Source: Actinomycetes bacterium (GTDB lineage: Bacteria > Actinomycetota > Thermoleophilia > RBG-16-64-13). Taken from it: a stretch of 32,099 nucleotides of DNA. A model generated the notes under the pieces. That model worked only from the letters and a program-made list of their open reading frames with translations, did not search any database and was not told where the DNA came from. Where the stretch lies: positions 1 to 32,099 of the forward strand of contig JAJZQZ010000012.1 in the NCBI GenBank assembly GCA_021802965.1. The letters are read 5' to 3'. This document shows positions 1 to 32,099 of the stretch, in pieces. Both the position numbers and the translations under genes were made by a program. Numbering within the stretch: position 1 is the first letter of the stretch; each line of letters begins with the position of its first letter.

Positions 1-366
1 GCGTTCACCGGCATCGGTCTCGCGGTGCTGAACCGGGTCCTCCCGGTGCGCTACCCGTACGAATCGGTTGGCCTTTCGTTCACCGTCTCGCACGCCCACA
101 ACGCCTTCTTGGATACCGCGCTCACTCTCGGCATACCCGGGCTCTTGGGGCTGTTGGCCCTTCTTGCCGGGATGGTGCAACTTGCCTTGGCCTTGCGCGA
201 GTACGGGAACATGACCCGAGCCTGCGCTTTGGGTCTACTCAGTTCAACCATTGTCTTTGCCATCTTTGGGCTCACAGATTCACTGAGCCTCTCGACTGCC
301 TCCTCGATCGTCCTTTGGATGTGGTGCATCGGGCTCGCGCTATTGACTCCACTTGAAGCATGGTAG
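1..366 (+). CDS. O-antigen ligase / Wzy-type polymerase family protein, 3' end only
   Basis: The reading frame is open from the first base of the window, so the N-terminal part lies outside. The visible tail has the motif HAHNAFLDTALTLGIPGLLG followed by two or three hydrophobic membrane segments. This is the usual end of the Wzy_C/O-antigen ligase family, where the His-containing periplasmic loop precedes the last transmembrane helices. Such integral membrane proteins polymerise lipid-linked repeat units or transfer finished polysaccharide to its acceptor. The flippase and glycosyltransferases downstream support a role in surface polysaccharide assembly. Polymerase and ligase cannot be told apart from the tail alone. 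Confidence 0.75.
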   Translation, partial: AFTGIGLAVLNRVLPVRYPYESVGLSFTVSHAHNAFLDTALTLGIPGLLGLLALLAGMVQLALALREYGNMTRACALGLLSSTIVFAIFGLTDSLSLSTASSIVLWMWCIGLALLTPLEAW

Positions 367-408
367 GATGCGAGCAGACGTTCGGCTCGATAACGATTGG
401 GGGAGCGC

Positions 409-651
409 ATGGCTCGTCAGGCGGAGTACAAACTTGTACCTAAAGCAGTCCCTACCCGTAGGCGCACGGGATTCTACGAGAACATGGTCGAGGAATTCAT
501 GAGCAGCAAAGAGAAGAGCGTCCTGATCGACGGCACCGACCGCAAACCCGCCACTCTGGTGCAGGGCTTGAGGAAGGTTCTGAAAACGCAGGCGGGCGAC
601 TCGGTCAAGGTGGTCCAGCGAGGGTCAGAGACGTACCTGGTCAAGTCGTAG
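409..651 (+). CDS. Small conserved-looking basic protein (unknown function)
   Basis: This 80-residue protein starts at ATG 409, preceded by a strong GGGGGAG ribosome-binding site at about 399-405. A TTG at 397 is possible but would overlap that site. It begins with a basic stretch (YKLVPKAVPTRRR), followed by an acidic-basic middle (YENMVEEFMSS) and a short C-terminal half (LRKVLK, GDSVKVVQRGSETYLVKS) that looks like a small beta-rich fold. There is no signal peptide or membrane segment. It resembles small uncharacterised proteins I associate with Actinomycetota, but I cannot name a family. It ends just before a strong hairpin. Confidence 0.7.
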   Translation: MARQAEYKLVPKAVPTRRRTGFYENMVEEFMSSKEKSVLIDGTDRKPATLVQGLRKVLKTQAGDSVKVVQRGSETYLVKS

Positions 652-690
652 AACCCGTTGGGGCGCTGCGCGCCCCCCACTCCTGAGACG

Positions 691-719
691 AGCGGGGCCG
701 CCCTTTGGGCGGCCCCGCT
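691..719. terminator. Perfect GC-rich hairpin between convergent genes
   Basis: A 13-bp perfect stem (691-703 with 707-719) closes a TTT loop. It lies between the stops of the small plus-strand gene and the convergent DUF4282 gene, so it probably terminates both. There is no T-tract on the plus side, so it may work with other factors. Confidence 0.75.
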
Positions 720-747
720 GCGTACTATCGCTCAGCCGCAAGAGACC

Positions 748-1662
748 TCAGATTTTCTTCTCCCCGCGGGCCATGATGGCCGTGTGCTCCTCGATGCGGA
801 ACAGGACCTCTACCACCTCGAGCCACAGCCTGGCCAGGAGTATCCAGACGAACCCCATGATGGGCGCCAGGATAAAGAGGACGAGGCCCGCGCCCACGCC
901 TTGGCTGAAGCCCCAGATCCACATCCCGAGGACCCAAAGGGCGATCCCGACGATCCCGAGGATGAAGAGCACCTTGATCAGCTTCGGCGTCACGAAACGG
1001 TGGAACGACATGTCGAAAAGGCTGCTCAAGAAGCCGTTCCCGGAGGTGCCTGCACCGAAGGGCCCGGGAGGCGGAGCGCCGTACCCGCCCGGCGGCGGGT
1101 AGTTGGGCGGAGGCGGCGCCACCGGCGGGTAGGCCCCGCCCGAATACTGATCCTGGCGCGGCGGATTCCCAGGCACGGTGTACGGGCCGCCTTGCGGAGG
1201 TGCATACACCGGGGCGGGCTGCGGGGGCGGCTGGTGAGCCGGGTAGGCCACTGGCTGCGGCGCAGGTGAAGGGGCGGCGGGAGGAGGCGGGGGCGGCGCC
1301 GGCTTGGGCATCGCGTCGGGCGCCGGCGGGGGCGGAGCGGCGGGACCCGCGACGGGCGGTTGAGCCGGGGGCGCGAAGGACGGTTGCGCCGCGGGCGGCG
1401 CGGGCGGCGCGACGTGCGGCGGAGGTGGCGGAGGCTCCGAGCCCAGGCCGCCGAGGGAGGCCGCACTCGTGATGACGGTGGGGATGTCGGAGGCAAGAGG
1501 CTGCGCCGGGCGAGGTGGTGGCGGCGCAACGACGGGCGGCGTGTGGAGCACACCCGCGTCGACCTGCGGCACAGGCATCTGGGCGCCGCATTGCTCGCAG
1601 AACTCCCCCTCCATCTGCACGTGGCCGCACTGAGCACACGCCCGAGGTTGTGGTCCGCTCAA
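748..1662 (-). CDS. Zinc-ribbon, proline-rich DUF4282 membrane protein
   Basis: This 304-residue protein starts on TTG at 1662, with GAGAGGAGG five bases upstream. Residues 9-25 hold a four-cysteine zinc ribbon (C9, C12, C22, C25). Residues of about 30-210 are a low-complexity Pro/Ala/Gly linker with PPPPPP-type runs. The last 94 residues form the DUF4282 domain, with two hydrophobic helices (about 229-250 and 257-278) and a charged tail ending GEKKI. A zinc ribbon joined to DUF4282 by a disordered linker is a known architecture in Actinomycetota, but its function is unknown. It is divergent from the band-7 gene across 142 bp. Confidence 0.85.
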   Translation of the reverse strand: MSGPQPRACAQCGHVQMEGEFCEQCGAQMPVPQVDAGVLHTPPVVAPPPPRPAQPLASDIPTVITSAASLGGLGSEPPPPPPHVAPPAPPAAQPSFAPPAQPPVAGPAAPPPPAPDAMPKPAPPPPPPAAPSPAPQPVAYPAHQPPPQPAPVYAPPQGGPYTVPGNPPRQDQYSGGAYPPVAPPPPNYPPPGGYGAPPPGPFGAGTSGNGFLSSLFDMSFHRFVTPKLIKVLFILGIVGIALWVLGMWIWGFSQGVGAGLVLFILAPIMGFVWILLARLWLEVVEVLFRIEEHTAIMARGEKKI

Positions 1663-1752
1663 CGTTGCCTCCTCTCGCGATGGTCGCTCAACTACCGGTC
1701 GATCGGCTCCTTACACTATCGCCTTCAAGGAGCAAAGGAAACCCGCCGAAGA

Positions 1753-1779
1753 TTGATAGATTGCGGTACAGCGTATAGC
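1753..1779 (+). promoter_or_regulatory. Possible promoter of the band-7 gene
   Basis: TTGATA (1753-1758) and TATAGC (1774-1779) lie upstream of the band-7 start, but the 15-bp spacer is short. The call rests only on similarity to sigma-70-type hexamers. Confidence 0.25.
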
Positions 1780-1804
1780 CGCAAGGTCGACGAGGAGGAA
1801 GAAG

Positions 1805-2875
1805 ATGGGGACGTTCATCACTACGGTGATCCTCACGCTCGTGGTTCTGCCACTCATCATAGGGGCGGTCTTGAAGGGAGCCACAGCGTCGGGACGCTAC
1901 CTGCGCAAGAAGGGCGCCGTACCGGGGGGCGCGCCCGGCTCTCCTGAGAAGCACCGCACCCTGCGTGGTCTCGGCACGTGGGCCATCGCCTGGGGGATCG
2001 GTCTGGTGATCTTCATCATCGTCGCCGTGATCAGCTCGTACACCCAGGTGGAGGCGGGCACCGTCGGAGTGGTCAAACGCGTGGGCAAGGTGCAGGCGGC
2101 CACCTTCGAGCCCGGGTTCCACTTCAAGCTGCCCTTCGTGGACAAAGTGGTGCTCTACTCCACAAAGGTGACCAGCTACGAGGCCTCCGAGAATCCCGAC
2201 AGCTCTCAGGCCAACTACCCGGATGTCACGGTGGACAGCACGACCAGCGACGGCCAGACCGTCCAACTCACGTTCACGGTGCTGTTCCGCATCCCCGCCG
2301 ATGGCGCGCCGGCGATCGCCCAGGACGTGGGCGACATGGGCGCCGTGGTGGAGAATGTGGTCAAGGCCTTCTCTCGATCGATCTCGCGCGAGGTGCCCAA
2401 GAGCTATTCCGCCGAGGCCCTCTACACGCAGACGGGGCAGGCAGAGGCCCAGCAGGTGGTGCAAAAGCGCCTCGAGGAGGCCTTCGGGAGGCACGGCATA
2501 GTCATCGACCAGTACCTTATCCGCCGCATCTCCTTCGCGCCCGAATACGTGGCCGCGGTCGAGGCCAAGCAGATCGCCAAGCAGAACGCCCTCACCGAGC
2601 AGAACAACATCGCCCGGCAGGAGGCGATCAAGCAGCAGACCATCATCAACGCCCAGGGCGAGGCCGAGAAGAAGAAGATCGAGGCCGCGGGCGAGGCCGA
2701 GGCCATCAAGTTGAAGCAGGCCGCCATCGCCCAGAACCCGCTGATCATCCAATACGAGTTCGTCCAGAAGCTCTCGCCCAGCATCGAGTGGGGCGTGCTC
2801 CCCGACAGCGTCGTGCCGCTGCTGGACATGAAAGGCCTGGGCGGCGGTAGCCAGCAGACGACGGGGGGCAAGTAG
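1805..2875 (+). CDS. SPFH/band-7 (prohibitin-like) membrane protein
   Basis: The protein has 356 residues and a clear GAGGAGGAAG ribosome-binding site before ATG 1805. It has two N-terminal hydrophobic segments (about 4-24 and 58-80). The SPFH domain follows from about residue 82 (VEAGTVGVVKRVGKV, then FEPGFHFKLPFVD), with a long Ala/Glu/Lys/Gln-rich coiled coil at about 250-310 containing QGEAEKKKIEAAGEAEA. This is the standard prohibitin/stomatin layout; such proteins oligomerise on the membrane and organise microdomains or regulate proteases. Two membrane segments before the SPFH domain is less common than one. No NfeD or FtsH partner is adjacent. A GC hairpin follows the stop, so it is probably monocistronic. 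Confidence 0.88.
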   Translation: MGTFITTVILTLVVLPLIIGAVLKGATASGRYLRKKGAVPGGAPGSPEKHRTLRGLGTWAIAWGIGLVIFIIVAVISSYTQVEAGTVGVVKRVGKVQAATFEPGFHFKLPFVDKVVLYSTKVTSYEASENPDSSQANYPDVTVDSTTSDGQTVQLTFTVLFRIPADGAPAIAQDVGDMGAVVENVVKAFSRSISREVPKSYSAEALYTQTGQAEAQQVVQKRLEEAFGRHGIVIDQYLIRRISFAPEYVAAVEAKQIAKQNALTEQNNIARQEAIKQQTIINAQGEAEKKKIEAAGEAEAIKLKQAAIAQNPLIIQYEFVQKLSPSIEWGVLPDSVVPLLDMKGLGGGSQQTTGGK

Positions 2876-2890
2876 GGCGGGACCAGCAGG

Positions 2891-2913
2891 GGGGCGGCCG
2901 GGCAGGCCGCCCC
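2891..2913 (+). terminator. GC-rich hairpin after the band-7 gene
   Basis: GGGGCGGCC (2891-2899) pairs exactly with GGCCGCCCC (2905-2913) around a 5-nt loop. It lies 15 bp after the stop and is followed by a modestly T-rich stretch. Confidence 0.65.
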
Positions 2914-3001
2914 CTCGTCTTGCTGTCAGCTCTGCTCCTCGCCCCGGCCCATTCCACAGGGTCTGATACCATTCGCGGAGGTCGAAAACCGAAGTCTGGA
3001 G

Positions 3002-4148
3002 ATGAGCCATCCCACTCCGTCTCGCCTTCGACGCACGCCTGGCGACCTGGAGCGGCGTCGGTACCTACACCCGAGGACTCCTGGGCGCCCTCGCCGAGCA
3101 AGCCGACGAGCAGGACATCCGCCTCCTGGTCCTGCGGAACCCCGACAACGAGTTCCTCCACGAACTCGCCCCCGCCCGCGATGTCGAGTGGGCCCTCGTC
3201 GCGGGCGACCCCTGGTCGCCCATGGGCGCCCTTGAGGCCGGCCGAGCGGCGCGGGGCCGCGCCGACGTCTACCACGCCCCCCACGTCACGATACCCCTGG
3301 GCTTCGACGGCCCCTTAGTTACCACGGTGCACGACTTGATCCCCTTGCTGCACCCGGAGACCATGCTCAGCGGGCCACGCCGCAGTCTCTTCCGCGCGGT
3401 CGTCAGAGAAGCGGTTCGTCGATCGGCTGCCATTCTGTGCGACACAAGGTTCGCGGCTAGTACCCTATACGAAGCAGGGTTCCAGCCGAAGTCGCTGACC
3501 GTCATCCCGCCAGGAGTGGGCGAGGAGTTCCGGCCGCAAACGAAGGATTCGATTACCGCGGTCCGTTGCGTATATGGCCTCGACCGAGGCTACATCCTTT
3601 GGGCAGGTGCCTTCCGCCCGCACAAGGACGTCGCCACCCTGGTCCGCGCATACGCGAGTCTTCCGGTCGAGGTGCGCGCCACCTGCGACCTAGCTCTCGC
3701 TGGAGATCCCTCGACCCCCTACGGGAATCACATCCGGGAGCTTATTACGAAGCTGCTACCCGAGGAAGCGCAGCGGGTGCGCTTCCTCGGGTTCGTCGAG
3801 AACGCACATCTGCCGGGCTTATATGCAGGAGCAACCGTCTTTGCTTTCCCGTCCTTGACCGAGGGATTCGGCCTCCCGCCTCTGGAAGCGGCTGGATGCT
3901 GCACGCCAATCATAGCGACGGATGCTCCGCCTATGCCCGAGGTTTTGGCCGAAGGGGCGCTGTACTTCGGCCCAGGCAATCACCAGGAACTCGCAATGCT
4001 GCTCGAAGAACTGGTGAGTAAGCAGCGTCTGCGCAAGGCAGTGGTCGGGCGTGCACTGGCTAGGAGAGGGTGCTTCCATTGGGCTAATGTGATCCAAGAG
4101 ATGGTCAAGGCCTATCGTTTGGCCAGCTCAACCCATACTAACCAATGA
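3002..4148 (+). CDS. GT4-type glycosyltransferase with a frame break at its start codon
   Basis: From 3006 the frame reads AIPLRLAFDARLATWSGVG, a typical GT4 N-terminus, and continues through HDLIPLLHPE to the donor-binding SLTEGFGLPPLEA motif (E-x7-E type) near the C-terminus. This frame has a TGA at 3003-3005 and no ATG, GTG or TTG before 3222. An ATG at 3002 lies one frame away; skipping one base after codon 2 would give M-S-I-P-L-R-L-A-F-D-A-R, an ideal start. The intact protein would be about 381 residues, whereas the first in-frame ATG (3222) would lose about 70 conserved residues. It probably transfers a sugar from a nucleotide donor in the cytoplasm during glycan assembly. A sequencing error, a real frameshift or a rare ATC start (3009) are all possible. 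Confidence 0.75.
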
Positions 4149-4592
4149 CCTCCTCCCGCGCGGCCGAGGTACAGGGCGAGCCCATCAGGCCGGACCGCAG
4201 CTCTGCGAGGAAATCCCCTGAACCGCACCGGAACAGCTGGCGGACGTAGCAATCTGCTTAGACCCCCAAGACCCCGCGGACCTGGCAAACGGCGGATCAC
4301 GAGATAGTGACGGACAACCAACCGCGACTCGCGGAACAGGGACGTAAGGTGCAATCGGTATGCGTGGGCTCGGAGTACACAGGAAACTCCGTGGCCTACC
4401 GTAGTGCGCTCGGTGGGCACTCGAAGCGCGCCGGCTTAGTAATAAGCCACACACTCCGCCATTCACACGTCTTCCTCAGTTGCTGGCTCGTTTCCCCAAG
4501 CATCAACTGCAGATTGAACCGCGACGGCTTCGCGTGTGAGACGGCGATAGCGGTGTTGTTGACTTGTTTGTCCATGTTCGCTGCCTCGCCGC
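4149..4592. other. 444-bp intergenic gap with no supported gene
   Basis: The gap lies between two convergent glycosyltransferase genes. Open frames here show no family motif and no consistent codon bias. The best candidate is a 59-codon minus-strand frame (ATG 4575 to stop 4396) that starts 17 nt after the 4593 gene, but its start site is weak and its product is unrecognisable. I see no transposase remnant or strong hairpin. Confidence 0.4.
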
Positions 4593-5843
4593 TCAGTAAC
4601 CCTGGTGAAGAACCCCAACAACACCGCGGGAAGCTTTACGGATGGCTACCCGAGGAAACTGAGTCACGCTGAGTTTGACGAGGGCCGGCGCCAATCGCCG
4701 AGCGCTAGTCTGTCTGGACAGCCTAGCCTCCAGTTGGTCGAACGTCTGTCCGGTAAGCACTCGAGCCCTCAGCTCTCGCATGCTCTGCGCGGCTCTGGCT
4801 CCGACATCATCCCTGAGCACACGATTGTCAGCTAACCTCTTACAGATCGCTGCCGCCGAGCCAATCGATGGCTCGGCCCAAACCTGTCCCTGACGCGGAA
4901 TCTCGGCCAAGTATTCCGGTTGGCGCGTCGCGAGTTGCACGAGTTCGTAAGGTACGGGAAACGAATTGGCTGAGCTCATGAAATCCAAGTTGCCGGACCA
5001 TCCGGTTGCGACCGTGGCTCGCCCAAGACTCATGGCCTCCATGAGGTGAAGACCGAGACCCTCGGATCGGTGCAATGACAGGAGCACATCGCAACTAGCG
5101 TACAAGCCCAGAAGTTCCTGGAATAGGAGAGTCTTCTGGATCCACGTGATTCGCGCGTCGCCAGATACTTCTCGCCGAATCCTGTCAAGAAGTCCCGCTT
5201 GAAGCTCTGTGCGAGGACTCTGAGTCTTGATTACGAGTGCAACCTTCTCATTGGCCGGAAATGCTCTCTGGAAAGCCATGATTGCCGCTGTTGGGTTCTT
5301 ACGATCAATGTCGCTACCCGGATCGAATGCAACGATGAAGCTCGTGGCCTCGTCCGGTAGGCCCCATTTCTCCGGCTCGGATCGAACCTCGTCAGGCACG
5401 AACGCAGCCTGCGGATAGTACAAGACTGCATCGGGCGAAACAGTCGAAAGGCAGGCTCGCTCGATGAATCGGCTCGGAGCCAAGACGATATCCATGGCAC
5501 GCATCACCGGTGCCCAGGCCTTGGGGAGCAGGGGAAGCTCCCAAAACGGGGTGAGGACATTGATATCCGTCAGACTGACATGACGACCCCACAGGGCCCA
5601 ATGTCGCGCCAGCCCCAGCGGGTTGAGGAAGAACAGGTTGATGTGCCTGCGACGACGCCCCGAGGCGCCGCCCCGATGAAGAACAACGCGCGGGTTGGTG
5701 GGGCAAGCACTCGGATCCACGTCGACAACCGAGACCTCACGGCCAGTCTCGCGCAACACGCGGAGTGTGTTGCGGGCGGCGATACCCAGACCCAAAGAAT
5801 CAGAGGCGTAGGCCACCACTTTGTAGCTGAACGAACCGGTCAC
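4593..5843 (-). CDS. GT4-type glycosyltransferase
   Basis: This 416-residue protein starts on GTG at 5843 without a strong ribosome-binding site. The N-terminus (YKVVAYASDSLGLGIAARNT) has the G-rich loop of the first Rossmann fold of GT-B enzymes. The C-terminal half holds the donor-site block SEGLGLHLMEAMSLGRATVAT, where the two glutamates match the E-x7-E motif. The length is normal for GT4. It is expected to add one sugar to a lipid-linked repeat unit at the cytoplasmic face; donor and acceptor cannot be predicted. It stands alone between two gene-free gaps and is divergent from the next transferase. Confidence 0.82.
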   Translation of the reverse strand: MTGSFSYKVVAYASDSLGLGIAARNTLRVLRETGREVSVVDVDPSACPTNPRVVLHRGGASGRRRRHINLFFLNPLGLARHWALWGRHVSLTDINVLTPFWELPLLPKAWAPVMRAMDIVLAPSRFIERACLSTVSPDAVLYYPQAAFVPDEVRSEPEKWGLPDEATSFIVAFDPGSDIDRKNPTAAIMAFQRAFPANEKVALVIKTQSPRTELQAGLLDRIRREVSGDARITWIQKTLLFQELLGLYASCDVLLSLHRSEGLGLHLMEAMSLGRATVATGWSGNLDFMSSANSFPVPYELVQLATRQPEYLAEIPRQGQVWAEPSIGSAAAICKRLADNRVLRDDVGARAAQSMRELRARVLTGQTFDQLEARLSRQTSARRLAPALVKLSVTQFPRVAIRKASRGVVGVLHQGY

Positions 5844-6306
5844 CGCAGCCGACCAATAGGGCGGCCGGGAAGCCGGAACCGCGGCGAAAGCCAGCGGGAT
5901 AGGGAGACAACGCTCGGCCGCTCACGCAGCGCCGCTATGCACAACGGCGTCAAGAACGAAGAAGTGACGCAGGGGTCTGGATGGAACCTCTCTCGGTAGT
6001 AGGGACCGCTGAAAGCGAGGCGCAGTCAAAGTATGTGGCCTGACACCCATGAGAAGCAGAGCCGCGGTCGCCAGTGGCGGAGAGCCAGCTATCCCCGAAC
6101 AGCGGCGCGGACCCTATTGTCCGGGCAGACCCCACGCTACTGTCGCATCCAAGCGACGGTGGACGACGTCGATAGCCATTATGAAGGACTTTAGATCCCC
6201 ACAAGGGGGCTTGTAGCGAGGTCTTTGGTTTCTGAGGCCGCCGAAACTCTTTCAACGTGTATCCTTTGAACCAAAAGGACAATCGAAGTCGCCTTGTGGG
6301 GGCCGG
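5844..6306. other. 463-bp divergent intergenic region, no supported gene
   Basis: This stretch separates the divergent transferases that start at 5843 and 6307. Open frames inside show no family motifs. It must carry both promoters, but I find no convincing hexamer pair. A GGGGGCCGG site lies directly before ATG 6307. Confidence 0.4.
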
Positions 6307-7668
6307 ATGAAGATCGCTATCGTCTCTCATCAACCCACCGTGGGTGGATTGACGCGTTTCATGCTGGCCCTAGTACACCACCTTGCTCTTTCCGACGCGT
6401 CTCTTGAGCTTACCCTATTTGCCCATCCGCTGATCGCCGCGAGTGACGGCGTCGCGAAGCTCACCGAGAGAGCTTCGAACATCGAGGTTGTGGTTGTCTC
6501 CGACAGGGCAATCGCAGGGCCGCCCAAGGGATCCACAAAGACTCAGCCTGGCACTTCCCAAATCGAGCGCGGGCGCCTTTGGCGCGGAACGCGATGGCTC
6601 GCGCGCAGAAGCGACTGGTCTTACCGACTAGCCGCGGAAACGTCTACCGCAGTCAGATCACTCCGTCACACGAGCGGCAAGCCGTGGTATCTATTTGCCT
6701 TCCCAAAGCATGTGCTTGACGCCCTGAATACATATGACCTGGTCTACTTTAGTATGCCCTTCTTCATGGAGCCAGCGTCAATATCGGTTCCCGTTGTGGC
6801 GACGGTTCATGATTTTAACCATATGCATTTCCCTCAGAATTTCACCAAAGATATGATAGCAGCTATGAGGAGGCAAAGTGAATACTGGTTTTCACATTTT
6901 GATATGGTAGTAAACTCTACACCATTCATGGAAAGAGAGACATGGAGCCTATACAGAACGTCGGTCAACCGAACATCCGTTATATATCTACCTCCGTATT
7001 CCTTTGATTCAATAGACAAAGACCTAGCTCGACGTACGGTTGATAAATTACGTTTACCACAAGAATACATACTTTATCCCGCTCAAAGCGGACGCCACAA
7101 GAACATCATCACTTTTCTGCGCGCCATGGAGCGATTGAAGGGCAGTGGCCGATTCATCCCCTTCGTTATCACGGGTGTCGGTATCGATAGCCTAGGACAA
7201 CCGGGCCTCTTTATTCCCCCCACCTCGCCTCTTTCCGAGCCACACCGCTTCCTTTTGTCCAGTTCCTTGAGCCGCGGAATTGACTACTGCTTTCCCGGAT
7301 ATGTATCCGACCATGAGATTGACTGTATTACGCGTTGCGCACGCCTCACCGTTTCGACTTCTCTGTACGAAGCGGGCTGCGGCCCCGCGCTCGACGGATG
7401 GCAGCTAGAAGTCCCCGTCGCAATGTCCAACATTCCTCCCTACTTGGAGCAGATGCGATTCCTCAAGACAGACGCCTGGCTGTTCGATCCGAACGATCCC
7501 GACGACGTAGCCGCGAGGGTCGACCAGGCTCTGTCGGACCACGAGAGAAGCGCGGCCATGGTTCGACAATCGCGAGAGGCCATCGGCAGGTATTCCTGGT
7601 GGGACGCGGCCACCCTGTATCGCAATGCACTCGAGAAGGCAGTTCGGATGCACAGAAGCTTCCTCTGA
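6307..7668 (+). CDS. GT4-like glycosyltransferase with an AT-rich core
   Basis: The protein has 453 residues and starts with the GT-B opening MKIAIVSHQPTVGGLTRFML, whose GG loop fits the acceptor-domain Rossmann fold. VVATVHDFNHMHFP and YILYPAQSGRHKNI are typical of GT4 enzymes. The donor-site region reads STSLYEAGCGPALDGW, so the second acidic residue of the usual E-x7-E motif is Asp. The role is presumably sugar transfer in repeat-unit assembly. The segment 6841-7080 has about 39% GC by hand count (94 of 240 bases), against about 65% in the band-7 gene. This suggests mosaic or foreign origin. Confidence 0.8.
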   Translation: MKIAIVSHQPTVGGLTRFMLALVHHLALSDASLELTLFAHPLIAASDGVAKLTERASNIEVVVVSDRAIAGPPKGSTKTQPGTSQIERGRLWRGTRWLARRSDWSYRLAAETSTAVRSLRHTSGKPWYLFAFPKHVLDALNTYDLVYFSMPFFMEPASISVPVVATVHDFNHMHFPQNFTKDMIAAMRRQSEYWFSHFDMVVNSTPFMERETWSLYRTSVNRTSVIYLPPYSFDSIDKDLARRTVDKLRLPQEYILYPAQSGRHKNIITFLRAMERLKGSGRFIPFVITGVGIDSLGQPGLFIPPTSPLSEPHRFLLSSSLSRGIDYCFPGYVSDHEIDCITRCARLTVSTSLYEAGCGPALDGWQLEVPVAMSNIPPYLEQMRFLKTDAWLFDPNDPDDVAARVDQALSDHERSAAMVRQSREAIGRYSWWDAATLYRNALEKAVRMHRSFL

Positions 7669-7769
7669 GCTGTCACGGCGCCGTCGCAGTCTAAAGTCAA
7701 TGTCTCAACGGGCAACTCCAGTCTCACGTCCGACAGGTGGGCACGTGCAGCAAAACTGCGAGCCGTATT

Positions 7770-8237
7770 CTACTCAGCCAATCGCAGGCGACCTATAAGC
7801 TGATGCCCATCACTAGCGCAGTCGATAAACAGGAAGCCACGGCTCTCATACAAAGCTTTCGCCGTTCTATTGCTTCCGTAAACCTTCAGCATGATCTCAA
7901 GACAACCTTTCATCCTCGCAACCTCGATTGCGTAGTCAAGAAGTGCAGTACCGATGCCCTCGTCTCGCCTGTCCTGGGCGACATAGACACCGAAGCTCGG
8001 CACATCATATCCTTCATCCCACCCACGAAGCATCCCGTAGCCGACGATTCGGGGAGTTTCGAAGGCAACGAAAAACAGGTCTTGTCGCTTGTTGACGTTG
8101 GCGCAGATGTCAAGTGCCGTAGTGCGATCGAAAGAGTGCGGGTGGAAGAAGGACCGAGCTTCTGTGTCCTTGACGATCGAGTCGAACAAGTCGGCGAGCG
8201 CATCACCATCGTGGGGGCAAAGCATCCTGATGTACAC
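7770..8237 (-). CDS. GNAT family N-acetyltransferase
   Basis: This 155-residue protein starts on GTG at 8237 after a GGCAGG-type site. It spans one GNAT fold. The acetyl-CoA pyrophosphate-binding motif A is visible as VAQDRRDEGIGTALLDYAIE (R-x-x-G-x-G/A type), and the C-terminal motif NRTAKALYESRGF is typical. The neighbouring amino-sugar genes make an N-acyltransferase acting on a sugar such as perosamine possible, but the fold alone does not show the substrate. It follows the flippase gene by 31 bp on the same strand, so the two are probably co-transcribed. Confidence 0.85.
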   Translation of the reverse strand: MYIRMLCPHDGDALADLFDSIVKDTEARSFFHPHSFDRTTALDICANVNKRQDLFFVAFETPRIVGYGMLRGWDEGYDVPSFGVYVAQDRRDEGIGTALLDYAIEVARMKGCLEIMLKVYGSNRTAKALYESRGFLFIDCASDGHQLIGRLRLAE

Positions 8238-8268
8238 GCGTCCTGCCCTTCATCTGAGAACGGTGAGG

Positions 8269-9777
8269 CTATCCTCGCACTCTCCTCACGAACAAGGATA
8301 GCAGGAGTCGGTCACCTTCCCGTGCAAAACCAAGGCCCCAATACAGGGGAAAGAATAAGGCAAACACGAATACCATGAGCGCAAGAACGGACCAAAGGTT
8401 GACGGCCAATGGACGGAGAGCCAACCCAATGAGAAGTTGCAGGACTCCGGTCACCCCGACCCGCCAAGAGACTCTGAGGAATTCGATGCCCGAGAGCTCC
8501 AGCAACTTTCGTTCCACGCATGCTATGAGAGCGGGGACACCGACAATGGCACTGGCCAAGTACGCAGCGGCAGCTCCGGGAACGCCATAGTGGCCGATCA
8601 GCAGCAGGAAGAGCCCAACATCGACGATGAATATGGCGAAGGTGAACGCAGCGTTGATTCTGGCGCGCCCTAGCCCATTGGCTATGCTCCAAGCCATACC
8701 CGTCGTACTCAGGAGCGCGTACGTGGCCACCAGAATCATCATCGTAGTGGCGCTGCCAGAGGCGATCTCGGGCCCCATCCAGTGCGCGAGGAACCTTTCG
8801 GCGAAGACGGCGAGAGGCACAGCGATGGAAACGATAAGAATGAGCACCAGGCGGGAGCCCTCCGTGTAGAGCCGCTGCAAGGCTTCTCTCTCTGCGGCTG
8901 CGAATAGGGACGCCGACACCGGAAAGACGACGGCAACCGCGGCCGCCGCCAGGCCCTGAATACGCTGTGCAAGGTTGCCGGGTACAACGTAGTAAGTCAC
9001 TGCTACGACACCGAGGAAGGCTCCGATTAGGAACTTGTCTAATTGATACAGAAGCAGGGCTCCGATAGTGGAAAGAAAGAAGTACCCACCAAAACTCAAC
9101 AATTCGCGCAGCATGTGTGGATCGATGCTTATTCTTATCCTAACAGTAGGGAGGAGTCTCCGAATAACAAGGAAGCCGACGAGAAGGCCGACCAATCCCA
9201 TTAGAAGACCGGCTACCAGGATAGCGACAATGCCTTTACCCAATGCTAGCAGCACTACGACGGCCACGCTGCTGGTGGTCGCGAACACAAAGCTTATCTT
9301 TGTCGAGACGTCGAACCTTTGAATAGCTCGGGGTACGGCCGTGAACGCGCTCACAACGAGGGAAACAGGAAGAGCGAGGGCAGACACGTAGAACGCAGTC
9401 TTCGCTGTCGCAGTCTGTTCCGGTGGTATCTTCAGAACATCGGACACCAACGTATCAGTGAGCGCAAGTATCAATAGAGAGCCGGCCACTCCGACCAACA
9501 AGTAGAATGCTACCGCCGTGCTGAGGACGATGCCGATCTTCTCGTGCTGCTCCCTATCGTAGTAAGCTGCGACCTGCCGCGTCGCCGCCGCGCCGATGCC
9601 GAGGTCTAGGAAGCCGAAGAACCCAAGAGTCACACCGACGATGGACAGAAGGCCGTAGCCAGACGCGCCGAGGTGATTGACGATGAAGGGAGCAGTGAAA
9701 AGAGCGAGGGCGATGGGCCAGGCATATTCGGCTACGGCGTAGACTGAGTTCTTCGCCGTCTTCCATGCAAGGTTCAC
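8269..9777 (-). CDS. Wzx-type polysaccharide flippase (MOP/PST family)
   Basis: The protein has 502 residues, is almost wholly hydrophobic and has about a dozen or more predicted transmembrane helices. The N-terminal segment (NSVYAVAEYAWPIALALFTA, then PFIVNHLGASGYGLLS) and DLGIGAAATRQVA are hallmarks of the polysaccharide transporter branch of the MOP exporters. It should flip undecaprenyl-linked repeat units across the inner membrane, handing them to a Wzy polymerase such as the gene at the window start. The GTG start at 9777 overlaps the TGA of the upstream methyltransferase in a GTGA junction, indicating translational coupling. Confidence 0.88.
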   Translation of the reverse strand: MNLAWKTAKNSVYAVAEYAWPIALALFTAPFIVNHLGASGYGLLSIVGVTLGFFGFLDLGIGAAATRQVAAYYDREQHEKIGIVLSTAVAFYLLVGVAGSLLILALTDTLVSDVLKIPPEQTATAKTAFYVSALALPVSLVVSAFTAVPRAIQRFDVSTKISFVFATTSSVAVVVLLALGKGIVAILVAGLLMGLVGLLVGFLVIRRLLPTVRIRISIDPHMLRELLSFGGYFFLSTIGALLLYQLDKFLIGAFLGVVAVTYYVVPGNLAQRIQGLAAAAVAVVFPVSASLFAAAEREALQRLYTEGSRLVLILIVSIAVPLAVFAERFLAHWMGPEIASGSATTMMILVATYALLSTTGMAWSIANGLGRARINAAFTFAIFIVDVGLFLLLIGHYGVPGAAAAYLASAIVGVPALIACVERKLLELSGIEFLRVSWRVGVTGVLQLLIGLALRPLAVNLWSVLALMVFVFALFFPLYWGLGFAREGDRLLLSLFVRRVRG

Positions 9778-10670
9778 ATGGCACCAGCCCCAACAGTGCC
9801 CTTCGGTAGCGAACGCACGCCAACTACTGCATAGGCGCGATAGGGGCTCGAACCATCGTTGGAGGTGCGCAGCGGGATCGGAGCTGGATCATAGAATACA
9901 GTCCGAACGGAGCCAAAACCGAGCTGAGACAGATAGCACGCGCACGTCGCGTGGTGGTATGGACGCACATGGGTCAGATCCAACCAGAAGACACCCATCT
10001 CGAAAGGGCACTCGGGGTTCGAAGTGCCTAGGATCACGCAGCCCCCGGGAGCAACTTTTCTGGCCGTCAATCGCAAGAACCGTAGGAAATAGAAGGAATC
10101 CATATGTTCGACTACGTTGAAGCACACTACCCCACCTAGCGACCTATCGGGTGTGGATTCAAGGAAGGTGACTGCGTCTTCCGTCTGAACCCGGTGACCC
10201 TCTTCGCGCAGGCGCTCACCCAGACACTCGCTCGTGTCGACACCAAATGCTTCAACTCCCGCAATCCTCATCAACCCCAGGAACTCGCCGCGACCGCACC
10301 CGACATCGACAATTGGCATCCCCTTCGTGGCAACAGCCGCTTCCCTGGTAACGGGGATAAACAGCTCCCGGTGCTGCCTAATGACTTCTTCGCTCCCGCC
10401 CGCTGATTCGGCGAAACCACGATAGAGAGCTTCGTCGGTCGGATCCGACAAATCAGCACATGCCCCCACAGAAAACGGGGCTACACGGCTTGCGGGAAGA
10501 GGGTCAGATGGGAATGCGGCCGCTACGAGCGGAGCAATGCGGACCGCGATGCGAGCCTTGTTCAACAATGGCCCAATAAAGGGGATGTTGCCTGTTCTTG
10601 TCACCAGATTCTCGCTTCGCCTCGAAACCGGGGAGTCACCTGTGGCTCCAGACCATCCGTGTGGCCGCAC
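9774..10670 (-). CDS. Class I SAM-dependent methyltransferase, WbdD-like
   Basis: This protein has up to 298 residues. SAM-binding motif I is VDVGCGRGEFLGL, followed by an acidic strand-2 end (FGVDTSE) and CFNVVEHMDSFYFLRFLRL. The late signature SNPECPFEMGVFWLDLTHVRP resembles methyltransferase domains of polysaccharide-modifying enzymes, including O-antigen chain terminators such as WbdD. Methylation of a sugar in the glycan is the likely role. No kinase domain is present, so a full WbdD-style terminator is not shown. GTG 10670 lacks a clear ribosome-binding site; GTG 10604, giving 276 residues, is an alternative start. Confidence 0.82.
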   Translation of the reverse strand: MRPHGWSGATGDSPVSRRSENLVTRTGNIPFIGPLLNKARIAVRIAPLVAAAFPSDPLPASRVAPFSVGACADLSDPTDEALYRGFAESAGGSEEVIRQHRELFIPVTREAAVATKGMPIVDVGCGRGEFLGLMRIAGVEAFGVDTSECLGERLREEGHRVQTEDAVTFLESTPDRSLGGVVCFNVVEHMDSFYFLRFLRLTARKVAPGGCVILGTSNPECPFEMGVFWLDLTHVRPYHHATCACYLSQLGFGSVRTVFYDPAPIPLRTSNDGSSPYRAYAVVGVRSLPKGTVGAGAM

Positions 10671-10838
10671 CTGGCGATTGTAGCTGATGCCTGGGGCCGG
10701 TGAGTCCTTGCCTGTGGTCCCTAAGATGCGTAATCTATCCCGAGTGGACCATCGGACGGCAAAAGGGGTTGCAGTTCAAGTACTGGGAGCAGGATCGAGC
10801 ACGGCACAGCCGTCTCTCGAAGCCCGCAACGACCACCG

Positions 10839-11927
10839 ATGATCCCCGTCTACCGCCCCGCCCTCGACGAGAAGGAGACTGCCTACGTCCTGGAAGCCAT
10901 GAACTCGTCGTGGATCTCGTCCAGGGGAGAGTTTCTCGACCGGTTCGAGCGCGGCTTCGCCGATTTCGTCGGGGCCAGGTACGGCGTTGCCACCTGCAAC
11001 GGGACGGTCTCGCTTCATCTGATTCTCGCGGCCCTGGGACTCGGGCCGGGCGACGAGGTGATCGTCCCGACCTTCACCTACGTCGCGTCAGTGAACGCCA
11101 TCACCTACACAGGCGCCAGCCCTGTGTTCGTCGATTCACACCTCGACTACTGGAACCTCGATCCTGACAGAGTGCGCGAGGCCGTCGGCCCGCGTACTCG
11201 CGCCATCCTAGCGGTGCACCTCTATGGCCACCCCGCCGATATGGAACCCTTGGAGAAGATCGCGGCCGAGCACGGGCTTCATCTCGTCGAAGACGCAGCA
11301 GAAGCGCACGGGGCGGAGTACATGGGGCGGAGGGTCGGCCCACTGGGGGTCGCCGGTTCGTTCAGCTTCTTCGGCAACAAAGTGATCACGACGGGCGAAG
11401 GCGGCATGGTCGTGACCGACAACGAGGCGTTCGCGGAGCGATGCCGTCATCTCAGGGGACAAGGAGTCTCCCCGACGAGGACGTACTGGCACGATGCAGT
11501 GGGCTTCAATTACCGCATGACCAACCTCGCGGCCGCGGTCGGCGTTGCGCAGCTATCCAAGATCGACGCGATACTGGCGCGCAAGCGAGAGATCGCCGAC
11601 GCTTACGCGCGGGGTTTGGGGACCGTCCCAGGCGTCACGCTCCAGCCGGAGATGTCCTGGGCGCGCAACGTCTTCTGGATGTACTCGATCCTGGTCGACC
11701 CGATAGAGCGCGACGAGCTCATGGTTCACCTGAGAGATCACGGTGTCGACTCACGTCCGTTCTTTCATCCAGCCCACACCCTTCCGATGTATCGCGTAGC
11801 CGACGGTTCGTATCCGGTGGCAGAGCGCTTGGGTGCGTCCGGCATCAACCTGCCGTCGTTCCCCGACCTGACCGCATCCGAGATCGAAGAGGTATGTGCC
11901 GCCGTACAGGGGTTCTTCGCGAGGTGA
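10839..11927 (+). CDS. per: GDP-perosamine synthase (DegT/DnrJ/EryC1/StrS aminotransferase)
   Basis: This 362-residue protein is full length for PLP-dependent sugar aminotransferases. The cofactor lysine is K181 in SFSFFGNKVITTGEGGM, and D152 in VEDAAEAHG contacts the pyridine ring. This pattern matches RfbE/Per enzymes, which convert GDP-4-keto-6-deoxy-D-mannose to GDP-perosamine using glutamate. Gmd, which makes that substrate, is encoded two genes downstream in the same operon, supporting the assignment over related 3- or 4-aminotransferases. The start has no strong ribosome-binding site. The stop overlaps the next gene in a GTGA junction. Confidence 0.85.
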   Translation: MIPVYRPALDEKETAYVLEAMNSSWISSRGEFLDRFERGFADFVGARYGVATCNGTVSLHLILAALGLGPGDEVIVPTFTYVASVNAITYTGASPVFVDSHLDYWNLDPDRVREAVGPRTRAILAVHLYGHPADMEPLEKIAAEHGLHLVEDAAEAHGAEYMGRRVGPLGVAGSFSFFGNKVITTGEGGMVVTDNEAFAERCRHLRGQGVSPTRTYWHDAVGFNYRMTNLAAAVGVAQLSKIDAILARKREIADAYARGLGTVPGVTLQPEMSWARNVFWMYSILVDPIERDELMVHLRDHGVDSRPFFHPAHTLPMYRVADGSYPVAERLGASGINLPSFPDLTASEIEEVCAAVQGFFAR

Positions 11928-12949
11928 ACCGGGTAGGCGAGGGTTTGCTTGTCACTGGGGACCACGGCTTCGTCGGAGCCTACGTCTTGGACGCGGCGAG
12001 CGAGAGGTTCTCCTGGTGCGCCGGATTAGACCGGTCGAAGCCTGAGACTGAGACGCGGCCGGCGGAGAGGGGCACGCAGCGGGCAATAAACCGGCCATAC
12101 GCCCATTTCACCGCCGACCTCACCGAGCCCGCTTCTGCGAAGGCGGCCATCGAGGACCTCGCATCTACACTCGGCCCCCCGAGTCACGTACTGCATCTAG
12201 CGGCGCAGGCGTCGGTGGGAGGCTCCTTCCGCAATCCGATCGCCACCTACCAGGCGAATGTGATCGGAACGGCGGCGCTTCTCCAGTCATTGGCCGACGT
12301 GGCCCCGCAAGCCCGGGTGCTCGTCCCGAGTTCAGCTCACGTCTACGGACGCCCAGACCGAACGGATGGCCTTCTAAGAGAAGCAGCCGAGCCGAATCCG
12401 ACCACCCACTATGGAGTGAGCAAGCTGGCCCAGGAAGGGATAGCCCGCGTGTTCCACGAGAGCCGAAGCTTGTCCTGCCTCGTAACCCGCGCGTTCAATC
12501 ACATCGGCCCGGGACAAGGTCTGGGCTTCGTCGTGCCGGACTTGGCCCGCCGCATCAGCGTCCTCGAGCGGCAGGGAGAGGGGGTCCTGGCCGTGGGCAA
12601 TTTGGAGGCTCGGCGAGACTACCTCGACGTCCGCGACGTGGTTCAAGCGTACCTGACGATCTTGGACCGCGGGGAGCCCGGTTCGGTCTACAACGTGGCC
12701 TCCGGGGTGTCTCACTCGGTCGAGCAGCTGCTGGACATGATGCTTGCCCAGCTGGCACCTTCAGCTCATATACAGGTCGAGCAAGACCCCGCCCTCCTCC
12801 GCCCCGTCGACGTCCCTATCTTGGTCGGCGACGCCGGCCGGCTCCGGGCCCTCGGCTGGGCCCCCAGTTACGACATCCGCGACACCGTCCGCGACACCCT
12901 CGACTACTGGCGCCGCCGCGTGGCGGAAGAGGAGGCAGGTTCTCGATGA
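11924..12949 (+). CDS. rmd: GDP-4-dehydro-6-deoxy-D-mannose reductase (SDR)
   Basis: The protein has 341 residues from GTG 11924, which overlaps the per stop; ATG 11894 is an alternative. The NAD(P) site is VTGDHGFVG (residues 10-18), and the catalytic Y163-x3-K167 pair lies in HYGVSK with S136/S137 upstream. [20 protein letters not shown] and [18 protein letters not shown] are signatures of bacterial RMD. It would reduce the Gmd product to GDP-D-rhamnose. Because Per uses the same keto-sugar, this operon has a branch point. The 3' end overlaps gmd in an ATGA junction. Confidence 0.86.
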
Positions 12950-13938
12950 GCGATCGCACCGCGTTGATCACCGGCATCACCGGACAGGACGGCAGCTACC
13001 TAGCCGAACACCTCCTGGAACTCGGTTACCGCGTCTATGGCGTGGTGCGGCGCTCGGCTTCGGAGAACTTCTGGCGCATCGCCCACATCCGGAACGACAT
13101 CGAACTCATTCACGGCGACCTGCTCGACCAGAGCTCGCTCGACCAAGCCGTGCTGCGCTCGGAGCCCGACGAGGTCTACAACCTGGCGGCGCAGTCGTTC
13201 GTCCCCACGAGCTGGGAGCAACCGCTCCTTACGGGCGAGTTCACCGGGCTCGGGGTCACTCGCATCCTCGAGAGCCTTCGTCGCCTCGACAAGGAGGCGC
13301 GGTTCTATCAAGCGTCCTCGAGCGAGATGTTCGGACGGGTGCGGGAGGTGCCCCAGACCGAGCTCACACCGTTCCATCCTCGCTCGCCGTATGGCTGCGC
13401 CAAGGCGTACGGCCACTTCATCACGGTCAACTACCGGGAGTCCTACGGCATGCACGCATGCTCAGGCATCCTGTTCAACCACGAGTCACCGCGCCGGGGC
13501 TTGGAGTTCGTGACGCGGAAGATCACGCACACCGTCGCGCGGATCAAGTATGGGCTGGCCACCGAGCTCCGGCTCGGCAACCTGGATGCCCGCAGGGATT
13601 GGGGCTTCGCCGGCGACTACGTGCGGGCCATGCACCTCATGCTCCAGCAAGAGGCGGCTGGTGATTTCGTGGTGGCGTCGGGGGAGACGCATTCGGTGCG
13701 GGAGTTCGCGGAGCTGGCTTTCGCCGAGGTCGGACTGGATTGGCAGGATCACGTCGTGCAGGATCCAGGTCTCATACGCCCGGCCGAAGTGGATCTCCTG
13801 GTGGGCGAACCACGCAAGGCTCGCGAGCAGCTGGGCTGGAGCACGACCGTCGACTTCGCGGGGCTGGTGAAGATGATGGTCCAGGCCGACCTCGAGTGGA
13901 TCGAGCGCCAGAGGAACAAGAGGGAGCGCCTGCCTTAA
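12946..13938 (+). CDS. gmd: GDP-mannose 4,6-dehydratase
   Basis: This 330-residue protein starts at ATG 12946 within the ATGA overlap with rmd. The N-terminal Rossmann motif is [17 protein letters not shown], the catalytic serine region is ASSSEMFG, and Y149-x3-K153 lies in [29 protein letters not shown] and the NHESPRRG block are nearly diagnostic for Gmd. It removes water from GDP-D-mannose to give GDP-4-keto-6-deoxy-D-mannose, the shared substrate of the two upstream genes. The length matches the shorter bacterial Gmd type. A palindrome follows the stop. Confidence 0.95.
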
Positions 13939-13939
13939 G

Positions 13940-13959
13940 ACTCGATTCATGAATCGAGT
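13940..13959. terminator. Perfect 20-bp palindrome between convergent operons
   Basis: ACTCGATTCA is followed directly by its reverse complement, two bases after the gmd stop, and then TTTCT. It sits between the convergent ends of gmd and the 13962 gene, so it probably ends both transcripts. A protein-binding palindrome is an alternative. Confidence 0.5.
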
Positions 13960-13961
13960 TT

Positions 13962-14312
13962 CTAGCCGGCCGCCCTTCGCGTGCCGCTGAGCTTCTGCAC
14001 CACCGTCCGCATGTCGCCCACGCGCAACGAGGAGGCTCCCCGCTCGATCCCTTGGGCCAGCTCCTGCACCACCTGCTCGTTGTAGAGGTGGTCGTAGAGT
14101 TGCGGAAGCTGCACGAAGCCGATCGCCCGCCACAGCTGGGCCGCCTGTTGCCCGCTGAGCGCTCCTTCGGCTAGGAGCCGCTTCACCACCTGCGACATGG
14201 CCGGGCCCATGGGAGTACCGGAGAAGCTGACCGTCGCCGCGCGAGCGAGGGCCTCGGCGAGGGCCGCGGCGTCGACCGTGCGCGCGGAGGCGCCTGTACG
14301 GGTGGAAGCCAT
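13962..14312 (-). CDS. Small protein of unknown function downstream of VanZ
   Basis: This 116-residue protein starts at ATG 14312, three bases after the VanZ stop. It is Ala-rich and mostly helical in appearance, with GPAMSQVVKRLLAEGALSGQQ followed by AQLWRAIGFVQLPQLYDHLY. It has no signal peptide, membrane segment or metal-binding motif. I do not recognise a family. Position and spacing place it as the last gene of an ABC-VanZ operon, so it may be a cytoplasmic accessory factor. Confidence 0.6.
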   Translation of the reverse strand: MASTRTGASARTVDAAALAEALARAATVSFSGTPMGPAMSQVVKRLLAEGALSGQQAAQLWRAIGFVQLPQLYDHLYNEQVVQELAQGIERGASSLRVGDMRTVVQKLSGTRRAAG

Positions 14313-14315
14313 AGC

Positions 14316-15011
14316 CTAGTCTTCCACGAGTCGGCCGCCCGCGCCAGTGGTTTCGGCCGCGGCGCCGGTCGGGGCGTGCGCGGGGGGCTCCGCCTCGGTG
14401 CTTCGGGCGCCGCCGAATGTCGCCCGCCAGAGCCTCGCCCCTATCGCGATTCCCATCAGAGCCCCGCAGAGGTCGATCGCGACGTCGCGCGGGGAGCCGG
14501 TGCGGGCGGGCAGGGTGCTCTGGTGGAGCTCGTCGAGAGTCGCGACGGCGGCGGACAGGGCAAGCGGAGGCAAGAGAAAGCGCGAGCGGCCGCGAGTGCT
14601 CGTGAGGTGGGCTGCGAGTCCGGCAGCAGCCGAACCGCCTCCGTCCGCCGGGGCGGGCGCCAAGGCCGCCCGCCGCCGGCCCCTGTCGCTCGCCCGAAGG
14701 TTCCACGCCCGCACGGCGACGAGCCCCAGGACCATGTACTCGCCCACATGGGCGAGCTTGCGGACCCACCACGGGAGAAAGCTCGGTGTGGCGGTCGAAG
14801 GCTCGATTCCGAGAAGTCCGGGAAGCCACTCGTTCATCACGTGCCAGACCCAGACGTCGATGTGAGTACGCGCGCCGAGCTCGCCAGAGGTGAAGCCTAT
14901 GACGACCAGCCACACGCCGAGCGGGGCCCACACCCGGAGGAATCGGGCGACGCGAGAACGGCGACTGATCGGCGCTGAAGCGTTCAGCGAATGCCCTTTC
15001 GACTGCGACAT
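14316..15011 (-). CDS. VanZ family membrane protein
   Basis: The protein has 231 residues, and its start overlaps the end of the ABC transporter gene by 28 bases. The VanZ core is visible as WWVRKLAHVGEYMVLGLVAV and, later, LDELHQSTLPARTGSPRDVA followed by a hydrophobic IDLCGALMGIAIG. The conserved K-x2-H, DE-x-HQ and R-x-G/S-x-x-D residues are present. The two halves are separated by an Ala/Pro/Gly-rich insert of about 40 residues, and the C-terminus is also low complexity. VanZ itself gives low-level teicoplanin resistance in enterococci, but most homologues have no known role. Co-transcription with an ABC exporter suggests an envelope function. Confidence 0.85.
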   Translation of the reverse strand: MSQSKGHSLNASAPISRRSRVARFLRVWAPLGVWLVVIGFTSGELGARTHIDVWVWHVMNEWLPGLLGIEPSTATPSFLPWWVRKLAHVGEYMVLGLVAVRAWNLRASDRGRRRAALAPAPADGGGSAAAGLAAHLTSTRGRSRFLLPPLALSAAVATLDELHQSTLPARTGSPRDVAIDLCGALMGIAIGARLWRATFGGARSTEAEPPAHAPTGAAAETTGAGGRLVED

Positions 15012-16936
15012 GCCGACACCCCCGTCTGCGCCGCCCAGGAGCGCGCGTACATGCCGCCTGCAGCGACGAGGCCGGCGTGGTCACCCGACTCGATGATCTT
15101 GCCTCCCACCATCACGTGGATGACGTCGGCATGCATGGCGGTGGTGAAGCGATGCGTGATGACCACGACGGTGCGGCGCGCAGCCAGTTCGCGGAAGCGG
15201 GCCATCCAGTCGGCCTCGGCCCAGGAGTCCATGGCGCTGGTGGGCTCGTCCAACAGCAGGATGGGAGCCTCCCGCAGGAAGCCGCGGGCCAGGGCGATGC
15301 GCTGCCACTCTCCCAGGCTGAGCTCGTGGCCGCCGTCGAACCACTTGCCGAGCAGCGCGTCGTATCCTTGTGGTAGGCGGCTGATGACCTCGTCGGCGCC
15401 GGAAGCGACCGCGGCGGCGATCACGCGCGGATGAACCGCTACCGGGGACCCCTCGCCCGAACCGCCCTCTGCGGTGGCGGATGCCGGCGGCTGGTCGAGG
15501 TTGCGATGCCCGTCGCGGGCCGCACGGTCGGCGAACAGCCCGGCTCGGTCGCCAAGCGCTATGTTCTCCCCCGCGCTCAGCGCGTACTGCACCGGCTGCT
15601 GAAAGAGCACGGTGATCATGCGGCGCACATTCGCGAGGCGCAGGGAGCGAAGATCCACGCCGTCGAGCTCCACCGACCCGGTTTGGGGATCGTAGAGTCG
15701 GCAGAGCAGCTTGAAGAGGGTCGTCTTGCCCGACCCGTTCGGGCCCACCACGGCCACCACCTGACCGGCGGGGATGACCAGATGGAAGTCGTCGAGGACG
15801 GCGCGCTCCTCGCCCGGGTGGCGGAAGCTGACTCCGCGGAAGCGGATCTCCCGTTCGAGGGCCTGGGGCGCCGGCAGCGGGTCCGGCGGGTCGACGACCC
15901 CGGGCTCGAGCTCGAGGAACTCGAACAGGTCGCCCAGGAACAGGCTGTTCGAGACCAGCTGACCGACGCCCTCCAACAGGCTCCGCATGAGCCGCTGCCC
16001 TTGATTGAACGCCTGGTAGAAGAGGGCGAGGTCGCCCAGGTCGAAGACGCCCTGGATCGTCCGCCAAAGCATCACGCCGAGAGCCCCCGCGCTGACGAGC
16101 AGCCCGAAGGCCCCGACCGCCGCCTCAGCTATCCCCTGACGCCGGGCCAGACCCAGGCAGGTCGTGCGCAGCCCGTGGCGCAGGTCGCGCCACGACTCGG
16201 TGAAATACGGGCCCAGATCGAAGAGCCGCAGCTCCGCCGCCGTCTCGCCGTGCGTGAGCAGGTAGTCGTAGTACCAGGTGCGCCGCTCGGCCGGGGTCGC
16301 GGTGCGGCGCCAGCGATGTTGGCGGGCGCCGTGGTGGATGACAACCAGAAGCGCGGGCAGCGTGCTCACCAGGAGGGCCGGCGGGAGCCACCAGCCGAAC
16401 GGAGCCAGGACGAAGAGCATCGACAGGAGGGTGAGGCTGTTCTGCAGCACGGTCCCCATGCCCTCGACCAACGCGAGCGGCCGGAATCCGGCCTCGGCGC
16501 GGGCCCGGTGGAGGTGGTCGTGATATTCCGGGGTCTCGTAGAAGGCGAAATCGGCGAGGGTCGACCTCTGGTGGATCAGCCCGTAGATGTGGTCGGTGAC
16601 CAGTTCGGACTGCACGACGCGCACGTAGCTCGAGGCCGAGCGGGCGAGCTCCTGGGTCAGCAGCACGACGGCGGTGAGGACCACCCAGAAGAGCACGGGT
16701 CCCAGCGATTCTCGGGTTCCCCCGGCACCGGCCGCCGCGACCGCGCTGTTGACCACGTCGCGCGTCAGGTAGACGAGCGCCACCGGCAGCAGGCCCTGCA
16801 CCACAAGGAGGACCGCCCAGAGCACGGTCCACACGTGGGCCGCCTCCCAGACCAGGCGCAGCGCCCGCGGGAAATACGGCAGCTGGGCGCGGGCCTGCCG
16901 GAGCTTGGCGGAGTAGGTGTCCATGGCGTGGCCCAT
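14984..16936 (-). CDS. ABC exporter half-transporter (fused permease and ATPase)
   Basis: The protein has 650 residues. An N-terminal six-helix ABC membrane domain (about 30-330) is followed by the ATPase domain (about 362-640). Walker A is GPNGSGKTT (398-406), Q-loop FQQPVQ, signature LSLGEWQRIALARG (variant LSLGE), Walker B ILLLDEPTSAMD, and the H-loop His is in ITHRF. About 40 extra low-complexity residues (465-502) sit between Q-loop and signature. It should act as a homodimer exporting a lipid, peptide or drug; the cargo is unknown. It is not the Wzm/Wzt type. ATG 16936 is preceded by GGACGG; ATG 16924 is an alternative. Confidence 0.9.
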   Translation of the reverse strand: MGHAMDTYSAKLRQARAQLPYFPRALRLVWEAAHVWTVLWAVLLVVQGLLPVALVYLTRDVVNSAVAAAGAGGTRESLGPVLFWVVLTAVVLLTQELARSASSYVRVVQSELVTDHIYGLIHQRSTLADFAFYETPEYHDHLHRARAEAGFRPLALVEGMGTVLQNSLTLLSMLFVLAPFGWWLPPALLVSTLPALLVVIHHGARQHRWRRTATPAERRTWYYDYLLTHGETAAELRLFDLGPYFTESWRDLRHGLRTTCLGLARRQGIAEAAVGAFGLLVSAGALGVMLWRTIQGVFDLGDLALFYQAFNQGQRLMRSLLEGVGQLVSNSLFLGDLFEFLELEPGVVDPPDPLPAPQALEREIRFRGVSFRHPGEERAVLDDFHLVIPAGQVVAVVGPNGSGKTTLFKLLCRLYDPQTGSVELDGVDLRSLRLANVRRMITVLFQQPVQYALSAGENIALGDRAGLFADRAARDGHRNLDQPPASATAEGGSGEGSPVAVHPRVIAAAVASGADEVISRLPQGYDALLGKWFDGGHELSLGEWQRIALARGFLREAPILLLDEPTSAMDSWAEADWMARFRELAARRTVVVITHRFTTAMHADVIHVMVGGKIIESGDHAGLVAAGGMYARSWAAQTGVSACRSRKGIR

Positions 16937-17037
16937 TCTACCGTCCGGTCCTCGTCAGGGGACGGCGGATGGGACCCGTTCGGATAGGTTCATGCGACCT
17001 GTCTCACCCGCCGCTATCGCGCTTTGGCGGCGAAGCG

Positions 17038-17442
17038 TCACTTTGCATCCGCCTGCCGGCCCACCCCCTGAAGCAGGAGCCGCAGTGACTCACCGACCCG
17101 CTCCTGATCCGCCGATCCGAGTCGCCCGATCTGCCGGAGGATGAAGCGCTCATCGAGGGTGAAGAGCTTCATGCGCACGACCGAAGGTGCGCTCAACCCG
17201 GCGGAGGAGAGTCCCTCGATGGCCGCGTCCAGAGGCCACCCAGCGTTTGCCGCGCTGGTGATCATCGCCATGACCGAGTGCCCCGACCCCGACCCGAAGG
17301 TCTCCGCACGAGACAGCACCAGGGCCGGCCGCCTCTTCGCCTTCACTCGATCGGTGAAGGGGAACGGAACCACGACCACGGCCCATCGGTCGAGCCCGCT
17401 GAGACCGCGTTCCTCCCTGGACCCGGCCGGCTCAGAGGTCAC
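17038..17442 (-). CDS. mazF: MazF/PemK-family endoribonuclease toxin
   Basis: This 134-residue protein starts on GTG 17442, overlapping the antitoxin stop by 11 bases; the frame is open upstream, but the overlap fixes the start. The family signature is WAVVVVPFPFTDR followed by KRRPALVLS, with the conserved arginine, and MAMITSA provides the conserved Thr/Ser. MazF toxins cleave mRNA at short sequence motifs. The C-terminal part (RMKLFTLDERFILRQIGRL) is typical of the longer PemK branch. The upstream AbrB-fold gene is the expected antitoxin. Confidence 0.85.
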   Translation of the reverse strand: MTSEPAGSREERGLSGLDRWAVVVVPFPFTDRVKAKRRPALVLSRAETFGSGSGHSVMAMITSAANAGWPLDAAIEGLSSAGLSAPSVVRMKLFTLDERFILRQIGRLGSADQERVGESLRLLLQGVGRQADAK

Positions 17443-17674
17443 CGTATGCCGCCTCGTCGGATTCGGAGAGCCACTCGTCAAGAGTCGTCTCGAGGGCCCG
17501 AGCGAACTCCCTGTCGAGAGGCACGGCACGGCGCAGTGTCACACGATCCCCTTCGATAACGAAGGCGATAACGTCACCTTGCGACAGCCCTAGAAGCTCC
17601 CGGACCGGCGCGGGCACTGTGGCCTGATATTTCTTGGTCAAGCGACTGACGGTGACTCCTTCCTGGCCCACCAA
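17432..17674 (-). CDS. AbrB/MazE-type antitoxin
   Basis: The protein has 80 residues. The swapped-hairpin AbrB DNA-binding domain is at the N-terminus (LTKKYQATVPAPVRELLGL, then GDVIAFVIEGDRVTLRR). The acidic C-terminal tail (LDEWLSESDEAAYGDL) would wrap the toxin. The start is uncertain: TTG 17674 follows a GGGGGG run, and an internal TTG before TKKYQ also has an upstream AGGAAGGAG. The gene lies directly upstream of mazF, with a palindromic operator in front, so autoregulation is expected. Confidence 0.82.
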   Translation of the reverse strand: MVGQEGVTVSRLTKKYQATVPAPVRELLGLSQGDVIAFVIEGDRVTLRRAVPLDREFARALETTLDEWLSESDEAAYGDL

Positions 17675-17686
17675 CTACCCCCCTGA

Positions 17687-17714
17687 TAGTAATGCGGTAA
17701 TACGCACATTACTA
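17687..17714. promoter_or_regulatory. Inverted repeat, probable TA operator
   Basis: TAGTAATG (17687-17694) and CATTACTA (17707-17714) are exact 8-bp inverted arms separated by 12 bp. The site lies 13 bp upstream of the antitoxin start and includes a TACTAT hexamer on the minus strand that could be the -10. Autorepression by the AbrB-fold antitoxin is the likely role. Confidence 0.55.
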
Positions 17715-17837
17715 GGGTACCATCTTCTGATCGGCCGGGCACGACCGGCGATTGCATCTCCGGCGAGAGTCTGAGGGATTGCAGGGTCTTCGTCGATACG
17801 ACCTTGGGCGCACATGGCTCATGGCCCGCGCCCGTCC

Positions 17838-17846
17838 TGCTAGAAT
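17838..17846 (+). promoter_or_regulatory. Extended -10 promoter of the nucleotide-sugar dehydrogenase
   Basis: TGC-TAGAAT forms an extended -10 element ending 10 nt before ATG 17857. There is no clear ribosome-binding site before that ATG, so a leaderless or near-leaderless transcript is plausible. Confidence 0.4.
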
Positions 17847-17856
17847 GGCGCGCAGC

Positions 17857-19329
17857 ATGCACGCCGCCTCCAACCCCCACGCCACGGCGCTCCTCGAGCG
17901 CATCGACGACCGCACCGCCACGGTGGGCGTCATCGGCCAAGGGTATGTCGGTCTCCCGCTGGCGCTGGTCTTCGTAGAGGCCGGTTTCAGCGTCCTCGGC
18001 TTCGACGTCGACCCGGAGAAGGTCGCCGCACTGAATCGGGGCGAGAGCTACATCCGGCACATCGGGCCGGAGCGGGTGGCGGCGGCGCGCGGACTTGCAC
18101 CCGCCCTCTCCACCGACGCGGCCGGTGGCGCCGTCGAGGCGGGCGGCGCCCTCGAGACAGGTGCCCTCGTCTGGGCCGAGTCGCCCTGCCCCCGCCACAC
18201 CCACGTCCATGGAGCGGCGCCGGGCTCGCCCGCGCCGCCGCTCTTCGAGGCCACCGGCGACTTCCACCGTCTGGCCGCCTGCGACGTGGTCGTCATCTGC
18301 GTCCCCACGCCATTGGGCCGGCACCGCGAGCCCGACCTCAGCTACGTGCACGACACGGCCAGAGCAGTCGCGCAGAACCTGCGGCCGGGCCAGCTGATCG
18401 TGCTCGAGTCGACCACGTACCCGGGCACCACCGACGAGGAGGTGCTCCCCATCCTCGAGTACTCCGGCCTTCGCTCCCCGGCCGATTTTCTCCTGGCCTT
18501 CTCGCCCGAGCGGGAGGACCCAGGCAACTCCCAGTTCTCGACGCGGACCATCCCCAAGGTCGTGGGCGGCATCAACGCCGAGTCGACCGAGGTGGCCGCC
18601 GCGCTCTACCGCGTGGCTGTCGAGCACGTCGTGCCGGTCTCGAGCTCCCGGGTGGCCGAGGCCTCCAAGCTCCTGGAGAACATCTACCGCTCGGTCAACA
18701 TCGCCCTGGTGAACGAGCTCAAGATGCTCTTCGATCGCATGGACGTCGACATCTGGGAAGTGATCGAGGCGGCCAAGACCAAGCCCTTCGGTTTCCAGGC
18801 CTTCTACCCGGGACCGGGCCTCGGGGGGCACTGCATCCCGCTCGACCCCTTCTACCTCTCGTGGAAGGCCGCCGAGTACGGCATGTGGACCCGCTTCATA
18901 GAGCTCGCCGGAGAGATCAACACCCGCATGCCCGCGTGGGTGATCTTCAAGACCCAGGAGGCCCTCTCCGACCAGGGCCGCAGTCTCAAGGGCGCGCGGG
19001 TTCTGGTGCTCGGCCTCTCCTACAAGGCCAACATCGACGACGACCGGGAATCACCCAGCTACGAGATCATCGAGCTGCTCCAGGATCGCGGCGCCGAGGT
19101 GGCCTATTGCGACCCCTACCTGCCGGCGGCACGGCCGGGCCGAAAACACGACCTGGGGCTGAAGTCGGTGGGCCTATCGGCGCAGGAGTTCGCCGACTAC
19201 GACTGCGTGATCCTCTCCACCGCCCACCGGCAGTTCGCCGACCCGGCACTGTATTCCGCCGTGAAGCTGGTCGTCGACACGCGCAACGTGGTGCGGCCTG
19301 AGTGGGGTCCGCGGGTCGTCAAGGCATAG
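17857..19329 (+). CDS. UDP-sugar 6-dehydrogenase (WbpA/WecC-like) with an internal insert
   Basis: The protein has 490 residues from ATG 17857; in-frame ATGs at 17821 and 17845 are alternatives. The NAD site is GVIGQGYVGLPLA (24-36). Other motifs are VPTPLG, ESTTYPGTT, EASKLLENIYRSVNIALVNE and catalytic C326 in GLGGHCIPLDPFY. These define the UDP-glucose/GDP-mannose dehydrogenase family, closest in pattern to UDP-N-acetylhexosamine 6-dehydrogenases, which make the uronic acid by two oxidations. About 40 Ala/Gly-rich residues (about 87-128) interrupt the usual region between RGLAPALSTD and the FEATGDF strand. The gene stands alone and probably supplies an acidic sugar to the polysaccharide. 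Confidence 0.85.
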   Translation: MHAASNPHATALLERIDDRTATVGVIGQGYVGLPLALVFVEAGFSVLGFDVDPEKVAALNRGESYIRHIGPERVAAARGLAPALSTDAAGGAVEAGGALETGALVWAESPCPRHTHVHGAAPGSPAPPLFEATGDFHRLAACDVVVICVPTPLGRHREPDLSYVHDTARAVAQNLRPGQLIVLESTTYPGTTDEEVLPILEYSGLRSPADFLLAFSPEREDPGNSQFSTRTIPKVVGGINAESTEVAAALYRVAVEHVVPVSSSRVAEASKLLENIYRSVNIALVNELKMLFDRMDVDIWEVIEAAKTKPFGFQAFYPGPGLGGHCIPLDPFYLSWKAAEYGMWTRFIELAGEINTRMPAWVIFKTQEALSDQGRSLKGARVLVLGLSYKANIDDDRESPSYEIIELLQDRGAEVAYCDPYLPAARPGRKHDLGLKSVGLSAQEFADYDCVILSTAHRQFADPALYSAVKLVVDTRNVVRPEWGPRVVKA

Positions 19330-19348
19330 CCTGGCCGGGATCAAGGCG

Positions 19349-19803
19349 TTGAACGCGGCAACGCTACTTCAGCTGATGACCACCGTGCTCGAACGCGGCG
19401 CGCAGTTCCGCTTCACCGCACGGGGGTCCAGCATGCACCCCTTGATCCGCGACGGCGACGTCCTCACCGTGGAATCGCTCGCCGGCGGTCCCCGCGTCTG
19501 GGCGACGTCGTAGCATTCAGAAGGGACGACGACGGGCGCGTCGCGCTCCACCGCGTGGTTTCTTGCGCCATTCCAGACGGCTTCGTGCTCCGCGGAGACA
19601 ACCTGCCTCAGAGCGACGGCGTGGTCGAACGGGAGAGGATCATGGGCCGAGTGAGCGGGATCGAGAGGAAGGGCCATCGGGTGCGCATGGGAGGAAAGGT
19701 GACCGGAGCCGCCATCGCTGTGGCAAGTCGTCACGGCGTGATCGTGGCGCTACTGGGTGTGTATGGTCGCCGGCGAACGTACTGGCCGGGTCGGACTCCT
19801 TAG
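19349..19803 (+). pseudogene. S26-family (signal-peptidase-like) gene with a frameshift
   Basis: The first frame (TTG 19349 to TAG 19511) encodes FRFTARGSSMHPLIRDGD, the Ser-Met-x-Pro active-site box of S26 peptidases. The rest of the family pattern continues in another frame: RLGDVVAFR, then VALHRVV and FVLRGDN, ending in GRVSGI and a hydrophobic tail at 19803. Restoring one C in the CCCC run near 19490-19493 joins the halves as GGPPRLGDVV. The His of LHRVV in place of the bacterial lysine suggests a Ser-His (S26B/ER-type) enzyme. It is either a pseudogene or a homopolymer sequencing error. Similar small peptidases occur near PqqD/SPASM genes such as those at 21706-23287. Confidence 0.7.
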
Positions 19804-19887
19804 CTTCCGTGCGCCCGCGGCTTTGGAACGCGGCGCAGCTCGCGCCCAACGACGATGCCGCATGCCTCCGGGATTCGTGCCGAAGGC

Positions 19888-19896
19888 TGCTATATT
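19888..19896 (+). promoter_or_regulatory. Extended -10 promoter, leaderless start of the DUF5674 gene
   Basis: TG-C-TATATT ends exactly 7 nt before ATG 19904, so transcription would begin at or next to the start codon. No ribosome-binding site is present, and the -35 region is poor, as expected for an extended -10. Confidence 0.55.
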
Positions 19897-19903
19897 CGAG
19901 CCC

Positions 19904-20245
19904 ATGGAGATCATCGACCACGCCATCACCAAAGCAGACCTGGAGCGGATGGCGCAGGGCATGTTCGGAGATCTGGTCAAGGCCGTCGTCGACGTACGCC
20001 GTGGCGTCATGGCGGTGGATGCCGAGCTGCACTCCGACGAGGAGGCCCTTCTGCTCGAGGACGGTTCCGCGCAGACCGACCTTTGGGGGATCAACATCTA
20101 CCCCGAGCTCGCGGCGGCCGAGATGATCGAGTTCGACTCCATGATCAACATCCGACCTTCACAAGGGAACCGATCGCGCGGGGTCGAAGACCCCCTTATC
20201 CGAGACCGCATCCTTACGGTCGTGCGCTCCCTGGTTTCCGGGTGA
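19904..20245 (+). CDS. DUF5674 family protein
   Basis: This 113-residue protein shows the conserved blocks I associate with DUF5674: MVKAVVD-like DLVKAVVDVRRGVMAVDAE, then LHSDEEALLLEDGS and TDLWGINIYPE, and the C-terminal FDSMINIRPSQGNRSRGVED. The family is widespread but uncharacterised. The strongly kept RPSQGNRSRGVED block with Asn, Arg and acidic residues could form a nucleotide- or nucleic-acid-binding site, but that is inference. It starts on ATG 19904 from a leaderless-type promoter. Its TGA overlaps the next gene in a GTGA junction, so the two products are probably made in fixed ratio. Confidence 0.85.
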   Translation: MEIIDHAITKADLERMAQGMFGDLVKAVVDVRRGVMAVDAELHSDEEALLLEDGSAQTDLWGINIYPELAAAEMIEFDSMINIRPSQGNRSRGVEDPLIRDRILTVVRSLVSG

Positions 20246-20589
20246 ACGCTCAGCACCCAGAGCTGGCGCAGGGCCGGTGGCAGACGCTCCCCCTGATCGA
20301 GCAGCTCGCCAACGTGGGCAGCGAGGTGGAGCGGGCGATCAGCTGGGCAGCGAAAGACAACGACGCGTACAGTGGACGCGCCCTCTACCGGGCGCTCGAG
20401 CTCCTGGAGCTGACGATCGCCGACCCGCGCCATCGCCACCGCCTCAAGGAGCTGACGCGCGTCCGAGAGGCACTCCTCGACTACTTCCTCGGCGACAACG
20501 AGTTCCGGTCGACTCCCGTCAGCTGGCACCGCTACTTTCACCCTTACGGAACGGCCGTGGCGATCAGGAGACACCCGCCCGGCGGTTGA
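20242..20589 (+). CDS. Small helical protein coupled to DUF5674 (unknown function)
   Basis: The protein has 115 residues from GTG 20242. The sequence looks all-helical, with LPLIEQLANVGSEVERAISW, YRALELLELTIADPRHRHRL, TRVREALLDYFLGDNEFRST and WHRYFHPYG. I recall similar small proteins (pattern EQ-x-N-x-GSEV-x-RA, ALELLDLTIADP, YF-x2-Y/F) beside DUF5674 genes in other bacteria, but I cannot name a family. The four-base overlap with DUF5674 indicates they work together, perhaps as a complex. The shape is also compatible with a helical-bundle TA partner, without direct evidence. Confidence 0.72.
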   Translation: MNAQHPELAQGRWQTLPLIEQLANVGSEVERAISWAAKDNDAYSGRALYRALELLELTIADPRHRHRLKELTRVREALLDYFLGDNEFRSTPVSWHRYFHPYGTAVAIRRHPPGG

Positions 20590-20606
20590 CCCCCCTCAAC
20601 CCCGCC
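20581..20606. terminator. Imperfect hairpin spanning two convergent stop codons
   Basis: GGCGG-TTGA (20581-20589) pairs with TCAA (20596-20599) and CCGCC (20602-20606), with a two-base bulge and a CCCCCC loop. It covers the stops of both the 20242 gene and the convergent RES gene. Confidence 0.4.
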
Positions 20607-21060
20607 GCAGCAGTCGCAGATCGGTGACGAACTCCCGGGGCTCACCTAAGGCGACCGACCCAAACGCCGGGTGGAGCGGGTTCAGCAGGTAGTTGGACTC
20701 ATCGGGGACAACGGCGCTCGGGACGGCGAGGACGGCGCTCGACAGCTTTCGCGCCCACGCCGAGCCGATGACCCGCAGCCGCCGGTTCTCTCCCGGGCCG
20801 CGCCAGCCCCGGGGCAGGATGGACGCATCGATCCGCTCCACCTCCAACTCGTCGGGGACAGTGGCCGCGATCAGTACGTAGCGCGCCCGCAACGGGTCGT
20901 CCTGGACCAGCATCTCAAGCATCGCCAGCGCCTGCGAGCCGGAGGTGTAGACCACGGGGATCCCCTTGCGATTCCAGCGGCCCCCGTAAAGCCAGGCGCC
21001 CTCGCCGCTGAAGGCCGAGCCGGCGTACCGTGCCGTCACGAGACGCCAGACCGTGAGCAT
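20596..21060 (-). CDS. RES-domain toxin (NAD-targeting family)
   Basis: This 154-residue protein is a single RES domain. It starts WRLVTARYAGSAFSGEGAWL, followed by YGGRWNRKGIPVVYTSGSQALAMLE, which carries the conserved Arg, Tyr and Glu of the active-site pocket; a late Ser-Asn pair is in PDESNYLLNP. Characterised RES toxins degrade NAD+ or ADP-ribosylate targets. The gene lies 27 bp downstream of a matching Xre antitoxin. No strong ribosome-binding site precedes ATG 21060, so translation may depend on the upstream gene. Confidence 0.88.
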   Translation of the reverse strand: MLTVWRLVTARYAGSAFSGEGAWLYGGRWNRKGIPVVYTSGSQALAMLEMLVQDDPLRARYVLIAATVPDELEVERIDASILPRGWRGPGENRRLRVIGSAWARKLSSAVLAVPSAVVPDESNYLLNPLHPAFGSVALGEPREFVTDLRLLRRG

Positions 21061-21087
21061 CAGACAGGACTCATGGGCAGGCAGGGC

Positions 21088-21543
21088 TCACGCGAAGACC
21101 CCGTGCTCGATACGACCGAGGGTATCCTGCACGCTCTGCGCGCCCACTTCGGTGTCGAGTAGGCTGAAGGGGCTGGCGCCGCCAAGCGCTGCGTTTCGCG
21201 AGTCGAGCCAGTCGAGGGCGACATCGAGAGACTCGAAGACCTCCGCCGCCCGCGCCACGAGGCGCGCAAGACGAACGATCTTGTCGGACTCCTCGCTCGT
21301 GAGGGCGCCTTCTCGCTTGCGCCTGACCAGCGTCCGCTCGGAGATGCCCAGGTTCCGCGCGATCTCAGCCTGGGTCAGACCAAGCGAGGCAGTCAGGGCC
21401 TCGACGGTGAGAGCCGGCAGCCCCTTGCGCACGACAATCACCCAGTCGAGCCTCGCCTGCGGTCCCACTCCCAGTGCGGCGCGACCGCCGAGGAGGTTCT
21501 CCACCGTCACGGACTTTCGTTGTTGAGCGGCGGCTCTGGCCAT
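21088..21543 (-). CDS. Xre/ParS/MbcA-type antitoxin of the RES toxin
   Basis: The protein has 151 residues, with AAGGGA upstream of ATG 21543. The N-terminal half has an Xre-like helix-turn-helix (LTQAEIARNLGISERTLVRR). The C-terminal half is the DUF2384/ParS toxin-binding domain (IVRLARLVARAAEVFESLD) and ends RIEHGVFA, which inserts into the toxin active site in solved RES-Xre complexes. It lies first in a two-gene minus-strand operon, the standard order for this system. Confidence 0.88.
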   Translation of the reverse strand: MARAAAQQRKSVTVENLLGGRAALGVGPQARLDWVIVVRKGLPALTVEALTASLGLTQAEIARNLGISERTLVRRKREGALTSEESDKIVRLARLVARAAEVFESLDVALDWLDSRNAALGGASPFSLLDTEVGAQSVQDTLGRIEHGVFA

Positions 21544-21705
21544 GGCGGGTTCCCTTCCGGCGTCGGGATGCTTCGGAGGCGTGGCGCCATCTGGCGTCCA
21601 TCATAGGTAGGAATGGCGTGAAGAACAAGGGCCCGCGACTGGCATCAGGTACGCCGTCCGCCTTCGGCGCCGGCCACCGCCGGCCGCTCCCGGCACAACC
21701 GAGGG

Positions 21706-22041
21706 TCAGCCGCGAACGGCCAAGATCCTCCGCTTCGTCATCTCGACGGCGAAGCCCAGCACGTCTGCTTCGAGACCGCCCGGCGCCGCCTGGTACTCAT
21801 CGGTCAAGGCCGCGGCCACCTCAGCGAGAGTGCGCCTGCCGTCGAGCTTCTGCCATATGGCCTTGCCGGTCTCGTTCAGCGTGTAGAGCTCGTCGTCGGC
21901 GTCGCCGATGCCGGCGACCAGGGGCACGATGATGACATCGCCCTCGATCTCACGAAAGACGACAGCGTCGGAAGGGACGCAGATGCTCTCGAGCGTGACC
22001 TCGGGTCCCGAGACGTCCTCTGCTTTCATGTCGTCGATCAA
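21706..22041 (-). CDS. PqqD-family protein (radical SAM peptide chaperone-like)
   Basis: The protein has 111 residues from TTG 22041, chosen because AGGAGG lies 8 bases upstream; the first ATG (22029) is too far from it. The PqqD fold is seen in VVFREIEGDVIIVPL, DELYTLNETGKAIWQKLDG, RRTLAEVAAALTDEY and the C-terminal VEMTKRRIL. PqqD proteins bind precursor peptides and present them to radical SAM/SPASM enzymes. Here the SPASM gene lies 82 bp upstream on the same strand, so the pair probably acts on one substrate. No precursor peptide is visible nearby. Confidence 0.85.
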   Translation of the reverse strand: MIDDMKAEDVSGPEVTLESICVPSDAVVFREIEGDVIIVPLVAGIGDADDELYTLNETGKAIWQKLDGRRTLAEVAAALTDEYQAAPGGLEADVLGFAVEMTKRRILAVRG

Positions 22042-22123
22042 GACAGCGTCCTCCTGCGACGATAGCTGTGAGCGGACATGCCCGAGCATAGCAGCACGGC
22101 GCCCGAGAGCGCGCGTGGCAGGC

Positions 22124-23287
22124 CTACCCGTCGATCCCCAGCGCCCCGGCCCGGGCATGGGCGACGCGGCAGAAGTAGTCGACCCAAGCATCCATGGAGC
22201 CCGTCTCCAGCGCCGCGTGGGCCGGGCACCACAGACAGAGGTCGACGAGAGAGCAGCGCCGGCACTTCTGCAGGAACTCCGGATCGCTGCCGCGCAGGTC
22301 GCGCACGTGAGGCACCCACTCCACCCAGGCCTCGCGCAGCGTCCCCCGGCGCAGATCGTAGACCGTGTCCGGATGGCAGAGGGAGCTGCAGAGGCGGAAG
22401 GTGCCGTCGTAGCCCACCGTGAAGCTCCCCTGGCCGGCGCCGCAATGGAAGAGGTGGTCGCAGCCGTCATGCTCCCCGCTCGGCTGGAACACCATGCCGT
22501 CGGTGCAGCCCCGCTCCAGGGCGCCGAAGCGCTCCGGGTCCGCCCGCTCTAGGGCCACGAGCTCCTCCGGCGGAAGGCGTTCGGCCTCGATCTCGGCGTT
22601 ACGGACTGCGTCGCCGTCGAAGCGGCCGTGCAGCAGCGGATCGAAGCGATAGAAATCGGCGGTCCGCTCCCGGCAGAACGCGGCGATCTCCGCGAACTCC
22701 CCCAGGTTGGAGCGCAGCGCCATGGCCTTGAACCTCACCTTCACGCCCGCCTCCGCGAGCAGGTCCAGCCCCCGCAGGAACGCGGCGTGCGAGCCCGGCC
22801 GGCGTGTGACCGCCTCGTACGTCTCCCGGGTCACCCCGTACACCGATACCTCGATGTCGCGCGGCGGGTAGGCACGAAAGAGCTCGGCGTGAGCGGGCGT
22901 GACCAGACAGGCATTGGTGAAGACGCCGACCAGCAGCCCCAGCCGCTTCAGGCCCAGGTATATGTCGCCGAAGTCCGCCCGCAGAAGGGGCTCGCCCCCC
23001 GTCAGAAGACACCACACGGCCCCCATGTCCACCGCTTCGCGCCCGATGCCGAGGATCTCGTCGAGGCCGAGTTCCGCGGCGGCAGCGGTGGCGTCCCCGG
23101 AAGGTAGGTTGATGTAGCAGTGCCGGCAGTCGTTGTTGCAGCGGGCGGTGAGCTCCAGGTCGAAGGCGTGTGGCGCACCCTTGGCGGCAAGCTTGCTCCA
23201 CAGCGGGAGTGCCTGGACCGTCATGGACCTACTCGTCGACGCAGAGTTCGCAGCCTCGGCGGGCTCAGGTGTCGGGGAGTCGTCCAT
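22124..23287 (-). CDS. Radical SAM/SPASM enzyme
   Basis: This 387-residue protein has the 4Fe-4S motif C50-x3-C54-x2-C57 (TARCNNDCRHCYINLP) and the SAM-binding block LLTGGEPLLR. The C-terminal SPASM domain has cysteines near 282, 300, 304, 342, 345, 351, 354 and 373 (KCRRCSLVDLCLWCPA), enough for auxiliary clusters. Such enzymes modify peptides or proteins, usually with a PqqD-like partner, which follows directly. The start at ATG 23287 is supported by a promoter 9 bases upstream and the absence of a ribosome-binding site. Substrate unknown. Confidence 0.88.
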   Translation of the reverse strand: MDDSPTPEPAEAANSASTSRSMTVQALPLWSKLAAKGAPHAFDLELTARCNNDCRHCYINLPSGDATAAAAELGLDEILGIGREAVDMGAVWCLLTGGEPLLRADFGDIYLGLKRLGLLVGVFTNACLVTPAHAELFRAYPPRDIEVSVYGVTRETYEAVTRRPGSHAAFLRGLDLLAEAGVKVRFKAMALRSNLGEFAEIAAFCRERTADFYRFDPLLHGRFDGDAVRNAEIEAERLPPEELVALERADPERFGALERGCTDGMVFQPSGEHDGCDHLFHCGAGQGSFTVGYDGTFRLCSSLCHPDTVYDLRRGTLREAWVEWVPHVRDLRGSDPEFLQKCRRCSLVDLCLWCPAHAALETGSMDAWVDYFCRVAHARAGALGIDG

Positions 23288-23296
23288 GACCGTTCG

Positions 23297-23325
23297 AGTC
23301 TATTCGACGGCGTCGAGGCGGGCAA
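23297..23325 (-). promoter_or_regulatory. Promoter of the radical SAM gene (leaderless type)
   Basis: On the minus strand TTGCCC (23325-23320), a 17-bp spacer and TAGACT (23302-23297) form a good sigma-70-like promoter. The -10 ends 9 nt before ATG 23287, so the transcript would have little or no leader. Confidence 0.5.
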
Positions 23326-23364
23326 GGGAGCAGCAAGAACGAAGCCTGTGACCCTCAGTCGCTG

Positions 23365-23393
23365 CGGACACGTTTGATGATTTCGGATATAGT
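23365..23393 (+). promoter_or_regulatory. Promoter of the AbrB-PIN module
   Basis: CGGACA (23365-23370), a 17-bp spacer and TATAGT (23388-23393) lie upstream of the GGAGG site at 23431. The -35 matches consensus at four of six positions. Confidence 0.45.
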
Positions 23394-23440
23394 TACGCCA
23401 TGTCCGCTAGATAGGCCAAGCGTCCGCATTGGAGGTAGAG

Positions 23441-23698
23441 GTGCCGACCATACGAGTGGGCCGTCGAGGGCAGGTCACGATACCGTCGGATGTGCGAAGG
23501 GACCTTGATCTTCACGACGGCGATCGCATGTTCCTGCTCGTTCGTGCTGGAGACATCCTGCTGCGCCCTGCCGGCGCTTCTATCTTCTCGCTTCGAGGAA
23601 GTATTCCCGTTACGGGGCCTCAAGACTTCGCGGAGATCCGCAACGAGGTGCTCCGGCTCCGTGCTCAGGGCAAGGCGAACGCCGTCGATGATGAGTGA
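23441..23698 (+). CDS. AbrB/SpoVT-type antitoxin of a PIN toxin
   Basis: The protein has 85 residues from GTG 23441, chosen because GGAGG lies five bases upstream. The DNA-binding domain is typical (VPTIRVGRRGQVTIPSDVRR, then LDLHDGDRMFLLVRAGDILLR). The C-terminal tail is helical and charged (FAEIRNEVLRLRAQGKANA) and is expected to bind the toxin. It overlaps the PIN gene by 11 bases, the standard antitoxin-first order. Confidence 0.85.
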   Translation: MPTIRVGRRGQVTIPSDVRRDLDLHDGDRMFLLVRAGDILLRPAGASIFSLRGSIPVTGPQDFAEIRNEVLRLRAQGKANAVDDE

Positions 23699-24185
23699 CA
23701 AACCCAACGCCGGGGAGCGGGCTCGTCCCGTCGGTCAAGTTCGGTCAGGTCCGATCTTTGTCGACACGAACGTGTTTCTGCGCTTTCTTACCAACGACGT
23801 GCCCGACCAAGCTTCCGCCGCGGAGAGGTTGTTCCAACAGGCGGCGCGCGGGGAAGTCCAGCTGATGACCAACACGATGGTGCTGGCGGAGCTGGTATGG
23901 GTTACGGAGTCGCACTACCGCCTGCCTAAGAGCGGAGTGCATGAACGGGTGCTCGCCATAGTCGGGATGGAGGGGCTGGACGTGCCCGCGCTGGACGTGG
24001 CTCTGGAGGCGCTGCACGACTACGTGGAGAAGAACGTGGACCTCATCGACGCCTACAACGTGGCCTGGGCCCGGAGCCATGCGGTCGACTCCTTCGCCAC
24101 CTTCGACGCCAAACATCTCGGCCGGTTCGAGGATCTCGAGGTCGTGATCCCGGGCCAACGCTTCAGTCCTTCGGCAGCCTCCTAG
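23688..24185 (+). CDS. PIN-domain ribonuclease toxin (VapC-like)
   Basis: This 165-residue protein starts at ATG 23688 (ATG 23691 is equivalent), overlapping the antitoxin gene. Acidic active-site residues are D26 (FVDTNVFLRFL), E68 (LAELVWV), D121 (DLIDAYNVAWA) and D140 (FATFDAKHL), the full PIN quartet. PIN toxins cleave tRNA or rRNA with Mg2+. About 20 non-conserved residues precede the domain. Its 3' end overlaps the decayed SPASM gene on the other strand by 23 bases. Confidence 0.87.
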   Translation: MMSDKPNAGERARPVGQVRSGPIFVDTNVFLRFLTNDVPDQASAAERLFQQAARGEVQLMTNTMVLAELVWVTESHYRLPKSGVHERVLAIVGMEGLDVPALDVALEALHDYVEKNVDLIDAYNVAWARSHAVDSFATFDAKHLGRFEDLEVVIPGQRFSPSAAS

Positions 24186-24573
24186 CTGTGATGCCCGCCT
24201 CTGCCCCCTCCCACCCCAGCTGGCCATCCCGCAGCCAGCCCAGGTGCCGCGCCTGGGCGTGGGCCACCTCGCACAGGTAGTCGACCGGGGTGTCTAGCGT
24301 GCCGTGCTCGCTCCATGATTTGGCCGGGCACTGTTCGCAGAGACCGCGGAGGAAGCACCGCGCGCAGCGGCCAAGGTAGTCGGAGTGGGCCGCACGCATC
24401 TCGCGTAGCTCGGTGAAGCGTTCGAGCGCCGCGGCGAGGGGAGCATCGAGGACGCCCATGGTCAGCTCGGGCGCCCGGAGGGTCAGGCACGGCTGCGCCC
24501 TCCCGTAGGCATCGACGGCGATGCCCCCGCAACCGGCTCCGCACGTGAAGAGGTGGTCGTCGGGCAACGGCAT
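24163..24573 (-). pseudogene. Truncated radical SAM/SPASM protein, C-terminal domain only
   Basis: From MPLPDDHLFTCGAG onward the frame matches the end of the intact SPASM enzyme at 22124-23287. CARCFLRGLCEQCPAK aligns with CRRCSLVDLCLWCPAH, and TPVDYLCEVAHAQA with AWVDYFCRVAHARA. The frame is open further upstream but loses all similarity beyond about 24590, and there is no CxxxCxxC radical SAM core. The 5' half was therefore lost, with the divergent RHH-PIN module starting at 24697 now beside the break. It is a remnant of a second SPASM gene. Confidence 0.75.
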
Positions 24574-24696
24574 GAAGCGGGCGCGCGCAGCTCGACGTGG
24601 ATGGGCGTGGTGTCGTAACCCGGCGAAGGCGACCGTGGCGCCATCGTGGCCCACTGGCGGTCGCGCGCCATACGCATATATGATATCGTGTACGGC

Positions 24697-24933
24697 ATGA
24701 ACGACACCAAGCTCACCGTCCGCCTCCCCCGGGAAACTCTGGACGAGGCCAAGCGCTACGCCCGCGAGCACGACACCAGTGTGAGCCGGTTGGTCATCAC
24801 GCACCTCGAACACCTGCGGCGCACCGATGACCTGCTGGCCGATGCGCCCATCACGCGGCGGCTGGTAGGGGCGCTCGCTCCCGAAGCCACGATCCAGGAG
24901 TACCGGGACTACCTCGAGCGCAAGTATGCCTAA
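24697..24933 (+). CDS. Ribbon-helix-helix antitoxin (DUF6364/VapB-like)
   Basis: The protein has 78 residues from ATG 24697. The N-terminal RHH domain reads KLTVRLPRETLDEAKRYARE followed by TSVSRLVITHLEHL; the C-terminal tail (IQEYRDYLERKYA) would bind the toxin. No ribosome-binding site is seen. TG-A-TATCGT at 24681-24689 ends 7 nt upstream, so a leaderless start is possible. The stop overlaps the PIN gene by 8 bases. Confidence 0.8.
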   Translation: MNDTKLTVRLPRETLDEAKRYAREHDTSVSRLVITHLEHLRRTDDLLADAPITRRLVGALAPEATIQEYRDYLERKYA

Positions 24934-25354
24934 GGGACCCCGGGTCCTGCTCGACGTCAACGTGATCCTCGACGTGCTCCAACGCCGGGAGCCCTTCCTG
25001 GCCGACTCCGCCTCCGTCATGGCCGCCGTTGAATCGGGCCGGTGCGAAGGTCTCATCGCCGCCCACACCGTTACGACTTTGTTCTACCTCATGACAAAGC
25101 ACGCGTCGGCCACGGTTGCGCGCGTCCACGTTATCGAGCTGCTCCGAGTGCTCAAGGTGGCTCAGGTCGACCAGGGGGTGCTGGAGGAAGCTCTGGCCCT
25201 CCCGTATGCCGATATCGAAGACGCCGTGCAGATGGCAGCCGCCGAGCGCGCCGGTGCCGAGTATCTGGTGACGCGCGACCGGGCTGGGTATTCCGCCGGC
25301 CCGTTGCCTACTCTTGCTCCCGGCGAGTTGCTGCCGCTGTTGGGGGGGGCATAG
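24926..25354 (+). CDS. PIN-domain protein, probable toxin of the RHH antitoxin
   Basis: The protein has 142 residues. It starts VLLDVNVILDVLQRREPF, with the first active-site Asp at residue 10. YADIEDAVQMAAAERAGAEY gives the third acidic site and LVTRDRAGY the fourth. The usual glutamate of the second site is not seen in TVTTLFYLMTK, as in one branch of PIN proteins. The organisation (antitoxin first, 8-base overlap) makes it a type II toxin candidate. Confidence 0.82.
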   Translation: MPKGPRVLLDVNVILDVLQRREPFLADSASVMAAVESGRCEGLIAAHTVTTLFYLMTKHASATVARVHVIELLRVLKVAQVDQGVLEEALALPYADIEDAVQMAAAERAGAEYLVTRDRAGYSAGPLPTLAPGELLPLLGGA

Positions 25355-25450
25355 AGGTACGGTAGAACCTGGAACCCCTCAACGGCCGCTGCTGTTCGGA
25401 GCCGCTTGTCCAGGCACGCATAGGAATACCTTCGGGACAACGCACTCCCG

Positions 25451-26620
25451 TCACTCCTCCCGCCACACCACCCGGCGCACGTAGTCGGTGTAGGAGAGGA
25501 TGATGCGCACCACCTTCTCGGAGACCGCCGGGGCGTCGTAGTCGCGCACCATCGGCAGCAGGCGATCGCCGCCGCCGCCCCCGCCCGAGCCGCCGGCATC
25601 GCCCGACCGACCCGATGCCCGCGCGCCCGCAAGCACCGTCAAGGCTTCGGAGATGCGCTCCCAGCTCAAGCCGGTCATCATGACCGCGCCTTCCTCCATG
25701 CCTTCGGGCCGCTCGTGGGCCTCGCGGATGTTCAGAGCGGGGAAGTCCAGGATCGACGACTCCTCGGTGATGGTGCCCGAATCGGAGAGCGTGGCCTGCG
25801 CGTGCAGCTGCAGGTGTACATAGTCGGTGAACGCCAGCGGCTTCAGCAATCGCACGCCGCTCTCGGGGCCGAACTCCACCCCTTCGGCCTCCAGCCGCTT
25901 CCGCGTGCGCGGGTGCGTGGAGACGATCACCGGCAGCCGGTGCTCGGCCGGCAGGCGCCGCAGCAGCTCCACCAGCTGGGGGAAGAGCCGGGGCGAGTCG
26001 ACGTTCTCCTCCCGGTGGCAGCTCACCAGGTAGAAGCGGCCCGCCGTGAACTCGAGTCGCGAGAGGATGTCGGAGGCGTCGATCTTCGGCCGGTAGTAGT
26101 GCAGCACCTCGTACATGGGGCTGCCCGTCTTGACGATGCGGTCGGCGGGGAGCCCTTCGGCCAGCAGATACGAGCGGGAGATATCGCTGTAGGGCATGTT
26201 GATGTCGGCGATGTGGTCGACGATCTTGCGGTTGATCTCTTCGGGGACGCGCTCGTCGAAGCACCGGTTGCCAGCCTCCATGTGGAACACCGGGATCCGC
26301 CGGCGCTTAGCCGCGATGGCCGCCAGGCAACTGTTGGTGTCGCCCAGGATGAGCACCGCGTCGGGCCGGATCTCGGCCAGCACAGCGTCGGAACGGGCGA
26401 TGACCTGGCCGATGGTCTCGGCGGCCGTGCCGCCCGCGGCGTCCAGGTAGTGGTCGGGTGGGCGCAGGCCGAGGTCGTCGAAGAAGATCTGGTTCAGCTC
26501 GTAGTCGTAGTTCTGACCGGTGTGGACGAGCACGTGCTCGAACGAGCGGTCCAGGGCCGCGAGCACCCGCGAGAGCCGGATGATCTCCGGCCGCGTCCCC
26601 ACGATGGTGGCCACCTTCAT
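25451..26620 (-). CDS. fnlC: UDP-2-acetamido-2,6-dideoxy-L-talose 2-epimerase (FnlC/CapG)
   Basis: The protein has 389 residues from ATG 26620, preceded by GGAGGAGGGGC and sharing ATGA with fnl[15 protein letters not shown] opens the non-hydrolysing epimerase fold. [35 protein letters not shown] and [19 protein letters not shown] are the FnlC/CapG/WbjD variants of the WecB motifs. It makes UDP-N-acetyl-L-fucosamine in the last step of the pathway. A Gly/Ser/Ala-rich insert lies near residues 332-352 ([10 protein letters not shown]), an odd low-complexity linker not expected in the family. Confidence 0.92.
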
Positions 26621-27756
26621 GCCTGCCCCTCCTCCAGCACCGGGAACGGATACGTGTCGGGATGATCGGGGTCGAACACCTCGTCGGCCCAGAAGAGGGT
26701 CACGAGCTCTCCCCTCCCCACATTCTCGATGCTGTGCGAGAGTCCTGGGGGGATGTCCAGCACCCGGAACATCGAACCGTTCACGCGGTGCTCGATCAAC
26801 GGCCCGCCGCGCACGTCGCGAAAGCGGATGACCGCCTCGCCCTCCACGACCAGGAACTTCTCCGCCTTGGTGTGGTGGTAGTGGTTGCCCCGAGTCACGC
26901 CCGGGACCGTCCGCGACACGAAGAGCTGACCGAAGCCCCGCTGCTTGAGGAACTCCGCCAGCGATCCCCGCGCATCCGCCGACGCACGCAAGGAGTACGC
27001 GAGATCGGAGCCCTCCAGATGAGACAGATAGGTGGCGTACAGTCGGGACACGAGGGGGTCGGAGAACTCGGGCACCATGAGCGTATCGCGACTGCGCGGA
27101 AAGCTCTCGATGCGCCCGGCCACCTCCCCCACGGTCGTCCAGAACACCGGCGCCACCGCGCGGTACTCGAAGCCGGTCGGCGGTTCGTCCAGGCAACGAA
27201 GCAGCGCCGCCACCACGTCGTCGATGTAGACCAGGTTCAGATCGGCGTCCGGATCGTTCACGCTGAGCGGCAGGCCGTGGGCCGCCTGATGGCAGAACGT
27301 GGCCACCGCCGAGTTATAGAACGGGCGCGACCACTTGCCGAAGACGTTGGGCAACCGGAAGACCACGGCCGGGGCGCCGGTCTGCCCCGCCCACAGCTTG
27401 AGAGCCTCCTCGGCCCCCAGCTTGCTTCGCCCGTACGGGTTGTCGAACGTCGCCTGGACGGAGGACGTGAAGACCACCAGTGGTTTCCGGTCCGCATCGG
27501 CAAGGGTGCGACAGATGTCGCCCGTGAGGCCGGCGTTGCCGCTCTGGAACTCGTCCAGCGACTGGGGGCGGTTCACCCCCGCGAGGTGGATCACCGCATC
27601 GGCGGAGAGCAGAGCCTCGTGCTGATCTTCGGCAGAGGCGCCTACGTCGACGCCGACCACACTCGTCCCGGGGCGACGGAGCAGCGCCTCGACCACGTGC
27701 CGCCCCATGAATCCCTCCGACCCGGTGACGGCGACGGTCAGGCTGGCTGGAGTCAC
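26617..27756 (-). CDS. fnlB: UDP-2-acetamido-2,6-dideoxy-hexulose reductase (FnlB/CapF), SDR-cupin fusion
   Basis: The protein has 379 residues from GTG 27756. The N-terminal SDR domain has [15 protein letters not shown] and Y108-x3-K112 ([12 protein letters not shown]). The C-terminal cupin (about 275-379) carries [19 protein letters not shown] and H341, the likely metal ligands. This fusion is specific to CapF/FnlB/WbjC, where the cupin epimerises C3 and the SDR reduces C4. The gene is three bases after fnlA and overlaps fnlC, so the three are translated together. Confidence 0.92.
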
Positions 27757-27759
27757 GCG

Positions 27760-28800
27760 CTACTCCGCGCGAAGGGTCGAATCGAGAGGCGGGAGTCCCA
27801 GGTCCTGGCGGATGAAGCCCACACAGAGCAGCAGTTCGGCCATCTGGTCGACGTCCAGCCGCTGGGCGTTGTGGGAGTGGAAGTCCTCCAGCACCGAGAT
27901 GTCGGGCCGGCCCTCGACGTAGTACTCGTCGTAGTTCAGATCGCGGTTGTCGGCCACGACCCGGAAGTAGTCGCCCAGATCCTGGGAGCGGGCCATCTCC
28001 TCGCGGGTGAGCAGGGTCTCGTAGACCTTCTCGCCATGCCGAGTGCCGATGATCCTGATCGGGCTGTCGGCCTGATAGAGCTTCTTCATGGCCAGGGCCA
28101 GAGTCTCGATCGTAGCCGCGGGCGCCTTGCGCACAAAGAGGTCGCCCGGCTCGCCGCACTGGAAGGCGTAGACGACCAGCTCCACCGCGTCCTCGATGGA
28201 CATGAGAAAGCGGGTCATGTTGGGGTCGGTGACCGTCAGTGGCTTGCCCTGCTTGATCTGCTCGGCGAAGAGGGGGATCACCGAACCCCGCGAGGCCATG
28301 ACGTTGCCATAGCGTGTGGCGCAGATGGTCAGCCCCTGAGGAGCCGCCACCCGCGCCTTGGCCACGGCCAGCTTCTCCATCATGGCCTTGGAGATGCCCA
28401 TGGCGTTGATGGGGTAGGCGGCCTTGTCTGTGGAGAGGACGATCAGGCGCTCAACCCCCGCCACAACGGCCGCGCTCATGACGTTCTCGGCCCCGATGGC
28501 GTTGGTGAGCAGGGCTTCCATGGGGTAGAACTCGCAGGCCGGCACCTGCTTCAGGGCGGCGGCGTGAAAGACGAAATCCACCCCGGCCAGAGCGTCGCGG
28601 AGGCCCTCAGGACGGCGCACGTCACCGATGTAGAACTTCAGCTTGGGGTCGGCGTACTCCAGCCGCATGTCGTGCTGCTTCTTCTCGTCGCGGCTGAAGA
28701 CGCGGATCTCGGCGATGTCGGTGGCCAGGAAACGGCGCAGGACCGCGTTGCCGAAGGTGCCGGTACCGCCGGTGATGAAGAGCGTCTTGCCGGAGAACAC
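27760..28800 (-). CDS. fnlA: UDP-GlcNAc 4,6-dehydratase/5-epimerase (FnlA/CapE)
   Basis: This 346-residue protein starts on GTG 28800 after a GGGGGG run. The NAD site is FITGGTGTFGNAV. The active site has D125-K126 (STDKAAYP) and Met134-x3-K138 (AMGISK), where the usual Tyr is replaced by Met as in CapE/FlaA1 enzymes. It converts UDP-GlcNAc to the 4-keto-6-deoxy intermediate with inversion at C5, the first step towards UDP-L-FucNAc. It is the first gene of fnlABC. Confidence 0.93.
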   Translation of the reverse strand: MFSGKTLFITGGTGTFGNAVLRRFLATDIAEIRVFSRDEKKQHDMRLEYADPKLKFYIGDVRRPEGLRDALAGVDFVFHAAALKQVPACEFYPMEALLTNAIGAENVMSAAVVAGVERLIVLSTDKAAYPINAMGISKAMMEKLAVAKARVAAPQGLTICATRYGNVMASRGSVIPLFAEQIKQGKPLTVTDPNMTRFLMSIEDAVELVVYAFQCGEPGDLFVRKAPAATIETLALAMKKLYQADSPIRIIGTRHGEKVYETLLTREEMARSQDLGDYFRVVADNRDLNYDEYYVEGRPDISVLEDFHSHNAQRLDVDQMAELLLCVGFIRQDLGLPPLDSTLRAE

Positions 28801-28947
28801 GTGACCCCCCGTTCAGTGGCCGAGAGCTTCGCGGCGTCCGGCCGGTGCCGAGGGCGATTCTATCACCGGGGCGGAGCGGGGCCGCCAGGGCCGAATTGAC
28901 GCCTTGGCCGCCGACCTGAGGCGGCAACCCGCCGGACAAGAGTCATG

Positions 28948-28953
28948 TATAGT
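28948..28953 (+). promoter_or_regulatory. Possible -10 element of the Phd-like/PIN module
   Basis: TATAGT lies 53 bp before ATG 29007, which has its own GCGAGGTG ribosome-binding site. No good -35 is present. Confidence 0.3.
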
Positions 28954-29006
28954 TAGTTCGTACAGATGTCGTCAGAACGGCGACAACCAAACAGCGAGGT
29001 GACGCC

Positions 29007-29306
29007 ATGAAGACTATCCCCCTGCGGGATTTCCAGCGCGAAGGAGTGAAGGCGCTGGGCGCTGGGTCTTCAACCGAGCCGCTGCTGCTCACCGGCCGCG
29101 ATCGGGAGTTCGTCCTGTTTCAGGTGTCTGCCGACAATCGGACCGCGGTGCTGGACCTTGCCGAGGGTATCGCAGCCGTCTTGGCCTTGCGGGAGGATCA
29201 GGACCGGTCTGTGGAGGCCGGCTTGGATCGACTCTCCACCGAGGACATCGAGGCCGAGATCCGGGATGCGCGGCAGACCATCAGGAGCCGGAAGCGCTCC
29301 GCGTGA
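29007..29306 (+). CDS. Probable antitoxin (Phd-like) of a COG1569-type PIN toxin
   Basis: The protein has 99 residues. The N-terminus (MKTIPLRDFQREGVKALGAG, then EPLLLTGRDREFVLFQVS) resembles Phd/YefM-type antitoxins, and the C-terminal half is acidic and helical (LSTEDIEAEIRDARQTIRS). Family assignment is tentative. The start has a clear ribosome-binding site. The stop overlaps the PIN gene in a GTGA junction, the usual antitoxin-toxin arrangement. Confidence 0.75.
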   Translation: MKTIPLRDFQREGVKALGAGSSTEPLLLTGRDREFVLFQVSADNRTAVLDLAEGIAAVLALREDQDRSVEAGLDRLSTEDIEAEIRDARQTIRSRKRSA

Positions 29307-29716
29307 GTCAAGCCGTCGTCCTGGATACCAACATGCTGGTCTCGGCGGCCCTGAAGCCCGGAAGCGACATCGCCCGCATCCTGGAGCGGGTCTTGCTTCG
29401 GCAGACGCCGGTGTATCTGTGCCCCTCCATCGTGGCGGAATATCAGGAGGTGTTGACCCGACCGAAACTCAGGCCCCGGGGCCTCCCTCCCGCTTGGCTT
29501 CCCCGACTGCTCCAGGTCGCCTTTCATCAGCCGGAACCCGCTCCCTGGCCACTGAAGGGTCCGGATCCAGATGACCTGGTGTTCCTCGCCCTGGCGAAGG
29601 CGAACGGGGCGGTGGTGGTAACAGGGAACCGGGCCCATTTCCCGACGGAGATCCGCGATGGTGTGAAGGTCCTGAGTCCCCAGGAATACGCGGAACGTCG
29701 CATGGCAGGAGAATGA
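29303..29716 (+). CDS. PIN-domain toxin, COG1569-like
   Basis: The protein has 137 residues from GTG 29303 in the GTGA overlap. Active-site residues are D8 (VVLDTNMLVSA), E46 (IVAEYQEVL) and D90/D91 (PDPDDLVFL). The last motif is VTGNRAHFPTEI, with Asn in place of Asp, a common variant in this branch. A 34-codon copy of its C-terminus lies at 31401-31502. Confidence 0.85.
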   Translation: MSQAVVLDTNMLVSAALKPGSDIARILERVLLRQTPVYLCPSIVAEYQEVLTRPKLRPRGLPPAWLPRLLQVAFHQPEPAPWPLKGPDPDDLVFLALAKANGAVVVTGNRAHFPTEIRDGVKVLSPQEYAERRMAGE

Positions 29717-29763
29717 GGTCGTCGTGCAAACTCAGGGGCAGGTGCGATGAGCGGGCCATCCTC

Positions 29764-29970
29764 TCAGGCGACGACCTTCTCCATTTGAAGAAACGACACC
29801 TCGGAGATATTCGCCTTCTCCTTCGCATGTTCAACGGTCATGCTGACCAGGTTGCCCATCTTGTCCAGGTCTAGATAGATATCTTCAGAAACCTCTTTCG
29901 TTTCCTCAACCGCACCGTCCGAAAACTCAATGAGTGCAGTGTCGGTGTCGGGAAAGTACATGATCTTCAT
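29764..29970 (-). CDS. DUF2283 family protein
   Basis: The protein has 68 residues. The domain is short and recognisable: MKIMYFPDTDTALIEFSDGA, then EETKEVSEDIYLDLDKMGNL and ISEVSFLQME. AGGAAGGAG, embedded in the end of the upstream gene, forms the ribosome-binding site six bases before ATG 29970. DUF2283 proteins are uncharacterised but often sit beside a small basic partner, as here, and are suspected antitoxins. Confidence 0.85.
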   Translation of the reverse strand: MKIMYFPDTDTALIEFSDGAVEETKEVSEDIYLDLDKMGNLVSMTVEHAKEKANISEVSFLQMEKVVA

Positions 29971-29973
29971 GAC

Positions 29974-30213
29974 CTACTCCTTCCTGAAGCCTCTGTCGAA
30001 GAAGGCGTTGTGCACGGTCTCCTCGTCCTCCAGTAGGACTACTCGCAGATATTTGTGCGCAGCCTCCACCCATATCCAGTGCCTAATCCTTCCGTCGCTT
30101 TGCTTCTCACTCCTGATAGGGCGTGCTATGGCGTCGGCTATCCATTCGTCCATTATGGCTGCCCGGTCCGGGCGGTTTCGAGTGAACAGGAAGTACTGCG
30201 TGCACTTGAGCAA
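29974..30213 (-). CDS. Small DUF2283-partner protein (possible toxin)
   Basis: The protein has 79 residues from TTG 30213, with GGAGG 12 bases upstream; the frame is open further upstream, but that part has no protein-like character. Motifs are YFLFTRNRPDRAAIMDEWI, SDGRIRHWIWVEAAHKYLRV and VLLEDEETVHNAFFDRGF. I recall the same RNRPDR and NAFFDR pattern next to DUF2283 genes elsewhere. Size, basic charge and a 3-bp gap to DUF2283 fit a TA pair, but no activity is known to me. Confidence 0.7.
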   Translation of the reverse strand: MLKCTQYFLFTRNRPDRAAIMDEWIADAIARPIRSEKQSDGRIRHWIWVEAAHKYLRVVLLEDEETVHNAFFDRGFRKE

Positions 30214-30607
30214 GAGAGTCTCGAACCTCCGTGCGTTTGTTCCCGCGCCCGGGCTGTTTGCCCAGGTCGATGATAGCGCAGACCCATGGACGGAGCTGAC
30301 GTCCGATCTCCCGCGCGAACCTGGACGGCATGCGCGCCAACCAAGCTGACCGCGGGCGGTTGCCAAGGGAACCGCTCGCGCGAGTGGTGGTCGTGGTCGA
30401 TGGCCGGATCAGACGGCGAACACCCCTGAGGCTTTTTGAACCCTACCATAGGGAACATACCGCGCGGGTCGTGGCTTCACTTTTTGGATGGGCATACGCG
30501 GGCACACCCGCGAACGGCAACCCGCTGGTCCGGAGAGAAGCTACGGCAGCGCATCGGCGAAGTCCGTTCCGACTCCCCGGATTCACAGAGATGGGGGAGT
30601 CGAGGGG
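30214..30607. other. 394-bp gap without a supported gene
   Basis: Several open frames cross this stretch, but none has a family motif, and they overlap each other in all frames. It contains the promoter region of the 29974 gene and the end of the PIN gene at 30608. I see no clear repeat or hairpin. Confidence 0.4.
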
Positions 30608-31045
30608 TCAGCCGGCGGCGAAGGGATCCTTCACCGTCAGCGCGTCGAACTCCCGACCGTGCTGGAGGTCCTGCGAGTAGAGGGTGCGGCACCCCGCCTC
30701 CAGAGCGGCGGCCACGATGAGGCTGTCGTAGAAGCTGTATCCGGAGCGCTCCTGCACGTCGAGAGCGCGGAGGTAGAGGGCAACGGTGGGCGATACACGC
30801 CACAGCGGAGCCAGGACCTGCTCCACGTAGGCCCGGCAGTCGCCAAGACTCAAGGGCACGCTGAACTTCCGCGTGGCCACGTTCAGGAGCTCCTGGACAA
30901 CCTGGTGGCTCACAACCCCCAGGCGCGTGGTCAGCGCCAGCTCGACCAACTCGCGGGCCTGAGCCTGCTGGACCGGCGAGGTCTCATCGAACGTATAGAC
31001 GAAGATGTTCGTGTCCAGGAAGAACCGGGCGGGACTACCGGGCAT
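30608..31045 (-). CDS. PIN-domain ribonuclease toxin (VapC-like)
   Basis: The protein has 145 residues from ATG 31045, chosen because it overlaps the antitoxin stop by 11 bases and the domain begins at once (ARFFLDTNIFVYTFDE). The acidic quartet is D11, E52 (VVQELLNV), D107 (SFYDSLIV) and D126 (LYSQDLQHG), complete for a PIN nuclease. Confidence 0.87.
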   Translation of the reverse strand: MPGSPARFFLDTNIFVYTFDETSPVQQAQARELVELALTTRLGVVSHQVVQELLNVATRKFSVPLSLGDCRAYVEQVLAPLWRVSPTVALYLRALDVQERSGYSFYDSLIVAAALEAGCRTLYSQDLQHGREFDALTVKDPFAAG

Positions 31046-31256
31046 TGAGTTCCTCTCGGGTGAAACGCCGGCCGGGGTGCGCATATGCGAGCCGTGCCAT
31101 AAGTTCGTGGTATCCGTGGGCCGCCCGCTCCTGCTGCACGAAAGCCGCAAGCCACAGGCGGAACTCAGCGTTCAGCGTGGTGCCGTGCCGTTCGGCCTCT
31201 TCGCGCGCGCGGGCGATGAGCTGCTCCTCCGCACTCAGGGTTATGTTCTTCAGCAT
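31035..31256 (-). CDS. Ribbon-helix-helix VapB-type antitoxin
   Basis: The protein has 73 residues, with GGAG seven bases before ATG 31256. The RHH core is MLKNITLSAEEQLIARARE followed by TTLNAEFRLWLAAF. The tail ending RRFTREELNAR would bind the PIN toxin encoded by the overlapping gene. A near-perfect inverted repeat covers the promoter. Confidence 0.83.
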   Translation of the reverse strand: MLKNITLSAEEQLIARAREEAERHGTTLNAEFRLWLAAFVQQERAAHGYHELMARLAYAHPGRRFTREELNAR

Positions 31257-31314
31257 GGGTGGTCTCCGATCTTCGCTTTCTGGTGGCAGTTCCCAGTTCT
31301 GGCGACAGGCCGAT

Positions 31315-31335
31315 TGTACACTATGCTAGTGCACA
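31315..31335. promoter_or_regulatory. Inverted-repeat operator over the VapB promoter
   Basis: TGTACACTA (31315-31323) and TAGTGCACA (31327-31335) are inverted arms with one mismatch and a 3-bp centre. On the minus strand TACAAT (31318-31313), a good -10, overlaps one arm, as expected for autorepression by the RHH antitoxin. Confidence 0.5.
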
Positions 31336-31400
31336 CGCTGTGGAATCGTGTGTGCCGCGGACGACCGCGGGGCCTCTCCCCGTGGCTTCCCTGACCAGGG

Positions 31401-31502
31401 GTGGTGGTGGCGACAAAGACCCAAGCGCGTTTCCCAACGGAGATCCGCGACGGGGTGAACGTCATGAGCCCGCTTGAGTATGCGGAACGGATCCCGGAAT
31501 AG
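31401..31502 (+). pseudogene. 3' fragment of a COG1569-type PIN toxin gene
   Basis: The 33 codons before TAG 31502 read VVVATKTQARFPTEIRDG and then VNVMSPLEYAERIPE. They match the C-terminus of the intact PIN toxin at 29303-29716 (VVVTGNRAHFPTEIRDG, VKVLSPQEYAER), also at nucleotide level. No upstream PIN residues are present, so it is the scar of a lost module. Confidence 0.75.
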
Positions 31503-31517
31503 GGGATGACTGCGCGG

Positions 31518-32099
31518 CTACGCGTGGGGCACACCAGGGTCGAAGATCTGCGCGGCGGTGATCGCCAGGACGTTCGGCGGCACATCCGTGACCTCCTCGC
31601 GGGCGCACAGGGCGAAGATCAGGTCGCTCCGGCGCTTGGGCAGGAGGTGCGCTTTGTGCTCCAGGTCATGCAGGAGCCGACGACCGGCGACCCGCCGGGC
31701 CCATTTCGCCTCTCCCACGAGCGCGGCTTCCCGGGAACGCCCGGCGAGCGCCACCGCGTCGATCTCGGTCGAGCTGTCGGAGGTCCACCAGGGACCTATC
31801 GCCACGATATCCGGGGGGAGTCCGCCCGTCACCGCCAATCGCCGCAGATGCCAACGAAAGGCCTCCTCCCAGGGTCGCCCCATCGTCTCATCCAGACCCT
31901 GCTCCAGCACCGAGGCCACCGATGCCCCCAAGCCGCGCTCGATCTCCGCGCGGTGGCGGTCCACCGTCCCCAGCCAGAAGGAAAGGTAGTTGTCGGCGAT
32001 GCGGTAGACGCGCCTGCGGGTTCGGGAGAGTTCCTCGGTCACCGGAACCAACCGTTCCACGAGGCGCAGCTCGACCAGTCGTTCGAGAGTGCGAGCCGG
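31518..32099 (-). CDS. DUF234-domain ATPase, C-terminal part (5' end outside window)
   Basis: The frame runs off the right edge, so only the last 193 or so residues are seen. LERLVELRLVERLVPVTEEL resembles the winged-helix region, and RRVYRIADNYLSFWLGTVDRH starts DUF234. The domain continues with GLPPDIVAIGPWWTSDSSTE and EIDAVALAGRSREAALVGEA, whose E-I-D...E-x-K pattern recalls a restriction-like nuclease fold. Full-length members carry an N-terminal AAA ATPase domain. Function unknown. Confidence 0.82.
   Translation of the reverse strand, partial: PARTLERLVELRLVERLVPVTEELSRTRRRVYRIADNYLSFWLGTVDRHRAEIERGLGASVASVLEQGLDETMGRPWEEAFRWHLRRLAVTGGLPPDIVAIGPWWTSDSSTEIDAVALAGRSREAALVGEAKWARRVAGRRLLHDLEHKAHLLPKRRSDLIFALCAREEVTDVPPNVLAITAAQIFDPGVPHA

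What the first reader, a model, noticed from the sequence alone, without database searches (positions are those of the whole stretch)
19888..20589. Leaderless DUF5674 bicistron as a candidate undescribed two-protein system
A DUF5674 gene and an all-helical small protein share a GTGA overlap, an extended -10 lies 7 nt before the first ATG, and a hairpin spans the final stop. Both proteins have blocks of very strong conservation as I recall the families, yet neither has a function. Position within a TA-rich zone and fixed stoichiometry make a TA, defence or nucleotide-sensing pair plausible.
Basis: partly seen in the sequence, partly recalled or inferred. Interest (0 to 1): 0.7.

Follow-up and report, generated by a model that had tools for sequence, protein, structure and literature searches.

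The report
Undescribed toxin–antitoxin-like DUF5674 gene pair
Two tiny overlapping genes always travel together across more than 20 bacterial phyla and on cyanobacterial plasmids; the second survives without the first but never the reverse, which is what a new kind of bacterial poison-and-antidote (toxin–antitoxin) pair would look like, though nobody has yet tested it at the bench.

Summary
P1 (DUF5674, window 19904-20245 +) and P2 (20242-20589 +, no known family) share a GTGA overlap. An extended -10 (TGCTATATT) lies 7 nt before the ATG. The hairpin at the last stop is no better than chance.

About 200 DUF5674 genes from Actinomycetota, Patescibacteria, 80 genomes of 24 named phyla and 31 cyanobacterial plasmids have a small P2-type gene directly downstream (exceptions: contig ends, one junction deletion, a few insertions between the two). 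Neighbouring genes almost never recur, so the pair is a free-standing mobile cassette.

Polarity is clear. P1 keeps 14 near-invariant residues everywhere, while P2 diverges to the random-identity baseline. Intact P2 without P1 (or with a wrecked P1) occurs at 19 loci; intact P1 without P2 at none. The leaderless -10 is strongly enriched over control genes (odds ratios 8-13); leaderless mRNA typifies TA pairs in M. tuberculosis (PMC3898074).

Best explanation: a reverse-order type II-like TA module, P1 a toxin/enzyme of unrecognised fold, P2 a helical neutraliser. Toxicity, target and binding are untested. No paper held mentions DUF5674 or PF18924. Chromosomal neighbours show no defence-gene enrichment, so the phage-defence reading is weaker.

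The parts
19888..19896 (+). Extended -10 promoter element TGCTATATT; predicted start of transcription at or next to the ATG (leaderless mRNA)
   Evidence: Sequence; the same element at similar spacing recurs upstream of P1 in many phyla
19904..20245 (+). P1, DUF5674 protein, 113 aa; proposed toxin/effector. Carries all 14 superfamily-wide conserved residues (K26 D30 H43 E47 L50 G54 S55 Q57 W61 G62 S79 N82 P85 N89)
   Evidence: Pfam PF18924 E 3e-37; conservation; AF2 model pLDDT 88, no PDB or BFVD match
20242..20245 (+). GTGA overlap of the P1 stop and the P2 start (translational coupling inferred)
   Evidence: Sequence; -4 overlap in 51 of 80 relatives and 14 of 23 divergent Patescibacteria
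20242..20589 (+). P2, 115 aa five-helix protein without a known family; proposed antitoxin/neutraliser
   Evidence: No Pfam/NCBIfam/PADLOC/PHROGs family; AF2 pLDDT 94, helices 6-15, 18-37, 41-59, 62-83, 92-110; always downstream of P1

Best explanation
The two genes form a free-standing, horizontally moving toxin-antitoxin-like module in 'reverse' order (effector first). P1 (DUF5674) is the conserved effector: a small alpha/beta protein with a cluster of invariant polar residues (K26, D30, H43, E47, Q57, S79, N82, N89) that looks like an active site, so most likely an enzyme that harms the cell when free, plausibly by acting on RNA or nucleotides. P2 is a small helical bundle made from the overlapping gene on the same, probably leaderless, transcript; it binds and blocks P1, perhaps through the near-invariant arginine-bearing helix (R31 in the window). 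Shown: gene pair, architecture, universal linkage, patchy spread, plasmid carriage, loss asymmetry. Inferred: that P1 is toxic, that P2 neutralises it, the direct contact, the enzyme nature and the target.
For: Linkage: in 297 Actinomycetota genomes P1 is in 17 and P2 in 16 of the same 17, directly downstream; the 17th lies at a contig end. 80 of 80 loci from 24 named phyla have P2 next to P1 (one, L078, carries a junction deletion; one, L066, an 883 nt insert), as do all 64 P1-positive Patescibacteria genomes out of 240 and the P1 places on 31 cyanobacterial plasmids. Loss asymmetry: 19 loci with intact P2 but P1 missing or broken (L043 twice, L126-L130, L135, L137, L139-L141, L225, L218-L223), none the other way. 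Polarity: P1 stays at 0.34-0.38 identity to the window in distant lineages with 14 universal residues; P2 falls to 0.22 against a shuffled 0.21. Mobility: 413 neighbour proteins fall in 371 clusters; tRNA genes within 350 bp at 9 of 50 loci against 2.5 expected; conjugative plasmids; P1 and P2 distances correlate, Mantel r 0.57. Leaderless -10 enriched over control genes in and outside Patescibacteria, odds ratios about 13 and 8; in M. tuberculosis 32 of 37 TA pairs with a primary TSS are leaderless (PMC3898074). Reverse order is known for rnlAB, mqsRA, higBA and hicAB (PMC7167474).
Against: No growth or binding experiment exists. P1 matches no known toxin fold. P2 has no DNA-binding domain, and upstream regions show no excess of palindromes, so the autoregulation typical of type II TA is not seen. 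Copy number per genome is usually one, whereas many TA families are multi-copy. P2 of the main family has its own invariant polar residues (E28, R31, R50, E53, E70, R73, E76), which could mean it is more than a passive inhibitor.
Confidence: 0.6

Rival explanations
1. An accessory enzyme and its dedicated chaperone or subunit: P1 is a non-toxic enzyme or binding protein that needs P2 for folding or activity, carried as a horizontally moving accessory trait.
For: Universal linkage and overlap fit obligate complexes; the best, weak, fold match of P2 is the flagellin chaperone FliS (E 0.75, prob 0.8); usually one copy per genome; chromosomal neighbours are ordinary genes.
Against: A chaperone or subunit should not be kept alone so often while its client is lost (19 intact orphan P2 loci); leaderless TA-like architecture; plasmid carriage; P2 diverges to background identity while P1 is held, unusual for an enzyme subunit.
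Confidence: 0.2
2. A two-gene anti-phage or anti-plasmid defence system in which P1 is an effector held in check by P2 until infection is sensed (a functional overlap with TA).
For: Some cyanobacterial plasmid copies sit beside DpdE, NERD, VPA1262-family, helicase, HNH or reverse-transcriptase genes; the window copy sits among several TA modules.
Against: PADLOC models miss both proteins; PADLOC hits are no commoner in 127 adjacent genes than in 127 genes more than 6 kb away, as far as the truncated tallies show; no phage record carries either gene and only one IMG/VR contig does.
Confidence: 0.13
3. Reverse polarity: P2 is the toxin and P1 the conserved antitoxin.
For: P2 of the main family has invariant polar residues; antitoxin-first is the commoner TA order (PMC7167474).
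Against: Intact P2 persists without P1 at 19 loci whereas intact P1 never persists without P2; P1, not P2, is the conserved partner across lineages.
Confidence: 0.06

Closest known systems
Reverse-order type II toxin-antitoxin modules (HigBA, HicAB, MqsRA, RnlAB; PMC7167474)
   Same: Two small co-directional genes, first gene the presumed toxin, mobile and patchy, plasmid-borne copies, presumed neutraliser gene survives alone
   Different: Neither protein is related to those families; no DNA-binding domain in P2 and no palindromic operator seen
Leaderless TA pairs of Mycobacterium tuberculosis (PMC3898074)
   Same: Leaderless start of a TA-like gene pair in Actinomycetota; there 32 of 37 TA pairs with a primary TSS are leaderless
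   Different: Here the leaderless signal recurs in unrelated phyla, notably Patescibacteria; predicted from sequence, no TSS data
Pfam DUF5674 (PF18924)
   Same: P1 is a full-length member (E 3e-37)
   Different: The family has no function; its partner P2 is in none of the libraries searched
HEPN-MNT (type VII) TA systems
   Same: Small all-helical protein encoded next to a small alpha/beta protein
   Different: P2 has no conserved Rx4-6H motif (its only conserved His is H5) and P1 gives no nucleotidyltransferase match
FliS-type helical chaperones
   Same: Helical bundle of similar length (best but non-significant Foldseek match)
   Different: E 0.75 only; no flagellar context

Membership tests
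Type II toxin-antitoxin system | Two small adjacent, usually overlapping co-directional genes with a fixed partner | tested here: met
   -4 overlap in most
Type II toxin-antitoxin system | Mobile, patchy distribution, plasmid carriage | tested here: met
   17/297 Actinomycetota, 64/240 Patescibacteria, 31 plasmids, non-recurring neighbours
Type II toxin-antitoxin system | Antitoxin can exist alone, toxin cannot | tested here: met
   19 intact orphan P2 loci, 0 intact orphan P1
Type II toxin-antitoxin system | Toxin inhibits growth; antitoxin neutralises it by direct binding | not testable with these tools
   Needs expression and pull-down; complex modelling was not available
Type II toxin-antitoxin system | Autoregulation by a DNA-binding antitoxin at an operator | tested here: inconclusive
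   No DNA-binding family in P1 or P2; no excess of inverted repeats upstream
Known TA toxin families (RelE/ParE, MazF, PIN, HicA, RES, Fic and others) | Sequence or fold match to the family | tested here: not met
   Only PF18924 in Pfam, none in NCBIfam; no PDB or BFVD fold match at E<=0.001
HEPN-MNT | Rx4-6H motif in the helical partner; nucleotidyltransferase partner | tested here: not met
   P2 conserved columns hold no such motif; no nucleotidyltransferase match in P1
Known anti-phage defence systems (PADLOC) | Match to a PADLOC model | tested here: not met
   0 families at E<=1
DUF5674 (PF18924) | Above the curated cut-off over the full length | tested here: met
   127 bits against a cut-off of 27, profile positions 2-108 of 109

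The most novel reading that the evidence does not exclude
DUF5674 is a previously unrecognised toxin superfamily with its own fold and active site, paired with an ultra-fast-diverging helical antitoxin superfamily; it is one of the most widespread TA kinds in uncultured bacteria (about a quarter of the Patescibacteria genomes sampled), is expressed as a leaderless mRNA across phyla so that it can be translated when normal initiation fails, and orphan P2 genes serve as anti-addiction immunity against incoming plasmids.
Probability: 0.3. Interest if true: 0.85.

Novelty: new variant of a known kind. Interest (0 to 1): 0.7.

Why it matters
It would give a function to an uncharacterised Pfam domain and to an unnamed partner family, add a TA kind common in the least cultivated bacteria, and offer a natural test of why TA operons are leaderless. 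It is directly testable with cheap laboratory-strain assays, and the orphan P2 / paired P1 sets listed here provide ready-made cross-neutralisation experiments.

Tried and rejected
Hairpin at the final stop: no better than shuffles. Operator palindromes upstream: no excess. Defence-island enrichment of chromosomal copies: none seen over genes more than 6 kb away (the tool lists only the top 25 families, so this is a coarse comparison). Phage carriage: none in GenBank phages, one IMG/VR contig. Solved structures by sequence or profile: none (a 0.0012 hit of P2 to a designed repeat protein is not supported by the profile search). Fold search: P1 no match, P2 only weak FliS. A second DUF5674 in the window's own genome (39% over 47 aa): not supported by the family model, so taken as chance. 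Alternative toxin beside orphan P2 genes: none obvious upstream; stub ends of P1 remain in L127, L140, L141. That P1s without a recognisable P2 in 23 Patescibacteria genomes refute the pairing: rejected, all these loci have a small ORF (78-112 aa, one longer) right after P1. A fusion in L078: it is a junction deletion hitting both genes.

Full report
WHAT IS THERE. The window is contig C119 of a 3.2 Mb, 78%-complete assembly. Its phylum is Actinomycetota by inference: same-phylum contigs (for example lengths 33668, 31130 and 17844) coincide with named Actinomycetota records. It carries P1 at 19904-20245 + (113 aa) and P2 at 20242-20589 + (115 aa), overlapping by GTGA. P1 is DUF5674, PF18924, E 3e-37; P2 matches nothing in Pfam, NCBIfam, PADLOC or PHROGs. 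TGCTATATT at 19888-19896 leaves 7 nt to the ATG. Downstream and convergent is a RES-Xre TA pair (20596-21543 -). The hairpin over the last stop is not better than shuffles.

CO-OCCURRENCE. In 297 Actinomycetota genomes DUF5674 is in 17 and P2 in 16 of the same 17, directly downstream; the missing one (G233) ends at the contig edge. A scan of the species-representative genome collection returned at least 558 relatives; the best 80, from 24 named phyla plus unplaced bins, all have P2 next to P1, one with an 883 nt insert between them (L066) and one (L078) with a deletion across the junction that damages both genes. In 240 Patescibacteria genomes P1 is in 64; 41 of them have a P2 that the P2 profile finds next to P1, and the P1 loci of the other 23 genomes have a small ORF right behind P1, usually with the same 4-nt overlap, though its sequence is mostly unrecognisable. 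On cyanobacterial plasmids (31 records, 38 places, 16 records typed conjugative) the P1 places are followed by a ~118 aa protein.

ONE P2 SUPERFAMILY. The cyanobacterial P2s are probably distant relatives of the window's P2: the P2 profile scores one of them (L126) at 16 bits, while the best of 950 shuffled sequences scores 7.8, and the two profiles align co-linearly (hhalign E 0.0022, though the reported probability is only 13%). One divergent Patescibacteria P2 (L201) matches the cyanobacterial profile (E 2e-5). By eye, nearly all P2s share an N-terminal helix of the form [DNE][ILMV]xR, with the arginine at R31 in the window (alignment). Homology is likely but not proven for every divergent P2.

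POLARITY. P1 holds 14 positions at 90% or more over 111 sequences of three lineages, among them K26, D30, H43, E47, Q57, W61, S79, N82 and N89; P2 identity to the window in the distant lineages equals the shuffled baseline (0.22 against 0.21) while P1 is 0.34-0.38. Within the main family P1 is also the better conserved (mean pairwise identity 0.58 against 0.50). Loss is one-sided: intact P2 with P1 frameshifted, truncated, deleted or absent at L043 (two P2 copies), L126, L127, L128, L129, L130, L135, L137, L139, L140, L141 (plasmids), L225 (actinobacterium G170, in-frame deletion of the P1 core) and L218-L223 (Patescibacteria); 19 loci, a few of them probably related (for example L129/L130). 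Intact P1 with P2 lost: none found. Both wrecked: L142; P2 wrecked and P1 absent: L132, L133, L136. This is the pattern expected if P1 is harmful without P2.

MOBILITY. 413 neighbouring proteins fall into 371 clusters; tRNA genes lie within 350 bp at 9 of 50 loci against 2.5 expected; the P1 tree mixes phyla, with starred branches forcing at least two changes for Actinomycetota and for Acidobacteriota (113 columns, so many forks are unresolved); P1 and P2 distance matrices correlate (r 0.57, none of 2000 permutations above 0.15), so the pair appears to move as a unit. Defence genes are not visibly enriched beside chromosomal copies, although several plasmid copies lie in defence-like surroundings.

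LEADERLESS ARCHITECTURE. An extended -10 ending 4-10 nt (mode 6) before the P1 start is found in 27/81 loci against 39/680 control ORF starts on the same contigs (OR 8.2, p 8e-12); within Patescibacteria 40/74 against 18/214, outside 16/59 against 21/466. Control starts were the first ATG of each ORF, so the control rate may be somewhat underestimated. The element is not seen on the cyanobacterial plasmids (1 of 9). In M. tuberculosis 32 of 37 TA pairs with a primary TSS are leaderless (PMC3898074), so the feature itself is TA-like, at least in Actinomycetota.

STRUCTURE. P1: pLDDT 88, strands 2-4, 25-30, 35-38, 60-65, 75-77 and helices 10-20, 43-52, 97-110, with a low-confidence loop around the conserved NIRPSQGNR; no significant match in PDB or BFVD. 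P2: pLDDT 94, five helices, only weak similarity to FliS. The conserved polar set of P1 suggests an active site, but neither reaction nor target can be named from these data.

MECHANISM. Best reading: a single leaderless mRNA yields P1 then P2 by coupled translation; P2 sequesters P1; loss or shortage of P2 frees P1, which harms the cell. Shown: architecture, linkage, mobility, asymmetry. Inferred: toxicity, neutralisation, binding, enzymatic nature.

NOVELTY. No paper in the library names DUF5674 or PF18924, and public plasmid annotation calls P2 'hypothetical protein'. The library holds no preprints and few subscription papers, so an earlier description elsewhere cannot be excluded. Verdict: a new variant of a known kind (TA-like two-gene module) with two families not previously linked to TA as far as could be searched.

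Noticed in passing
window 19376-19803 +: Signal-peptidase/S24-like reading frame just upstream appears frameshifted: N-terminal half (MTTVLERGAQFRFTARGSSMHP...) and C-terminal half (LGDVVAFRRDDDG...) lie in different frames, joined around 19505-19515. Could be a sequencing error or a pseudogene.
   Followed up: partly
window 17041-17674 -, 20596-21543 -, 23429-24182 +, 24646-25351 +, 29303-29713 +, 30611-31150 -: Dense run of TA genes: MazEF, RES-Xre, MazE-PIN, DUF6364-PIN, and two further PIN genes, interleaved with polysaccharide genes.
   Followed up: partly
window 21706-23287 - and 24163-25068 -: Radical SAM protein (22127-23287) beside a PqqD-like reading frame, and a second SPASM-like C-terminal fragment at 24163-25068 next to the DUF6364-PIN pair: possibly a RiPP-type maturase cluster broken by a TA insertion (PqqD and SPASM read by eye).
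   Followed up: no
L068, L069, L084, L089 (Parcubacteria-type genomes): In these loci the pair lies directly behind a gatC gene and, in three of them, directly before a gene in the position of gatA (GatC x4, Amidase x3 among neighbours), i.e. apparently inside the Glu-tRNA(Gln) amidotransferase operon.
   Followed up: partly
L042 3648-3986, L135 1853-2194, L134 1820-2161, L143 1864-2211: A subset of Nostocales copies has a conserved third gene (~113 aa, MTQPxLPQPKLExxGIT...) right behind P2, also where P1 is gone.
   Followed up: partly
L138 619-2875 and L040 3691-4899: A TnpB gene sits between intact P1 and P2 in Nostoc sp. ATCC 53789 (L138), and one directly follows P2 in Trichormus variabilis (L040).
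   Followed up: partly
L098 and L112 (WOR-3 UBA2258); L119 17218-17411: Two full copies of the pair in one WOR-3 genome; a fragment (end of P1 plus start of P2) of a second copy near the contig end in an actinobacterial genome.
   Followed up: no
L124 9995-10678: The only viral-collection contig (IMG/VR, 33 kb) with the pair; a 13-bp-arm inverted repeat lies over its P1 start. Whether the contig is truly viral was not checked.
   Followed up: no

Follow-up and report, generated by a model that had tools for sequence, protein, structure and literature searches.

Intact radical SAM/SPASM and PqqD genes as the probable survivors of a broken RiPP cassette in a Thermoleophilia genome

PqqD-type proteins bind the leaders of precursor peptides, and SPASM enzymes modify the cores. 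In PQQ biosynthesis (PqqA/D/E), a PqqD recognition protein is paired with a radical SAM (rSAM) enzyme of the SPASM type, and the SynChlorMet (Scm) system, catalogued as NCBIfam TIGR04248-TIGR04251, comprises two rSAM/SPASM enzymes, a PqqD-like protein and the kinase-like ScmC. Sactipeptides and ranthipeptides likewise combine SPASM rSAM enzymes with Cys-containing precursors. The lasso peptides paeninodin and pseudomycoidin involve a PqqD-like B1 protein, an HPr-kinase homologue acting on the C-terminal Ser, and a nucleotidyltransferase (PMC8498205). The window analysed here, 32,099 nucleotides long, is one entire contig (C119) of a metagenome-assembled genome (MAG) that is 78% complete and comprises 3.24 Mb on 263 contigs. 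Any absence from its own genome given below covers the assembled ~78%; ~22% is not assembled.

The window contains an rSAM/SPASM maturase adjoining a PqqD-type recognition protein, as in rSAM/PqqD-type RiPP systems. The enzyme, rSAM1 (22124-23224, minus strand, 366 aa; Pfam Radical_SAM, 75 bits), has the CX3CX2C motif and seven SPASM-type Cys; its reading frame is open from 23287, and homologues and codon scoring favour the start at 23224. The PqqD-family protein, of the leader-binding type (21706-22041, minus strand; Pfam PqqD, 56 bits), begins with a TTG preceded by AGGAGG, which leaves an 82-bp gap to rSAM1; the alternative start is an ATG at 22029 (21706-22029). It is the sole PqqD in the assembled genome. 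The open frames and the Pfam matches bear out the first-pass annotation, which had described both genes as intact. Among columns conserved in at least 93% of 79 orthologues, none of 100 is violated in the window's rSAM1 and none of 14 in its PqqD. In the tree, rSAM1 appears as the sister of the intact locus L071 of genome G340 (support 100/94), with an end branch of 0.36 against 0.34 for the sister, and no long branch is seen.

An rSAM1 alignment was used to scan the genomes of 84,980 species, and 79 loci were obtained. Comparing the neighbourhoods of SPASM relatives, a check already proposed in the first-pass annotation, revealed a recurrent cassette with precursors, composed of rSAM3, an HPr-kinase-like protein, rSAM2, PqqD, an S24/S26-like peptidase and rSAM1, often also with NTP_transf_5 and ABC transporter genes. 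In some cassettes rSAM3 is fused to the HPr-kinase-like domain. Gene counts refer to 78 loci with a strong rSAM1, of which 40 have at least 8 kb upstream; among these 40, rSAM2 is found in all 40, PqqD in 39, the S24 peptidase in 38, the HPr-kinase-like gene in 36 and a local precursor in 33. In genomes of the same class, orthologues with 57-74% identity lie inside multi-gene cassettes. The rSAM1 and PqqD of the window are orthologous to those of intact cassettes with W..PEL.VL precursors: rSAM1 is 72-74% identical to cassette orthologues of relatives, and PqqD is 71% identical to that of the G300 cassette. The cassette occurs in Actinomycetota, Chloroflexota, Aminicenantes, Acidobacteriota, Omnitrophota, Chlorobiota, Deltaproteobacteria, Planctomycetota and Lentisphaerota and in the methanogenic archaea Methanothrix, Methanoregula and Methanolinea, with the reservation that many hosts are MAGs and single placements may be binning errors. 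A plasmid search gave no close relative (best match 26% identity); on viral contigs, the single-protein search gave no locus and an early alignment gave three weak rSAM loci. A related cassette of one rSAM, PqqD and an HPr-kinase-like protein is seen in a distant family (L014, L015 and L016 of G156, G294 and G123), within exopolysaccharide-type loci, with precursors of ~50 aa bearing the motif INRFF.G.C....P.CYS....PG.A.CR.

The short ORFs beside the relatives' cassettes have one leader in common. These precursors are ~60 aa long, with the leader W..PEL.VL.RG.PEE.VL..CK and a Cys-containing core. The iterated precursor profile gave 95 matches, most with four Cys, and 84 of the 95 lie on the strand of rSAM1. 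The last residue is Ser in 77 and Thr in 7 of 91 strong precursors (84/91 together), vs. 11% and 5%, respectively, in background ORFs. The tested precursors match no NCBIfam or Pfam model. A near-universal C-terminal Ser/Thr together with a recurrent HPr-kinase-like gene makes a lasso-like C-terminal phosphorylation step likely, the tailoring being ascribed by analogy to the HPr-kinase-like enzyme. In the Omnitrophota genome G531 (locus L105), at least five strong and further weak precursor-like ORFs are spread over several contigs, none of them beside its rSAM1 locus, which suggests that a single cassette may act on many precursors encoded far from it. Single-rSAM relatives in the genomes of family f3 (L052, L054, L055 and L056) have a near-invariant precursor ending in GWCSG....SCS..GS, which is far less variable than main-family precursors.

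A member of this precursor family was sought in the window. The first-pass annotation had reported no precursor in the 82-bp gap (22042-22123), in 21544-21705 or in 23288-23440, and had named a precursor ORF there as the finding that would overturn it; the profile and gap comparison likewise found none, only short ORFs that are not precursor-like. Across six stop-tolerant frames of the window the profile gave nothing significant, the best match (E 0.04) being an out-of-frame stretch inside another gene. An in-frame precursor relic ahead of PqqD (SSQEDAVLIDDMK), picked by eye, received no support from the profile and was rejected. The assembled genome (78% complete) also gave nothing significant, whereas the profile was positive in 16 of 16 control genomes, none of which had contributed its precursors to it. 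The cognate precursor gene is thus seen in relatives and in neither the window nor the assembled part of its own genome. In four control genomes the cassette has no precursor beside it but one is encoded at another place, which lends some weight to the earlier suggestion that the precursor is encoded at a distance, although none is present in the assembled 78%. It has most likely been lost, or lies within the ~22% not assembled.

Other parts of the cassette are present as fragments, which the first-pass annotation, like the relatives' precursor, had overlooked. The C-terminal SPASM part of rSAM2, about a third of the protein, remains at 24163-24576 (minus strand; NCBIfam TIGR04085 above cut-off) and matches the C-terminal part of the G340 rSAM2 at 68% identity. 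The cassette's S24/S26-like peptidase gene (19337-19761, plus strand) is recognised from a pair of neighbouring matches, which a frameshift near 19490 places in different frames; it is displaced and lies on the strand opposite to rSAM1 and PqqD. PqqD, which lies upstream of rSAM1 in 70 of the 71 relatives with both genes on one strand, is directly downstream in the window. The assembled genome lacks the HPr-kinase-like and NTP_transf_5 proteins, for both of which the controls were positive, and it lacks rSAM3 as well; apart from the SPASM part of rSAM2, an rSAM1 search of the same genome returned nothing but distant rSAM proteins. The window's own copy therefore lacks a full-length rSAM2, the HPr-kinase-like protein and the precursor. 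Two further candidates were rejected. The ABC transporter at 14984-16936 is only ~40% identical to cassette ABCs, vs. 50-67% among themselves, and was not accepted as the cassette exporter. The idea that rSAM1 and rSAM2 had recombined at their 3' ends was dismissed when the tblastn extension past the rSAM1 stop proved chance-like frame by frame.

The flank indicates where these fragments belong. The genes wecB-capF-capE (25451-28800, minus strand) are 68, 54 and 72% identical to those of G300, where capE-capF-wecB lies upstream of an intact cassette just as it lies upstream of the fragments here; the window is therefore probably a broken copy at the cassette's old site. In G300, the interval from wecB to the position at which the rSAM2 fragment starts is ~6.2 kb and holds an ABC gene, two precursors and rSAM3/HPrK. 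The corresponding interval in the window is <0.9 kb, and a DUF6364/PIN_3 toxin-antitoxin-like pair (24700-25354, plus strand) occupies the place of the relatives' precursor, rSAM3, HPr kinase and rSAM2 front. A MazE-like/PIN pair (23429-24185, plus strand) separates the rSAM2 remnant from rSAM1, and a RES/Xre pair (20596-21543, minus strand; NCBIfam above cut-off) lies downstream of PqqD. Toxin-antitoxin-like modules are unusually dense in the window (also 17038-17671, 29007-29716 and 30608-31256), several stand at cassette breakpoints, and a pair adjoining the G326 cassette shares 77-80% identity with that at 28968-29716. The toxin-antitoxin genes may have caused the loss or may have settled later. 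Beyond the RES/Xre pair (19862-20589), a DUF5674 gene and a 115-aa ORF that follows and overlaps it, and that matches no Pfam model, possibly form an undescribed two-gene module.

We consider that rSAM1 and PqqD are probably the surviving parts of a broken RiPP cassette and that the pair is locally orphaned; the precursor would be missing from the window because the cassette is broken. In an intact cassette, PqqD would bind the precursor leader, the SPASM enzymes would act on the core, probably on its Cys residues, the HPr-kinase-like protein would phosphorylate the C-terminal Ser/Thr, to which the NTP_transf_5 protein may add a sugar, and the protease and ABC transporter would release the product. 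At this site, the stretch from wecB to the rSAM2 remnant, which now holds a toxin-antitoxin pair, would have lost rSAM3, the HPr kinase, the precursor genes and the rSAM2 front, PqqD would have been relocated behind rSAM1, and the peptidase gene would have been displaced and frameshifted. We infer that the part not assembled holds no precursor either. Since rSAM1 and PqqD have no violated columns and an ordinary branch length, either the cassette broke recently or the two proteins are still in use.

Continued use might mean activity in trans on a precursor with a leader of the same class, encoded somewhere in the ~22% not assembled. The undecayed conserved residues and ordinary branch length agree with this, as do the four control genomes with a precursor only elsewhere and the many precursors of G531 on several contigs. 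We nevertheless regard it as unlikely: the assembled 78% holds no precursor, 33 of 40 relatives keep theirs locally, and the assembly also lacks the HPr kinase, the nucleotidyltransferase and most of rSAM2. It is less probable by far that the scrambled, precursor-less order is an assembly artefact and that the organism's cassette is intact. The MAG is fragmented (263 contigs), the gene order is unlike that of relatives and the peptidase is frameshifted, but the flank agrees with that of the intact G300 cassette, the junctions show no repeats of at least 24 bp, G+C is even and the assembly holds no further cassette fragments elsewhere. The scrambled order could still be partly misassembly, and the peptidase frameshift a sequencing error. 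The idea that rSAM1 and PqqD have taken on another kind of substrate, such as the larger protein suggested at first pass, is very hard to credit. It would fit the missing precursor and the conservation of rSAM1 and PqqD without their partners; yet relatives co-occur with a dedicated family of ~60-aa precursors with a strongly conserved leader, and rSAM1 shows neither divergence at conserved sites nor a long branch.

Gene loss from a broken cassette is thus the most likely answer to the puzzle of the missing precursor. No NCBIfam or Pfam model is specific for the cassette, which may be undescribed, so that the earlier idea of a new RiPP class has some merit for the system to which the enzymes belong, while the pair alone makes no new class. 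A search of the open-access literature, with most subscription papers outside it, found no description of the cassette, the leader motif or the Scm gene names; the claim of novelty is provisional for that reason. We tentatively suggest an undescribed RiPP class of bacteria and methanogenic archaea, with up to three SPASM enzymes, one PqqD, an HPr-kinase-like enzyme, an S24/S26-like peptidase and W..PEL.VL.RG.PEE.VL..CK precursors whose C-terminal Ser may be phosphorylated or glycosylated, the window being a natural minimal remnant. The comparison exposes a RiPP cassette in many mostly uncultured bacterial phyla and in methanogenic archaea, with a leader clear enough for searching, and leads to the predictions that PqqD recognises the W..PEL.VL leader and that the HPr-kinase-like enzyme modifies the C-terminal Ser. 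It also indicates that the rSAM and PqqD genes can remain intact when the rest of such a cassette falls apart, which counsels caution before substrate-less rSAM/PqqD pairs are called new classes.

Compared with the known systems, the nearest catalogued one is SynChlorMet, which resembles the cassette in its two rSAM/SPASM enzymes, PqqD-like protein and kinase-like component. The tested parts fall far under the curated cut-offs of the Scm models (rSAM1 81 vs. 400; PqqD 28 vs. 100; HPrK-like 23 vs. 125), and none of ScmC, ScmD, ScmE and ScmF is matched above its cut-off. The window's pair resembles that of PQQ biosynthesis in composition and stays below both models (PqqE 55 bits vs. 381; PqqD 38.5 vs. 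46). The SPASM enzymes and Cys-containing precursors recall sactipeptides and ranthipeptides; the leader differs, and the AlbA model gives 47 bits vs. 850. In contrast to lasso systems, the core would be handled by rSAM/SPASM enzymes and the cassettes examined have no lasso cyclase, whereas the PqqD-like B1 protein, the HPr-kinase homologue and the nucleotidyltransferase are shared with the phosphorylated and glycosylated lasso peptides.
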